Part shown: positions 1 through 49,625 of the stretch, piece after piece
Layout of the letters: each line of letters starts with the position of its first letter
Position numbering within the stretch: position 1 is the stretch's first letter
Assembly: GCA_904420535.1 (NCBI GenBank)
Contig: CAJFVQ010000002.1
Span: forward strand, 1-49,625
Length of the DNA: 49,625 nucleotides
Direction of reading: 5' to 3'
Source: Candidatus Cryptoclostridium obscurum
GTDB taxonomy: Bacteria > Bacillota > Dehalobacteriia > UBA7702
Made by a program: the position numbers and the translations under genes
The notes under the pieces: generated by a model
Database searches by the model: none
What the model was told of the DNA's origin: nothing
Seen by the model: only the letters and a program-made list of their open reading frames with translations

Positions 1-516
1 CTGGCTTACAAATCCAATCCTACGCTTTTTGAATGGTCTTCCTCGCCGGTGGTTTACAGAGATTTGAACTTTTGCCACCGGTTTCGTCCTATTTTGGAAA
101 GTTGCTTTTCGCCGAGAAATGGGATCAACCATTATCTTCATATGGCCAAGGGCACTTTTTATTCTTATTTAAGGGAAGCATTGGTTCCTGTAAAAAAGTA
201 TTTTTATGCGCTTCGCCCCATTTTGGCCTGCTTCTGGATTTTAGAAAGAGGAACGCCCCCGCCCATGTCCTTCCGCGATCTCGCGGAAGGACAGTTGGAA
301 CGGGGGATGATGCCTTTGGTGAAAAAACTTTTAGAAATTAAAGTCAATGCTCCGGAAGTCAAAAGAATTCCCCGTATTGACATGCTCAATGAATATATTG
401 AAAAACATCTTGCTGAGATTGAGGAAAAACTCGGCGCCATACCCGAAGGAGGCCGTGCCGATTGGGCAGTTCTGAACAATTTTTTCCTTTCGGAGGTTGA
501 AAACCAATGGTCATAA
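1..516 (+). CDS. YcgL/RlaP-type predicted nucleotidyltransferase, 3' part
   Basis: The reading frame is open from base 1, so the start lies outside the window; about 171 residues are visible. Near the left edge it reads LFEWSSSPVVY, typical of the predicted nucleotidyltransferase family COG3541 (YcgL/RlaP), in which a leucine-phenylalanine-glutamate-tryptophan segment follows the nucleotidyltransferase core. The helical C-terminal half (FYSYLREALVPVKKYFYALRP onward) also matches my memory of that family. The catalytic N-terminal residues are missing, so activity cannot be judged. The frame ends 10 bases inside the next gene, the CCA-adding enzyme, which implies translational coupling of two nucleotidyltransferases. 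The substrate is unknown. An internal ATG at 49 exists but lies inside the conserved region and is not the start. Confidence 0.72.
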   Translation: MAYKSNPTLFEWSSSPVVYRDLNFCHRFRPILESCFSPRNGINHYLHMAKGTFYSYLREALVPVKKYFYALRPILACFWILERGTPPPMSFRDLAEGQLERGMMPLVKKLLEIKVNAPEVKRIPRIDMLNEYIEKHLAEIEEKLGAIPEGGRADWAVLNNFFLSEVENQWS

Positions 517-1808
517 ATCTATCTCCTCAAGTAGAAAAAGCTTTGGCCATGCTGAACGACGCGGGATTTGAGGCTTATCTCGTGGGCGGAGCGGTGCGAG
601 ATTTGTGCTTGGTAGGTTGTTCCCACGTAAAAGATTGGGATATTGCCACTGCCGCCGGAACCGATGAGATCAAGACAGTCTTTGCCGGTTTTCGCATCAT
701 CGAGACTGGGATCAAACATGGCACCGTAACAGTGATTGTCGATGGTGAGCCTTTGGAAATCACTACGTTCCGCCACGGGGATTCTTTGCGGCAGGATCTG
801 ATTCATCGGGATTTTACGATGAACACCCTTGCCTACCATAGGGAGCAGGGAGTGATCGATCTCTACGGCGGCGCAGAGGATTTTAAAAAACGAAAACTCC
901 GTTGTGTTGGTTCGTCTTTGGAGCGGTTTTGCGAAGATCCCTTGCGGATCTTGCGGGGATTGCGTTTTGCATCTGTCTTGGATATGGATATTGATGAAGA
1001 AGCTGCCGCGGCAATGCGGCGGAACAAGGACCTGTTGCAAAACGTTGCCGTGGAACGGATCCGCAATGAATTGACTCAAATGCTCTGTGGGCCCAGTATT
1101 GGAAGGATCCTAAGGGAATTTTCCGACGTTTTGGCGGTGCCTCTTCCCGAGATTCAATCTATGATCGGTTTTGAACAATATCATCCTTACCATTGTTACG
1201 ATATCTGGGGGCATACGGTTGTTGTTGTGGAGAAAGTACCGGCAGAACCGGTGCTGGCCTGGGCTGCCCTCTTTCATGATATGGGAAAACCTTTCTGCTT
1301 TTCCCGAGATCCCCAGGGGGTGGGGCATTTTTACGGCCATGCCGCAAAAAGCGCTGAAATTGCCGATCGTATCATGGAACGTTTAAAATTTGACCATGTG
1401 AGCCGTAAGGAGATTTCCTTTTTGGTGGAACATCATGACCGTTCCATCGCACCCAATGAAAAATCCGTCAAACGGGCCTTGCGACAGTATGGGGTGGAGC
1501 GGCTTTCTCGGTTGATCCGGTTGGGCCGTGCCGATACTTTGGGGCATACCAGGGAATGCTGGCACTACCTGGAAGAATTTGATCAACTGGAGCAAATGAT
1601 TCAGTTTGCGATTGCTGTCGGAAAACCGTTTTCACGAGAGGATCTCGCCGTCAACGGAAAGGATCTGATACAGCTGGGATATGAGGGGCCAGCCATTGGC
1701 GAAGCTTTAAACTTGCTTGTTGATGCAGTCATTTGTGATGATCTGAAAAACGAAAAAGATGCTTTGATTACCTATTTACGAAAACGGAAATCTATGAAAC
1801 AAACGTAG
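507..1808 (+). CDS. cca: CCA-adding tRNA nucleotidyltransferase with HD domain
   Basis: A 433-residue class II CCA-adding enzyme or poly(A) polymerase family protein, which builds or repairs the 3' CCA end of tRNA. Visible motifs are the nucleotide-binding GGAVRD (about residues 27-32), the catalytic pair DWDIAT (44-49), RDFTMN (about 100) and DPLRILRGLRFA (about 145-155). A C-terminal HD domain carries LFHDMGKP and later EHHD. That HD module is common in Gram-positive family members and is linked to phosphohydrolase activity. The ATG at 507 overlaps the upstream gene by 10 bases. The stop is TAG, followed in frame by two further TAGs and then a TGA with no conserved sequence between, so here UAG is read as a real stop. 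Confidence 0.93.
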   Translation: MVINLSPQVEKALAMLNDAGFEAYLVGGAVRDLCLVGCSHVKDWDIATAAGTDEIKTVFAGFRIIETGIKHGTVTVIVDGEPLEITTFRHGDSLRQDLIHRDFTMNTLAYHREQGVIDLYGGAEDFKKRKLRCVGSSLERFCEDPLRILRGLRFASVLDMDIDEEAAAAMRRNKDLLQNVAVERIRNELTQMLCGPSIGRILREFSDVLAVPLPEIQSMIGFEQYHPYHCYDIWGHTVVVVEKVPAEPVLAWAALFHDMGKPFCFSRDPQGVGHFYGHAAKSAEIADRIMERLKFDHVSRKEISFLVEHHDRSIAPNEKSVKRALRQYGVERLSRLIRLGRADTLGHTRECWHYLEEFDQLEQMIQFAIAVGKPFSREDLAVNGKDLIQLGYEGPAIGEALNLLVDAVICDDLKNEKDALITYLRKRKSMKQT

Positions 1809-1999
1809 AGAAATTAGAGTACTTTTGACGACTCACAACTATAGGTTCGGAAAACTGTGATTGAAAAGATCAAAAGGGGATTTTCCTTTCATTTTTATGG
1901 TGAAATTTTGTGATTATAATTTGCTTTTTATTGAAAATTTTGATATCCTATAAGAAGGAACAGAACCTGTCGAGGATTCCTGTATGTGAGGGGTGAGTT

Positions 2000-3460
2000 A
2001 TGGACGTTTTTAATGAATTTTTCAACAAAAATACCATGTATTTCGATGCCTTTGACAAAATGGTAGAAGCAGTTTATATCTGCGATATTGATGGAAATCT
2101 GGTGTATTTCAATAAAGTTGCGGAACGGTTAGACGGGTATCTTTTAAAAGACGTCAAAGGGCAATCAACCTATGACCTTTATGGCCTCGATGAAAGAAAC
2201 AGCCCCATGTTGAAAGCCCTGGCAACGGAGCGGCCTGTCCATAACGAAGAGTTTTCTTATTATGTCAACGGTAAGGAAAATGTGCAATTATGCAATGCCG
2301 GCCCTATTTACAACGACGGAAAACTTGTCGGTGCTTATACGGTGCAGCGCGATTTAACTGTATTGAAAGATATGGTAGAGCGAAATATCGCTCTGCAAAA
2401 TGAATTAATCCAGCAAAAAAACCGCGCGGTTTCTGAGACTTCTCCCAGTGAAACTTTTGATCATCTCATTGGTGAAAGCGATGCTTTTCAGAAGTGTAAA
2501 GAACTTGCCTTGCGGGTAGCAAAAACTAATTCCTCGGTAATGCTGGTGGGAAGCACCGGTAGTGGGAAGGAAGTCTTTGCCCGGGCGATCCACGATCATA
2601 GTAACCGTGTCAAAGGACCCTTTCTCGCTTTAAACTGTGCGGCGATTCCTGAGAGCTTAATTGAAGGGATTCTTTTTGGTACGACGAAAGGGGTATACAC
2701 CGGTGCTGTGGAAAAGGAAGGTCTCTTGGCCCAGGCTGACGGAGGCACCGTTTTTCTTGATGAAGTGAATTCCATGCCTTTGGCTTCTCAGGCGAAACTC
2801 CTGCGGGTTTTGGAAGAACGAAAAATTATGAAACTGGGAAGTAAAAAAGAAATGGATATTGATGTGCGTATTATCAGCAGCACCAATGAAATCCCTCGTG
2901 ATGCCATTGACAATGGCCACCTGCGGGAAGATCTGTTTTATCGCCTCTCCGTGGTGCAAATTAGTATTCCGCCATTGGAAGATCGAAAGGAAGATATCCC
3001 CTTGCTGGTGCAGCATTTTATTGCCAAATATAATGAAAGATTTCATAAAAATGTGTTGGGTGTAGACCATGAAGTATTGGATTATTTTATGAAATTTCCT
3101 TGGCCCGGCAATGTTCGTCAATTGAAAGCCTGTGTGGAATCAGCGATGAACTTTGCTGCTGACGGCAGCTTAATTACCTTTCATGATCTTCCTCAATATG
3201 TGTTTGAAAGTTCCCTTTCTCCGGAAGACCGATACCGCCAGCGGCTTCAGATGACGAACCAGAAATCTACTATGTATGCCTCTCCCAAAAAGGATTCTTC
3301 AAAAGAAGAGAGCGTGATGGATTCTATTTGGAATGATGAGCGAGAAGAGATTATTCAGGCACTGCGTCGTTCCAAAGGGAATATGACAAAAGCTGCCCAA
3401 TCTCTCGGTATTAGCAGACAGTTATTGTTTTACCGTTGCAAAAAATATCGGATTAAATAA
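2000..3460 (+). CDS. PAS-domain sigma-54-dependent transcriptional activator
   Basis: A 486-residue enhancer-binding protein. Residues about 10-120 form a PAS sensor (VYICDIDGNLVYFNKVAERL), followed by a linker and a AAA+ domain from about 150 to 390. Walker A is GSTGSGKE, Walker B is GGTVFLDEVNS, and the sigma-54 contact loop reads GVYTGA instead of the usual GAFTGA. The Phe-to-Tyr change is tolerated in known activators. The C-terminus (about 445-486) is a Fis-type helix-turn-helix containing NMTKAAQSLGISRQ. A GAGGGG ribosome site precedes the ATG. The gene ends at a hairpin terminator, beyond which lie a large inverted repeat and a -24/-12 promoter driving mttB. It is therefore the likely activator of the 3916 methyltransferase, probably sensing a small molecule through PAS. 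Confidence 0.92.
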   Translation: MDVFNEFFNKNTMYFDAFDKMVEAVYICDIDGNLVYFNKVAERLDGYLLKDVKGQSTYDLYGLDERNSPMLKALATERPVHNEEFSYYVNGKENVQLCNAGPIYNDGKLVGAYTVQRDLTVLKDMVERNIALQNELIQQKNRAVSETSPSETFDHLIGESDAFQKCKELALRVAKTNSSVMLVGSTGSGKEVFARAIHDHSNRVKGPFLALNCAAIPESLIEGILFGTTKGVYTGAVEKEGLLAQADGGTVFLDEVNSMPLASQAKLLRVLEERKIMKLGSKKEMDIDVRIISSTNEIPRDAIDNGHLREDLFYRLSVVQISIPPLEDRKEDIPLLVQHFIAKYNERFHKNVLGVDHEVLDYFMKFPWPGNVRQLKACVESAMNFAADGSLITFHDLPQYVFESSLSPEDRYRQRLQMTNQKSTMYASPKKDSSKEESVMDSIWNDEREEIIQALRRSKGNMTKAAQSLGISRQLLFYRCKKYRIK

Positions 3461-3499
3461 GATTTGTTTATCGGAATCAAATGATTGCGAGTGTTTTTT

Positions 3500-3558
3500 A
3501 AAGCTGCTGTAAGGCTTTCGCCCTTGGGTTTTATGGGAAACTTTTACAGCAGCTTTTT
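3500..3558 (+). terminator. Hairpin terminator after the sigma-54 activator
   Basis: A 13-base stem is formed by 3500-3512 and 3544-3556, enclosing a 31-base loop and followed by T residues. It lies 40 bases after the activator stop codon. Confidence 0.75.
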
Positions 3559-3613
3559 CTATTGAATATAGATTGAAAATTTTGTTGCTGTTATAATTTC
3601 TCATTGAGTGTTT

Positions 3614-3682
3614 GTAAAAAAAACGAAAAAAAACGAAAGTCAGTACGTGCAAAGGTCTTTCATTTTTTTTCGTTTTTTGTAC
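3614..3682. promoter_or_regulatory. Long A-tract inverted repeat, candidate enhancer of the mttB sigma-54 promoter
   Basis: Arms at 3614-3639 and 3657-3682 are reverse complements over 26 bases with two mismatches, separated by 17 bases. Each arm carries two CGA-type steps set in runs of A or T. The centre lies about 155 bases upstream of the -24 element at 3803, the usual distance for an upstream activating sequence of a sigma-54 activator. The binding protein is inferred to be the 2000-3460 product. A secondary role as a structured terminator cannot be excluded. Confidence 0.5.
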
Positions 3683-3800
3683 ATTTTTTCAAGAATAAAT
3701 TTGAAATTTTTTGACGCTGGGAAATTTTTACAAAAAAACTGACATGAAAACTGCCTGCATGAAAAAGATTTTGTTGCAAAAAATTTTTATTTTTTCTCTT

Positions 3801-3818
3801 TTGGCATAGTTTTTGCTG
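3801..3818 (+). promoter_or_regulatory. Sigma-54 (-24/-12) promoter of mttB
   Basis: The sequence TTGGCATAGTTTTTGCTG matches the TTGGCAC-N5-TTGC consensus, with exactly 10 bases between GG (3803-3804) and GC (3815-3816). Transcription should start near 3828, leaving a leader of about 88 bases before the ATG at 3916. A sigma-54 activator gene lies directly upstream on the same strand. Confidence 0.82.
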
Positions 3819-3915
3819 TATAAAAAAGTAACATGCGAAAAAAATAAAATCGATTTTATGAAAAGCAGAAAAGTTTGAAAACATCAAAAAAGAACAAAAT
3901 ATGGAGGAGATTAAA

Positions 3916-5328
3916 ATGACACCCAGATTCCAACTTTTAACCCAAGCTGACATCGAAAAAATCCATGAAACATCATTGAACATCATGGAAAACGTCGGGG
4001 TTGTTTTCAGCTACGAACCCGCCAGAGAAATGTTGAAAAAACATGGTGCCAGAGAAGAAGGCCACACCATTTTCTTCCCAAAAAGCATGGTAGAAGAAAA
4101 ATTAAAAACTGTTCCTTCCTCTTTCACCCTGCATGGCAGAAATCCTGAAAAAACCATTGAAATCAATACTGAAGACACATGCTATGCCGGTCCTTATGGA
4201 TCTCCCTTCGTCACCGATCTCGATAACGGCCGTCGTTACGGTAGTCTGGATGACTTTATTAAAATTGTTAAACTGCAGAATGACCTTGAAAATATTGACA
4301 TCATCAGCCACATCGGTTGCGAAGCCAATGACGTTGATGCTTCCATCCGCCACAATGTGATGACCTATAACAACTTGAAATATAGCGATAAACCCTTGAT
4401 GGGTAGCGTTCTCGGTTATGAAGCTGCGAAACAGTCCATTGAAATGGCTGGGATTGCCAACGGTGGTATCGACGTTTTGAAGGACAAAACCGTCATCGCT
4501 TCGATTCCCTGCACCCTTACTCCCCTGAGCTATGACGACAAAATGGCTGGCGCCATCATGGCCTATGCCGAATACAACCAAGCGCAGTTAGTCAACTCCC
4601 TCTCCATTTCCGGTGCCACCACTCCCGCAACTTTGGTAGGTCTTGTAGCTTTGCAGAATGCTGAAGTTTTGGCCGGTATCGTATTGGCCCAATGCGTCAA
4701 CCCCGGTTGCCCCATCGTTTACTCCGCTTCCGGTTCCAATGCCGAAATGAGCACTGGTGCTCTGTCCATTGGTTCTCCTGAAGATGCTATCGTTTCCCTG
4801 ATCAATGGTCAGTTGACCAAGTTCTATAATATTCCTTGCCGTATCAGCGGTACCCTCTCCGACTCCAAAGCTTGTGATGCTCAGGCCGGATTTGAATCTG
4901 CCATTACTGGCTTGATGGCACAGTTGGCCGGCGGTAACTTCATTCTCCATGCTATTGGTATTATTGAAGCATACAACTGCACCTCCTTTGAAAAAATGAT
5001 CGTTGATAACGAGCTTCTTGGTTACTTCAAACATATCGGCAGAGGCGTAGAAGTCAACGACGATACCTTGGCTTACGACGTCATCAAAGAAGTTGGTCCT
5101 CAGGGCGAATTCCTTTCCAATCCCCATACTTTCATGCATTTCCGCAATGAATTCTATCGTCCTACCATTACCGACAGACTCAACTATGACCAATGGCATG
5201 CCAATGGCGGTCTCACCATTGATCAAAGAGCCAATGCCAAATGGAAACAAATGTTGGAAGACTATGTAGAACCTACACTTCCCGCCGATGTTGATGCTGA
5301 ATTGAAAAAATACGTTGACGAACACTAA
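3916..5328 (+). CDS. MttB-family methyltransferase without pyrrolysine (betaine-type)
   Basis: A 470-residue member of the trimethylamine methyltransferase (MttB) superfamily. Such proteins form a TIM barrel and transfer a methyl group from a quaternary or tertiary amine to a corrinoid protein. The pyrrolysine position is recognisable in the segment IPCRISGTLSDSK and is occupied by Leu314 (codon 4855-4857), so this is a non-Pyl paralogue of the kind that includes the glycine betaine, proline betaine and carnitine enzymes. The ATG at 3916 is preferred over that at 3901 because GGAGGAG at 3903-3909 sits six bases before it. Codons are strongly biased to GTT, ACC, GAA and AAA, suggesting high expression. 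It is driven by the sigma-54 promoter and followed by an MFS carrier. The exact substrate cannot be read from sequence. Confidence 0.9.
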   Translation: MTPRFQLLTQADIEKIHETSLNIMENVGVVFSYEPAREMLKKHGAREEGHTIFFPKSMVEEKLKTVPSSFTLHGRNPEKTIEINTEDTCYAGPYGSPFVTDLDNGRRYGSLDDFIKIVKLQNDLENIDIISHIGCEANDVDASIRHNVMTYNNLKYSDKPLMGSVLGYEAAKQSIEMAGIANGGIDVLKDKTVIASIPCTLTPLSYDDKMAGAIMAYAEYNQAQLVNSLSISGATTPATLVGLVALQNAEVLAGIVLAQCVNPGCPIVYSASGSNAEMSTGALSIGSPEDAIVSLINGQLTKFYNIPCRISGTLSDSKACDAQAGFESAITGLMAQLAGGNFILHAIGIIEAYNCTSFEKMIVDNELLGYFKHIGRGVEVNDDTLAYDVIKEVGPQGEFLSNPHTFMHFRNEFYRPTITDRLNYDQWHANGGLTIDQRANAKWKQMLEDYVEPTLPADVDAELKKYVDEH

Positions 5329-5344
5329 GTATCAATAAAATCTA

Positions 5345-5385
5345 TGGAAACTTCAGAGCGGGTCATGGCGCCCGCTCCGTTTCCA
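5345..5385 (+). terminator. Extended hairpin between mttB and the MFS gene
   Basis: An inner 7-base GC-rich stem (5356-5362 with 5371-5377) is nested in an outer 7-base stem (5345-5351 with 5379-5385). No T run follows, so it is more likely an mRNA-stabilising or attenuating structure, which would let mttB be made in excess over the carrier. The remaining 330 bases up to 5719 show no gene that I can support. Confidence 0.5.
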
Positions 5386-5718
5386 GATATCATCTCATCG
5401 AAAGAGATCAATCAGTGTCATTTACCACAAGCATCGTTTCTTCATTTCCCATCTTGGTGAAAGTTTAGATTCTGGAATCTTGATTGCAGAATACGGAAAG
5501 ACTTTCCACCGGGCATTCTTGAATTCTTGCTGCTGTCTTCGTCTGAATTGACATGGTGGTAATAAGTAAGCAGTAGTTCGGTGAATGAAAATTACTTTGG
5601 TTGTTCTTATTTGTCTTCTTTTTTCCATCATCAGTTGTCCATTGAAATTGGAAAGAAGGAAATATGCTTTGTGGATTTCAACAATGAAAAGAATTTTTAT
5701 TATGGAAAGGAGTCTACT

Positions 5719-6984
5719 ATGAACAAATGGGGTATTCGTAAATTGATGATTTTTATCATCTTGAGTGCCACAGTTGCCATCGCGTATCAGCTGCCTTATC
5801 TGCGTTATACCTTCTATGACCAAATGATGTCGGCGCTGAACCTCAACGACGTTCAAATGGGGGTCTTAGCCTCTGCTGTAAGTATCGCCAGCACCATCAG
5901 CTACCCCATCGGCGGTTTCCTCGCTAACCGTTTTTCTATGAGATCGTTGATCAATTTGACCCTGGCGGCTTTTGTCGTTCTTACCGTTGCTTTTGCCTTT
6001 ACGACGAACTATATTCTGTTGATTGGGATTCATGTTCTCTATGGATTCTTCGGGATTGCAACGTTGTGGTCCGCATATCTTGTGGGGATCCGCAACCTTG
6101 GTGATGAAAGTGTCCAAAGTAAACTCTTTGGTTTCAGTGAAGCGACTCGTGGGATCCTTCAGACATTGCTTGGCTTCGCTTTCTTGGGGATTATGGGTGC
6201 CGCTACCTCCACGGTTTTCGGTTTCAAAGCTATGTTGATCGTCGGTGCCGTGATTACCGGTATCTTCCTGATTCTCGGATTTATCTTCCTGCCTAAAAAT
6301 GATGATAAAGAAGCTGGCGCTGCCGAGGCTGCAGATGGGAAAAAATATACCATGGTGGATGTGATTAAAAATCCCGGCGTTTGGATCATTATCGTCGTTC
6401 TCTGTTGCGCTTATGCCTGCTGGTCCTTTGGAAACGGTTATTTGACCACTTACACCGTGCGTGTGGCCGGTCTCTCCGAAACCACCGCTTCCATGCTGGG
6501 CATGATCCGCAGCTATGTCATCGTATTCTTGGCCGGTTTCCTCGGTGGTTGGATCCTTGATAAATTTACCATCAAAGGGAAAGCCTTCATTATCATGTTG
6601 GCATTGAGCGCAGGCTGCTTCTTCGCTGTAATGTTCAGCAGCAAAGCTTTGGCCGTATGCGTATTCTTGACTCTCTTTGTGGCTTTTATCGCCAACATCA
6701 TGAAATCCACCTACTGGAGCCTCATGGGGCAAGCGGGGATTCCTACAGGTATGACTGCTCTTGCCACAGGATTTATCTCTTTCATTATTTTCCTGCCTGA
6801 CGCCATTCTTCCGACCTTCATTGGGACTTGGCTTAATAATGCAGAAGCCGCAGGCAATGTTGCAGCCGGATTCGATAAGATCTTCATTATGTTGATTATC
6901 TTTGCCGTTATTGGTATTCTCGGTAGCATTGCTCTTACCATGAGAACAAAGAAGATCATGGCAACAGAAAAAGAAGAAGCATAA
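5719..6984 (+). CDS. MFS transporter next to mttB
   Basis: A 421-residue major facilitator superfamily protein with about 12 hydrophobic segments and the loop motif GGFLANRFSMRS between the second and third segments. The start at 5719 (MNKWGIRKLM) has GAAAGGAG just upstream. An in-frame ATG at 5581 has no comparable ribosome site and adds a non-hydrophobic stretch. It lies 390 bases downstream of the sigma-54-controlled mttB on the same strand, separated by a hairpin, and ends in a strong terminator. By position it probably carries the mttB substrate or a product. The family alone does not fix the substrate. Confidence 0.85.
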   Translation: MNKWGIRKLMIFIILSATVAIAYQLPYLRYTFYDQMMSALNLNDVQMGVLASAVSIASTISYPIGGFLANRFSMRSLINLTLAAFVVLTVAFAFTTNYILLIGIHVLYGFFGIATLWSAYLVGIRNLGDESVQSKLFGFSEATRGILQTLLGFAFLGIMGAATSTVFGFKAMLIVGAVITGIFLILGFIFLPKNDDKEAGAAEAADGKKYTMVDVIKNPGVWIIIVVLCCAYACWSFGNGYLTTYTVRVAGLSETTASMLGMIRSYVIVFLAGFLGGWILDKFTIKGKAFIIMLALSAGCFFAVMFSSKALAVCVFLTLFVAFIANIMKSTYWSLMGQAGIPTGMTALATGFISFIIFLPDAILPTFIGTWLNNAEAAGNVAAGFDKIFIMLIIFAVIGILGSIALTMRTKKIMATEKEEA

Positions 6985-7000
6985 TACAGTACTCTCCGTA

Positions 7001-7036
7001 AAAAGCTCTCCTTGATATTTCAAGGAGAGCTTTTTT
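7001..7036. terminator. Bidirectional terminator
   Basis: A 14-base perfect stem (7001-7014 with 7021-7034) with a 6-base loop ends in T residues on both strands. It lies between the converging MFS (plus) and EamA (minus) genes. Confidence 0.9.
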
Positions 7037-7079
7037 CTGTAGAGGAAGATGTTTGCTCGGCCTTAATTGCTTTGTACAT

Positions 7080-8006
7080 TCATAGCGTTTCATCATTTTT
7101 GACACGGGATTTCTCCTGCTTCTGCCGTTCTACTGTGAGTCCCACGGCAATCAGGATCAATAAAGCCCCCAGTGTCATAACAATGTTGAATGATTCATCA
7201 AATAGAATCAGACTTAAAATGACCACGGTGATCGGTTCTAAAGTAGATAGGATTGTAGTGGAAACTGAGCCAATGGCAACGATTGCCTGGCGGAACATCA
7301 TCATGGAGAATGCCGTACAGAATATGGCGACGACAAGCATCAGAACGAGCCCCTCCAGTGAAATTATGGCAAAGGGATTTAAGCCGCGAATTCCCTCAAA
7401 GATCCCTAAAAATACAGTGCTAAACAAGCATAAGTAGAACACAATGGCAATACCATCTAACTCTTTTAAGGCAGGGCGTCCCAGTCCTACGGCGTAAGTC
7501 CCATAAAAGATTCCGGAAAGCAGGGCAAAGACCAGGCCCCACGGATCAATTTGAGAAATATCACCCAAAGAGAGAAGCATAGCGCCGCCTACCGCTAAGA
7601 TCACGGCGATACATTGCTTTTTGGTAATATTGTCGTGAAACACCATTCTGGCAATGACCAAGGCTGCCGCAGGATAAATGTAGTGAAGCATCCCCGTGAG
7701 GGAAACTGACATTCGGTGGAAAGCTCCATAATAGGTGAGATTCATCATGGCATAGCCGACGATGGCCAGAAAGACTAATTGCCAAAATTGCCCCTTGTTG
7801 AGGTGTAAATCTGTATGGCGTATCAGAATATAGATTCCCAGAACAAAGGTGGCGAATAAGAAACGGAAGAAAACAACATCAATAGGCGTTAAACCTGTTT
7901 CCATTGCAATTTTGACCAATACGGCTTTTGTTCCGAAAAGGATCGAAGACACGATTGCGTAAATATATCCTTTCCTTTTCCCTTTCCCTTCTCCCACCGA
8001 TGTCAT
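7080..8006 (-). CDS. EamA/DMT-family permease
   Basis: A 308-residue drug/metabolite transporter family protein with two EamA repeats and about ten hydrophobic segments. Segments such as SILFGTKAVLVKIA and ILSTLEPITVVILSLILFDE are typical. Its ATG overlaps the stop of the upstream BCCT gene by four bases (ATGA), so it is the last gene of the minus-strand methylamine operon. Family members export or exchange amino acids and small metabolites. Here it might export a demethylated product such as an amino acid, but that is inference from operon position only. Confidence 0.85.
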   Translation of the reverse strand: MTSVGEGKGKRKGYIYAIVSSILFGTKAVLVKIAMETGLTPIDVVFFRFLFATFVLGIYILIRHTDLHLNKGQFWQLVFLAIVGYAMMNLTYYGAFHRMSVSLTGMLHYIYPAAALVIARMVFHDNITKKQCIAVILAVGGAMLLSLGDISQIDPWGLVFALLSGIFYGTYAVGLGRPALKELDGIAIVFYLCLFSTVFLGIFEGIRGLNPFAIISLEGLVLMLVVAIFCTAFSMMMFRQAIVAIGSVSTTILSTLEPITVVILSLILFDESFNIVMTLGALLILIAVGLTVERQKQEKSRVKNDETL

Positions 8007-9622
8007 TGCTTTACTTGTTGGTTTTGACCGACAGCATAACCGTTGCTTTCCGGAGAGTTTTTCGGTTCACTTTTCGGCTCCTCCATCAAAGTATTATGAT
8101 GTTCTTTATGGGCTAAGATATAATCGTCCTGCCTTAGCGCTTTTACAAAGGCGACTACGATCAAAATACAAACGATCATAAAGGGGAATGCCGCCACAAT
8201 AGAGGCCGTTTGCAAAGAATTGAGTCCTCCGACCAACAGCAGCACAATAGCAACGGCAGCTTCCGCTACGCCCCAGAAGGCTCGTAGGGTACGGGGCGGA
8301 TTTTGGATGCCATAGGACGTCATCATAGCGCAGACAAAGGTGGAGGAGTCTGCCGAAGTAATAAAGAAGGTGCTGATTAATATCACTGCCAAAAGAGAAA
8401 CGACGTTGGTCCATGGGAAAGCTTCCAACATGGCGAAGAGGGCGTAAGAAATGTTTTGATCCATGGCTTGTGCCACTGTGGTAATACCTTCCATGTATTC
8501 GTAAATAGCAGTGCCGCCCATAAACGCCATATAAAGGAAGCTGAGAAGCGTGGGGCAAATCAATGTGCCAACAATAAACTCACGAATGGTGCGTCCTTTG
8601 GAAATACGGGCGATAAAACCGCCGACAAAGGGCCCCCAAGAGATCCACCATGCCCAGTAGAAGATGGTCCAGCTTCCCAACCAACCGCTGTTGGTGTTAA
8701 AGGGATCCGTCCAAAAACTGGTGCCGATAATATTTTGGATATAATAGCCTATCGTTGAAGTGAAATAATTGGTTAGGAAAAGGGTGGGACCTAAAACGAA
8801 TACAAAAGCCAATAGGATCCCTGCAATAAGCATATTGAAGTTGCTGAGTATTTTAATACCACGATCAATTCCGCTGACTGACGAAAGAATGAATAAAATC
8901 GTGACGATGATAATGATGGTGATGAGAAGTCCGTTGGTGTAGGAAATACCAAATACGTAGGAGAGGCCGCTGCCAATCTGCATGGCCCCGAGGCCCAGAG
9001 AAGTGGCAACGCCGAATACTGTGGCGAATACTGCCAAAATATTGACAATACTGCCCCAAATTCCATTGGCGCGTTTTTCGCTAATTAACGGAATTAAACA
9101 GGAACTTAACAGTGCCGGTTGGTTTTTGCGGAATTGGAAATAAGCCAAAGGCAGCCCCACAACGCCGAAACAGGCCCAGGGATGTAAGCCCCAATGCATG
9201 AAAGAATAATGCATTGCCACTTCGGCCGCTTCAACGGTGCCTGCCTCGCCATAAGGAGGGGCCAAATAGTGGCTCATGGGTTCCGCTACGCTCCAGAAAA
9301 CGAGGCCGATGCCCATACCAGCTGCGAAGAGCATGAAGAACCAGCTGAACGTGGAATACTCTGGTTTCTCTCCATCTTTTCCCAGAACAATATTGCCGTA
9401 TTTGCTGAAAGCCAGCCAAAGAAGAAAGACCACAAAACCCGATACGATAAATAGATAGAACCAACCAAATTTTCCTGTGAAAAATGCCAAACATATATTA
9501 AAAACATTAGCGGCATTGGTGGGCCAGATGACAGCCCAAATGACGAATATCAGACAAATGATACCGCCCCATCCGAGAACTTTTTTATCAACTTTGCTAA
9601 GAATTTCTTGGATTTGATTCAT
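8003..9622 (-). CDS. BCCT-family betaine/carnitine/choline transporter 1
   Basis: A 539-residue secondary transporter with about 12 membrane segments. The glycine-rich GMGIGLVFWSVAEPM in segment 3 and the tryptophan box WAWWISWGPFVGGFIAR followed by SKGRTIREF in segment 8 are BCCT signatures. These transporters import quaternary ammonium compounds such as glycine betaine, carnitine and choline. It starts 36 bases after the hydantoinase-like gene and overlaps the EamA gene by four bases. A second BCCT gene begins the same cluster at 17387, so the operon has two carriers, perhaps for different methylated amines or one working as an antiporter. The hydrophilic C-terminal tail is rich in Lys, Glu and Pro. 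Confidence 0.93.
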   Translation of the reverse strand: MNQIQEILSKVDKKVLGWGGIICLIFVIWAVIWPTNAANVFNICLAFFTGKFGWFYLFIVSGFVVFLLWLAFSKYGNIVLGKDGEKPEYSTFSWFFMLFAAGMGIGLVFWSVAEPMSHYLAPPYGEAGTVEAAEVAMHYSFMHWGLHPWACFGVVGLPLAYFQFRKNQPALLSSCLIPLISEKRANGIWGSIVNILAVFATVFGVATSLGLGAMQIGSGLSYVFGISYTNGLLITIIIIVTILFILSSVSGIDRGIKILSNFNMLIAGILLAFVFVLGPTLFLTNYFTSTIGYYIQNIIGTSFWTDPFNTNSGWLGSWTIFYWAWWISWGPFVGGFIARISKGRTIREFIVGTLICPTLLSFLYMAFMGGTAIYEYMEGITTVAQAMDQNISYALFAMLEAFPWTNVVSLLAVILISTFFITSADSSTFVCAMMTSYGIQNPPRTLRAFWGVAEAAVAIVLLLVGGLNSLQTASIVAAFPFMIVCILIVVAFVKALRQDDYILAHKEHHNTLMEEPKSEPKNSPESNGYAVGQNQQVKQ

Positions 9623-9658
9623 AGAATCATCCCTTTCTTTTTATAGTAACGGGTGAGA

Positions 9659-11686
9659 TCAATGATTCAATGTCATACCGCGGTCAATGGTATCTACAAA
9701 GAATTTTTCAGTCTCGATTTCCCGTTCCCATTCTGGCGGTTCCGTGGCGATGGCTTCGATTTCCGAACCGATATAAACATCCTTTTCAACCATACCAGAT
9801 TCCGCATAAGTGTCTTTGTGGTTTACCACAAGTTCAATATGGATTGCCCCGTCTTTTTCAGCGATTTCCTTGGCTTTTGCCGCTGCGAATTCTTTCCCGT
9901 AGGCGACCGCTTCTTCCAATTCTTCAAACTCTCGCATTTCATAGGATGAGTGGAGAATGTAGCCGGTGGCACATTCGCCCGGGTTGATCTGAATCCTGAC
10001 AGAGGTCATAATCCGTCCTGCGGCAGAACCGATGGCGTTTGCCACTTCGGGATCGTCAGGGATCATAAGTTGCGCTTTTAGTTTTTCTGCCATTGGCGGA
10101 AGCCATGCTTTTACCGGAGCCCCAATGCCAATGATGGGAATTTTAGGTTGCAAATTACAAGTCAAAGAACTTTCATCATCTGGTTCCAGCTGCTTCATGA
10201 TGAAATAACGAGCTACACTTTCATCTTTGAGGACGAATTCGTTGCCGTCATTGTTGGAAAAACTTTGCAAACAGGTGTAGCAAAGTTCATTGATGATATT
10301 GTTTTCGGCAAAGGGAATAAATTCCTCCAATGACATTTTGAACCGGTGAGCCAAAAGGGAAACAGCCAATTTAGAAGCTTTGGTATCCCATTGGGTATAA
10401 ACGCCTTTGGCATGGAGAAGATCCGTTGGAGTGACGGAGATTTTTCCCAATACGCCTACATTGACCAAGCGGTTTAAATTGAGGAAATTTAAGTCTGCAT
10501 CGAGATGATAAGCAATATAGAACAGACTGTGGGGGCCGTCTTTCAGAATTTCCAGAACGGCTTTGTCCTGTTCGGTCAGGGTAACGGTTTCCCGTTCATT
10601 CAAAATCATGAAGCAATCGGTAACCTGAGAATAAAGCAGTAAATAGGAGCGGTCGATCTTGATATTTTTGAGCTCATCATAAAGATGAGGATAATGATAA
10701 GTCATGACGCCAATGGGCCAGACTCGCTGGGGGCCTACTTTAAAACTCATATCCATATCCAGCTGCAAATAGCTGTCGCCACCAAGACCGTAAGTATTGA
10801 TGGCTGCTGCTTCTACCCGGGTCAGCCAGCCGCCGACTTTCGCTCCTTGAGGATCAATGCGGGGTACGCCGTTTTTCAAAATTGCAATGTCTGTAGTGGT
10901 GCCACCCATATCGAGGACGAGACCTTCCTTGACATTGGCCAGGAACGTTGCGCCGATGATGCTGGAGGCCGGCCCGGAAAGCAGTGTTTCAATAGGCTTA
11001 TCCTGGGCTTGTTCCTCGCCCATGAGGGAACCATCTCCTTTGACGATCATGATGGGAGCATTGATTTCCTTTTTCTTCAGCACTTTTTTCACGGAATCCA
11101 GCAGTTCTTTGATGATGGGGATGAGACGAGCATTTAAAATTGCAGTTACAGTACGTTCATGGATCCCAAGGGAGCGGGTGAGGTGATGGGCGCATACCAC
11201 CGGAACGCCCAATATTTCCTTCACAATTTCCTGAACTCTGACTTCATGCTCGGGATTCCGCACGCTGAGATAACCGGAAACCGCAATGGCGTCAACCTTA
11301 CCTTTCAAGCTTGCTACAGCTTCTCTGACAGCATCTTCATCCAAAGGTGCTTTTTCTTTGCCTTTGACATTATGTCCTCCGGTAACACAACGAATCTCTT
11401 CGATAGGAAGTTCATTTTGGGGTTCCATGCCAATCATAATGAGCCCAACTTCGCAACCTCTGCCTTCCACTATGGCATTGGTGGCCAATGTCGTGGAAAG
11501 GGATACAATTTTGATTTCAGTGAAATCATCGAACTCCATACGATTGATACAATCCGTAATGCCGCGGCTTAAATCATCTCTTGTTGTCAAAGATTTTGCC
11601 TTGGCAAGTATCTTTTTGCTGGCGCGATCCAGAATGACGCCGTCAGTATAGGTACCTCCGGTATCAATTCCCAAAACCAGTGACAT
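9659..11686 (-). CDS. Hydantoinase/oxoprolinase-type (HyuA-like) ASKHA protein
   Basis: A 675-residue protein of the HyuA/oxoprolinase A family. The N-terminal phosphate loop GIDTGGTYTDGVI (about 6-18) and the second nucleotide motif DMGGTTTDIAI (about 280) mark an ASKHA-fold ATPase. The ATG at 11686 is chosen because AGGAGG lies at 11694-11699; an upstream in-frame ATG at 11755 adds 23 unrelated residues. No HyuB partner gene and no N-terminal ferredoxin domain of the RACo/RamA type are present. Lying inside an mttB-corrinoid operon, it may hydrolyse a cyclic amide derived from the methylated substrate, or act as an ATP-dependent partner of the corrinoid system. Both are inference. A possible CYTC pair near residue 470 could bind metal. 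Confidence 0.82.
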   Translation of the reverse strand: MSLVLGIDTGGTYTDGVILDRASKKILAKAKSLTTRDDLSRGITDCINRMEFDDFTEIKIVSLSTTLATNAIVEGRGCEVGLIMIGMEPQNELPIEEIRCVTGGHNVKGKEKAPLDEDAVREAVASLKGKVDAIAVSGYLSVRNPEHEVRVQEIVKEILGVPVVCAHHLTRSLGIHERTVTAILNARLIPIIKELLDSVKKVLKKKEINAPIMIVKGDGSLMGEEQAQDKPIETLLSGPASSIIGATFLANVKEGLVLDMGGTTTDIAILKNGVPRIDPQGAKVGGWLTRVEAAAINTYGLGGDSYLQLDMDMSFKVGPQRVWPIGVMTYHYPHLYDELKNIKIDRSYLLLYSQVTDCFMILNERETVTLTEQDKAVLEILKDGPHSLFYIAYHLDADLNFLNLNRLVNVGVLGKISVTPTDLLHAKGVYTQWDTKASKLAVSLLAHRFKMSLEEFIPFAENNIINELCYTCLQSFSNNDGNEFVLKDESVARYFIMKQLEPDDESSLTCNLQPKIPIIGIGAPVKAWLPPMAEKLKAQLMIPDDPEVANAIGSAAGRIMTSVRIQINPGECATGYILHSSYEMREFEELEEAVAYGKEFAAAKAKEIAEKDGAIHIELVVNHKDTYAESGMVEKDVYIGSEIEAIATEPPEWEREIETEKFFVDTIDRGMTLNH

Positions 11687-11778
11687 AACAACACCTCCTG
11701 TCAACTTACAAGCAACGGAAAGAAAAAGGCCATTCCTACGGAACAGCCCAATCAAGCCAAGGGGAGGAGAAAAGAGCG

Positions 11779-11803
11779 AAGGGCGGCGGTATTTGCCGCC
11801 CTT
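11779..11803. terminator. GC-rich hairpin inside the minus-strand operon
   Basis: A 9-base perfect stem (11779-11787 with 11795-11803) with a 7-base loop sits in the 244-base gap between the mttB at 11931 and the hydantoinase-like gene. Read on the minus strand it is followed by a broken T run, so it may act as a partial terminator that separates abundant methyltransferase mRNA from the downstream genes. No other clear site was seen in that gap. Confidence 0.55.
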
Positions 11804-11930
11804 CTCAAACGGTCCTCAATATTTAACTTTCTTGGACTGAAACAAAAGAGGGCGAGAGTTTATGATGAGGTTGTTCTAATAGAGGCTTCCTTTCCGTAAA
11901 ATCACGTTACTGTCTTCGTTTCGTTTCAGC

Positions 11931-13427
11931 TTAGTCTTCACCGGGCATATGACCAACGGCGTTTTCTACCACTTCACGGATTTTCGCTGCTGCATCTTTT
12001 GGCAAGGGGGTGGGCTCATGATATTCGATGATATCACGCACTTTTTCGTTGGCAACCTGGGTCAATGTTTTGCCGCCTGCTTTTTCCCAAAGCTCTCTTG
12101 CGCCGCGGTGTACTAAACGGTTTTTATAATCGACTCTGGGATTCTTCGGTACATAATCTTCATCATCGTCGTCGTCATCCCAATCGTCGTCACGTTCCAC
12201 TACGTTGAATCTGCCGCCGGGGCCGACGGATTCGATCTTATCCAGAGCTTTGGTTTCTTCATTGACTTCGATGCCGGCAGTGAGACGGCGAGCCATACCT
12301 AACACTTCGTCGGCGATAACAACCAGATCTAAGTTGGAGGTGGTGCCGTATTCGGAATAACCGATGTCATGGTTGAGGTTCGCACCGGACATATTGGTCA
12401 TTGCGATGGAGAGCGCGGCTTCTACACCGGCCTGTTCATCAATAATACAGGTATCGGTGCAACCGGCAGTGCCGAACATGGGGATATTGAGGTAATGTGC
12501 CACATCGGCGAGACCGGCAAGGAGTAAACTTAATTCGGGAGCACCATAGGAGAAGATGGTGGAACCCATGTCAAGGATGGTATAAACGCCGCCCATGATG
12601 AAGGGAGCGCCTTCTCTGGTACATTGGCTCAAAACGAGACCACTGAGGCTTTCGCAAAGGCCTTGCACCATAACGCCGGCCATGGTGGCGGGAGCAGTGC
12701 CGCCGGCCATAATACAAGGAGTATAAATAGTGGGCAAGCCTTTTTTGGCACCGGTCACTAATTTCTGGGCTGCTTCAATGCAATGAACTCCGGGAGAGAT
12801 CGGCTCTGCGTAGAGGCAGATGAAGGGATTTCTGCGTAATTCTTCTTCACCACCGGCGACGATTTCCGCCATTTTAATGCAGTCATCTTGGCCCCATTGG
12901 TCAACGCAAACGGTGATGATGGGCTTTTCCGTGTTCAGGATCTGCTGTTCGAATTCATGACGGTCGGAGATGAGAAGGGGAACATCCTGTACAATCCCTA
13001 AGCTCATGGCGTAGTCGATGTTGGGCAATGCATCCAACACTTTGGTGGCCCAGCCCACGCTCTGTCTGGTGGCGCGATGGCGTTCACCGGTGTAGGGGTT
13101 CCGAGTAAAGGGCGTGCAGGGGCCGGAACCGAAGTAGGAGTTTCCGCCTTCCAAGAAGAGTTCTCTGGCGCCGGTACGGCTATTGCACAATACAACGTGT
13201 TTCTGACAACTTTGCAGTGCGGCTTCGGTAATATGGGCGGGAATGCGAACCCGTTTGCCGTCAACCCAGCAGCCTGCTTTTTTCAATATTTCAATGGATT
13301 CGGGATCATAAAAGTCGGTCCCTGTGCGCCACATGGCTTCTTCCGCGGCCAAAACCAATTCGCGGCATTGGGCTTCAGAGAAAACGTGCATGGACACACC
13401 CGTATTGGCTTTATAGTTAGTTCTCAT
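11931..13427 (-). CDS. MttB-family methyltransferase (non-Pyl) with an acidic insert
   Basis: A 498-residue MttB-superfamily protein. The pyrrolysine site aligns at NIPMFGTAGCTDTC, where residue 323 is Cys (TGC at 12461-12459), so no UAG is used. A GGAGG ribosome site precedes the ATG at 13427, only 13 bases after the previous mttB stop. Near residue 420 there is a run of aspartates (DDWDDDDDDEDY), absent from the other four paralogues, which lies in a C-terminal loop and looks like a recent low-complexity expansion. It should transfer methyl groups from an amine to the corrinoid protein encoded upstream. The side-by-side paralogue suggests either a second substrate or a two-subunit enzyme. 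The substrate is unknown. Confidence 0.88.
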   Translation of the reverse strand: MRTNYKANTGVSMHVFSEAQCRELVLAAEEAMWRTGTDFYDPESIEILKKAGCWVDGKRVRIPAHITEAALQSCQKHVVLCNSRTGARELFLEGGNSYFGSGPCTPFTRNPYTGERHRATRQSVGWATKVLDALPNIDYAMSLGIVQDVPLLISDRHEFEQQILNTEKPIITVCVDQWGQDDCIKMAEIVAGGEEELRRNPFICLYAEPISPGVHCIEAAQKLVTGAKKGLPTIYTPCIMAGGTAPATMAGVMVQGLCESLSGLVLSQCTREGAPFIMGGVYTILDMGSTIFSYGAPELSLLLAGLADVAHYLNIPMFGTAGCTDTCIIDEQAGVEAALSIAMTNMSGANLNHDIGYSEYGTTSNLDLVVIADEVLGMARRLTAGIEVNEETKALDKIESVGPGGRFNVVERDDDWDDDDDDEDYVPKNPRVDYKNRLVHRGARELWEKAGGKTLTQVANEKVRDIIEYHEPTPLPKDAAAKIREVVENAVGHMPGED

Positions 13428-13440
13428 TGATGCTCCCTCC

Positions 13441-14949
13441 TTACATTTTCGCTTCGGCTTTTGCGACGATATCTTTCAAGGCAGCCGCTGTTTCAGCAGG
13501 CAAAGCCTCTGGTTCGGCCATGGCCAAAATGCTTTTCGTCATTTCCATAGTACGCTGTCCCAAGGTTTTTGCACCGGCAGCGGTCCAATCGTCAATTCTG
13601 GCGCGATTCATCAATTTAGGCCAGAATTGTTCTTTTTTGAAATAGTATCTGGTGTGAGGAGAACCGAGATAATGACCGCCGGGTTGTACGTCATCGATGA
13701 CGCCACGAGCAAGACGATCTTCGTCCATGGCTACGCCTTTCATAATGCGGCGTGTCATACCCATTACTTCACTGGCCATAACGAGGAGGAAGGCACTGCC
13801 GTATTCTCCAGTTTCCATCTGACCGGCTCCGCTGATGACATTGGTTCCGGAGAGACCAGCGTGAAGCAGAGAGAATGTGGATTCAAGCCCCATCTGAGCA
13901 TCGCTGATTTTGGCATCTGTGGCGCCGCCAAAACCAAAGCAGGGAATATTGAGGTAACCAAGAACTGCGCTGAGTCCTGCACCCAATAAGGATACTTCGG
14001 GAGCACCGATCGGGAATGTTTCATTTGCTACATCGTCGATGGTGAAACATCCACCTGCGATGACGGGAGCACCTGATGCAACCATTTGAGCAAGGGTAAT
14101 GGCCACCAGAGCGTTGGCCAAGGCACATACGATGGCGCCTGCGCTTTCCTGGGGTGCTGTGAGACCGGTGACAAGTTTGCTGGAGAAAATGACCGGGAAT
14201 CCTTTTTCCGCTGCTTCGATGACGACATCGGCTGCCGTCGCGTCAATTGACAAGGATTCTTCATTTTCCACCAATAAGGCAGTGAAGGGATCCAAGCAGA
14301 AGGCTTCGGCACTACCGGCGACGGTAAAGGCCATTTCCATAACAGCTTCGGCCTGAATTTTATTTTTTACTTCTTGAATGACGGGTTTTACCGTATTGGA
14401 TACCAGTGCTTCGTAGCTGTGAACTTCGGCGGCAGCGGCGGGGACGTCACTGGGAATGCCGTTATTCATGACGAAATCAATATCATCAATGCCGCCGCAG
14501 ATCTTCGCGATGTCGGCAACGTCGGCTTTGGTGGCTTCACGGATCTCTTCTGTTTCAATATCCATGATTTTCTCATTGCCATAACCGGGGCCGTAGTGAA
14601 TATTGCCGCTTTCCAACATCATGGCGCGTTTGCCGTTGCGATCGCAAAGAGTCAAGCGTTTGGGTGCATTTGTCAGCGCTTTTTGGATCTTACCGGAGGG
14701 AATACGAACCCTATTCTCTTTGACATAGCAGCCGTTTTTTGCGAAAACTTCGCGGGCTTCGGCACTCAAAACGTCGGCGCCGGTGCGTTCCAGTAATTCC
14801 AATGCAGTCATATAAATATCTTCACATTGGTCGTCGGACAAAATAGTCCATTCAATATTCTGATTGACTTGAAAGCCGGATTTTGTATATAAGCTTTTTG
14901 TTGTAAACAATGCTTTCTCTCCTTTCTCTGGGGAAGCTGTTCTGTTCAT
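13441..14949 (-). CDS. MttB-family methyltransferase (non-Pyl) paired with a corrinoid protein
   Basis: An MttB-superfamily protein of up to 502 residues. The pyrrolysine site aligns at NIPCFGFGGATDAK, where Ala (GCC at 13923-13921) replaces Pyl. The start is uncertain. The ATG at 14949 has only a weak GAAGG site and adds 13 residues, while a TTG at 14910 has GGAG at good spacing and gives 489 residues, matching the length of the Pyl-type gene in this window and placing the Ala at residue 330. It follows the corrinoid gene by 17 bases and precedes another mttB by 13 bases, so it is the most likely direct methyl donor to that corrinoid protein. The compound demethylated is not determined by sequence. 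Confidence 0.88.
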   Translation of the reverse strand: MNRTASPEKGEKALFTTKSLYTKSGFQVNQNIEWTILSDDQCEDIYMTALELLERTGADVLSAEAREVFAKNGCYVKENRVRIPSGKIQKALTNAPKRLTLCDRNGKRAMMLESGNIHYGPGYGNEKIMDIETEEIREATKADVADIAKICGGIDDIDFVMNNGIPSDVPAAAAEVHSYEALVSNTVKPVIQEVKNKIQAEAVMEMAFTVAGSAEAFCLDPFTALLVENEESLSIDATAADVVIEAAEKGFPVIFSSKLVTGLTAPQESAGAIVCALANALVAITLAQMVASGAPVIAGGCFTIDDVANETFPIGAPEVSLLGAGLSAVLGYLNIPCFGFGGATDAKISDAQMGLESTFSLLHAGLSGTNVISGAGQMETGEYGSAFLLVMASEVMGMTRRIMKGVAMDEDRLARGVIDDVQPGGHYLGSPHTRYYFKKEQFWPKLMNRARIDDWTAAGAKTLGQRTMEMTKSILAMAEPEALPAETAAALKDIVAKAEAKM

Positions 14950-14966
14950 ACCTTCATGGGCCGCTG

Positions 14967-15605
14967 TTAAGAAATGCCTAACAATTTTTTGCAGAGATCC
15001 GTGGCGGAAACGGCGTCAGGAGCAAAACCGTCGGCAAAGATCTCATCGGCAAAGTCTTGAGAAACGGGAGCACCACCGATGATGACCTTTACGCTGTCAC
15101 GGAGCCCTTCTTCTTTCAACAGCTCAATGGTATCTTTCATATGTAGCATGGTGGTAGTCAACAATGCGGACATTGCTACGACGTCAGGTTTATGTTCTTT
15201 CACACCTTCCACGAAAGCTTCGGGAGATACGTCGATCCCGGCGTTGATGACTTTGAAACCAACGCTTTCCAGCATCATGCCAACGAGGTTTTTACCGATA
15301 TCATGAAGGTCGCCTTTGACGGTACCCAGCAATACAGAACCAATATCCTGTACTTCATCGACATTCATTAGGGGTTTGACGATGTCGGTACCGGCTTCCA
15401 TGGCTTGGGCAGACATGAGAACTTCCGGAACAAACATCTGATTTGCTTTAAAACGAACTCCAACTTCAACCATGCCGCCGATGAGACCGCTGTTGATGAT
15501 GTCCAAAGGAGCCACTTTTTCTTCTAAAAGTTCATTCACCAGTCTTTTTACCTTATTTGCTTTGCCGGCGATGACCGCTTTGGATAAATCTTGTAATGTT
15601 GCCAT
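14967..15605 (-). CDS. Corrinoid (cobalamin-binding) methyltransferase protein, MttC/MtbC type
   Basis: A 212-residue protein with an N-terminal helical cap (about 1-85) and a C-terminal Rossmann-like B12 domain. The cobalt-ligating motif is complete: GDLHDIGKN (His about 108), followed by the AMSALLTTTM and GGAP segments typical of the family. It accepts the methyl group from an MttB-type enzyme and passes it to a corrinoid:folate (or CoM) methyltransferase, which is not in the window. AAGGAGG lies just before the ATG. It is the only corrinoid protein here, so the five MttB-family genes probably share it or use partners elsewhere. Confidence 0.93.
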   Translation of the reverse strand: MATLQDLSKAVIAGKANKVKRLVNELLEEKVAPLDIINSGLIGGMVEVGVRFKANQMFVPEVLMSAQAMEAGTDIVKPLMNVDEVQDIGSVLLGTVKGDLHDIGKNLVGMMLESVGFKVINAGIDVSPEAFVEGVKEHKPDVVAMSALLTTTMLHMKDTIELLKEEGLRDSVKVIIGGAPVSQDFADEIFADGFAPDAVSATDLCKKLLGIS

Positions 15606-15637
15606 GTTACTTCCTCCTTAAATAATTATGCTTATTT

Positions 15638-15668
15638 TTATTTCTTCCCCGGGACTGCAGGGGAAAAG
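15638..15668. terminator. Weak hairpin between BCCT and corrinoid genes
   Basis: A 6-base stem (TTCCCC with GGGGAA) around a 9-base loop lies in the 138-base gap. It has no T run and may be an attenuator or mRNA processing site, not a full stop. No promoter with a good -35/-10 pair was seen there. Confidence 0.3.
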
Positions 15669-15743
15669 ATATTCTTTTGTTTTGTGCTCCTTAATAGAAT
15701 GATGACTTTGATACGGAGCAATTTGTGGATTTGCATCGATCTC

Positions 15744-17387
15744 TTATTGTTCTGCGGCAGCTTCTTCTTCCGCTGCTTTTTGCGCGGCGGCTTTCTGTTC
15801 TGCTTTGCGGGCTTTTGCTGCTTGCCGTGCTTCTTTATCGAACATGGGAGTGTCTCCTATCGAAGGATTAAATTCCCCTTTGAAGGCCCGAACAATGCCA
15901 ATGCACATAAGAGCTAAGATGAACATGAAAGGGAATGCCGCCATGACCGACGCTGTCTGTAGTGCTTTGAGGGTTGCCTCCCCTGCTGCGAGTACCAAAA
16001 CAATGGCGACCGCGCCTTGGGCTGCTCCCCAGAAGATTCTCGCTTTCTTCGGTGGATTTTGGCTGCCACCCATGGTAAGCATCGGCAATACAAAAGTAGC
16101 GGAGTCTGCTGCACCCAGGAAGCAGAGGAATACAAGGATCAAAGCCAATGGTCCCATGATTTGATAAAGCGGAAGCTGTTCCAATGTTGCGTACATGGCA
16201 GTGGCGTAGTCCGCGTTGGCTGCTTCAAAGATAGGACCTGTCAGCACAGAACCATCTTCTAAGAACGTAAGATCGAGGTTGAAAGCTGCACTGGCATAAA
16301 TGGCAATCCAGATAAAGGAGAAACCTGCCGGCAGGAATGTGCTGCCAAGGAGCATTTGTCTGACAGAGCGGCCTTTGGATACCCTGGCAAAGAAGGTGCC
16401 GCAGAAGGTCGCCCAAGAGATCCACCATGCCCAGTAGAATACAGTCCAGCTGCTAAGCCATTCGGGATCACCGTACCAGAAGGTCTGGGTGAAAAAGTCG
16501 TTGAGGTAAACGCCGATGGCGTCACTCATATTCCGCATGATAAAGACAAATCCACCGAATACCAGGAAGAATAGCATGAATAAAATCGCGAGCCAAGTCT
16601 TTAAGTTTACGACTTTGGTCATCCATGCGTGGAGTCCGGTGGCCGTTGCCAGGGTGAAACCCAGTGTAATTACAGCGATGACGATGGCTACGGTGACATT
16701 GCTTGTGTCGAAACCGTACATATAGCTGAGACCTCCGACAATCTGCATTGCGGCTAAGCCCAAGCTGGTGACGATACCGAACAAGGTGGCGAAAGTTGCC
16801 AAGATGTCTACGACATAGCCAATGGGACCATAGATTCTGTCACCAAATAAGGGGTAGAATGCGGAGCTCATGAGGAAGGGTCTGTCTTTCCGATATACGT
16901 GATAAGCCAGGCAAGTCCCGACCAGGGCGAAGGTGGCCCAACAGTGAACCCCTTCATGAGCAAAGGTGATACGAACTGCGGTACGCATCGCTTCTACGGT
17001 GAGAGCGGGATCCTGAGGACCCGTTGCCAAATGTTGCATTGGTTCGGCGATGGCCCAAAATACGAGGCCGATCCCAATTCCACCGCCGAAGAGCAGGGCA
17101 AACCATTGAAAATTACTAAATTCCGGTTTGTCGTCATCTTTGCCGAGTTTAATTTTCCCATATTTGGAAAATGCAAGGCCAAAAGTGAAAAATACAAAAA
17201 ACGCCATGAACAATAGATACATCCAACCCAGTTCGCCGGTGAGGAACGAATTGAGAATGTTGATGACCCGGGCCGTTCCATCGGGAAAGATTGCCCCAAG
17301 TGCGACAAAGACAATGGCGATGATCATTGATACAATCAATACTACTTTACTTTTGGTAGCCACCTCTTTTTTGTCTACCATACTCAT
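15744..17387 (-). CDS. BCCT-family betaine/carnitine/choline transporter 2
   Basis: A 547-residue transporter with 12 predicted membrane segments, GGGIGLVFWAIAEPM in segment 3 and WAWWISWATFCGTFFAR followed by SKGRSVRQM in segment 8, all BCCT signatures. The tail after residue 505 is a hydrophilic Ala/Glu/Lys-rich helix (AKARKAEQKAAAQKAAEEE) that may be a cytoplasmic regulatory or coiled-coil segment. GGAGG sits nine bases before the ATG at 17387. As the first gene of the minus-strand operon it probably imports the quaternary amine that the downstream MttB-corrinoid pair demethylates. The second BCCT in the operon is a diverged paralogue, not a recent copy. Confidence 0.93.
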   Translation of the reverse strand: MSMVDKKEVATKSKVVLIVSMIIAIVFVALGAIFPDGTARVINILNSFLTGELGWMYLLFMAFFVFFTFGLAFSKYGKIKLGKDDDKPEFSNFQWFALLFGGGIGIGLVFWAIAEPMQHLATGPQDPALTVEAMRTAVRITFAHEGVHCWATFALVGTCLAYHVYRKDRPFLMSSAFYPLFGDRIYGPIGYVVDILATFATLFGIVTSLGLAAMQIVGGLSYMYGFDTSNVTVAIVIAVITLGFTLATATGLHAWMTKVVNLKTWLAILFMLFFLVFGGFVFIMRNMSDAIGVYLNDFFTQTFWYGDPEWLSSWTVFYWAWWISWATFCGTFFARVSKGRSVRQMLLGSTFLPAGFSFIWIAIYASAAFNLDLTFLEDGSVLTGPIFEAANADYATAMYATLEQLPLYQIMGPLALILVFLCFLGAADSATFVLPMLTMGGSQNPPKKARIFWGAAQGAVAIVLVLAAGEATLKALQTASVMAAFPFMFILALMCIGIVRAFKGEFNPSIGDTPMFDKEARQAAKARKAEQKAAAQKAAEEEAAAEQ

Positions 17388-17591
17388 TATTTTTCCCTCC
17401 TTATTTTTTTCTCTGAGAAATTAGATCTTTTGCACCACCTTTCTTTCCTGTGATTCCTTATGTGGATTATTTGCTTCTTGTGAGTTAAATTTACAACCTT
17501 TTCGCAAATTTTTATAGTATATTTCTGATGTAAAATTGGAGAATCTTTGCAGAATAAAAAGTTTAAAAATTATTGTAATAACAAAAAAATT

Positions 17592-17631
17592 ACATCAAAT
17601 AAATCATATAATTTTATGATATATTTGATGT
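17592..17631. promoter_or_regulatory. AT-rich 17-base inverted repeat, candidate operator
   Basis: Arms 17592-17608 and 17615-17631 are reverse complements with one mismatch around a 6-base spacer. It lies between the divergent BCCT operon and the PocR/AraC gene and abuts the sigma-54-like site at 17633. It is a plausible binding site for the PocR/AraC regulator or a sigma-54 activator. The rest of the 578-base intergenic stretch is very AT-rich, with no gene seen. Confidence 0.45.
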
Positions 17632-17632
17632 T

Positions 17633-17650
17633 TTGGTAATTTTTTTGCAT
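17633..17650 (+). promoter_or_regulatory. Sigma-54-like promoter upstream of the PocR/AraC gene
   Basis: The sequence TTGGTAATTTTTTTGCAT keeps GG and GC at the exact 10-base spacing and a good TTGCAT -12 box, but has TA in place of CA after GG. It points toward the regulator gene about 315 bases downstream. AT-richness makes a chance match possible. Confidence 0.35.
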
Positions 17651-17926
17651 GTTTGTACGATTTAATACGTTTTTAAACAATATAATATTGTCATTGTAAT
17701 TAGAAATAGTATATAATAGTATATATTGTGATATTTTTATCAAAAAAGAAGAATTATGAAATATCACTACTACAAAGGAGTATTTCTCTTAAAGTATAGA
17801 AATATTTAAAAAAACCAACGCATATAGATAAAAAGAAATTCATCATCATATCCAAATGATGTGGATATCGATTCGATGGCAAGGGATATTGAGATCAAAA
17901 ATCAAATTAAAAGTACATTATTATGA

Positions 17927-17936
17927 GGGGGGGGGG
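17927..17936 (+). repeat. G10 homopolymer tract before the regulator start
   Basis: Ten consecutive Gs lie 29 bases upstream of the preferred ATG (17966) in otherwise AT-rich DNA. The last G forms an in-frame GTG (17936). Length change by slippage could alter translation or use of that upstream start. Phase variation is only a hypothesis. Confidence 0.6.
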
Positions 17937-17965
17937 TGGTTCTTGCTGAAAGGAGCGAGCGAAAT

Positions 17966-18835
17966 ATGACGCCCCAAATATTATCCCAGCTATACCAGGT
18001 GGGTAATTTGCTTTATGCCACGACCAATGTCTATAGCTTGGTGATCGATGTTAAAAAGAAACACTTGATCGAAGTTCCCAAATGCCATTTAAACAACTGT
18101 TTTTGCCAAAGGATTGCAAAATGTGTGGGAATTGATATTAGTTATGATCACATCTATAAACGTTGTGATATATCAACCAATGTCAATCGACAGATTATTT
18201 ATAAGTGTCCCTTTGGGTTTTCTAATATCATCGTTCCGGTTTTTCAGGGAAAAGAGTTAGTTGCTGCGTTGCAGGCCGGACCAGTATTGAGTATGGACCC
18301 CGATGAATATATGGAAAAACGAGTGCTTCCGTTATGGAATCTGTCTGAGCAAGATATTGAAGAATTAAAAGACAACCTGCGACAATATCCTCGCGGCGAT
18401 ACCAATTATTTGGTGGCATTGTCGGAAAATATGTCAGCCCTGATTGATGGCGGCAACGATAAAACAGTGATCCCTCCGGACGTATTGGAAGCCAGCGATC
18501 ACCGGATCAGCAATAATTTGGTCAACTCCATACTGGATTTTATTACTTCCAATTATGCGGAAAATATTACCCTTTCCGATGCCGCACGGTATGCTTATGT
18601 GAACCCCTCCCATCTGAGCCGTGTCTTTAATAAAAAGATGAACTGTAATTTCCGTTCTTACCTCAATAACATACGAGTAGAAAAGGCGAAAGAACTGCTG
18701 ATTTCTTCAGATCTGAGTATTGCCGATATTGGGAATCAAGTGGGATTTTCTGATCAAAGCTATTTCAATAAAATTTTTAAGGAGCATGAGGGGATGACGC
18801 CGGGACAGTATCGCCGTCGTCGCCGAAATATATAG
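17966..18835 (+). CDS. PocR-domain AraC-family transcriptional regulator
   Basis: A 289-residue regulator. The N-terminal half (about 10-150) resembles the PocR sensory domain, with a cysteine-rich segment (CHLNNCFCQRIAKC) and the strand IVPVFQGKELVAALQAGP. PocR-type domains bind small organic molecules. The C-terminal 100 residues are an AraC-type double helix-turn-helix (AARYAYVNPSHLSRVFNKK and IADIGNQVGFSDQSYFNKIFKE). AAAGGAG at 17949-17955 supports ATG 17966; a GTG at 17936, at the end of the G tract, would add ten residues. It is divergent from the BCCT-corrinoid-mttB operon and is the natural candidate to control it. The stop is TAG, followed directly by a terminator, so UAG terminates here. 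Confidence 0.9.
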   Translation: MTPQILSQLYQVGNLLYATTNVYSLVIDVKKKHLIEVPKCHLNNCFCQRIAKCVGIDISYDHIYKRCDISTNVNRQIIYKCPFGFSNIIVPVFQGKELVAALQAGPVLSMDPDEYMEKRVLPLWNLSEQDIEELKDNLRQYPRGDTNYLVALSENMSALIDGGNDKTVIPPDVLEASDHRISNNLVNSILDFITSNYAENITLSDAARYAYVNPSHLSRVFNKKMNCNFRSYLNNIRVEKAKELLISSDLSIADIGNQVGFSDQSYFNKIFKEHEGMTPGQYRRRRRNI

Positions 18836-18842
18836 GAATTAA

Positions 18843-18884
18843 AAAAAGCGGATTTGTTCCAAAAATGGACAAATCCGCTTTTTG
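18843..18884. terminator. Bidirectional terminator
   Basis: A stem of about 15 bases (A-run plus GCGGATTTGT against ACAAATCCGC plus T-run) with a short loop lies between the converging AraC-type gene and the sigma-54 activator gene. Confidence 0.85.
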
Positions 18885-18914
18885 ATTCTTTCAAAAGTTT
18901 CCATATCTCATTTT

Positions 18915-21008
18915 TCACTTTACGGGGAGTACGATACCGAATTTCTTTATTTTTTTGTATAACGTGGAACGTCCCATTTTAAGTAGTTTCGCGGCAGCGG
19001 TGACATCATTGCTGGTACTGCGCAACGCTGTACATATGGCGCCGACTTCTGCCTCTTTGAGTGGATTCTCCGTTATGGGAGAAAGACTTGCGCCCACCAT
19101 GGTGGCGCATTTCTCTCCATAACCCAAATAAACATCGTCGGGGAAATCCTGTGGTTCGATCCTGTCCCCGTGAAACGTGGTGACAGCATAAATAATGGAT
19201 TTTTGCAACTGGCGTACATTACCGGGCCAATCATAATGGAGCAGCAAATGTTTGGCGCTTTGGCTTAGTAGCGGAATTTGCCATTTCATTTTATCGCAGT
19301 AGTCCCTGATGAACTGTTCTGCCAGAAGGATGACGTCCTGATCCCGTTCTCTCAGCGGTGGGATGATGACTTTCAATGCAGAAAGTCGGTCATATAGGTC
19401 TTCTCGGAAAAGGCGGTTCCGTACCAATTCCTGAAGATCTTGATTCGTAGCGGCAATGAGACGAAATTCCACATCAATATATTTATCACTGCCAATACGC
19501 ATCACTTGATGATTTTCTAGAACCCGTAATAACACCGCTTGGACTTCATAGGGCATGTCCCCAATTTCATCCAGAAATAAAGTACCACCTTGGGCGAGTT
19601 CTATTTTTCCAGGGCGGCCTTTGCGTTCCGCACCGGTAAAACTACCGCCTTCATAGCCCAGCAATTCGCTTTCCACTAAATTGCGAGGCATGGCCGCGCA
19701 ATTTAAGGCAATGAAAGGTCCGTGAGGCCTGGAAACGTTATGTATCGCCTGGGCAAAAAGTTCTTTTCCCGTACCGCTTTCGCCTAAAATCAAAATATTT
19801 TCATAGGAAGCGGCAAAGCGCATGGATATATCTTTGGCTCTGGTAATGGCAGGGCTATCTCCTAAAATATCCTGAAATGTTAGATGGGCGACATTGCTAT
19901 TTCTGCTGGCGATATAAGTATCAATCTGTTTTGGGTCACTGATGCGTACCACAACGCTGTCCGTAGCTTCCGACTGTTCCCCCAAAATCGGACGGATGCT
20001 GAATAAATAGGTCTGATCGCCGTCGGAAAAATGGAGGCTTTCTTCCATACTGTTGACATTGGCACGCAGAGAGATCATGTGTTTTAACTGAGAGTTCTCT
20101 TTGAGGTAAGAGTAAAAATTGTGAAGTTTATCTCCATCATCCTGAATTCCCAAAATATCGAGACTCTTGGGGTTTGCCTTTAATATGTGGCCTTGGTTAT
20201 TTACTAAAAGGATTCCCTCGTCAATAAAGGTCAATGTCGCTTCTAAAATTCTATTTGCATTGTGAAGCTGTTCATTTCTCTTTTTTATTTCGATTTGTTG
20301 TTCAATGGACAGTGCCATGGTTGAGGTCCAGTAAAGTGCATTGATTTGATCGCGATGAGCTTCTGTTGTCCAATATTCTTGCGGAGCCTCTCTTGTTAGA
20401 GCAAGAATTCCCAGGGTGCGTCCTTCATTATCCGTAATGGGAGCTGCTGATAGAATGGTAGGGCGCAAAGTATCGTGAAAATTTTCCGGTCCAATGGTTT
20501 GGGCGGGGCATCCATACCGGAGGGCTAGCATCATAGCAGTAGTGCCCAGCACCTCTTCCCTGCAGGAGGCTGAAATATACTCAACGCCAGAATCTGTTGC
20601 GGGGATTCCTTCATTGGCTACTGTGGTGAAATACGACTTATCCTCGGGATTTACAAAGAAGCAAAGGAGATTCAAGTCGCAATCAAAAAGAATTACCAGA
20701 AGATGAGTAATGGCAAAAAGCTCCATAATCTCTTCTGTAATCATATTTTTTGTGGTCTCAATCAAACGTTCATTTTTTTTATAAAGGTCGTTATTTCGTT
20801 CAACACTGGGATCCGGGGGAAAAAGCGGTAGATATGGCTGTACGTTGTAAGCTGCTGAACGTTCCCAAGATAAGGCAACTTCTGGACGTAAAATCGGATT
20901 GGTCGAAGGATGAATGCCTTTATCGACAAAGTCGCGTTTGGCTTGTTCCATTTTTTCCCAGTCTCCTTTTTGTAGGAGGCTTGCTCTATTGATCGTTTTA
21001 TAATACAT
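18915..21008 (-). CDS. AcoR-like GAF/PAS sigma-54-dependent activator
   Basis: A 697-residue enhancer-binding protein. After an N-terminal segment with LRPEVALSWERS, typical of AcoR/DhaR-type regulators, come a GAF-like sensor (about 75-230), a PAS domain (about 255-350), a AAA+ domain (about 380-610) and a Fis-type helix-turn-helix (about 655-697). Walker A is GESGTGKE, the sigma-54 loop is the intact GSFTGA, and Walker B is GGTLFLDEIGD. The ATG at 21008 has a modest GAGG site; an ATG at 20951 (MEQAKRDFV) with AAGGAG is an alternative. It is divergent from the sigma-54 promoter of the MFS-mttB operon and is its likely activator, sensing a methylamine-related signal. Confidence 0.93.
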   Translation of the reverse strand: MYYKTINRASLLQKGDWEKMEQAKRDFVDKGIHPSTNPILRPEVALSWERSAAYNVQPYLPLFPPDPSVERNNDLYKKNERLIETTKNMITEEIMELFAITHLLVILFDCDLNLLCFFVNPEDKSYFTTVANEGIPATDSGVEYISASCREEVLGTTAMMLALRYGCPAQTIGPENFHDTLRPTILSAAPITDNEGRTLGILALTREAPQEYWTTEAHRDQINALYWTSTMALSIEQQIEIKKRNEQLHNANRILEATLTFIDEGILLVNNQGHILKANPKSLDILGIQDDGDKLHNFYSYLKENSQLKHMISLRANVNSMEESLHFSDGDQTYLFSIRPILGEQSEATDSVVVRISDPKQIDTYIASRNSNVAHLTFQDILGDSPAITRAKDISMRFAASYENILILGESGTGKELFAQAIHNVSRPHGPFIALNCAAMPRNLVESELLGYEGGSFTGAERKGRPGKIELAQGGTLFLDEIGDMPYEVQAVLLRVLENHQVMRIGSDKYIDVEFRLIAATNQDLQELVRNRLFREDLYDRLSALKVIIPPLRERDQDVILLAEQFIRDYCDKMKWQIPLLSQSAKHLLLHYDWPGNVRQLQKSIIYAVTTFHGDRIEPQDFPDDVYLGYGEKCATMVGASLSPITENPLKEAEVGAICTALRSTSNDVTAAAKLLKMGRSTLYKKIKKFGIVLPVK

Positions 21009-21111
21009 AATTCTCTACCTCGAGACACTGTGTTTTATTATAAATTCTCCACCGAAATATTTTTTTCTGTCTGTCTTAAAAATTGAATTTTTTTATTTAA
21101 ATAAAAAAAAA

Positions 21112-21162
21112 TGTATCTCATATTGGAGAAATTGTCTCCGATTGTCTCATATTTGAGACAAT
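21112..21162. promoter_or_regulatory. Tandem TGTCTC/GAGACA operator, candidate enhancer
   Basis: A perfect palindrome, ATTGTCTC (21141-21148) and GAGACAAT (21155-21162) around ATATTT, lies 108 bases upstream of the -24 element at 21259. A weaker copy with the same TCTCATATT core and GGAGA lies at about 21112-21130, and single TGTCTC or GAGAC half sites occur at 21133 and 21180. This spacing fits an upstream activating sequence bound by the divergent AcoR-like activator. Confidence 0.6.
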
Positions 21163-21256
21163 GAGTCAAAAATAAAAATGAGACGGTATGACGGAGGATA
21201 AAAGGAAAATACCAGTTAAAAACCATAAAGGATTTTTTATCGTGACAAAGGCCATT

Positions 21257-21274
21257 TTGGCATAAGGGTTGCAA
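21257..21274 (+). promoter_or_regulatory. Sigma-54 (-24/-12) promoter of the MFS-mttB(Pyl) operon
   Basis: The sequence TTGGCATAAGGGTTGCAA matches the consensus, with exactly 10 bases between GG (21259-21260) and GC (21271-21272). The predicted start near 21284 is 54 bases before the MFS start codon. The core TTGGCAT is the same as in the promoter at 3801. Confidence 0.85.
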
Positions 21275-21337
21275 TAGTATGATATGCCGGCAATAAATTT
21301 CTCGAAATATTCGAGGATGAAACAAGGGGGTATTTTT

Positions 21338-22573
21338 ATGAGCACTCAGTCCTCATCCAAAATGGGCAAAGCCTGGGTTGTGTTCTTTATCTTTTTTATC
21401 GCCGCTGTATTTATCAGTGGCAATAATGATAAGGTAGCTGCCAACATGGTTTTACTAATGTCTGATCTTGGTATTAACGCTACGGTAACAGGGCTGATGG
21501 TTACAGTTGCTGCAGTATTGGGCGGCATTGCCGCCATTCCAATTGGCGCTGCTATGGTAAAAACAGGTCCTCGTCTCATTGGCCTGATCGCCATTTTAAT
21601 GGCCTTGGCCGGTTGCATTATCGGTGCCCTGGCTCCTAACAGTGCGATTCTTATGATTGGCCGTTTCTTCGACGGTACTGCTATCGGCGTCATCGGCGTT
21701 GTGGTTCCTTCTGTTGTTGCAGCGTTATTTCCTGAAGAAAAACGGAGTTTGCCCATGGTAATCTGGACCTGCTGGGTCAGTATTGGTTATATTGTGGTTC
21801 TTTTTGGTACCAACCTTTTGGCCGACGAAGCAGCGCCTCATACCTGGGTGAATGTATGGTGGGCACTATCTGCTGTATTTGTTATTATTTTTCTTCTTGT
21901 TGCCTTTCTGGGCAAAATGCCCAATGGAGCCAATGAAGTAGGGGACGTATCGAAAGAAAAAGTCACGATCAAGGACGGTTTTAGCTCTATACCGGCCATT
22001 TTATGCGGACTAATCATGTTATTCCTGGCGGTGATCGTGGTGATCTACTCTTCCTTTGTCCCCACCTATTTGAATCTCAGTCTCGGCTTTGACTTGGCTA
22101 AGGCCAATGCACTTACCTCTCTTAATTCCTTTGGTATGATGATTGGCGGCATTCTGATGGGGATTGCTCTTCTGAAGATCAAAAACAAAAATATGGCATT
22201 GCTGATTTTTGCAATCCTTACGGGCATTCTTTCCGTATTCGTTTTCTTGTTCCCCGCAAATCTTGCGGCAGTATATCTTTTTTTGTTGGGGCTTATTTCC
22301 CAATGTGTGATGGCTACGTTATTTACAGTGGCGCCGGAAGCGGCTCCCTCGCCTGAATTAGTTCCCATTACTATGAGTTTTCTCACCTTCGGTCAGCTGA
22401 TGGCTGGTTTGACCGTGACCATTGCTGGTGCGATCCTTGATGCCAAAGGTTTTGCTGCCCTGTCTTATTTTGTTGGCGTCATGGGCGTTTTATTTATTGC
22501 CGTTTGTGCGACTTTTGTAATTTATATGAAGAAGAGAAACGATAAAAAATCAATTGTGGAGGTTAAAAAATGA
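21338..22573 (+). CDS. MFS transporter of the trimethylamine-type operon
   Basis: A 411-residue major facilitator superfamily protein with 12 hydrophobic segments and a charged C-terminal tail. The start at 21338 (MSTQSSSKMG) follows AAGGGGG; an in-frame ATG at 21284 coincides with the predicted transcription start and is unlikely. It is the first gene after the sigma-54 promoter and overlaps the pyrrolysine-type mttB by four bases (ATGA), so the two are translated together. The likely cargo is trimethylamine or another methylated amine. It differs from the MFS gene at 5719 and the BCCT genes, so four carriers serve this island. Confidence 0.88.
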   Translation: MSTQSSSKMGKAWVVFFIFFIAAVFISGNNDKVAANMVLLMSDLGINATVTGLMVTVAAVLGGIAAIPIGAAMVKTGPRLIGLIAILMALAGCIIGALAPNSAILMIGRFFDGTAIGVIGVVVPSVVAALFPEEKRSLPMVIWTCWVSIGYIVVLFGTNLLADEAAPHTWVNVWWALSAVFVIIFLLVAFLGKMPNGANEVGDVSKEKVTIKDGFSSIPAILCGLIMLFLAVIVVIYSSFVPTYLNLSLGFDLAKANALTSLNSFGMMIGGILMGIALLKIKNKNMALLIFAILTGILSVFVFLFPANLAAVYLFLLGLISQCVMATLFTVAPEAAPSPELVPITMSFLTFGQLMAGLTVTIAGAILDAKGFAALSYFVGVMGVLFIAVCATFVIYMKKRNDKKSIVEVKK

Positions 22574-24039
22574 AAAAGAATTCTTATCCTTGTTCTTATG
22601 GCGGTGTTGGCATTGGTTTGCGCCTATTAAGCGATGATGACAAACAACATTTGCATAGTGCAGTGCTGGAGATCCTCAATACCATTGGGATCAAATTTGA
22701 ATGTGATGAAGCCCTGGATTATTTGGAAAAAGCAGGTGCAACTATTGACAGAAAACAATGTGTTGCCAAAATGCCCGAGTATATGGTCAATGAAGCCATA
22801 TCTACTGCTCCCGGACACTATATTTTGTATGGAAAAAAGCCTGAATATGACGTTACCGTAGGCGATGGCCGCGTTAACTTTTTACCATTTGGCTCCGGTA
22901 TTATGGTGCAAGATTTGAAAACCGGCGAAGTACGGGATTCTACCAAGGCTGATATTGTAGACTGTGCCCGTATTATCGAATCTCTTGATGCTTATGATTT
23001 ATGTATGGAAACGTTGGTTCCTCGCGACGTGGATCCCAAAGTGGCCTCGCTCCATAGTTTTGCGGCCCACAACTTTCATACTAATAAAAATGTTACCTGT
23101 GGTCCGGCGGATAAACGTAGCGCCGAAGCGTTAGTGGAAATGGCTGCTATTATTGCCGGTGGTTTGGAGCAGCTGGCTGCACGTCCCTTTTTTAATTTCG
23201 GCGGCTGCTCTATTAGCCCTCTCACGATTCCCGACAGTACCTGCCAAGCAATTATGGCCGGTGCGCGCTACCATGTTCCTTGCGGCTGCCTGTCCATGGC
23301 TTTGGCTGGTGGGACTTCTCCTGTGACACTTACCGGCACTGTTGCTATGGCTTTGGCAGAAACTCTGGCAGCGGTTGTTCTTTCCCAGAGTGTTAAAAAA
23401 GGTGCAGAGATGCTCATTGGTACTTCTTGCTGCGCTTTGGACCTTCGGCATAATGCTGCTGCTATGGTGGGGACTCCGGAGCTTGCACTGATTAGCGCGG
23501 CATTTTCAGAAATGGCAAATTATTATCAGATTCCTTGCATTGCTGCGGGAACATAGACGGATTCTAAACTTTCCGATTACCAAGCGGGCTATGAAAAAAC
23601 TTCCACCACTATGCTCCCTCTGTTGGCAGGTGCCAGCTTGATTTACGGAGCGGGAATGTTGGAAAACGGTATGGTCATGAATGCCGGTCAGCTTTATGCT
23701 GATGCTGATGCCATCTCCATGCTGCGTTTTGCCCAAAGAGGTCTTCCCGTCAATGATGAGACTTTGGCTTTGGATGTCATTCGTGAAGTGGGAATTCAAG
23801 GAGAATATCTCAGCACGATGCACACCTTCCAAAATTTTAAGACAGAACAGAGTAACCCCACATTCATGAACCGTGATAATCGCGCCGATTGGTTGGCCAA
23901 AGGCGGTCAGTCCATGCATGGCGTTTGCATGAAAAAGGCTGTAGAATTTTTAGCCACAGAACCCAAAGAGATCATTTCTTCGGAAATTCAGGAAAAGGTC
24001 AATGCGGTCATTTCAAAAGCGGAAGCAGAGTGGGAATGA
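22570..24039 (+). CDS. mttB: Trimethylamine methyltransferase MttB with in-frame UAG (pyrrolysine) at codon 329
   Basis: Read through the TAG at 23554-23556, the frame gives 489 residues, close to the length of archaeal MttB (about 495, with pyrrolysine near 334). The TAG is codon 329 in the segment QIPCIAAGT-UAG-TDSKLSDYQAGYEK. The three non-Pyl paralogues have Leu, Cys or Ala at exactly this position, and the sequence stays homologous on both sides, including VNDETLALDVIREVGIQGEYLS near the C-terminus. This is strong evidence for pyrrolysine decoding of UAG, not termination. The enzyme should transfer a methyl group from trimethylamine to a corrinoid protein. It overlaps the upstream MFS gene by four bases and ends with TGA. 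No pylTSBCD genes lie in the window, so the amino acid at codon 329 is inferred. Confidence 0.88.
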
Positions 24040-24068
24040 ACCAAAAATAAAGGATGGGAGGTTGAAAG

Positions 24069-25497
24069 ATGAGAAATACCTATTGTGCAACTCCGAGTAA
24101 TATGGGTATTGGCATTAACCTAATGGGAGATATGGATAAAAACCATATGCATGATGCTATTTTGGAGATCTTAGGTACCGTTGGTGTAAAATTCGAAAGT
24201 AACGATGCCTTGGAAATCCTTGCTGGCCATGGGGTAAAAGTTTGTAAGGATTCTAAGGTCGCTCGTTTTCCCGGTTACATAGTGGAGGATGCTATCGCCG
24301 CTGCTCCAGGACATTTTTATCTTTATGGAAAATCCCCGGAATATGATCGCTTGTTGGGGGACGGTAGAGTTAACTGGATCCCCTTTGGCTGCGGTATTAA
24401 AACGAAAGATTTGGAAACCGGTGAGATTCGTAATACCACGAAACAGGATATTGCCGATAATGCCCGCATCACAGAAGCTCTGCCAGAGTATGATGTTTGC
24501 ATGCAGACCGTTGTGGCCCAGGATGTACCCTCTCATGTGGAAGAGCTCCACAGCTTTACGGCCCATGCTTACAATACTAATAAAAATGTTACTGTTGGCC
24601 CTATGGGCAAACGATCTGCTGAGACTTTGGTGAAAATTGCAGCCACTTGATAATCTTCACGAACGCCCCTTCCTAAATTTTGGCGGTTGTACCATCAGCC
24701 CTCTCACCTGCTTGTCAGGCCATTATTGTGGGAGCCCAGCATCATATTCCCATTGGTTGTCTTTCCATGGCTATGTCTGGAGGGATGTCACCTGTTAAAA
24801 TTACCGGTGCTTTGGTTGTAGATTTGGCAGAAACATTGGCGGCGTTGGTATTGGCGCAAGCGGTGCGAAAAGGTGCGCCGCTAACGGTATTCTTGACCAA
24901 CGCCGTAATGCTGTGGCAGAGCTGGGTTGCCCAGAAGCCGCTTTGCTCAGCGCAGGCTTTGCCCAAATGTGCAACTTCTATGATGTGCCCAGTCTCGTCG
25001 GAGGTACCTAGACAGATTCTAAAACTCCCGATATCCAAGCCGGCTATGAAAAAACCTCGACCGCGATGATGTCAATGTTAGCAGGCGCTAGCTTGATTTA
25101 CGGTCCTGGGATGCTTGACAGTGGTCTTATTATGGATCCTGCATTGCTTGTTGCTGATGCTGATATTATCGCTATGTTGAAGTATTCTCAAAAGGGGCTA
25201 CCCGTCAATGATGATGCTCTTTGTCTAGATGTCATCAAAGAAGTTGGAATCAAAGGCGAATATCTCAGTTCTCCTCACACGTTCCAGTATTTTAAAACAG
25301 AGCAATCCGTGCCAAAGATGATGGTTCGCGATTCTAGAGATGATTGGGAAGCAAATGGCTCCCTTAATATGTACGATCACAGTATTGCCAAGGCCAAAGA
25401 AATCTTGGCGGAAACTCCAAAGGAAATCGTCCCTCTGGCAGTGCGGCAAGAAATCAACGCTTTGATTACTGAATGCGAGGTGGATTGGAAAGATTAA
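24069..25497 (+). pseudogene. mttB: Second UAG-type mttB copy, disrupted by three small deletions
   Basis: A diverged paralogue of the preceding gene with its own GGGAGG ribosome site. Compared base by base with that gene it lacks 14 bases near 24645, 11 near 24708 and 16 near 24880, a total of 41, exactly the length difference between the two genes (1470 against 1429). Each deletion shifts frame: the N-terminal part reads in one frame to a TGA at 24648-24650, then two others follow. The pyrrolysine TAG is kept at 25009-25011 in the context GGT-UAG-TDSKTPDIQAGYEK, and the C-terminal 140 residues are undamaged. It is therefore a recent pseudogene, or a region with assembly errors. The intact segments could recombine with the neighbour. 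Confidence 0.85.
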
Positions 25498-25554
25498 AAT
25501 ACAAGGTTCGGGAATTCCACTTGATCTTCGCAATCGCCTCCACCCGTCTTGCGA

Positions 25555-25590
25555 AAGAAGAGAAAGCATACCATGCTTTCTCTTCTTTTC
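25555..25590. terminator. Bidirectional terminator after the second mttB copy
   Basis: A perfect 15-base stem (25555-25569 with 25573-25587) with a 3-base loop is followed by pyrimidine-rich sequence on both strands. It separates the mttB pseudogene from a minus-strand small frame. Confidence 0.85.
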
Positions 25591-25592
25591 TT

Positions 25593-25769
25593 CTATTGCG
25601 CTTTTTTATGAAAACGCGGAGCATTGGTTTTGGGCTGGCCAATCTTATCTTTGGAATTTCCATATTCATCGTAAATGAGGCAGTAACCGATTTTTCCTTC
25701 CTTTTTTTCTTCCTTTTGGATGTGCTGTTGATGTGAAACGCTGTGATATATTCCGCAAAAATCCAACAT
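25593..25769 (-). CDS. Small unrecognised protein, 58 residues
   Basis: A minus-strand frame from ATG 25769 to TAG 25595-25593, ending directly at the bidirectional terminator as a real gene would. The product is Lys/Glu-rich in the middle (QKEEKKEGK) and then reads IGYCLIYDEYGNSKDKIG, which looks like structured protein and not random translation. No good ribosome site precedes the ATG, so the true start may differ. I do not recognise the family. Nothing else that I can support fills the 366 bases between the mttB pseudogene and the next plus-strand gene. Confidence 0.42.
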   Translation of the reverse strand: MLDFCGIYHSVSHQQHIQKEEKKEGKIGYCLIYDEYGNSKDKIGQPKTNAPRFHKKAQ

Positions 25770-25863
25770 ACATGATTTGCAGTGTCTCGGATAAAAATGT
25801 CATTCTTCGGGAACCATGAGATTATCTTAATAAAAGAATATGAAAAACTGGAAGGAGAATACG

Positions 25864-26394
25864 ATGAAAAAAGTGTTTCTCTGGAATCTTTCGGGTCTGT
25901 TATTTACTCTATTGGTTGGAACGTTGCTGCATTTTGTCTATGATTGGTTTGGCGGTAGTTTTTGGGCGGTGCTGGGTGCTGTCAACGAAAGCACATGGGA
26001 GCATTTAAAACTGGTCTTTTGGCCCATTGTCCTCTTCGGTTTTATTGAGTATCTTTTTTACGGAAGAAATATCAGGGGATTCTTACCTACAAAGGTTTTT
26101 TCCTTGCTGATCGCCATGGTTTCCATTGTCGTGGTCTTTTATACCTATACGGGAATCATTGGAGACCATTTTTTGGTACTTGATATTCTTACCTTCGTCA
26201 TTGGGGCTGTTCTGGCCTATTGGTTTGCCTACTGTCAATTGAAAAAAGCGCGATCTATGGACGCAAATAAGTTTCTTTGGGGATTTTCTATGATTCTTCT
26301 TATTGTTTTGTTGATTTCTTTTATTATTTTCACCTTCGATCCTCCTCATATCGCTTTATTTTTAGATCCTGCCCAAGGTTCTTATGGCCTTTGA
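25864..26394 (+). CDS. DUF6512-like integral membrane protein
   Basis: A 176-residue protein with five or six hydrophobic segments. The N-terminal part reads TLLHFVYDWFGGSFWAVLGAVNESTWEHLK, which matches a conserved family of unknown-function membrane proteins in Bacillota that I know as DUF6512. The start at 25864 follows AAGGAG at 25850-25856; an ATG seven codons earlier has none. No enzymatic motif is visible. It is followed by a helical-bundle protein gene 58 bases later on the same strand. Confidence 0.72.
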   Translation: MKKVFLWNLSGLLFTLLVGTLLHFVYDWFGGSFWAVLGAVNESTWEHLKLVFWPIVLFGFIEYLFYGRNIRGFLPTKVFSLLIAMVSIVVVFYTYTGIIGDHFLVLDILTFVIGAVLAYWFAYCQLKKARSMDANKFLWGFSMILLIVLLISFIIFTFDPPHIALFLDPAQGSYGL

Positions 26395-26452
26395 TTCATG
26401 GAATATCCTGTTTGGGGAAATACTATCATAAAAAGACCGGGAGGCATGATCT

Positions 26453-26887
26453 ATGATTGAGCAAGATACGATAAAACTTTTGCGGGAATGTGACGCCGGC
26501 ATCCAAATGGGGGTATCGGCCATTGACGAAGTAATGGACTATGTCACGAATGACTCTTTGAAAAAACAGTTAGAGGACTGTAAAAACAGTCATGAATCAC
26601 TGCGTAAAGAATTGGAAGTCCTTCTCGACCGCTACCATGATGATGGAAAATCCCCTAATCCCATGGCCAAGAGTATGTCCTGGATGAAAACTAAGGTTGA
26701 TTTGTTTGCCGATCCTTCCGACGAAACTGTGGCAGATTTAATGACTGACGGCTGCAATATGGGGGTAAAGTCCTTGAGCCGCTATTTGAATCAATATCAG
26801 GCTGCTGATGAACCCTCCAAAGAGATCGCAAAACGATTGATTGCTTTGGAGGAGCGTCTTGCTGTGAACGTCCGTTCCTATCTATGA
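26453..26887 (+). CDS. Four-helix-bundle protein of unknown function (DUF2383/ferritin-like)
   Basis: A 144-residue, almost all-helical soluble protein. The layout (two long helices, a Gly/Pro/Ser turn around KSPNPMAKSMSW, then two more helices) resembles the DUF2383 or ferritin-like four-helix bundle families. The ferritin Glu-His metal pairs are not obvious, so a redox role is not supported. GGGAGG lies nine bases before the ATG. The gene ends just before a bidirectional terminator. Confidence 0.65.
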   Translation: MIEQDTIKLLRECDAGIQMGVSAIDEVMDYVTNDSLKKQLEDCKNSHESLRKELEVLLDRYHDDGKSPNPMAKSMSWMKTKVDLFADPSDETVADLMTDGCNMGVKSLSRYLNQYQAADEPSKEIAKRLIALEERLAVNVRSYL

Positions 26888-26905
26888 TACTGCAAAAGAG
26901 AAGAG

Positions 26906-26941
26906 AAAAGCCATCGGAGTTTTATGATTCCGATGGCTTTT
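26906..26941. terminator. Bidirectional terminator
   Basis: A 13-base perfect stem (26906-26918 with 26929-26941) with A and T runs on both flanks lies between converging genes. Its right part overlaps the last codons of the metallophosphoesterase gene. Confidence 0.9.
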
Positions 26942-28148
26942 TCGTTTCATTCGCAGGTTGAAAATGTACGGTGATGGGACAGATTTCCGCTTTGGTTCCT
27001 ATGCGCATATTGGGGCCGTAAAGTCCTACCCCTGACGTTACGATATTGTGCATCTGATCTTTTTGTAAATAACCGCAGGAATTTTCCCAAAGAAAACGAA
27101 TTACAATATTCCCCGGGAACATTTGGCCGTCATGGGTATGGCCGCACAAATCGAGATCCACACCGGCATCGGCCAATTCCTGCAATTCTGCCGGTTCGTG
27201 GTCAAGGACAATTATAGGCAACGTTGGATCCATATTTTCCGTGATTTCCCGAGGCGTTTTTCGCTCTTCAATTCCTCTGCCGGGACGTTTCAGATCCGGC
27301 CGTCCGTAGAGATAAAAACTCTCGTCGATCAATACCGCTTCATCACGAAGCAATGTAATGCCCGCTGTTTCTAAAAATTGATCCATACGAGGATCACTTT
27401 CTTTTTTTATATCTTTTTGGCGGAAAGTAAATCCGGCCAGGACTTTCTCATGAATATCGTGGTTTCCATAGCAGGCGTAAACGCCATAGGGGCTGTTGAT
27501 GGATTGTAAAATAGAGATCAATTGCTGCGGGTCTTCTAAGGCATCGTAATCATTATCAAAAATATCCCCGGCAATGACTACAAGATCAGGATTGGCGGCG
27601 TTGATTTTTTCCACCATGCGTTCCATCTGACGATGGCCAATTTGGTACCCTAGATGAAGGTCTGCCACAAGCACGATATTTAAGTGTTCTAAGTCCCCGG
27701 CTGTTTTGTTTACGGTAATTTCATATTCCGTTGTACGGACAATACGGGCATTTACGGCACCGATGACGCTTACAGCGGTAATGACTAAGACACACAATGT
27801 GCCAATCAGCACAAATGTGCGGCGGGAGTGAAGCGTTTCTTTGTCAATGCGTTTGATCTTTTTAAGAATTATGCGTAAAAGATCTACGATGACAATGGTA
27901 AAAAGGGTGTATCCCATGACTCCCAGCCAATAAAAACCAATTTGTTTGAAAAACCGTTGCACTTCGCTGTCGGGCATGAAATAAGCAAGAAGGAAAGCGC
28001 TGGCAAAGAACACATATACCATCATAATGAGTGCTCTTGTCCATGGTTTTTTAAAATGTTTACTACATGCTCCCATCCACTTGATGAGCCATCGCGCCAC
28101 ATAAATATTGAACAAGAGGTATAGGGGAAGAAATACGAGTGCTAACAT
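26922..28148 (-). CDS. Membrane-anchored calcineurin-like metallophosphoesterase
   Basis: A 408-residue protein with four N-terminal membrane segments (about 1-130) and a C-terminal calcineurin-like phosphoesterase domain. The metal-binding motifs are in order: VADLHLG, AGDIFDND, GNHD and CGHTHDGQ. The family layout matches the YkoQ/YaeI-type predicted phosphohydrolases, some of which act on lipid or nucleotide phosphodiesters at the membrane. An AGAGGA site precedes the ATG. The substrate is unknown, and nothing ties it to the neighbouring methylamine island. Confidence 0.88.
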   Translation of the reverse strand: MLALVFLPLYLLFNIYVARWLIKWMGACSKHFKKPWTRALIMMVYVFFASAFLLAYFMPDSEVQRFFKQIGFYWLGVMGYTLFTIVIVDLLRIILKKIKRIDKETLHSRRTFVLIGTLCVLVITAVSVIGAVNARIVRTTEYEITVNKTAGDLEHLNIVLVADLHLGYQIGHRQMERMVEKINAANPDLVVIAGDIFDNDYDALEDPQQLISILQSINSPYGVYACYGNHDIHEKVLAGFTFRQKDIKKESDPRMDQFLETAGITLLRDEAVLIDESFYLYGRPDLKRPGRGIEERKTPREITENMDPTLPIIVLDHEPAELQELADAGVDLDLCGHTHDGQMFPGNIVIRFLWENSCGYLQKDQMHNIVTSGVGLYGPNMRIGTKAEICPITVHFQPANETKKPSES

Positions 28149-28180
28149 CAGAAATATGTCCTCTTTTCGTCACAACTTCG

Positions 28181-30031
28181 TTACATCATATGCCATTTGT
28201 CTTTTGCATATTGGTCGATGTTGTGTCGAATAAGAGCATTTTTATCGTAATCTGTAATGCCTTTTCCTGTGTTGGGATGTTGGAAGGAATAAATTTGATC
28301 GGCAAGAAAAAGACCTATCAGTAATACTGAGATAGGAATCAAACGCCGCAGGCGGATCCTCTTCACGAAATTATCAATAAGCGGAGCCAGTGTATAGACG
28401 ACAAACATTCCTCCCAAGCCGAAAATCAAAAGCCCTTCGGCGCAGATGCGGCCGTTGAGATTGAGGAAATAACCGCTGTAGTCCCACCATACCTCGCCAT
28501 GGAGCATTTCCAAAAAATACGAAGTAAAATATTCGATTACACCGCAAAGTAAAATTGCGCAACCAAAAGCCAATGCCGGCCGATTTCGAACTTTATAAAG
28601 TAAAGTCAGAATCAGAATGCCTCCCGCTCCATAAATCGGCAACCATGGGCCGTACATTACTCCACGGTTCACAAAGCCGTCGCCTTGGATGAGATGAAGA
28701 CTTACCTCCCAAATCCACCCGATGAAGGAGAAGAGAAAAAACATCATAATAAGAGACCAAATGGAGTAACGGCGCATATAGTAGAGACTTTCTAAACGAC
28801 TGCGTTTTTCCGTTTCGGGGATGGGAAAAAGTCGGCCGGGATAGGATTTTCCTTCAACATCATCGGTAAGTTTTTTAATGCGTATTTTGTCTGCTTCGTG
28901 TTGTTCATAGGCTTGCTCTTGTGGATTATTAGTAAAAACTACCCCAAAGCAATTGGCCAAAAATCGCCGTACTTTTCCAGGATATGCGATATCCTCATCG
29001 GGGCGCTCCATAATGGCGATGACGTCTTGGTAAGTCGCGTCAATTACACTTCTCGCAGGTGGATCAAAGAGATAAGCGTCGTTGAGCAATTCTGCTCCTG
29101 GAAGATTTTTGGCTTTGGCTTCCTTACGGAGTTCCGCATAATATTCACAGAAGGCTGCTACCTGATAGGGATTGGAATAGAGAATGGCCGAAAGTCCAAA
29201 TGTGACGATTCCCAAAAGGAACCATCCTGCATAAGACCATTCAAAAATAAAGCATTCCCATTTGTGGCCCTGCATCATCCTTCTCGATAAAGTAATGGCC
29301 TGATTGGGAGAGAGATCGGGGTTTTCCGCAATAATATAGGGAACCATATAATAGGAATACACTTTTATGATTCCGCCAATAATGGTAAGACTCCAAAGAC
29401 ATAAATAGAAAAATTCAACAAACATGGTAGCGGAAACCTTGATCCATTTTTTGACGCGAATCAAAAATAGAAATCGGTCAATGGGAACGCTTTCATAACA
29501 GCGGCCCTCTAAAAACATTCTGCGGGCCACCACAATATAGATATTACAAAAGAAAAACCAAGTGCTGAGTATGAGCAAGGCTGCAAAGATTGCTAAAATA
29601 GCGAAAGTGACATTGGAAGATCCTATAACGGAATTTACAGTTGAGAGTAAGCCCACCAACAATGTCCCGGATGTAATTCCGTTGACTGCTTTGGCCAGAT
29701 GGCCGCGGCTTCTCCCCATGGGGCCGTCTTCTTCTTGGGATTGTTCAATTTTTTCTTCCTGAATCCGTTGAGACAGGTCCCGGCTGGCCTCTTCATTCCC
29801 CATGATTGCTTCTTCTATTACATCGATCAACCCAGCACTGCTGCCGGTAGTTAGCCCGGTTCCAGGATTATCTGCAATTTCCCTTTCTTGGGAATAGGAT
29901 TTGACCGCGTCCAGCGAAGAGGAGAATTCCGAGCCTAGGAAAGCGGCAATCAGGCAGATTGCCACAAACATGAGGTAATGCTTTTTTAGCGACTTTCTTG
30001 CCGCTCGCTTCATTTCTTTTCTTGTTTTCAT
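28181..30031 (-). CDS. DUF975 - CmpB-type membrane fusion protein
   Basis: A 616-residue membrane protein. The start at 30031 (MKTRKEMKRAARKSLKKH) is the typical DUF975 start and has AGGAG at 30036-30040; the longer frame to 30226 runs into a terminator and is not real. The first 350 residues show the DUF975 pattern of amphipathic start plus about six membrane segments, with a 90-residue acidic Ser/Glu/Gln-rich loop after the first. The last 200 residues (SFIGWIWEVSLHLIQGDGFVNRG, later NLNGRICAEGLLIFGLGG) match the CmpB-type putative ABC permease family. I know the two families mainly as separate proteins, so this is a fusion of two membrane modules. The function is unknown. Confidence 0.8.
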   Translation of the reverse strand: MKTRKEMKRAARKSLKKHYLMFVAICLIAAFLGSEFSSSLDAVKSYSQEREIADNPGTGLTTGSSAGLIDVIEEAIMGNEEASRDLSQRIQEEKIEQSQEEDGPMGRSRGHLAKAVNGITSGTLLVGLLSTVNSVIGSSNVTFAILAIFAALLILSTWFFFCNIYIVVARRMFLEGRCYESVPIDRFLFLIRVKKWIKVSATMFVEFFYLCLWSLTIIGGIIKVYSYYMVPYIIAENPDLSPNQAITLSRRMMQGHKWECFIFEWSYAGWFLLGIVTFGLSAILYSNPYQVAAFCEYYAELRKEAKAKNLPGAELLNDAYLFDPPARSVIDATYQDVIAIMERPDEDIAYPGKVRRFLANCFGVVFTNNPQEQAYEQHEADKIRIKKLTDDVEGKSYPGRLFPIPETEKRSRLESLYYMRRYSIWSLIMMFFLFSFIGWIWEVSLHLIQGDGFVNRGVMYGPWLPIYGAGGILILTLLYKVRNRPALAFGCAILLCGVIEYFTSYFLEMLHGEVWWDYSGYFLNLNGRICAEGLLIFGLGGMFVVYTLAPLIDNFVKRIRLRRLIPISVLLIGLFLADQIYSFQHPNTGKGITDYDKNALIRHNIDQYAKDKWHMM

Positions 30032-30160
30032 GTGTCTCCTTGTTGTCGTGTTGCGTCGAATTGTTATAAATAATGTCATAATCTGTAAGAGAGTATAACA
30101 TATTAATTGAGCATAAGCAACAATGCAGGCAGAGAGAAATTCGTCACAATAATACTCGGA

Positions 30161-30205
30161 ACAAAAGTTCCCGTAAAAGCAAACTGCTTTTACGGGAACT
30201 TTTGT
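30161..30205 (-). terminator. Very stable terminator of the glycosyltransferase gene
   Basis: A perfect 21-base stem (30161-30181 with 30185-30205) with a 3-base loop. On the minus strand it follows the stop of the GT4 gene by about 25 bases and ends in CTTTTGTT. Confidence 0.9.
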
Positions 30206-30230
30206 ATTGATGGACTTCTGCTTCATATTC

Positions 30231-31412
30231 TCATATGGCGAAACGTCGATATTTTGCGAGATTTTCTTTTAACATCAAAGTGTCGTAATAAATAGAAGAA
30301 ACCCTTTGCCCGAAGGACTCCATGGAAAAGGCATTTGCTCTTAATTTTCCTCGTGTGCCCATAGCGTTTCGGAAGGCATGATCTCCGGCCAGACGTTGCA
30401 CCCCTTGACGGAATCCCTCCTGATCGGAGAAGAAAATGCCTTCTACTTCCTGGGTGACAATGCCGGATAAACAAGAGTCTTCACGGCAAAGTAGGGGTAA
30501 ACCCGAAGCCATAGCCTCAAGGTACGTAAGCCCTTGGGTTTCGCTGGTAGAAGCGCTGACGAAAATATCTGCCATATTATAATAAAGGGGGGTCTCTTTG
30601 GGGGAAATCATACCCGTAAAGATAATTTTTCTTTGATTCGATAAATGGCGTGCTTGGTGTTGCAACGTTTCGCGATAGGGGCCGTCTCCGGCCACCACCA
30701 ATACGGTTTCGCGGGGAGCGGTTTCCATCATAGCGATGATTTCGTGGATATTTTTTTCTTTGGCGAGTCGTCCCAAAGAGAGAAGCACAATACGGTTTTC
30801 GTCAATTCCCAACGATGCCCGAAGCTCTTTTCGTTGTTCGACAGGAATCGGGGCGGCATAAGTCGAAAGATCGATCCCTGTGCTCACCGTCTCAATGGGC
30901 GTTCTGACGCCGTAACCGCGCAAAAGTTCCGCTGTTTTATCCGTCGGAGCGATGACGCTGTCTGTATGGTTCAAAATTGCGTTGGAAAATACCGCTGCTG
31001 CTTTTTTCCCAATGGCCTGACTGGGAGAAAAATAATGGGTGTAATCTTCATAGATTGTATGGTATGTATGAATCAGCGGAATATCGCAATATTCAGCAAT
31101 CCGTCGGGCCCAATGAAAGGTGCTAAACTCGCATTGTGAGTGAACAATGTCTGGTTGCCATGCCAAAATTTCCCTCCAAATGCGACGGTTGAGTCCCACT
31201 GCCATTCTTGCCTGAGGGTAAATCTTTCCAATTCCTATAGAGTGAAGATGCCAGGTATCTTTGTCTAGTTTTTCTTGGGGATCGCTTTGGCGCAAAGTTA
31301 AAATGCGTACATCGTGTCCTATTTGACGCAAAATCCTGCATAAGTTCCGTACCGAAGTGACAACACCGTTTACGGTGGGAATGTCCCAATCGGTTGTGAT
31401 GAGAATTTTCAT
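30231..31412 (-). CDS. GT4 glycosyltransferase (diacylglycerol glucosyltransferase-like)
   Basis: A 393-residue GT-B fold glycosyltransferase of family 4. The N-terminal domain has the acceptor loop DWDIPTVNGVVTSVRNL and the HTYHTIYEDYTHYF segment common in glycolipid glucosyltransferases. The C-terminal domain has SLGRLAKEKN (nucleotide-sugar binding) and the EX7E-like motif SETQGLTYLEAMASGLPLL. This pattern resembles 1,2-diacylglycerol 3-glucosyltransferases that start lipoteichoic acid anchors or membrane glycolipids. It is probably membrane-associated on the cytoplasmic side. The acceptor is inferred from similarity and not proven. Confidence 0.88.
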   Translation of the reverse strand: MKILITTDWDIPTVNGVVTSVRNLCRILRQIGHDVRILTLRQSDPQEKLDKDTWHLHSIGIGKIYPQARMAVGLNRRIWREILAWQPDIVHSQCEFSTFHWARRIAEYCDIPLIHTYHTIYEDYTHYFSPSQAIGKKAAAVFSNAILNHTDSVIAPTDKTAELLRGYGVRTPIETVSTGIDLSTYAAPIPVEQRKELRASLGIDENRIVLLSLGRLAKEKNIHEIIAMMETAPRETVLVVAGDGPYRETLQHQARHLSNQRKIIFTGMISPKETPLYYNMADIFVSASTSETQGLTYLEAMASGLPLLCREDSCLSGIVTQEVEGIFFSDQEGFRQGVQRLAGDHAFRNAMGTRGKLRANAFSMESFGQRVSSIYYDTLMLKENLAKYRRFAI

Positions 31413-31457
31413 TTTCTTATCTCCTTGTCTTATTTTTTTTCGTTGGCGAATGGTCGT

Positions 31458-32000
31458 TCACGCCGCTAAAATCAGCCGTAATTTTGCTTTCGGCATGACG
31501 GCGGAAATTGCCAGAAATGAGACGGCGGCAATGTAGCGGCAGTCATTTTTTATCGATGGCGATTGTTTTTCATAGACGTCATGGTATTTTTCCACCATGG
31601 CTACAAGATCTTGAGGATTGGCTTTTTTCGGGGGCTTATACTTCGCCAAAAATGTTTCAAAAATGAGATGTAACTCTCTTTCATAAGCACGATGTTTTCG
31701 TAAACCACCGCGAAAGGTATCGTTATGAGGAAAGGTAAAATAATCGGCCAGATAGTGAAATACTTTACCACATTCGAAAAAATCGCGCAAATCCCAGTTG
31801 TTTATTTTATGAAGTCGTTTGATTTTGGGAGCGATAAAAATAAAAGAATCACGAAAGGTATGGCCCGCAATATAGGTGAGTACATTGATATCAGGCCAGA
31901 CAATACCTTGCAAAAATCGTTTGGATCGAGGATCCTCCGGAGGAATTCCCCGATCGGCCAAAAGATAACGCCCTAAAAGTAAATGATCTTTTGCTTCCAT
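31458..32000 (-). CDS. Zinc-dependent phospholipase C-like protein
   Basis: A 180-residue protein starting at ATG 32000 (MEAKDHLLLGRYLLADRG) with AAAGGAG just upstream; a TTG 24 bases earlier is the ribosome-site region itself. Histidine-rich motifs, including HLLLGRYL, the GIVWPDINVLTYIAGHTF segment and FHYLADYFTFPHND, match the zinc-dependent phospholipase C family. No signal peptide is visible, so it may act inside the cell or be a non-secreted family member. It stands 46 bases upstream of the GT4 gene on the same strand, suggesting a shared lipid-related unit. Confidence 0.8.
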   Translation of the reverse strand: MEAKDHLLLGRYLLADRGIPPEDPRSKRFLQGIVWPDINVLTYIAGHTFRDSFIFIAPKIKRLHKINNWDLRDFFECGKVFHYLADYFTFPHNDTFRGGLRKHRAYERELHLIFETFLAKYKPPKKANPQDLVAMVEKYHDVYEKQSPSIKNDCRYIAAVSFLAISAVMPKAKLRLILAA

Positions 32001-32235
32001 AAAATCATGACACTCCTTTGTCAATTTATTGGTTCATTTTGTTCTTCGATAATGATTGTATCCCAAAGGAAACAATGCCGCGACAAAGGAAGATAAGCCT
32101 TTTGTAAAATATTGATGCCCATTGGTGATTTCGCATCTATATCTATGAAAGAGTTGCTGTAATGATAGCATATCTTCCCTTCTTTAGTAATGCATCAAAA
32201 TGAGATGAAAATTCCATTAGAAAAATTTGGATAAA

Positions 32236-32276
32236 AAATACTCTGTTCCCCACAAACTATGGAGAACAGAGTATTT
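32236..32276 (-). terminator. Terminator after the ABC exporter operon
   Basis: A 13-base stem (32236-32248 with 32264-32276) with a partly paired loop is followed on the minus strand by a T run. The remaining 230 bases up to 32000 hold no gene or clear promoter that I can support. Confidence 0.85.
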
Positions 32277-32305
32277 AAAATTTGAAAATATTTGGAGACC
32301 ATAGA

Positions 32306-34156
32306 TTAAGCTGAGAATTGGCTTTGATACATGGAGGCATAAAAACCATTGGTATTTGCCAAAAGTTCTTCGTGGGTTCCCTGTTCAATAATGTCTCCGT
32401 CTTTCATTACCAGAATTAAATCAGCATTTCTGATGGTGGACAGGCGATGGGCGATGATAAAACTGGTGCGCCCCTTCATTAAATTGTCCATTGCTTCTTG
32501 AATTCGTTCTTCGGTGCGGGTATCCACGGAGCTGGTAGCCTCATCAAGAATCAATATTTTGGGATCTGCCAAAATAGTTCGGGCAATGGTTAAAAGCTGC
32601 TTCTGTCCTTGAGAAATGTTGGTCGCATCTTCATTTAATTCCATATTATAGCCCTCAGGCAATGTCGTAATAAAACGATGCACCTTTGCCGCTTTTGCGG
32701 CAGCTACAACTTCTTCATCGGTAGCGTCCAATTTACCATAACGGATGTTTTCTTTGATGGTACCGGAGAATAACCAAGTATCTTGGAGTACCATCCCAAA
32801 GGCTTGACGCAAATCGCTGCGATCAAAATCGCAAATGGAACGGCCGTCGATGGTGATGGTACCGCTGTCGATGTCGTAAAATCGCATCAATAGTTTTACT
32901 AGTGTTGTTTTGCCTGCACCAGTGGGCCCCACAATGGCGATTTTTTGACCTTTTTGTACTTCTGCGCTGAAATCGTGAATAATGACATTGTCCTTGTGAT
33001 AACCAAAACGCACGTGGTCAAAGGTGACCTCACCTTGAACGTTTTCTGCTCGGGCAGGCACTGGTGCATCCGTATTCTGAGCCTCCTCTTCTTCTTCCAG
33101 AAAGGCAAAAACGCGTTCTGCCGCCGCTGTCATGGACTGAATCATATTGGACACCTGAGCGATCTGTGCGATGGGCTGAGTAAAACTGCGCATATATTGG
33201 ATGAATGACTGGATATTCCCTACGGTAATACGGCCGCTGACAGCGAAATAACCGCCGAGGATTGCGACCATCACATAACCGAGGTTGCCCACGAACATCA
33301 TCACAGGGTGCATCATCCCGGAAAGAAATTGGGATTTCCATGCGGCGTGGTAAAGGGTATCGTTGGCTTGATTGAAGGCTTTCAGATCTTCCTCTTCATG
33401 GTTGAAGGCCTGAACAACGTCGAGACCTCCGAATGTTTCTTCCACCTGGCCGTTGACGTGTCCCAAATAGTCCTGTTGCGCTTTAAAATATTTTTGCGAG
33501 CGTTTTACTACTTGAGATACGAAAAAGGCTGAAATTGGTAATACCAAAAGGGCTACCAAAGTGATGATCCAATCAATGGAAAGCATCATCACGAGAACCC
33601 CGACGATGGTGGTGACCGAGGTGATCAACTGGGTGGCGCTCTGATTCAGACCGTTGGAAATGGTGTCAATATCGTTTGTAACGAGGGATAACACTTCACC
33701 GTGCTGTTTGGAGTCGAAAAACTTCATGGGTAGACGGTTGATTTTTGCCGCCATATCTCGGCGTAGGCGATAGGTAGTTTTTTGGGTGACTTGGGTCATG
33801 ATGATACCCTGGATAAAGGCAAAAAGGGAACTGACGGCATATAGGCCGATGAGCCAAAGGAGAATTCTTGCGATCTCATCGAAGTTAATACCGCTGCCGC
33901 CGGAGACCTTGCTAATCAATCCGTTAAACAGCTCTGTGGTGGCGTTCCCCAAAATTTTGGGACCGATGATGGAAAAGATGGTGCTGCCCACAGCAAATAT
34001 AACAACCAATAATACTGCAAATTTATAACGTCCCATATAGCGGAACATTTTTCCCAGGGTACCTTTGAAATCTTTTGGTTTTTCCACTGCGCCGATGGGG
34101 CCCCCGCCCATGGGTCCTCGGCGACGGCGATTGGATTGAGATGCTTCGTTGCTCAT
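32306..34156 (-). CDS. ABC exporter half-transporter, catalytic partner
   Basis: A 616-residue type IV ABC exporter with six membrane segments (about 30-330) and a nucleotide-binding domain. Walker A is GPTGAGKTT, the signature is the non-canonical NISQGQKQ, and Walker B ILILDEATSSVD keeps the catalytic Glu. The canonical LSGGQ-like signature is supplied by its partner, encoded four bases upstream in overlap. Together they form a heterodimer of the LmrCD/BmrCD type that exports drugs, lipids or peptides. The N-terminal 25 residues are Gly/Arg-rich. Confidence 0.9.
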   Translation of the reverse strand: MSNEASQSNRRRRGPMGGGPIGAVEKPKDFKGTLGKMFRYMGRYKFAVLLVVIFAVGSTIFSIIGPKILGNATTELFNGLISKVSGGSGINFDEIARILLWLIGLYAVSSLFAFIQGIIMTQVTQKTTYRLRRDMAAKINRLPMKFFDSKQHGEVLSLVTNDIDTISNGLNQSATQLITSVTTIVGVLVMMLSIDWIITLVALLVLPISAFFVSQVVKRSQKYFKAQQDYLGHVNGQVEETFGGLDVVQAFNHEEEDLKAFNQANDTLYHAAWKSQFLSGMMHPVMMFVGNLGYVMVAILGGYFAVSGRITVGNIQSFIQYMRSFTQPIAQIAQVSNMIQSMTAAAERVFAFLEEEEEAQNTDAPVPARAENVQGEVTFDHVRFGYHKDNVIIHDFSAEVQKGQKIAIVGPTGAGKTTLVKLLMRFYDIDSGTITIDGRSICDFDRSDLRQAFGMVLQDTWLFSGTIKENIRYGKLDATDEEVVAAAKAAKVHRFITTLPEGYNMELNEDATNISQGQKQLLTIARTILADPKILILDEATSSVDTRTEERIQEAMDNLMKGRTSFIIAHRLSTIRNADLILVMKDGDIIEQGTHEELLANTNGFYASMYQSQFSA

Positions 34157-36384
34157 AAGCCGAGTTCCTCCTTGGATAGTTGTGATAAAGCGATCTGGCG
34201 GTAAACCTCAGAGGTTTGTAGCAGTTCGCTGTGGGTGCCGATGCCCGCAATTTCCCCTTCGTCCAGTACGACGATGCGGTCAGCCTCCAATACGGTACTG
34301 ATTCGCTGGGCAATGATGAAAATGGTACTGTGTTTAATGGTTTGTTTCAGGGCTTTGCGCAATGCCGCGTCTGTTTTATAGTCTAAAGCGGAAAAGCTGT
34401 CATCAAAAATGTAGATTTCCGGATTTTTTGCAATGGCCCTGGCAATGGAAAGACGCTGGCGCTGACCTCCGGAAACATTGGTCCCCCCCTGGGCTACTTC
34501 ACTTTGGAACCCTTCTTCCTTTTCTTCGATGAAATCAGTGGCCTGGGCAATGGCAGCGGCGTTGACAATGGTTTCCTCATCCATATCACCGCTGTAAGCA
34601 ATATTAGAAGCAATGGTTCCCGAAAAGAGATTGGCTTTTTGGGGAACGTAGCCGATCTTTTCCCGTAAGTCATGTTTGGTTACGTCGCGGATGTCAATGC
34701 CATCAATGAGAATGGCACCTTTGCTGACGTCAAAGAAACGTGGAATCAGTTTGGCTACGGTAGATTTTCCGCTACCGGTGCTGCCAATGATGGCAGTGGT
34801 TTCCCCGGCGTGGGCCGTAAAGGATATATCTTTTAAAACATCGGCTTCCGCATCGGGATAACGGAAGGAGACGTCTCGAAACTCTACGGTACCTTGGATC
34901 GTTGGATCAAACTGTTTGGGTGATGCCGGATCTTTCACGGAGTTTTCCGTTGCCAGAACGTCGGCGATGCGGTTTGCCGATACCATGGCCCTGGGCAGCA
35001 TAATGCTCATCATAGAAAGCATTAAAAATGCCATGATAATCTGCATGGTATATTGGATGAATGCCATGAGGCTTCCCACCTGCATCGTACCTTGATCGAT
35101 GGCTGAGGCTCCCACCCAAATGATGAGAACGGATATCCCGTTCATGATTAACATCATCATGGGCATCATCAAAGCCATGGCTCGGTTGACGAAGAGATTC
35201 GCCTTCGTGAGGTTGATGTTGGCGCTGTCGAACCGTTTTTCTTCATGATCCTCCCTGCTAAAAGCACGGATCACAGGCAGCCCTGTAAGGATTTCTCTAG
35301 TGACGAGGTTGACTTTATCGACTAATTTTTGCAATGCTTTAAATTTTGGCATGGTTGCTACAAGCAGGGTAATGACCAGTAAAAGAATGGCGCCGACAGC
35401 AATACCGATGACCCATGTCATATTGCTGGCAGTATGAAGCACTTTAAACAACGCGCCGATCCCGATAATGGGGGCATAAAACACCATGCGCAACATCATA
35501 ATGACCAGGATTAATACTTGCTGAATATCATTGGTGCAGCGCGTGATGAGAGATGCTGTAGAAAAATCTTGAAACTCCTTGTGGGAAAATCTCACAACTT
35601 TTGTATAGAGATCTTTGCGTACATCTCTAGCAAAAAGCGCACCAATGCGCGAAGCCAAAAGGGAAATGAGAACGGTAGTTGCCGCAATGATCAGAGCAAA
35701 TCCTGCCATCTGGGCACCGGTTTTCCAGATATAATTTGTTTGCAGTTTGTCGGTGTCGATGCCGCAGGATTCGTATTGTTTCTGCACATAGGCCACATCC
35801 ATTTGGCGAAGGGTAGAACTGCCCAAAGTTTCCTTCAGTTTTTGTCCCTCTTCGCCAATGGCGGAGAGGAGTTCTTCCTGTTGTGTTTCTGGTAATGTCG
35901 GCAAAACTGTAAAGAAATCACCTTCGGCGCCTTCGGGGATCATTTCTTGAAAGATTGCCAAATTCTGACTCTCTTCGGCTTCGCCTTCGCTGTTTTGGGC
36001 ATTGATACCGTTTTCAATGGCATTAACCAGTAGCATCGGTACTTCAAAAATGCTATTAAGCTCCTCAACGGTGTCATCATCTACTTCTTTTTGCACATAA
36101 ACGGAAACGGATTCTCCATCAATGATTCGATCTTTGATTTCATAATGAGATTCCACCGTATTTTGGTCCTCTTCTTCCATAAAGAGAAGCAGTTTTTCCA
36201 TTTCTGATGTGCGAATTTCCGTTGGGGCGATATCCTCGATGCCTCCCTGCTGAATTCCGACGTTGACAATATCAGAGGTATATTGAGGCAGCGCCAGGTC
36301 GCAATAGGCCTCTAAAATTAACAGGGCCAATACTGCGATAATGGGGAGGAAGGATCGCTTTAAATACTTTAGCAGTCGTAGCAT
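34153..36384 (-). CDS. ABC exporter half-transporter with degenerate ATP site and large outer loop
   Basis: A 743-residue partner of the next exporter gene. The first membrane segment is followed by an acidic insert of about 180 residues (about 40-220) before segment 2, which should lie outside the cell. Walker A is GSTGSGKST and the signature NVSGGQRQR is canonical, but Walker B reads IYIFDDSFSALD, with Ser replacing the catalytic Glu. This asymmetry is typical of heterodimeric exporters with one degenerate site. The two genes overlap by four bases. Upstream lies the divergently named but co-oriented MarR repressor gene, 86 bases away, probably in the same operon. Confidence 0.9.
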   Translation of the reverse strand: MLRLLKYLKRSFLPIIAVLALLILEAYCDLALPQYTSDIVNVGIQQGGIEDIAPTEIRTSEMEKLLLFMEEEDQNTVESHYEIKDRIIDGESVSVYVQKEVDDDTVEELNSIFEVPMLLVNAIENGINAQNSEGEAEESQNLAIFQEMIPEGAEGDFFTVLPTLPETQQEELLSAIGEEGQKLKETLGSSTLRQMDVAYVQKQYESCGIDTDKLQTNYIWKTGAQMAGFALIIAATTVLISLLASRIGALFARDVRKDLYTKVVRFSHKEFQDFSTASLITRCTNDIQQVLILVIMMLRMVFYAPIIGIGALFKVLHTASNMTWVIGIAVGAILLLVITLLVATMPKFKALQKLVDKVNLVTREILTGLPVIRAFSREDHEEKRFDSANINLTKANLFVNRAMALMMPMMMLIMNGISVLIIWVGASAIDQGTMQVGSLMAFIQYTMQIIMAFLMLSMMSIMLPRAMVSANRIADVLATENSVKDPASPKQFDPTIQGTVEFRDVSFRYPDAEADVLKDISFTAHAGETTAIIGSTGSGKSTVAKLIPRFFDVSKGAILIDGIDIRDVTKHDLREKIGYVPQKANLFSGTIASNIAYSGDMDEETIVNAAAIAQATDFIEEKEEGFQSEVAQGGTNVSGGQRQRLSIARAIAKNPEIYIFDDSFSALDYKTDAALRKALKQTIKHSTIFIIAQRISTVLEADRIVVLDEGEIAGIGTHSELLQTSEVYRQIALSQLSKEELGL

Positions 36385-36469
36385 GAATCAAATTCTCCTT
36401 CGTTTTCATTGTGATACAATCTTTTACGTTTTTTGCTTTTACCGAGGAAGTGAATGATAAAATCTGTTT

Positions 36470-36940
36470 TCACTTTTTACAAGATTCTTTTTGCTCTAGG
36501 ATTAATTCCTCCATAACGTCATGGAAACGATTGGTCAAACGAATTAATTCTTTGGCTTCTTCCCTTCCCATGCGTTCCACTATTTTTTTACCAATGGCGT
36601 CCATGCGCATCCGTTCGCGGTGATAGATCTTTTTCCCTTCCTCTGTGAAAGCCACATAAGTCATTCTACGGTTTTCTTTGGAAAAAACGCGTTCGACCAG
36701 TCCTTTGTCTTCTAAGCGATTGATGCTCTGGGACAATGCCGGAGGTGACATGCGTAAATAGCGGTGCAAAGTGCCCATGGCTACGGCTTTGCCGTCTTTT
36801 TCTGGCAAATTTTTCATGATAGCGCCAAAAACGGCCATGTCTCCCAGAGAAACTTGTTCCAACCCCTTGATTTTGGGAAGCATCTTTTGTTGACGATGAA
36901 TGGAGGAAAAGAGCTCTCTGGCAATTTCATCGGTGCTCAT
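36470..36940 (-). CDS. MarR-family transcriptional repressor
   Basis: A 156-residue winged-helix protein. The helix-turn-helix region is LHRYLRMSPPALSQSINRLEDKGLVERVFSKENRR (about 75-110, wing with ENRRMTYVAFTEEG), with helical dimerisation ends. It is the first gene before the two ABC exporter halves, and its promoter overlaps a perfect palindrome, so it probably represses itself and the exporter until a toxic ligand binds. AGGAGG precedes the ATG at 36940. The ligand is unknown. Confidence 0.92.
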   Translation of the reverse strand: MSTDEIARELFSSIHRQQKMLPKIKGLEQVSLGDMAVFGAIMKNLPEKDGKAVAMGTLHRYLRMSPPALSQSINRLEDKGLVERVFSKENRRMTYVAFTEEGKKIYHRERMRMDAIGKKIVERMGREEAKELIRLTNRFHDVMEELILEQKESCKK

Positions 36941-36972
36941 AGTTAACCTCCTGAATTTTTAATTTTAATAAT

Positions 36973-36987
36973 GTTAATGACATTAAC
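36973..36987. promoter_or_regulatory. MarR-type operator
   Basis: The perfect palindrome GTTAATGACATTAAC lies immediately downstream of the -10 box, at about the transcription start of the marR-ABC operon. A repressor bound there would block initiation. Confidence 0.8.
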
Positions 36988-36991
36988 AGTT

Positions 36992-37019
36992 ATTATAGCA
37001 ACTATTTACAAGGTGTCAA
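36992..37019 (-). promoter_or_regulatory. Sigma-70-type promoter of the marR-ABC operon
   Basis: On the minus strand a consensus TTGACA (37019-37014) and a consensus TATAAT (36997-36992) are separated by 16 bases. Confidence 0.88.
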
Positions 37020-37160
37020 GAGTATTTTTGTGAAAAATTGGTAATACTTTCAGGGACGGAAAAATGTCCGTATGGGATTTCTCTTTGAAAAATTTTCCGT
37101 TTTACTTTTTTCCCTTTGGGAAAAACTAAAACCGTCAAAAGGTAAAAAGGAGGAAAAAAT

Positions 37161-37337
37161 ATGAAGGAACGAACCTCAAATACTTTTGCCGTCACAGGAA
37201 AAGAAGGTCAGTTGCATGGAACAAACCGTTACTTACGCGTGCAGTTAAATCTTCTTTGTCACGGTACCGATCCTCTTTCCTTCGACAAAAAACATCCCAA
37301 AACACATTTTGTGGAGACAGAGGAGGACAGATCATGA
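37161..37337 (+). CDS. Small frame with strong ribosome site before the lipoprotein gene
   Basis: A 58-codon frame with AAGGAGG at 37147-37153, eight bases before its ATG, and a TGA that overlaps the ATG of the next gene (ATGA). The product has no hydrophobic segment or known motif and is rich in Thr, Lys and His. The ribosome site and the overlap suggest that it is translated, perhaps as a leader coupling to the lipoprotein. I do not recognise a family. Composition is less protein-like than its neighbours. Confidence 0.4.
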   Translation: MKERTSNTFAVTGKEGQLHGTNRYLRVQLNLLCHGTDPLSFDKKHPKTHFVETEEDRS

Positions 37338-37894
37338 AAAAATTAACCGTGTTGCTCATGGCATTGGTACTGTGCTTTGCCTTTGCCGCTTGTTCCACTA
37401 ACAGCGCCGACGATGCTGTAGAAGACGGTCAGGAAATGGTTGATGACGTGGAAAACGGAGCCGAAGATGTTGTGGATGACGCCGGCGATGCCGTCAAAGA
37501 CGGAGCTGACGCCGCAGGAGACGCCGTAGAAGATGGCGCGGAAGGCGTGAAAGATGCTGTAGACAGCGATGATAACAATACCGAAGGAACCGCAGCGCAA
37601 GTAGCGGAAAACGTTGGTATTGGTCAGGAACTGGACGAGTTGAATACTGCGGCTCAGGATTTTTCTGGCCGTGTTGACGCTGCCAAGGATTCCATGTCCA
37701 ATGTACAGCGCACAGCCTTCACCAGCGAATTGGAAACCTTGGAAGAAACCTTGGATTCCTTGAGCACTAAGACGAAAGCCGCCCTTGATTCCAAAAATAT
37801 TACCGAGGAGGAAGCTGATATTCTCGGTAATGAATTGGAAAAAGTCGATACGCTGCTGGACACTGCCGCCAAAACTTTGGAAAGCCAAGAGTAA
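37334..37894 (+). CDS. Acidic repeat lipoprotein
   Basis: A 186-residue secreted lipoprotein. The signal peptide MKKLTVLLMALVLCFAFAAC ends in a lipobox (FAAC) with Cys20 as the lipid anchor. Residues about 25-85 are an imperfect repeat built on VEDG/DAVKDGADAAGD units of about 11 residues, very acidic and probably helical. Residues about 100-186 form a predicted coiled coil (LDELNTAAQDFSGRV onward). AGGAGG lies before ATG 37334; the longer frame from 37256 has no support. It likely sits on the outer face of the membrane. The function is unknown. Confidence 0.85.
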   Translation: MKKLTVLLMALVLCFAFAACSTNSADDAVEDGQEMVDDVENGAEDVVDDAGDAVKDGADAAGDAVEDGAEGVKDAVDSDDNNTEGTAAQVAENVGIGQELDELNTAAQDFSGRVDAAKDSMSNVQRTAFTSELETLEETLDSLSTKTKAALDSKNITEEEADILGNELEKVDTLLDTAAKTLESQE

Positions 37895-37930
37895 CTGCGA
37901 GCAGGAAAATTAACAATCCATTCGAGACTA

Positions 37931-37973
37931 AAAAAGGATGCCGATTCTTTCTAAAGAATCAGGCATCCTTTTG
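37931..37973. terminator. Bidirectional terminator
   Basis: A long stem (AAAAGGATGCC with GGCATCCTTTT, plus an inner ATTCTTT/AAGAAT stem) lies between the lipoprotein gene and the converging O-acetyltransferase gene. Confidence 0.88.
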
Positions 37974-38020
37974 GGTTGGAGCATTTGCTCTTTTGTAAGA
38001 TTATCGTAGTGATGGAACCA

Positions 38021-38602
38021 TCAGCTGTTCTTTGAATGTTCTATGTTTTTGATGATTTTAGCAGGGACGCCGCCGACAATAACGTCTTGGGGTACGTCTT
38101 TGGTCACCACCGCCCCGGCGGCGATAATGGCGTTGTCGTGAATCGTGACGCCCGGAAGAATCGTTGCATGGGAACCGATCCAAACATTGTTTCCAATATG
38201 GATCGGGCCGGGAATGTTATCCCCTCGTTGTGTCGGATTTTGGTCATGATTGATGGTGGCCAACACGACATGGGAACCGATGAGCACCCCATCGCCGATG
38301 TAAATGCCACCCTGGTCTTGGAAATGGCAACAGCAGTTGATAAAAACATTTTTGCCGATGTGAATGTTCTTACCACATTCCGTATAAAAAGGAGGGAACA
38401 TTGCGAAGGTTTCGTCCAAGGGCTTCCCTGTGATTTGGGACATGATCTCCCGCACTTCCTCCGGAGAATGATAAGATCCGTTGAGTTTTGCTGTTAAACC
38501 CAACGCTTCCTGGGCCAGTACATGCATACATTGGTGTGCCTCGCTGCCCGCTTTTGCTGTTTCTCCGCGATCCATAGATGCAAAAAATGCCTCCAGTTCC
38601 AT
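38021..38602 (-). CDS. Sugar O-acetyltransferase (maltose/galactoside type)
   Basis: A 193-residue left-handed beta-helix acetyltransferase. Hexapeptide repeats run from about residue 70 to 175 ([60 protein letters not shown]). The catalytic His sits in TINHDQNP, and the closing [12 protein letters not shown] segment is typical. It transfers acetyl from acetyl-CoA to a sugar. The start is ATG 38602, after GAGGAGG at the end of the alcohol dehydrogenase gene. It is the last gene of a three-gene minus-strand operon. Confidence 0.9.
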
Positions 38603-38616
38603 AATACGGTTCCTCC

Positions 38617-39792
38617 TCAACGATAGGATTTTTCAAAGATGCCGGCGCAGTCTTCGTCCGTCATTTCACAGGGATTGGCAAGGAAAAGACCCCCTTGCAT
38701 GGAGCGGGCGCCTTTCGCCAATGTCATGAATTCATCGGTTGTAAAACCGTAATCGCTCATTTTTAGATCGTCGACTCCGCAGTCTTTTTGCAGATTCATA
38801 AGAGCAGTGATAAAATCTTCCGCTCGGTCGGCATGATCCATCCCCATGGCCCTTGCCATTTTAATGAACTGTTCGTCGCAGGCATGGCGTTGAATAAAAA
38901 ATTCCGCGAAAGCCTTGGAAATCATAATAAGTCCCGCACCGTGAGGCAGATTGTGATGATAGGCGCTCATGGAATGCTCCATGCTGTGCTGCGCCGTTGT
39001 AGACGTGAGCTGCATGGTGATTCCCGCCATGGTACTACCGTAAGCGACGTGTTCTCTGGCTTCGATATCGTTTCCGTCTTTGACAGCCCGCGGTAAATAT
39101 TTGGCGATATGCTCAATGGCGGACAAAGCAATGGTCTCGCTTAAAATATTGACACCTTTGGACATCATGACTTCGGTATTGTGGAACAAAGCGTCAAACC
39201 CTTGGTAGGCAGTATATTTTGACGGTACGGTTTTCATCAGTTCAGGATCGACAATGGCCAAAACCGGGGTAAGCATGGGATCGCCAAAACCGATTTTTTC
39301 TTTTGTTTCCAGATTGGATATGACGCCCCAGCAGTTGATTTCCGAACCTGTGCCTGCAGTGGTGGTGATGGTTACAATGGGCAGTCCCTTATGGTGCAAA
39401 GGCATCCCTTTCCCGGTACCGCCTTGTACGTAGTCCCAGAGGTCGCCTTCATTGGTGGCCATGGCAGAGATGGCTACGGATGCATCCAATACGGCGTCGC
39501 CGCCCAAAGCGACGATGAAATCACAGTGATTTTCTTTGGCAAAGGCGGCTCCCTCCATCACGGCTTCTTTCAAAGGATTTTCCATAATCCCTGCCCAGAC
39601 CGCGGTTTTTACACCGGCGTTATGAAGTTGTTCCAGTGTTCTGTCCAGATAGCCATTTTCTTTGGTTGATTTTCCGTTGGAGATCAGCACCATTGCCTAT
39701 TTCCCCGGCATCGGTTGATTCCCTAGTTCATTTAGTTTGCCCCTGCCGAAAAGAATACGGGTGGGATTGTTGAAATCAAAATACATGTTCAT
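38617..39792 (-). CDS. Iron-dependent alcohol dehydrogenase with in-frame UAG at codon 32
   Basis: The 391-codon frame starts at ATG 39792, seven bases after AGGAGG, and reads [20 protein letters not shown], the normal N-terminus of iron-containing alcohol dehydrogenases. At 39699-39697 a TAG interrupts it in the context [19 protein letters not shown], where I recall homologues having GKKA, so the TAG stands for Lys (a single change from AAG). The rest is intact: [38 protein letters not shown] and the metal histidines in [16 protein letters not shown]. Without readthrough, translation could restart only at ATG 39693, which has no ribosome site and drops the first beta strand. The TAG may be decoded as pyrrolysine, suppressed, or be a nonsense mutation. 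Confidence 0.85.
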
Positions 39793-39816
39793 AAAAATAC
39801 CTCCTAGAATGGTGAT

Positions 39817-40047
39817 TTATGTTCGTTCTCGTTTCATTGTGTAGATCAGATAGTCAAGACAATCGAGCCGCTGCTGGCTTACGTGGAGTTGATCCAGTAA
39901 AGAGGCTCGATGGAGGGAAAGAAGCCGAAGGACCTCCTTTTGGCGGCCTTCTTTTCGCAGTTTGAAAAAGGTTTCGACGGTCCTTCCATCACAGCCCGCG
40001 TCTTTTAAGTTTTGAAAAAGCTGATCCTCTTTCGATGGTCCGTTCAC
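39817..40047 (-). CDS. Small protein of unknown function, first gene of the dehydrogenase operon
   Basis: A 76-residue product starting at GTG 40047 with AGGAGGTGG upstream. It is helical and charged (FFKLRKEGRQKEVLRLLSLHRASLLDQLHVSQQRLDCLDYLIYTMK), with two Cys. The pattern resembles small helical proteins found beside alcohol dehydrogenase and LysR genes, but I cannot name the family. It stops 24 bases before the dehydrogenase start, so the two are cotranscribed from the divergent promoter. Confidence 0.7.
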   Translation of the reverse strand: MNGPSKEDQLFQNLKDAGCDGRTVETFFKLRKEGRQKEVLRLLSLHRASLLDQLHVSQQRLDCLDYLIYTMKRERT

Positions 40048-40068
40048 TTGACCACCTCCTGTAGTTCT

Positions 40069-40097
40069 ATTATAGGTTTCCCGTTGAAAAATAGCAA
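40069..40097 (-). promoter_or_regulatory. Promoter of the dehydrogenase operon
   Basis: On the minus strand TTGCTA (40097-40092) and TATAAT (40074-40069) are separated by 17 bases. Confidence 0.8.
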
Positions 40098-40115
40098 ATA
40101 CTTAATTTGTAACAT

Positions 40116-40140
40116 ATGATTTGCTTTACAGGCAAATCAT
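40116..40140. promoter_or_regulatory. LysR-type operator
   Basis: A perfect inverted repeat, ATGATTTGC and GCAAATCAT around seven bases, matches the T-N11-A LysR pattern. It overlaps the -35 box of the lysR promoter and is centred near -66 of the divergent dehydrogenase promoter, the classic activation site. It therefore suggests self-repression and activation of the dehydrogenase operon. Confidence 0.75.
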
Positions 40141-40153
40141 AATGGGATATAAT
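40125..40153 (+). promoter_or_regulatory. Promoter of the lysR gene
   Basis: TTTACA (40125-40130) and TATAAT (40148-40153) are separated by 17 bases, 22 bases before the start codon at 40176. Confidence 0.72.
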
Positions 40154-40175
40154 CGAATCTAAGGAGGGATCATTG

Positions 40176-41066
40176 ATGGAAATTCGAGTGCTTCGTTATT
40201 TTTTAGCCATCGCCAGAGAGGGTAGTATCACCAATGCAGCAAATTCCTTGCATGTCACTGCCCCTACGCTTTCTCGGCAGATCAAAGATTTAGAGGAGGA
40301 GTTGGGACAAAAGCTCTTTATTCGTCGAAGTCACCATATGGCTCTGACAGCGGAAGGGATGATTTTGCGAAAACGAGCCGAAGAAATTATTTCCATGGTG
40401 GATAAGACCGAGGCGGAGTTCCTTTCCATGGAAAACATGGTCAGTGGCGATATCTATATCGGCAGCGGGGAAACAGAGGCCATCAAATTAATCGCTCAAA
40501 TTGCCAAGGAATTGAGGGAGGTCTATCCGGGGATTCGCTACCATTTGCATAGTGGCAATGCTCAAGATGTGACGGAACGATTGGACAAAGGTCTTTTGGA
40601 TTTCGGCATTTTGATCCAGCCTGCGGATCTTTCCAAATATGATTATCTCGACCTTCCGGCTAAGGACCGCTGGGGAGTGGCGATGCGGCGGGACAGTCCT
40701 TTGGCCCAAAAAGATTCCATTTGTAAAGAGGATCTGCTCGATCTTCCTTTGCTCTGTTCCCGCCAGGCAGTGGAAAGGGGTGTCGGTGCTAACGAGTTTT
40801 GCCAATGGTTTGGCGATGATTTTGAAAAGCTAAACATTGTAACCACATTTAACCTGGTCTATAATGCGGCCATTATGGTGGAAGCGGGAGTGGGGTATGC
40901 TATTACCATTGATAAGCTGGTGAATACCGCGGAACACAGCAGCCTTTGTTTTCGGCCGTTAACCCCACGATTGGAGTCGGGCTTAAATATCGTTTGGAAA
41001 AAGTATCAGGTATTTTCTACCGCTGCTGAGCTTTTTCTGGAGAGATTGAAAGAAGCTTTCGATTAA
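40176..41066 (+). CDS. LysR-family transcriptional regulator
   Basis: A 296-residue regulator with an N-terminal winged helix-turn-helix (residues 1-60, SITNAANSLHVTAPTLSRQIKDLEEELGQKLF) and a periplasmic-binding-like effector domain. The ATG at 40176 has AAGGAGGG eight bases upstream; the adjacent TTG at 40173 is less likely. It is divergent from the small-protein/dehydrogenase/acetyltransferase operon with a shared palindromic operator, so it likely controls that operon and itself. The effector is unknown. A terminator follows. Confidence 0.92.
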   Translation: MEIRVLRYFLAIAREGSITNAANSLHVTAPTLSRQIKDLEEELGQKLFIRRSHHMALTAEGMILRKRAEEIISMVDKTEAEFLSMENMVSGDIYIGSGETEAIKLIAQIAKELREVYPGIRYHLHSGNAQDVTERLDKGLLDFGILIQPADLSKYDYLDLPAKDRWGVAMRRDSPLAQKDSICKEDLLDLPLLCSRQAVERGVGANEFCQWFGDDFEKLNIVTTFNLVYNAAIMVEAGVGYAITIDKLVNTAEHSSLCFRPLTPRLESGLNIVWKKYQVFSTAAELFLERLKEAFD

Positions 41067-41196
41067 AAATAAGCATCAGATACTTGGTTTTTTTCAAAAT
41101 TGTGTAGCTATGGCACTTGGATTAAGATTCCCCTAATCATGATTTTTGAATGACGCAAAACTCTGCCATTTTCTGTGATATCAGACGAAATCAATC

Positions 41197-41235
41197 AAAA
41201 AACGTCCTTCCCCAAAAAAGGTGAGGACGTTTTTT
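41197..41235. terminator. Bidirectional terminator
   Basis: A 12-base stem (41197-41208 with 41224-41235) with A and T runs separates lysR from the end of the polysaccharide operon. Confidence 0.88.
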
Positions 41236-41264
41236 ATGTGTTATATCAGTCTGATTGGTTATGC

Positions 41265-41768
41265 TTATGATTCCGTTTCCCCAATGGAGTAGACATTACA
41301 ATCGGAATAAGTGACATATTGCGTTTCGATGCTGACGCTATTTCCCTTGGAAAATTGTTTGCTGCCGTTGATAAAATAGCCTTTTTCTGTGATGGTTCCT
41401 TCGGCCTCCACTGTGAGATAGACAAAATAACGGTTTTCCACAGGAAGATATTGTTTATTTCCGTCGTGAGTATCCACCGTTTCATAGGCCTGTTCTGTAC
41501 GGATATCGGTTATGGTGCCGATTTTATCACCGTGGACTTCATAAACGGCGTCGCCAACGTGAAGCGCGTCGACGGTAAACTGCCGTGTACTGCCGGTCTT
41601 GATGACCATATTCAGGGTCGTATCGCCGCTGGAAACAACGGTTCCGTTGGCTTTTCCCGGTCCGAATTTATAAATGCAGCCGACCACCGCCACGATCAGT
41701 ACGACAATGACAATGAGATCCAATACGCTGATTTTCCCGAATAATTTCCCTTTTTTATCTATCACCAT
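41265..41768 (-). CDS. DUF4330 membrane-anchored protein
   Basis: A 167-residue protein with one N-terminal membrane segment after the start KKGKLFGKISVLDLIVIVVLIVAVVG, then a beta-rich outer domain. This matches DUF4330, a family found beside cell-surface polysaccharide genes. It follows a related protein gene by one base, so the two may form a complex. It is the last gene of the galE-rmlA operon. The molecular function is unknown. Confidence 0.8.
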   Translation of the reverse strand: MVIDKKGKLFGKISVLDLIVIVVLIVAVVGCIYKFGPGKANGTVVSSGDTTLNMVIKTGSTRQFTVDALHVGDAVYEVHGDKIGTITDIRTEQAYETVDTHDGNKQYLPVENRYFVYLTVEAEGTITEKGYFINGSKQFSKGNSVSIETQYVTYSDCNVYSIGETES

Positions 41769-41769
41769 G

Positions 41770-42243
41770 TTATTTTTCCTCCAAAATGATGCAATAGCCG
41801 CTGCCTGCGAAATTGTTGGAACGCAAACTTAGTTCCGTTCCAACCATAATATCATTCCCCGATACCGAGGTGTTTCTGTCGCTGATTTCCGCCTGTGCTT
41901 CCACGGTGATGCGGGCGTTTTGTGTGCCCTCTACATCGACCTCTCTGTTCGTGTTTGTGTTTGGATCATAGACGATAGCAGTGGCAGTGACCAATTCCGC
42001 ATCGACGACCGTACCTAAATAACCGCCAACTTTGGCATCGTAGACTTCGTCACCTTCTGCAATCCCTTCGAGATAATTAGCGGGAACATTGCTGATCTCT
42101 ACAGTGAAATGAACCGTGTCACCGCTGCTGCTGCCGGCCCCATCACTGTCAGTAGCGAAAAACTTGACTGCCACTACTACGATGGCAATGATCACTAAAA
42201 TGATGACCACATCCAAAGCGCCGAATTTTCTTTTTCTTCCCAT
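41770..42243 (-). CDS. DUF4330-like membrane-anchored protein
   Basis: A 157-residue protein with a basic start (MGRKRKFG), one membrane segment (LDVVIILVIIAIVVVAVKFF) and an extracellular beta-rich domain including VHFTVEISNVPANYLEGIAEGDEVYD. It is a diverged relative of the following gene product and stands three bases after the GT4 gene. Its position in a polysaccharide operon suggests a role in assembly or export of the polymer, but no motif shows this. Confidence 0.75.
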   Translation of the reverse strand: MGRKRKFGALDVVIILVIIAIVVVAVKFFATDSDGAGSSSGDTVHFTVEISNVPANYLEGIAEGDEVYDAKVGGYLGTVVDAELVTATAIVYDPNTNTNREVDVEGTQNARITVEAQAEISDRNTSVSGNDIMVGTELSLRSNNFAGSGYCIILEEK

Positions 42244-42246
42244 TAG

Positions 42247-43359
42247 TTACTCTCCTTTTTGAGCCAAACGGCGGTAAATGGATTCGATCTGTCGGGCCAT
42301 TACTTCGCCGGTAAAGCGTTGTTCAAATATTTTGGTGCAGTTTGCCGCCATGGTTCGATAGAGGGATTCGTCGTTTTTACACCGCAGAATCGCCCGGGCA
42401 ATGGCTTCACCGTCTTTTTCTGGGAATAAGACTCCATTGACACCGTCTTCGATCACATAAGGGTTGCCACCCACACGGCTGACAGCGGCGGGAATTCCTA
42501 AGCTCATCCCTTCCAGCAAAGACATGGAGGTCGCTTCCACATAGGAGGCGTTGAGTTGAAGATTCATGATATTTTCGATTTCCCAAATGTTTTTAAGGAA
42601 TCCTGTGAATATCACATTGGTAAGATTCTTGGCCTTAGCTTCCGCTTGTAGTAATTCCTTAATGCTGCCAGTGCCCGCAATGACGATAATGACGTTTTCT
42701 CCCTGTTGCTTTAAGAGATTGGCGGCTTCCAATACCTCACGGTGTCCCTTGGCTTCTTCCAACCGGGCAATAATCGCGCAGACAAAGGCATGTTCCTCGA
42801 TACCGTATTTTTTTCGTACTGCTCTTTTTTCCTCTTCTGTCAATACTGGGGGGTGAGGGATGCCGTTGAATACGATCTCGACTTTGTTGGGATTTGTGCC
42901 GATCTCCACGATATTGTCTTTGGCCGCCGGTGATACGGCGATGATGACGTCGCTGTAATGATTATTAATATACCCCAGGATCTGTTTAAAAGGGAATCGT
43001 TTTTTATAAGCCGGCTGGTCGGCGATGGTATGGCGGGTATAAACTGACTTGATGCCACAGCGCGTCGCTGCGATGCGCCCCGATAAGGCGCCGTGGCAGT
43101 GGACCACGTCGGGCCTTTCTTTTTTTAACAGCGCCATCAAGCCTTTGACATCGTTTTTGTCATAGCTTCTGTCTGCCATTCCGTTGAAGGGAATGACCCG
43201 CACGCCCAGCCCTTCAATTTCCGGGATTAGTAAACTTCCCTGAGGAACAATGACGGCTTGATTGAAATCGCTTCGATTGCGGTTTTGCAAATAGCTCAGC
43301 AACACTTTTCCCGCACCGCCGATGTTGGTGTCGGATATGATATTGATGCACTTAATCAA
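42247..43359 (-). CDS. GT4 glycosyltransferase of the polysaccharide operon
   Basis: A 370-residue GT-B glycosyltransferase. The acceptor domain has SDTNIGGAGKVLLSYLQN and the donor domain ARLEEAKGHREVLEAA and the EX7E-type ATSMSLLEGMSLGIPAAVSRVGG. It overlaps the upstream O-antigen ligase-like gene by eight bases. It probably adds a sugar to a lipid-linked surface polysaccharide precursor on the cytoplasmic side. The donor and acceptor cannot be told from sequence. Confidence 0.9.
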   Translation of the reverse strand: MIKCINIISDTNIGGAGKVLLSYLQNRNRSDFNQAVIVPQGSLLIPEIEGLGVRVIPFNGMADRSYDKNDVKGLMALLKKERPDVVHCHGALSGRIAATRCGIKSVYTRHTIADQPAYKKRFPFKQILGYINNHYSDVIIAVSPAAKDNIVEIGTNPNKVEIVFNGIPHPPVLTEEEKRAVRKKYGIEEHAFVCAIIARLEEAKGHREVLEAANLLKQQGENVIIVIAGTGSIKELLQAEAKAKNLTNVIFTGFLKNIWEIENIMNLQLNASYVEATSMSLLEGMSLGIPAAVSRVGGNPYVIEDGVNGVLFPEKDGEAIARAILRCKNDESLYRTMAANCTKIFEQRFTGEVMARQIESIYRRLAQKGE

Positions 43360-45169
43360 AGACTGCTTTCCCCTCTTTCATAACGAGATAGCTGACTGCA
43401 CCGGTGATCCCCATGGTAATGAAAAACAGGAGGAACACGCGGTAATTGTACCAGACGTAATCGAAAATCCCTTGGAACAGAAAGGCCGTGATCCCAGCCA
43501 TCATCGCGATAATAAACCACATGGTTTTCGTTCCCCGAACTTTACGCTGGGCCACATAGGCGATGGATAAAAACGCGAATAGCGCGCAGATCAGAAGGAC
43601 GAAACCACCGATCCCCGTTTCGCTAAGGGTCTGGAGGTATAAGCTGTGTGCGTGCTGGGCAAATGTACTGTCGTGGGCATAGAGGGGATATACGGTATTA
43701 AAGGCGCTTTCTCCCAAACCAATGCCGAGCATCCAATAATGTTCCAGCATACTTACGGTGCCCTGCCAGATACTGAGACGATAGGAGGTGGAATTGTCGG
43801 CAAAATTGATGATTGAGGCAAAACGGCTGACAATGCTGGCCGGCATCACAAAGGGTAGGGCCAACAGCGCCGGAATGCACAAGATCATCAGCTGCCGCGC
43901 GCCGAACCAGACGAAAATGAATACCGCTACCATGATGGCAAGGTAACAGCCGCGGGAATAAGTCAGCCCAAGATTTAACAGCAACAGCAGCGTGGTGCCG
44001 CCGTAGAAAATTTTCATGAGGGGACGTTTGGCGATATAGCACATGACCCCCGCCATGGGAATGGCCATAAGCAGATATTCACCATAAACATTGGGATTAT
44101 CAAAAGTGGAGTAAACCCGTAGTTGCAAATCTTCAAAAAGCGTAGTATCAGTCCAGGTTGTATCGACGGCGCCGGAAAGATATTGGTAAAGACCAACAAG
44201 ACCGGCAAAAAATGCGCCGAGACAGAAAAGAAATACCATGGCATGGATTTTTTCTTTGGAGTCCATGAGAAGAATCATCAAGGGATAAGCCGCGATGAAC
44301 AAACATTCCAGCATGGCGATTCTAATGGAAGAAGACGGCGCGAAGCCGGTGACTGCAAAGAATATTAAGATCACACCAAAGGCTATAAAAAGGATCGCCG
44401 CGGTGTCGATGCGAAAGCGGTATTCCACACCACCCATGAGACGCAGTCCGTAACAAAGAATGATGACCCCGATCAGTCCCGCCATGGCCATGGTGGGAAG
44501 AAAGGGTGTTAAAAAGACGCAGAGACAGAGCCCCACCGCTGGTTCTGTCATAAGAACAGCGCCTCCTACTGCCAAGGCCAAGATCGCCGCTGCCGGAAGC
44601 CAGCCCCATAAATAGGTTGCCGCTGCCAGCAGTAGACCAAAGATACAAGGCCATAGGTAGATCCCTATGCGCCCCTCGGCCTTTGTTTCGAAGGTGTGTC
44701 CTGTCAGAAACCGTAAAATACCGCTGTTGCTGAGGGCGTTGCCCAAAGTTGCTGGGATTAGCATGAGAATGAGCCCGAAAATTAAAACCGCACCGCCGAT
44801 AACAGTATTCAGCCGAAAAAATAGCCCTAGAGAAAAAGCTGCCAAAAAACTGCCGATGGCTGCCAAGGGAATTTCTTCCCAGTGGCGGCACCAATGACCA
44901 ATGCTTGCGACAAAGCTGCTGTTCGCTGCCAAACCGCCGAACTTTTTTCCGAACCACGGAAAAATGCTCCAAATTTTTTGGAGAAGCCGCCCGAAAAGGC
45001 TCTTGTCCGCGGCATAAAAAATCTTTTCATCAGCCAACGTCGAGGCGATGAAGCTGTGATCCAACAAACGGCGCACCCAACGGGCGAATGCGGAAATTGC
45101 CTTGCCTGAAACGCTGAAGGAACCGTAATATGCAATTTGATTCCAAATTTTTTGTATTTGCGCTACCAT
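43352..45169 (-). CDS. O-antigen ligase/polymerase-like membrane protein
   Basis: A 605-residue protein with about 12 membrane segments and a 90-residue N-terminal cytoplasmic part. The segment with LTYSRGCYLAIMVAV and the large loop before PLYAHDSTFAQHAHSLYLQTLSETG are typical of the Wzy_C O-antigen ligase/polymerase family, in which the loop His residues take part in joining sugars. The start ATG 45169 overlaps the TAA of rmlA by one base, with AGAGGAA upstream; a longer frame to 45277 lies in rmlA. It likely polymerises or ligates the surface polysaccharide made by this operon. Confidence 0.88.
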   Translation of the reverse strand: MVAQIQKIWNQIAYYGSFSVSGKAISAFARWVRRLLDHSFIASTLADEKIFYAADKSLFGRLLQKIWSIFPWFGKKFGGLAANSSFVASIGHWCRHWEEIPLAAIGSFLAAFSLGLFFRLNTVIGGAVLIFGLILMLIPATLGNALSNSGILRFLTGHTFETKAEGRIGIYLWPCIFGLLLAAATYLWGWLPAAAILALAVGGAVLMTEPAVGLCLCVFLTPFLPTMAMAGLIGVIILCYGLRLMGGVEYRFRIDTAAILFIAFGVILIFFAVTGFAPSSSIRIAMLECLFIAAYPLMILLMDSKEKIHAMVFLFCLGAFFAGLVGLYQYLSGAVDTTWTDTTLFEDLQLRVYSTFDNPNVYGEYLLMAIPMAGVMCYIAKRPLMKIFYGGTTLLLLLNLGLTYSRGCYLAIMVAVFIFVWFGARQLMILCIPALLALPFVMPASIVSRFASIINFADNSTSYRLSIWQGTVSMLEHYWMLGIGLGESAFNTVYPLYAHDSTFAQHAHSLYLQTLSETGIGGFVLLICALFAFLSIAYVAQRKVRGTKTMWFIIAMMAGITAFLFQGIFDYVWYNYRVFLLFFITMGITGAVSYLVMKEGKAVFD

Positions 45170-46044
45170 TATAATTTCCTCTGACTTAATGCAATAAGAT
45201 ATTGACCGTAATCGGTGGCTTTCATCTTTTCGCCTACCGCAGCCAGTTCTTCGGTGGATAGGAAGCCTTCCCGCCATCCGATCTCTTCAATACAGGCTAC
45301 CATGAAACCGCTTTCCTTTTGAAGGTTGCGAATCACTGTGGCGGCTTCTAGTAGGCTTTCGGCATTTCCCGCGTCGAGCCATTGAAATTCCGGCCCCAAT
45401 GGAACAACGTGAAGTTGTTCTTGTTCCAAATAGACGTTATTCACCGAGGTGATTTCCAGTTCCCCTCGGGCTGAAGGCGTAACGGTTTTTGCGATTTCTA
45501 TGACTCGATTGTCATAAAAGTAAAGACCTGGAACAATATAGTTCGATTTGGGGTGAGCCGGCTTCTCCTCAATGGAGATTGCTTTGCCTTCGGCATCGAA
45601 TTCCACAACACCGAAGGGGCGGGGGTCGTCCACATAATAACCAAATACCGTAGCCCCGTCGTTTTCTTTTGCGTGGAGAAGTTTTTGTTTCAAGGTGTCG
45701 TCTCGACCGTAAAAGATATTATCTCCCAATGCTAAGCAAACACTGTCATTGCCGATGAATTCTTCGCCTACCATAAAAGCGTCGGCAATGCCGCGGGGGA
45801 TCTCCTGTACCTTATATCGGATTTTCACACCGCATTGAGCGCCGTCTCCCAACAAATCGGAAAAGGTGGATTCTTCCCCGGGGGGGACGATGATCAAGAT
45901 ATCCCGGATTCCGGCTTCTAACAGAACGGCTAGGGGATAATATATCAGCGGTTTATCATAAATTGGCAGCAAGGGCTTGGGGACCGGCTTGGTGATGGGA
46001 TAAAGCCGAGTGCCTCGACCTGCGGCCAGAACAATACCTTTCAT
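45169..46044 (-). CDS. rmlA: Glucose-1-phosphate thymidylyltransferase
   Basis: A 291-residue nucleotidyltransferase, the standard length for RmlA/RfbA. The signature GIVLAAGRGTRLYPITKPVPK at the N-terminus binds dTTP, and YDKPLIYYPL and EEKPAHPKSNYIVPGLYFYD match the sugar-phosphate site. It makes dTDP-glucose, the precursor of rhamnose and related deoxysugars. The start ATG 46044 follows AAGGAAAG; an upstream ATG lies within galE. The other rml genes are not in the window. Confidence 0.94.
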   Translation of the reverse strand: MKGIVLAAGRGTRLYPITKPVPKPLLPIYDKPLIYYPLAVLLEAGIRDILIIVPPGEESTFSDLLGDGAQCGVKIRYKVQEIPRGIADAFMVGEEFIGNDSVCLALGDNIFYGRDDTLKQKLLHAKENDGATVFGYYVDDPRPFGVVEFDAEGKAISIEEKPAHPKSNYIVPGLYFYDNRVIEIAKTVTPSARGELEITSVNNVYLEQEQLHVVPLGPEFQWLDAGNAESLLEAATVIRNLQKESGFMVACIEEIGWREGFLSTEELAAVGEKMKATDYGQYLIALSQRKL

Positions 46045-46058
46045 GCTTCTTTCCTTTC

Positions 46059-47066
46059 TCAGAATCCTTGAGGATTGTTTTTTTGCCAATTCCAAGCATC
46101 TCTACACATTGCTTCTAAAGAACGCTCTGCCTTCCAGTGGAGCATCTTTTGAGCCAAAGTAGGATCAGCATAACATTCCGCGATATCTCCTTGGCGGCGG
46201 TCGGTGATGACATAGGGAATGGTGACATGGTTGGCTTTTTCAAAAGCTTTGACAATATCCAGTACGCTGTAACCGACGCCGGTACCCAGATTGAAAATGG
46301 AGGTGCCTTTGTTTTCCTCTGCGTATTCAATGGCTTTCAAGTGGCCGGCAGCCAAATCCATGACGTGGATATAATCGCGCACGCCGGTACCGTCATGGGT
46401 GGGATAATCGTTGCCAAAGACTTGGAGTTGTTTTAATTTTCCTATGGCCACCTGGGCGATGTAGGGCAGCAGGTTGCTGGGGATGCCGTTGGGATCTTCC
46501 CCGATGCGGCCGCTTTCATGGGCGCCGATAGGGTTGAAATAACGCAACAAAATGACGCTGAGCTCCGGATCGGCAGTTGCTGCGTCAGTGAGGATCTGTT
46601 CCGTCATCAATTTGGTCCAACCATAGGGGTTGGTGCAGCCTGTGGCCATCGTTTCGTCAATGGGAACTTTTTCCGGCACACCGTAAACCGTAGCCGAAGA
46701 ACTGAAAACGATTTTTTTTACGTTGTGATCCTCCATGACTTCCATCAAGGTTAGGGTGACGTCCAAATTATTTCGGTAATATTTCAACGGTACTTCGCAA
46801 GATTCGCCCACAGCCTTGAGGCCTGCAAAATGAACCACCGATTCGATGTTTTCTTTTTGGAACAACTCGTCCAATGCTCTTTTGTCAGCAACGTCGATGG
46901 CGTAAAGCGGCACCTTTTTTCCGGCAATTTCTTCGACCCGTTTTACGGCTTCCGGTTTGCTGTTGCAGAAATTATCGGCAACCACGACATCATATCCCGC
47001 GTTGAGAAATGTAACGCAGGTATGGCTTCCGATATAGCCGGCGCCGCCGGTCAATAAAATACTCAT
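46059..47066 (-). CDS. galE: UDP-glucose 4-epimerase
   Basis: A 335-residue short-chain dehydrogenase-type epimerase. The NAD-binding GGAGYIGSH is at residues 7-15, the catalytic pair is YGWTK (Tyr about 150, Lys about 154) with SSSATVYG before it, and NPIGAHESGRIGEDPNGIPSNL is the typical substrate loop. It interconverts UDP-glucose and UDP-galactose for polysaccharide synthesis. It is the first gene of the operon continuing through rmlA, the ligase, GT4 and the DUF4330 pair. About 440 bases of non-coding DNA separate it from the divergent lipoprotein gene. Confidence 0.95.
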   Translation of the reverse strand: MSILLTGGAGYIGSHTCVTFLNAGYDVVVADNFCNSKPEAVKRVEEIAGKKVPLYAIDVADKRALDELFQKENIESVVHFAGLKAVGESCEVPLKYYRNNLDVTLTLMEVMEDHNVKKIVFSSSATVYGVPEKVPIDETMATGCTNPYGWTKLMTEQILTDAATADPELSVILLRYFNPIGAHESGRIGEDPNGIPSNLLPYIAQVAIGKLKQLQVFGNDYPTHDGTGVRDYIHVMDLAAGHLKAIEYAEENKGTSIFNLGTGVGYSVLDIVKAFEKANHVTIPYVITDRRQGDIAECYADPTLAQKMLHWKAERSLEAMCRDAWNWQKNNPQGF

Positions 47067-47403
47067 AATGAAACTTCCTTTCGAGTATAAATAAATCCGT
47101 CCTAAATTTTAATACGTTTTTTTTGGGAGTTCGTTCCCATGGTTGTAACATGAATTTCCAATTGTGATGCTTTGGGAATTTCTATCATATCTTTCGTTGG
47201 GAAATTCGCATGTCCTGTTATATTTTGCAATAAATTTATGAAAGAAAAGACAAAGTTATCAAAAGTTTACCTCTGTTCTGTGATGATTGTGTGAATCATG
47301 AACCGTTAAAGTGAAAATTTCGACCTGATCGCCGTGATTTCCTGCATAGTTTGATAGTTTCTCCATATTTTTCACAGGCTTTGCAAATTTACTTTATCCA
47401 TCT

Positions 47404-47432
47404 TTGATTGTTGCGGTTTTTCTTTTGATAAA
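47404..47432 (+). promoter_or_regulatory. Candidate promoter of the beta-helix lipoprotein gene
   Basis: TTGATT (47404-47409) and GATAAA (47427-47432) have 17-base spacing, 79 bases before the start codon. The match is moderate. The rest of 47067-47511 holds no gene that I can support; the divergent galE promoter must also lie there but was not pinned down. Confidence 0.3.
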
Positions 47433-47511
47433 ATCACATCATGTTCACGATCTCGACACGAGGGAAGAGGATGATGGTAAAAACAGCAGTTCGGCCCGGG
47501 GGGATATTTAC

Positions 47512-49179
47512 ATGAAGAAATTGACAGTATTGCTATTGATGTTATTTGCGATCATGCTCATGCTCGTCTCTTGCGGAAAAGAACAAAGTTCTCTGGGACA
47601 GATCGAAGAGATCAACGAAAGCTCCATTGTCGTCGCACTGGGGACGGCAAAGGAGGATGCCATGGCTGGCGGTGAGAATGCGCTGTCAGAATCTCCGGAA
47701 AACGATAGCGATCAAGGCGAGGGACCGCCGCCGAAAAACGGTGGTGCGGAGCAGGGGAGTGATCCCCCCTCCATGCTGGATTTCACCGGCGAAACAGTGG
47801 AGTTGGAGATTACGGGAAATACTGTGATTACCAAAGAAGGCAGCGAGGATTTTTTGGATATCAGCGCACTCAGTGTCGGCAATTTTGTCAGCCTCACCTA
47901 TGAAGGACATGAGGCGAAAACCGTTATTCTTCAGGAAGCAGGCGGGGGGGTTGCAGAGAATTCGTCTGTCGGTTCCATCGAATTGACTGCTGTTGAAACC
48001 ATAGACGGTACCGATGAAATCCTCGATGGCGAGACCGTGGCGGCGGAGGAAGAAAACCTCAGTTCCGTATTGGTAAGGAACGGAGGAAATCTCACGGCGA
48101 ATGGTGCGAGGTTGACGAAACGCGGCGATACTTCCAGTGAGGATGAAAGTAACTTTTACGGTCTGAATGCGGGATTTGTAGTCTCATCCAATAGCACCGC
48201 AGATTTGACCGATGTGACAATTTCTACAGAAGCTGAAGGGGCAAATGCCATATTTGCTACGGGGGAAGGAGCCTCTGTCTCTATTCACGGCATCACCATT
48301 CATACTACAGGAAATTCCTCTCGGGGTTTGGATGCAACTTATGGTGGTTCCATTGTGGCAGAAGATGTGGATATCACTACGACCGGTGACCATTGCGCGA
48401 CGCTGGCCACAGACCGAGGGGAAGGCACTATTAATGTGACCGGCGGTACACTCTCCACAGCGGGAGATGGTTCTCCCTGTATTTATTCTACGGGTGATAT
48501 CGTGGCAAAAGATATCACCGGTACTGCGACCGGTTCCCAGTCTATGGTTGTGGAAGGGAAAAACTCCATTACCATTGAGCATTGTGATCTTACTGGTGCC
48601 GGTCCTAACGGTGTAATGATTTATCAAAGTACCTCCGGTGACGCGGAATTGGGAACCGGTGTTCTCACCGCTGCGGACAGTGCGATTTCCACTATTTCCG
48701 ATGGCCCCATGTTTTACATTACCAATACGGAAGCAGAGATCCATTTGACCAATGTGGAACTAAATTTTGATTCCAATATTCTTGTGGATGTCGCGGGGAA
48801 CAATACCAACAACTGGGGAATTCCCGGGGCCAATGGCGGTAATTTGACCTTTACGGCGAAAAAACAGATTTTGATGGGTGATGTCCTCTGTGATGATATC
48901 AGCGCCGTAGCATTGGATCTCTCGGAGGGATCGACATTTACTGGCGCTGTTGATGCCGACAATAGCGGAACTGTGTCCATTGCATTGTCGTCCGATTCGG
49001 TCTGGGAAGTAACCGCAGATTCCTATGTCTCTTCTATTACTGACGATGATGAATCCCTTGCCAATATTGTTTCCAATGGTCATACCATCTATTACGATAG
49101 CGATAACGAAGCCAATGCATGGCTTAACGGTGCTACCGTAACCTTGGATGGCGGTGGAGCTTTGACGCCTCAGGCCTGA
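47512..49179 (+). CDS. Beta-helix surface lipoprotein
   Basis: A 555-residue lipoprotein. The signal peptide MKKLTVLLLMLFAIMLMLVSC ends in a lipobox with Cys at about 21. An acidic linker rich in Gly, Asp and Pro (about 60-95) leads to a small domain, then from about 180 to 500 come repeated short strands with Thr, Gly, Asn and Asp turns (VSIHGITIHTTGNSSRGLDA, INVTGGTLSTAGDGSPCI), the pattern of a right-handed parallel beta-helix. Such proteins act as adhesins or carbohydrate-binding surface factors. The ATG 47512 follows GGGGGGAT. It ends before a bidirectional terminator and has no sortase motif. Confidence 0.82.
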   Translation: MKKLTVLLLMLFAIMLMLVSCGKEQSSLGQIEEINESSIVVALGTAKEDAMAGGENALSESPENDSDQGEGPPPKNGGAEQGSDPPSMLDFTGETVELEITGNTVITKEGSEDFLDISALSVGNFVSLTYEGHEAKTVILQEAGGGVAENSSVGSIELTAVETIDGTDEILDGETVAAEEENLSSVLVRNGGNLTANGARLTKRGDTSSEDESNFYGLNAGFVVSSNSTADLTDVTISTEAEGANAIFATGEGASVSIHGITIHTTGNSSRGLDATYGGSIVAEDVDITTTGDHCATLATDRGEGTINVTGGTLSTAGDGSPCIYSTGDIVAKDITGTATGSQSMVVEGKNSITIEHCDLTGAGPNGVMIYQSTSGDAELGTGVLTAADSAISTISDGPMFYITNTEAEIHLTNVELNFDSNILVDVAGNNTNNWGIPGANGGNLTFTAKKQILMGDVLCDDISAVALDLSEGSTFTGAVDADNSGTVSIALSSDSVWEVTADSYVSSITDDDESLANIVSNGHTIYYDSDNEANAWLNGATVTLDGGGALTPQA

Positions 49180-49205
49180 GCGATAGTGATCCACTGTAAG
49201 TAAAT

Positions 49206-49239
49206 AAAAAATGTCCGAAGAGAACTTCGGACATTTTTT
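49206..49239. terminator. Bidirectional terminator
   Basis: A perfect 15-base stem (49206-49220 with 49225-49239) around an AGAA loop lies between the lipoprotein gene and the converging MFS gene. Confidence 0.92.
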
Positions 49240-49625
49240 ATTTACTTTGCTGAAAACATAAGGTTAAAACAAGGCCGATAAGGCAAAAAACTGCTGCTGT
49301 CCAGTAGGAATGCTGAAGGGCCAAAATGTAAGCAGCCTTTTCCGGTGTTGTCAATGAAATTGTTGCGAACTGCATGGCGAAAAAGGAACTGAAAAACGCA
49401 GTACCCGCCCCATAAGAGAGGTTTCGCATCGTGGCCAAAAAACTGCCGCCGTATCCCTGCTTCTGGGATGGGATCCCCGCCAGTACCGTGCTATTGTTAG
49501 GAGAACCGAAACTTCCGACGCCCAAACCAAATCCGGCGAGACAAAGCACCAATACCCAAAGGGGAGTATTGGCGGAGAAAAATCCCATGGTGCCCAAGGA
49601 TAACGCCATCAAAAGAAAAGACACA
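49238..49625 (-). CDS. MFS exporter (DHA2-like), C-terminal part
   Basis: The frame is open to the right edge, so the start is missing; 128 residues are visible. They hold three or four hydrophobic segments, with FGLGVGSFGSPNNSTVLAGIPSQKQGYGGSFLATMRNL, which matches the region before the last segments of 14-segment drug:proton antiporters (EmrB/QacA type). The substrate cannot be told. The frame is in the minus direction and ends at the bidirectional terminator. Confidence 0.8.
   Translation of the reverse strand, partial: VSFLLMALSLGTMGFFSANTPLWVLVLCLAGFGLGVGSFGSPNNSTVLAGIPSQKQGYGGSFLATMRNLSYGAGTAFFSSFFAMQFATISLTTPEKAAYILALQHSYWTAAVFCLIGLVLTLCFQQSK

Follow-up and report, generated by a model that had tools for sequence, protein, structure and literature searches.

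The locus described here raises the question of whether an in-frame UAG codon in a bacterial mttB gene marks the end of a broken reading frame or is read as an amino acid. The window, that is, the whole stretch of DNA analyzed (49,625 nucleotides), makes up the entire contig C2 of a genome of 2.1 Mb, which is 99% complete and distributed over 101 contigs. The gene at 22570..24039 of the forward strand very probably codes for an MttB-family methyltransferase that contains pyrrolysine, and its UAG 329 would be read by the pyl system found on another contig of this genome (C90).

The mttB Frame and Its UAG Codon

The frame comprises 489 residues, ends in TGA, and contains exactly one internal stop, a TAG at 23554..23556 (+), which is codon 329, as the preliminary description had stated. 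When read through, it scores 543.4 bits against the model of the pyrrolysine-type MttB (TIGR02369), narrowly passing the equivalog cut-off of 525. Its homology with the solved MttB of Methanosarcina barkeri (PDB 7XCL, 7XCM, 7XCN) extends over the full length, and codon 329 falls on the modified residue of 7XCL, numbered Pyl334 in that protein (PMC9842639). Gly110, Met249, and Tyr364 of the M. barkeri enzyme are retained as Gly108, Met243, and Tyr359, and the first and last of these residues hold water at the pyrroline ring in M. barkeri (PMC9842639). The present protein differs from that of M. barkeri in being bacterial and in having Ser in the place of Thr111.

The codon lies in the conserved segment IPCIAAGT-TAG-TDSK. 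Its column is occupied by Leu, Cys, and Ala in the three paralogues of the window, located at 3901..5328 (+; Leu; 369 bits), 11931..13427 (-; Cys), and 13441..14949 (-; Ala). The TIGR02369 scores of these paralogues (338–370 bits, below the cut-off of 525), together with the alignment, place them in the MttB superfamily as members lacking pyrrolysine. Both the segment and the three residues had been given in the preliminary description, and were recovered in the alignment.

The TAG might be an ordinary stop in an old, broken mttB, derived from a pseudogene or a sequencing error, in which case only a fragment of 328 residues would be made. This reading draws some support from the tandem copy directly downstream, which is truly broken by frameshifts. 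The last 160 residues of the target gene are, however, as conserved as the first 328. The identity with the nearest homologue in the family (L040) is 46.6% on the 5' side of the TAG and 47.5% on the 3' side, which confirms the unbroken homology that had been noted on either side of the codon. The differences from L040 at codon positions 1, 2, and 3 amount to 0.44/0.29/0.69 before the TAG, and 0.42/0.34/0.69 after it. This equal identity and the bias of the differences toward the third position indicate that the protein sequence is constrained in the same way before and after the codon. Even before homology is counted, the chance of 160 open codons following a stop is approximately 1e-4 under the base composition of the window.

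The reading of the UAG does not depend on an RNA structure at the site. Folding of 110-base segments located at the TAG or 3' of it, taken from the target gene and three intact paralogues, gave z-scores between -1.6 and +0.6, so that none of the four intact genes folded suggests a distinctive fold or insertion element 3' of the UAG. The slice folded from the decayed copy began some 40 bases past its TAG, and is uninformative on the site itself.

The decayed copy, which was absent from the preliminary description, is a tandem pyrrolysine-type mttB at 24069..25497 (+) that is spread over at least two frames. It is 54% identical to the target mttB over its first 191 residues, in frame 3, with the rest in frame 1, and it presents a frameshift and stops near 24648-24653, as well as further damage in the middle. 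Motif and alignment identify a TAG at its own pyrrolysine site (25009..25011, +; LVGGT-TAG-TDSK). The target mttB may itself have begun to decay, as its tandem neighbor has.

The pyl Operon and the Probable Decoding of UAG

The preliminary description had set a search for pylS, pylT (with a CUA anticodon), and pylBCD as a test of UAG decoding, and all of these genes were found, in a single operon, so that its refuting condition, an absence of pyl genes, does not apply. On one strand of C90, the order is pylSc-pylD-pylT(CUA)-pylB-pylC-methyltransferase-pylSn, which represents a complete pyl operon of the split-synthetase type. The tRNA located between pylD and pylB was identified by ARAGORN as a tRNA-Pyl with a CUA anticodon. 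The identity of the Pyl proteins was judged by the curated cut-offs of the NCBIfam families, which are exceeded by both split synthetase genes (TIGR02367, 345 bits; TIGR03912, 135 bits) and by pylB (479 bits), pylC (374 bits), and pylD (192 bits). The link between C90 and C2 is through binning only, although C90 itself carries an mttB with a TAG, and pylSn occurs throughout the family.

The additional methyltransferase gene, between pylC and pylSn (L003 2282-3160), is of the methyltetrahydrofolate:corrinoid type. The operon is also adjoined by a gene encoding a collagen-like protein with Gly-X-Thr repeats (L003 7894-9075).

The same system is already present in close relatives, and the genome adds a further case to a type that has been described before. 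The pyl order of C90 recurs in an uncultured Peptococcaceae MAG (L034), apparently a relative from the same family, where the tRNA likewise lies between pylD and pylB and the additional methyltransferase is also present. The pylSn gene is present in all four genomes examined of the order, which all belong to one family, and in 8 of the 43 genomes of the class. The split operon of Acetobacterium fimetarium (L036) has the same gene set as C90, pylSn and pylSc being encoded separately, but in a different order, pylT-pylSc-pylB-pylC-pylD-pylSn, as opposed to pylSc-pylD-pylT-pylB-pylC-(methyl-THF methyltransferase)-pylSn in C90. A 2024 review counted 204 sequences of the split-type PylRS (PMC11363022), and both Dehalobacterium formicoaceticum and 'Candidatus Formimonas warabiya' DCMF have been reported to carry pyl genes (PMC6778437).

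The UAG might also be read by a near-cognate tRNA or some other suppressor, with an ordinary amino acid being inserted. Leaky reading of UAG does occur in bacteria. The dedicated tRNA-Pyl and the presence of all the biosynthesis genes in the genome, together with the position of the TAG at the family's catalytic residue, speak strongly against this reading, which appears highly improbable.

The UAG Pattern Across the Methyltransferase Genes

The MttB model has 42 matches in the 2.1 Mb genome, an unusually high proportion for a genome of this size. Nine intact mttB genes have a single TAG as their sole internal stop, and all nine score above the pyrrolysine-MttB cut-off, which is reached by none of the TAG-free matches; at least 21 mttB genes are free of TAG. 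The TAG column is identical in the alignment of all nine intact genes. One in-frame TAG is also found in each of mtmB (truncated by the contig end) and mtbB. Beyond the target gene, then, ten intact or contig-truncated methylamine methyltransferase genes carry one in-frame TAG, and eight of these are mttB genes with the codon at the same site. These ten genes and the full pyl gene set support the decoding of UAG as pyrrolysine, as the preliminary description had suggested.

Residues outside the TAG column separate the two groups independently. The equivalent of Tyr364 is present in nine of nine TAG mttB genes versus one of the 21 others, while that of Met249 is found in eight of nine versus none of 21. 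The TAG mttB genes of this genome and of the family form a single clade (support 100/99). A family-wide homologue search recovered TAG in the same column in 16 of 19 sequences (four of the 16 being the genome's own genes again), with Leu, Leu, and Cys in the remainder.

The finding that nine intact genes share this stop column and are otherwise free of internal stops, and the presence of the pyl genes in the genome, also weigh heavily against the TAG being the scar of a pseudogene or an error, which is very improbable. Pseudogene formation, assembly error, and near-cognate read-through were all rejected for the target TAG. What the DNA shows directly is the TAG codon, a complete set of pyl genes, the pattern across the family, and the residues of the active site. 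Residue 329 is almost certainly pyrrolysine, and sequence evidence could hardly make this assignment firmer.

A similar pattern is known from 'Ca. Formimonas warabiya' DCMF, which has 82 mttB genes and 23 pyrrolysine methyltransferases (PMC6778437), and seven of its pyrrolysine MttBs have been seen in its metaproteome (PMC9768040). Both organisms are clostridial, with many copies of mttB, a minority of which contain pyrrolysine, and a split PylSn/PylSc. The DCMF genome is much larger, at 6.4 Mb, and its 82 mttB genes compare with the 42 superfamily matches of the present host, which belongs to a different family, apparently of the same class.

Genomic Context and Possible Substrates

In the proposed mechanism, pyrrolysine would be made by PylB, PylC, and PylD of the C90 operon, and charged onto tRNA-Pyl(CUA) by the split synthetase PylSc and PylSn. 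This tRNA would then read UAG 329, yielding the 489-residue enzyme, whose pyrroline side chain may serve as the binding site for trimethylamine, or some related tertiary amine, beside Gly108, Met243, and Tyr359. The methyl group would be offered to the corrinoid cobalt of a partner protein, from which another methyltransferase would transfer it to tetrahydrofolate.

We infer the partner corrinoid protein, given that none is encoded adjacent to the target mttB, where, in contrast with M. barkeri, there is no mttC. The only corrinoid protein gene found in the window is an MtgC-like gene at 14967..15605 (-; TIGR02370, 204 bits, below the cut-off). The genome has nine corrinoid genes, and mtmB, mtbB, and the pyrrolysine mttB of contig C17 each have one of them as a neighbor.

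The target mttB is preceded, also in contrast with M. barkeri, by a gene encoding an MFS transporter (21338..22573, +; Pfam MFS_1, 106 bits), which overlaps its start by four bases, and the two genes are likely to belong to the same operon. A site resembling a sigma-54 promoter (TGGCAT-N5-TTGCA; 21258..21273, +) was found upstream of this unit by pattern matching. A divergent sigma-54 activator gene with weak PAS matches (18915..21008, -; Pfam Sigma54_activat, 204 bits) is a candidate regulator of the unit. The window contains only two exact matches to TGGCAY-N5-TTGCW (3802-3817 and 21258-21273), against 0.22 expected, a significance that is approximate, as the pattern was tightened after a looser scan. 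The site at 3802-3817 precedes another mttB and follows the gene for a second sigma-54 activator (2000-3460). Each of the two sites of the window is thus upstream of an mttB unit beside a sigma-54 activator gene.

This context allows for a refinement of the pyrrolysine reading, rather than a rival that would exclude it, namely that pyrrolysine is inserted but that the MFS transporter supplies the enzyme with a substrate different from trimethylamine. The target mttB shows the greatest divergence among the nine TAG mttB genes (33–40% identity), its nearest family relative, L040, also adjoins an MFS gene, and the absence of an mttC beside it is consistent with this view. The presence of nine pyrrolysine MttBs in a single genome suggests specialization, and the authors of a study on DCMF have raised the possibility that such proteins serve a novel function there (PMC9768040). 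The MFS proteins beside the target mttB and L040 are, however, not recognizably alike, the key active-site residues are those of the trimethylamine MttB, and the equivalog cut-off is passed, if narrowly. On balance, a different substrate for the target gene seems rather unlikely. It is similarly a tentative suggestion that the clade of the target gene and L040 represents a pyrrolysine enzyme that demethylates another amine, imported by its MFS transporter. If so, the chemistry of pyrrolysine would reach beyond the three methylamines. The combination of a small genome and nine divergent pyrrolysine MttBs offers good material for the study of such substrates in bacteria.

UAG as a Stop Codon

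The host is almost certainly a bacterium whose genetic code is expanded, with around a dozen genes that have an in-frame UAG, while UAG persists as a rare stop. Standard annotation would shorten all the UAG-containing pyrrolysine genes. A crude ORF caller, applied to a 690 kb sample of the genome, detected 563 ORFs, of which 32 have TAG at their end; approximately seven of these TAGs represent internal pyrrolysine codons. As TAG still ends the remaining 4–5% or so of the ORFs, UAG has a dual meaning, even though it is rare as a stop.

No pyrrolysine candidates outside the methyltransferases stood out in this sample. The sample yielded only two other long TAG extensions, one of which (L082) looks like a neighboring gene in the same frame, while the other (L065) is an antisense ORF over an open-ended mttB. 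In one pyrrolysine mttB (L004, on G000:C41), TAG is both the internal pyrrolysine codon and the final stop, so that a single mRNA would need UAG to be read in two ways.
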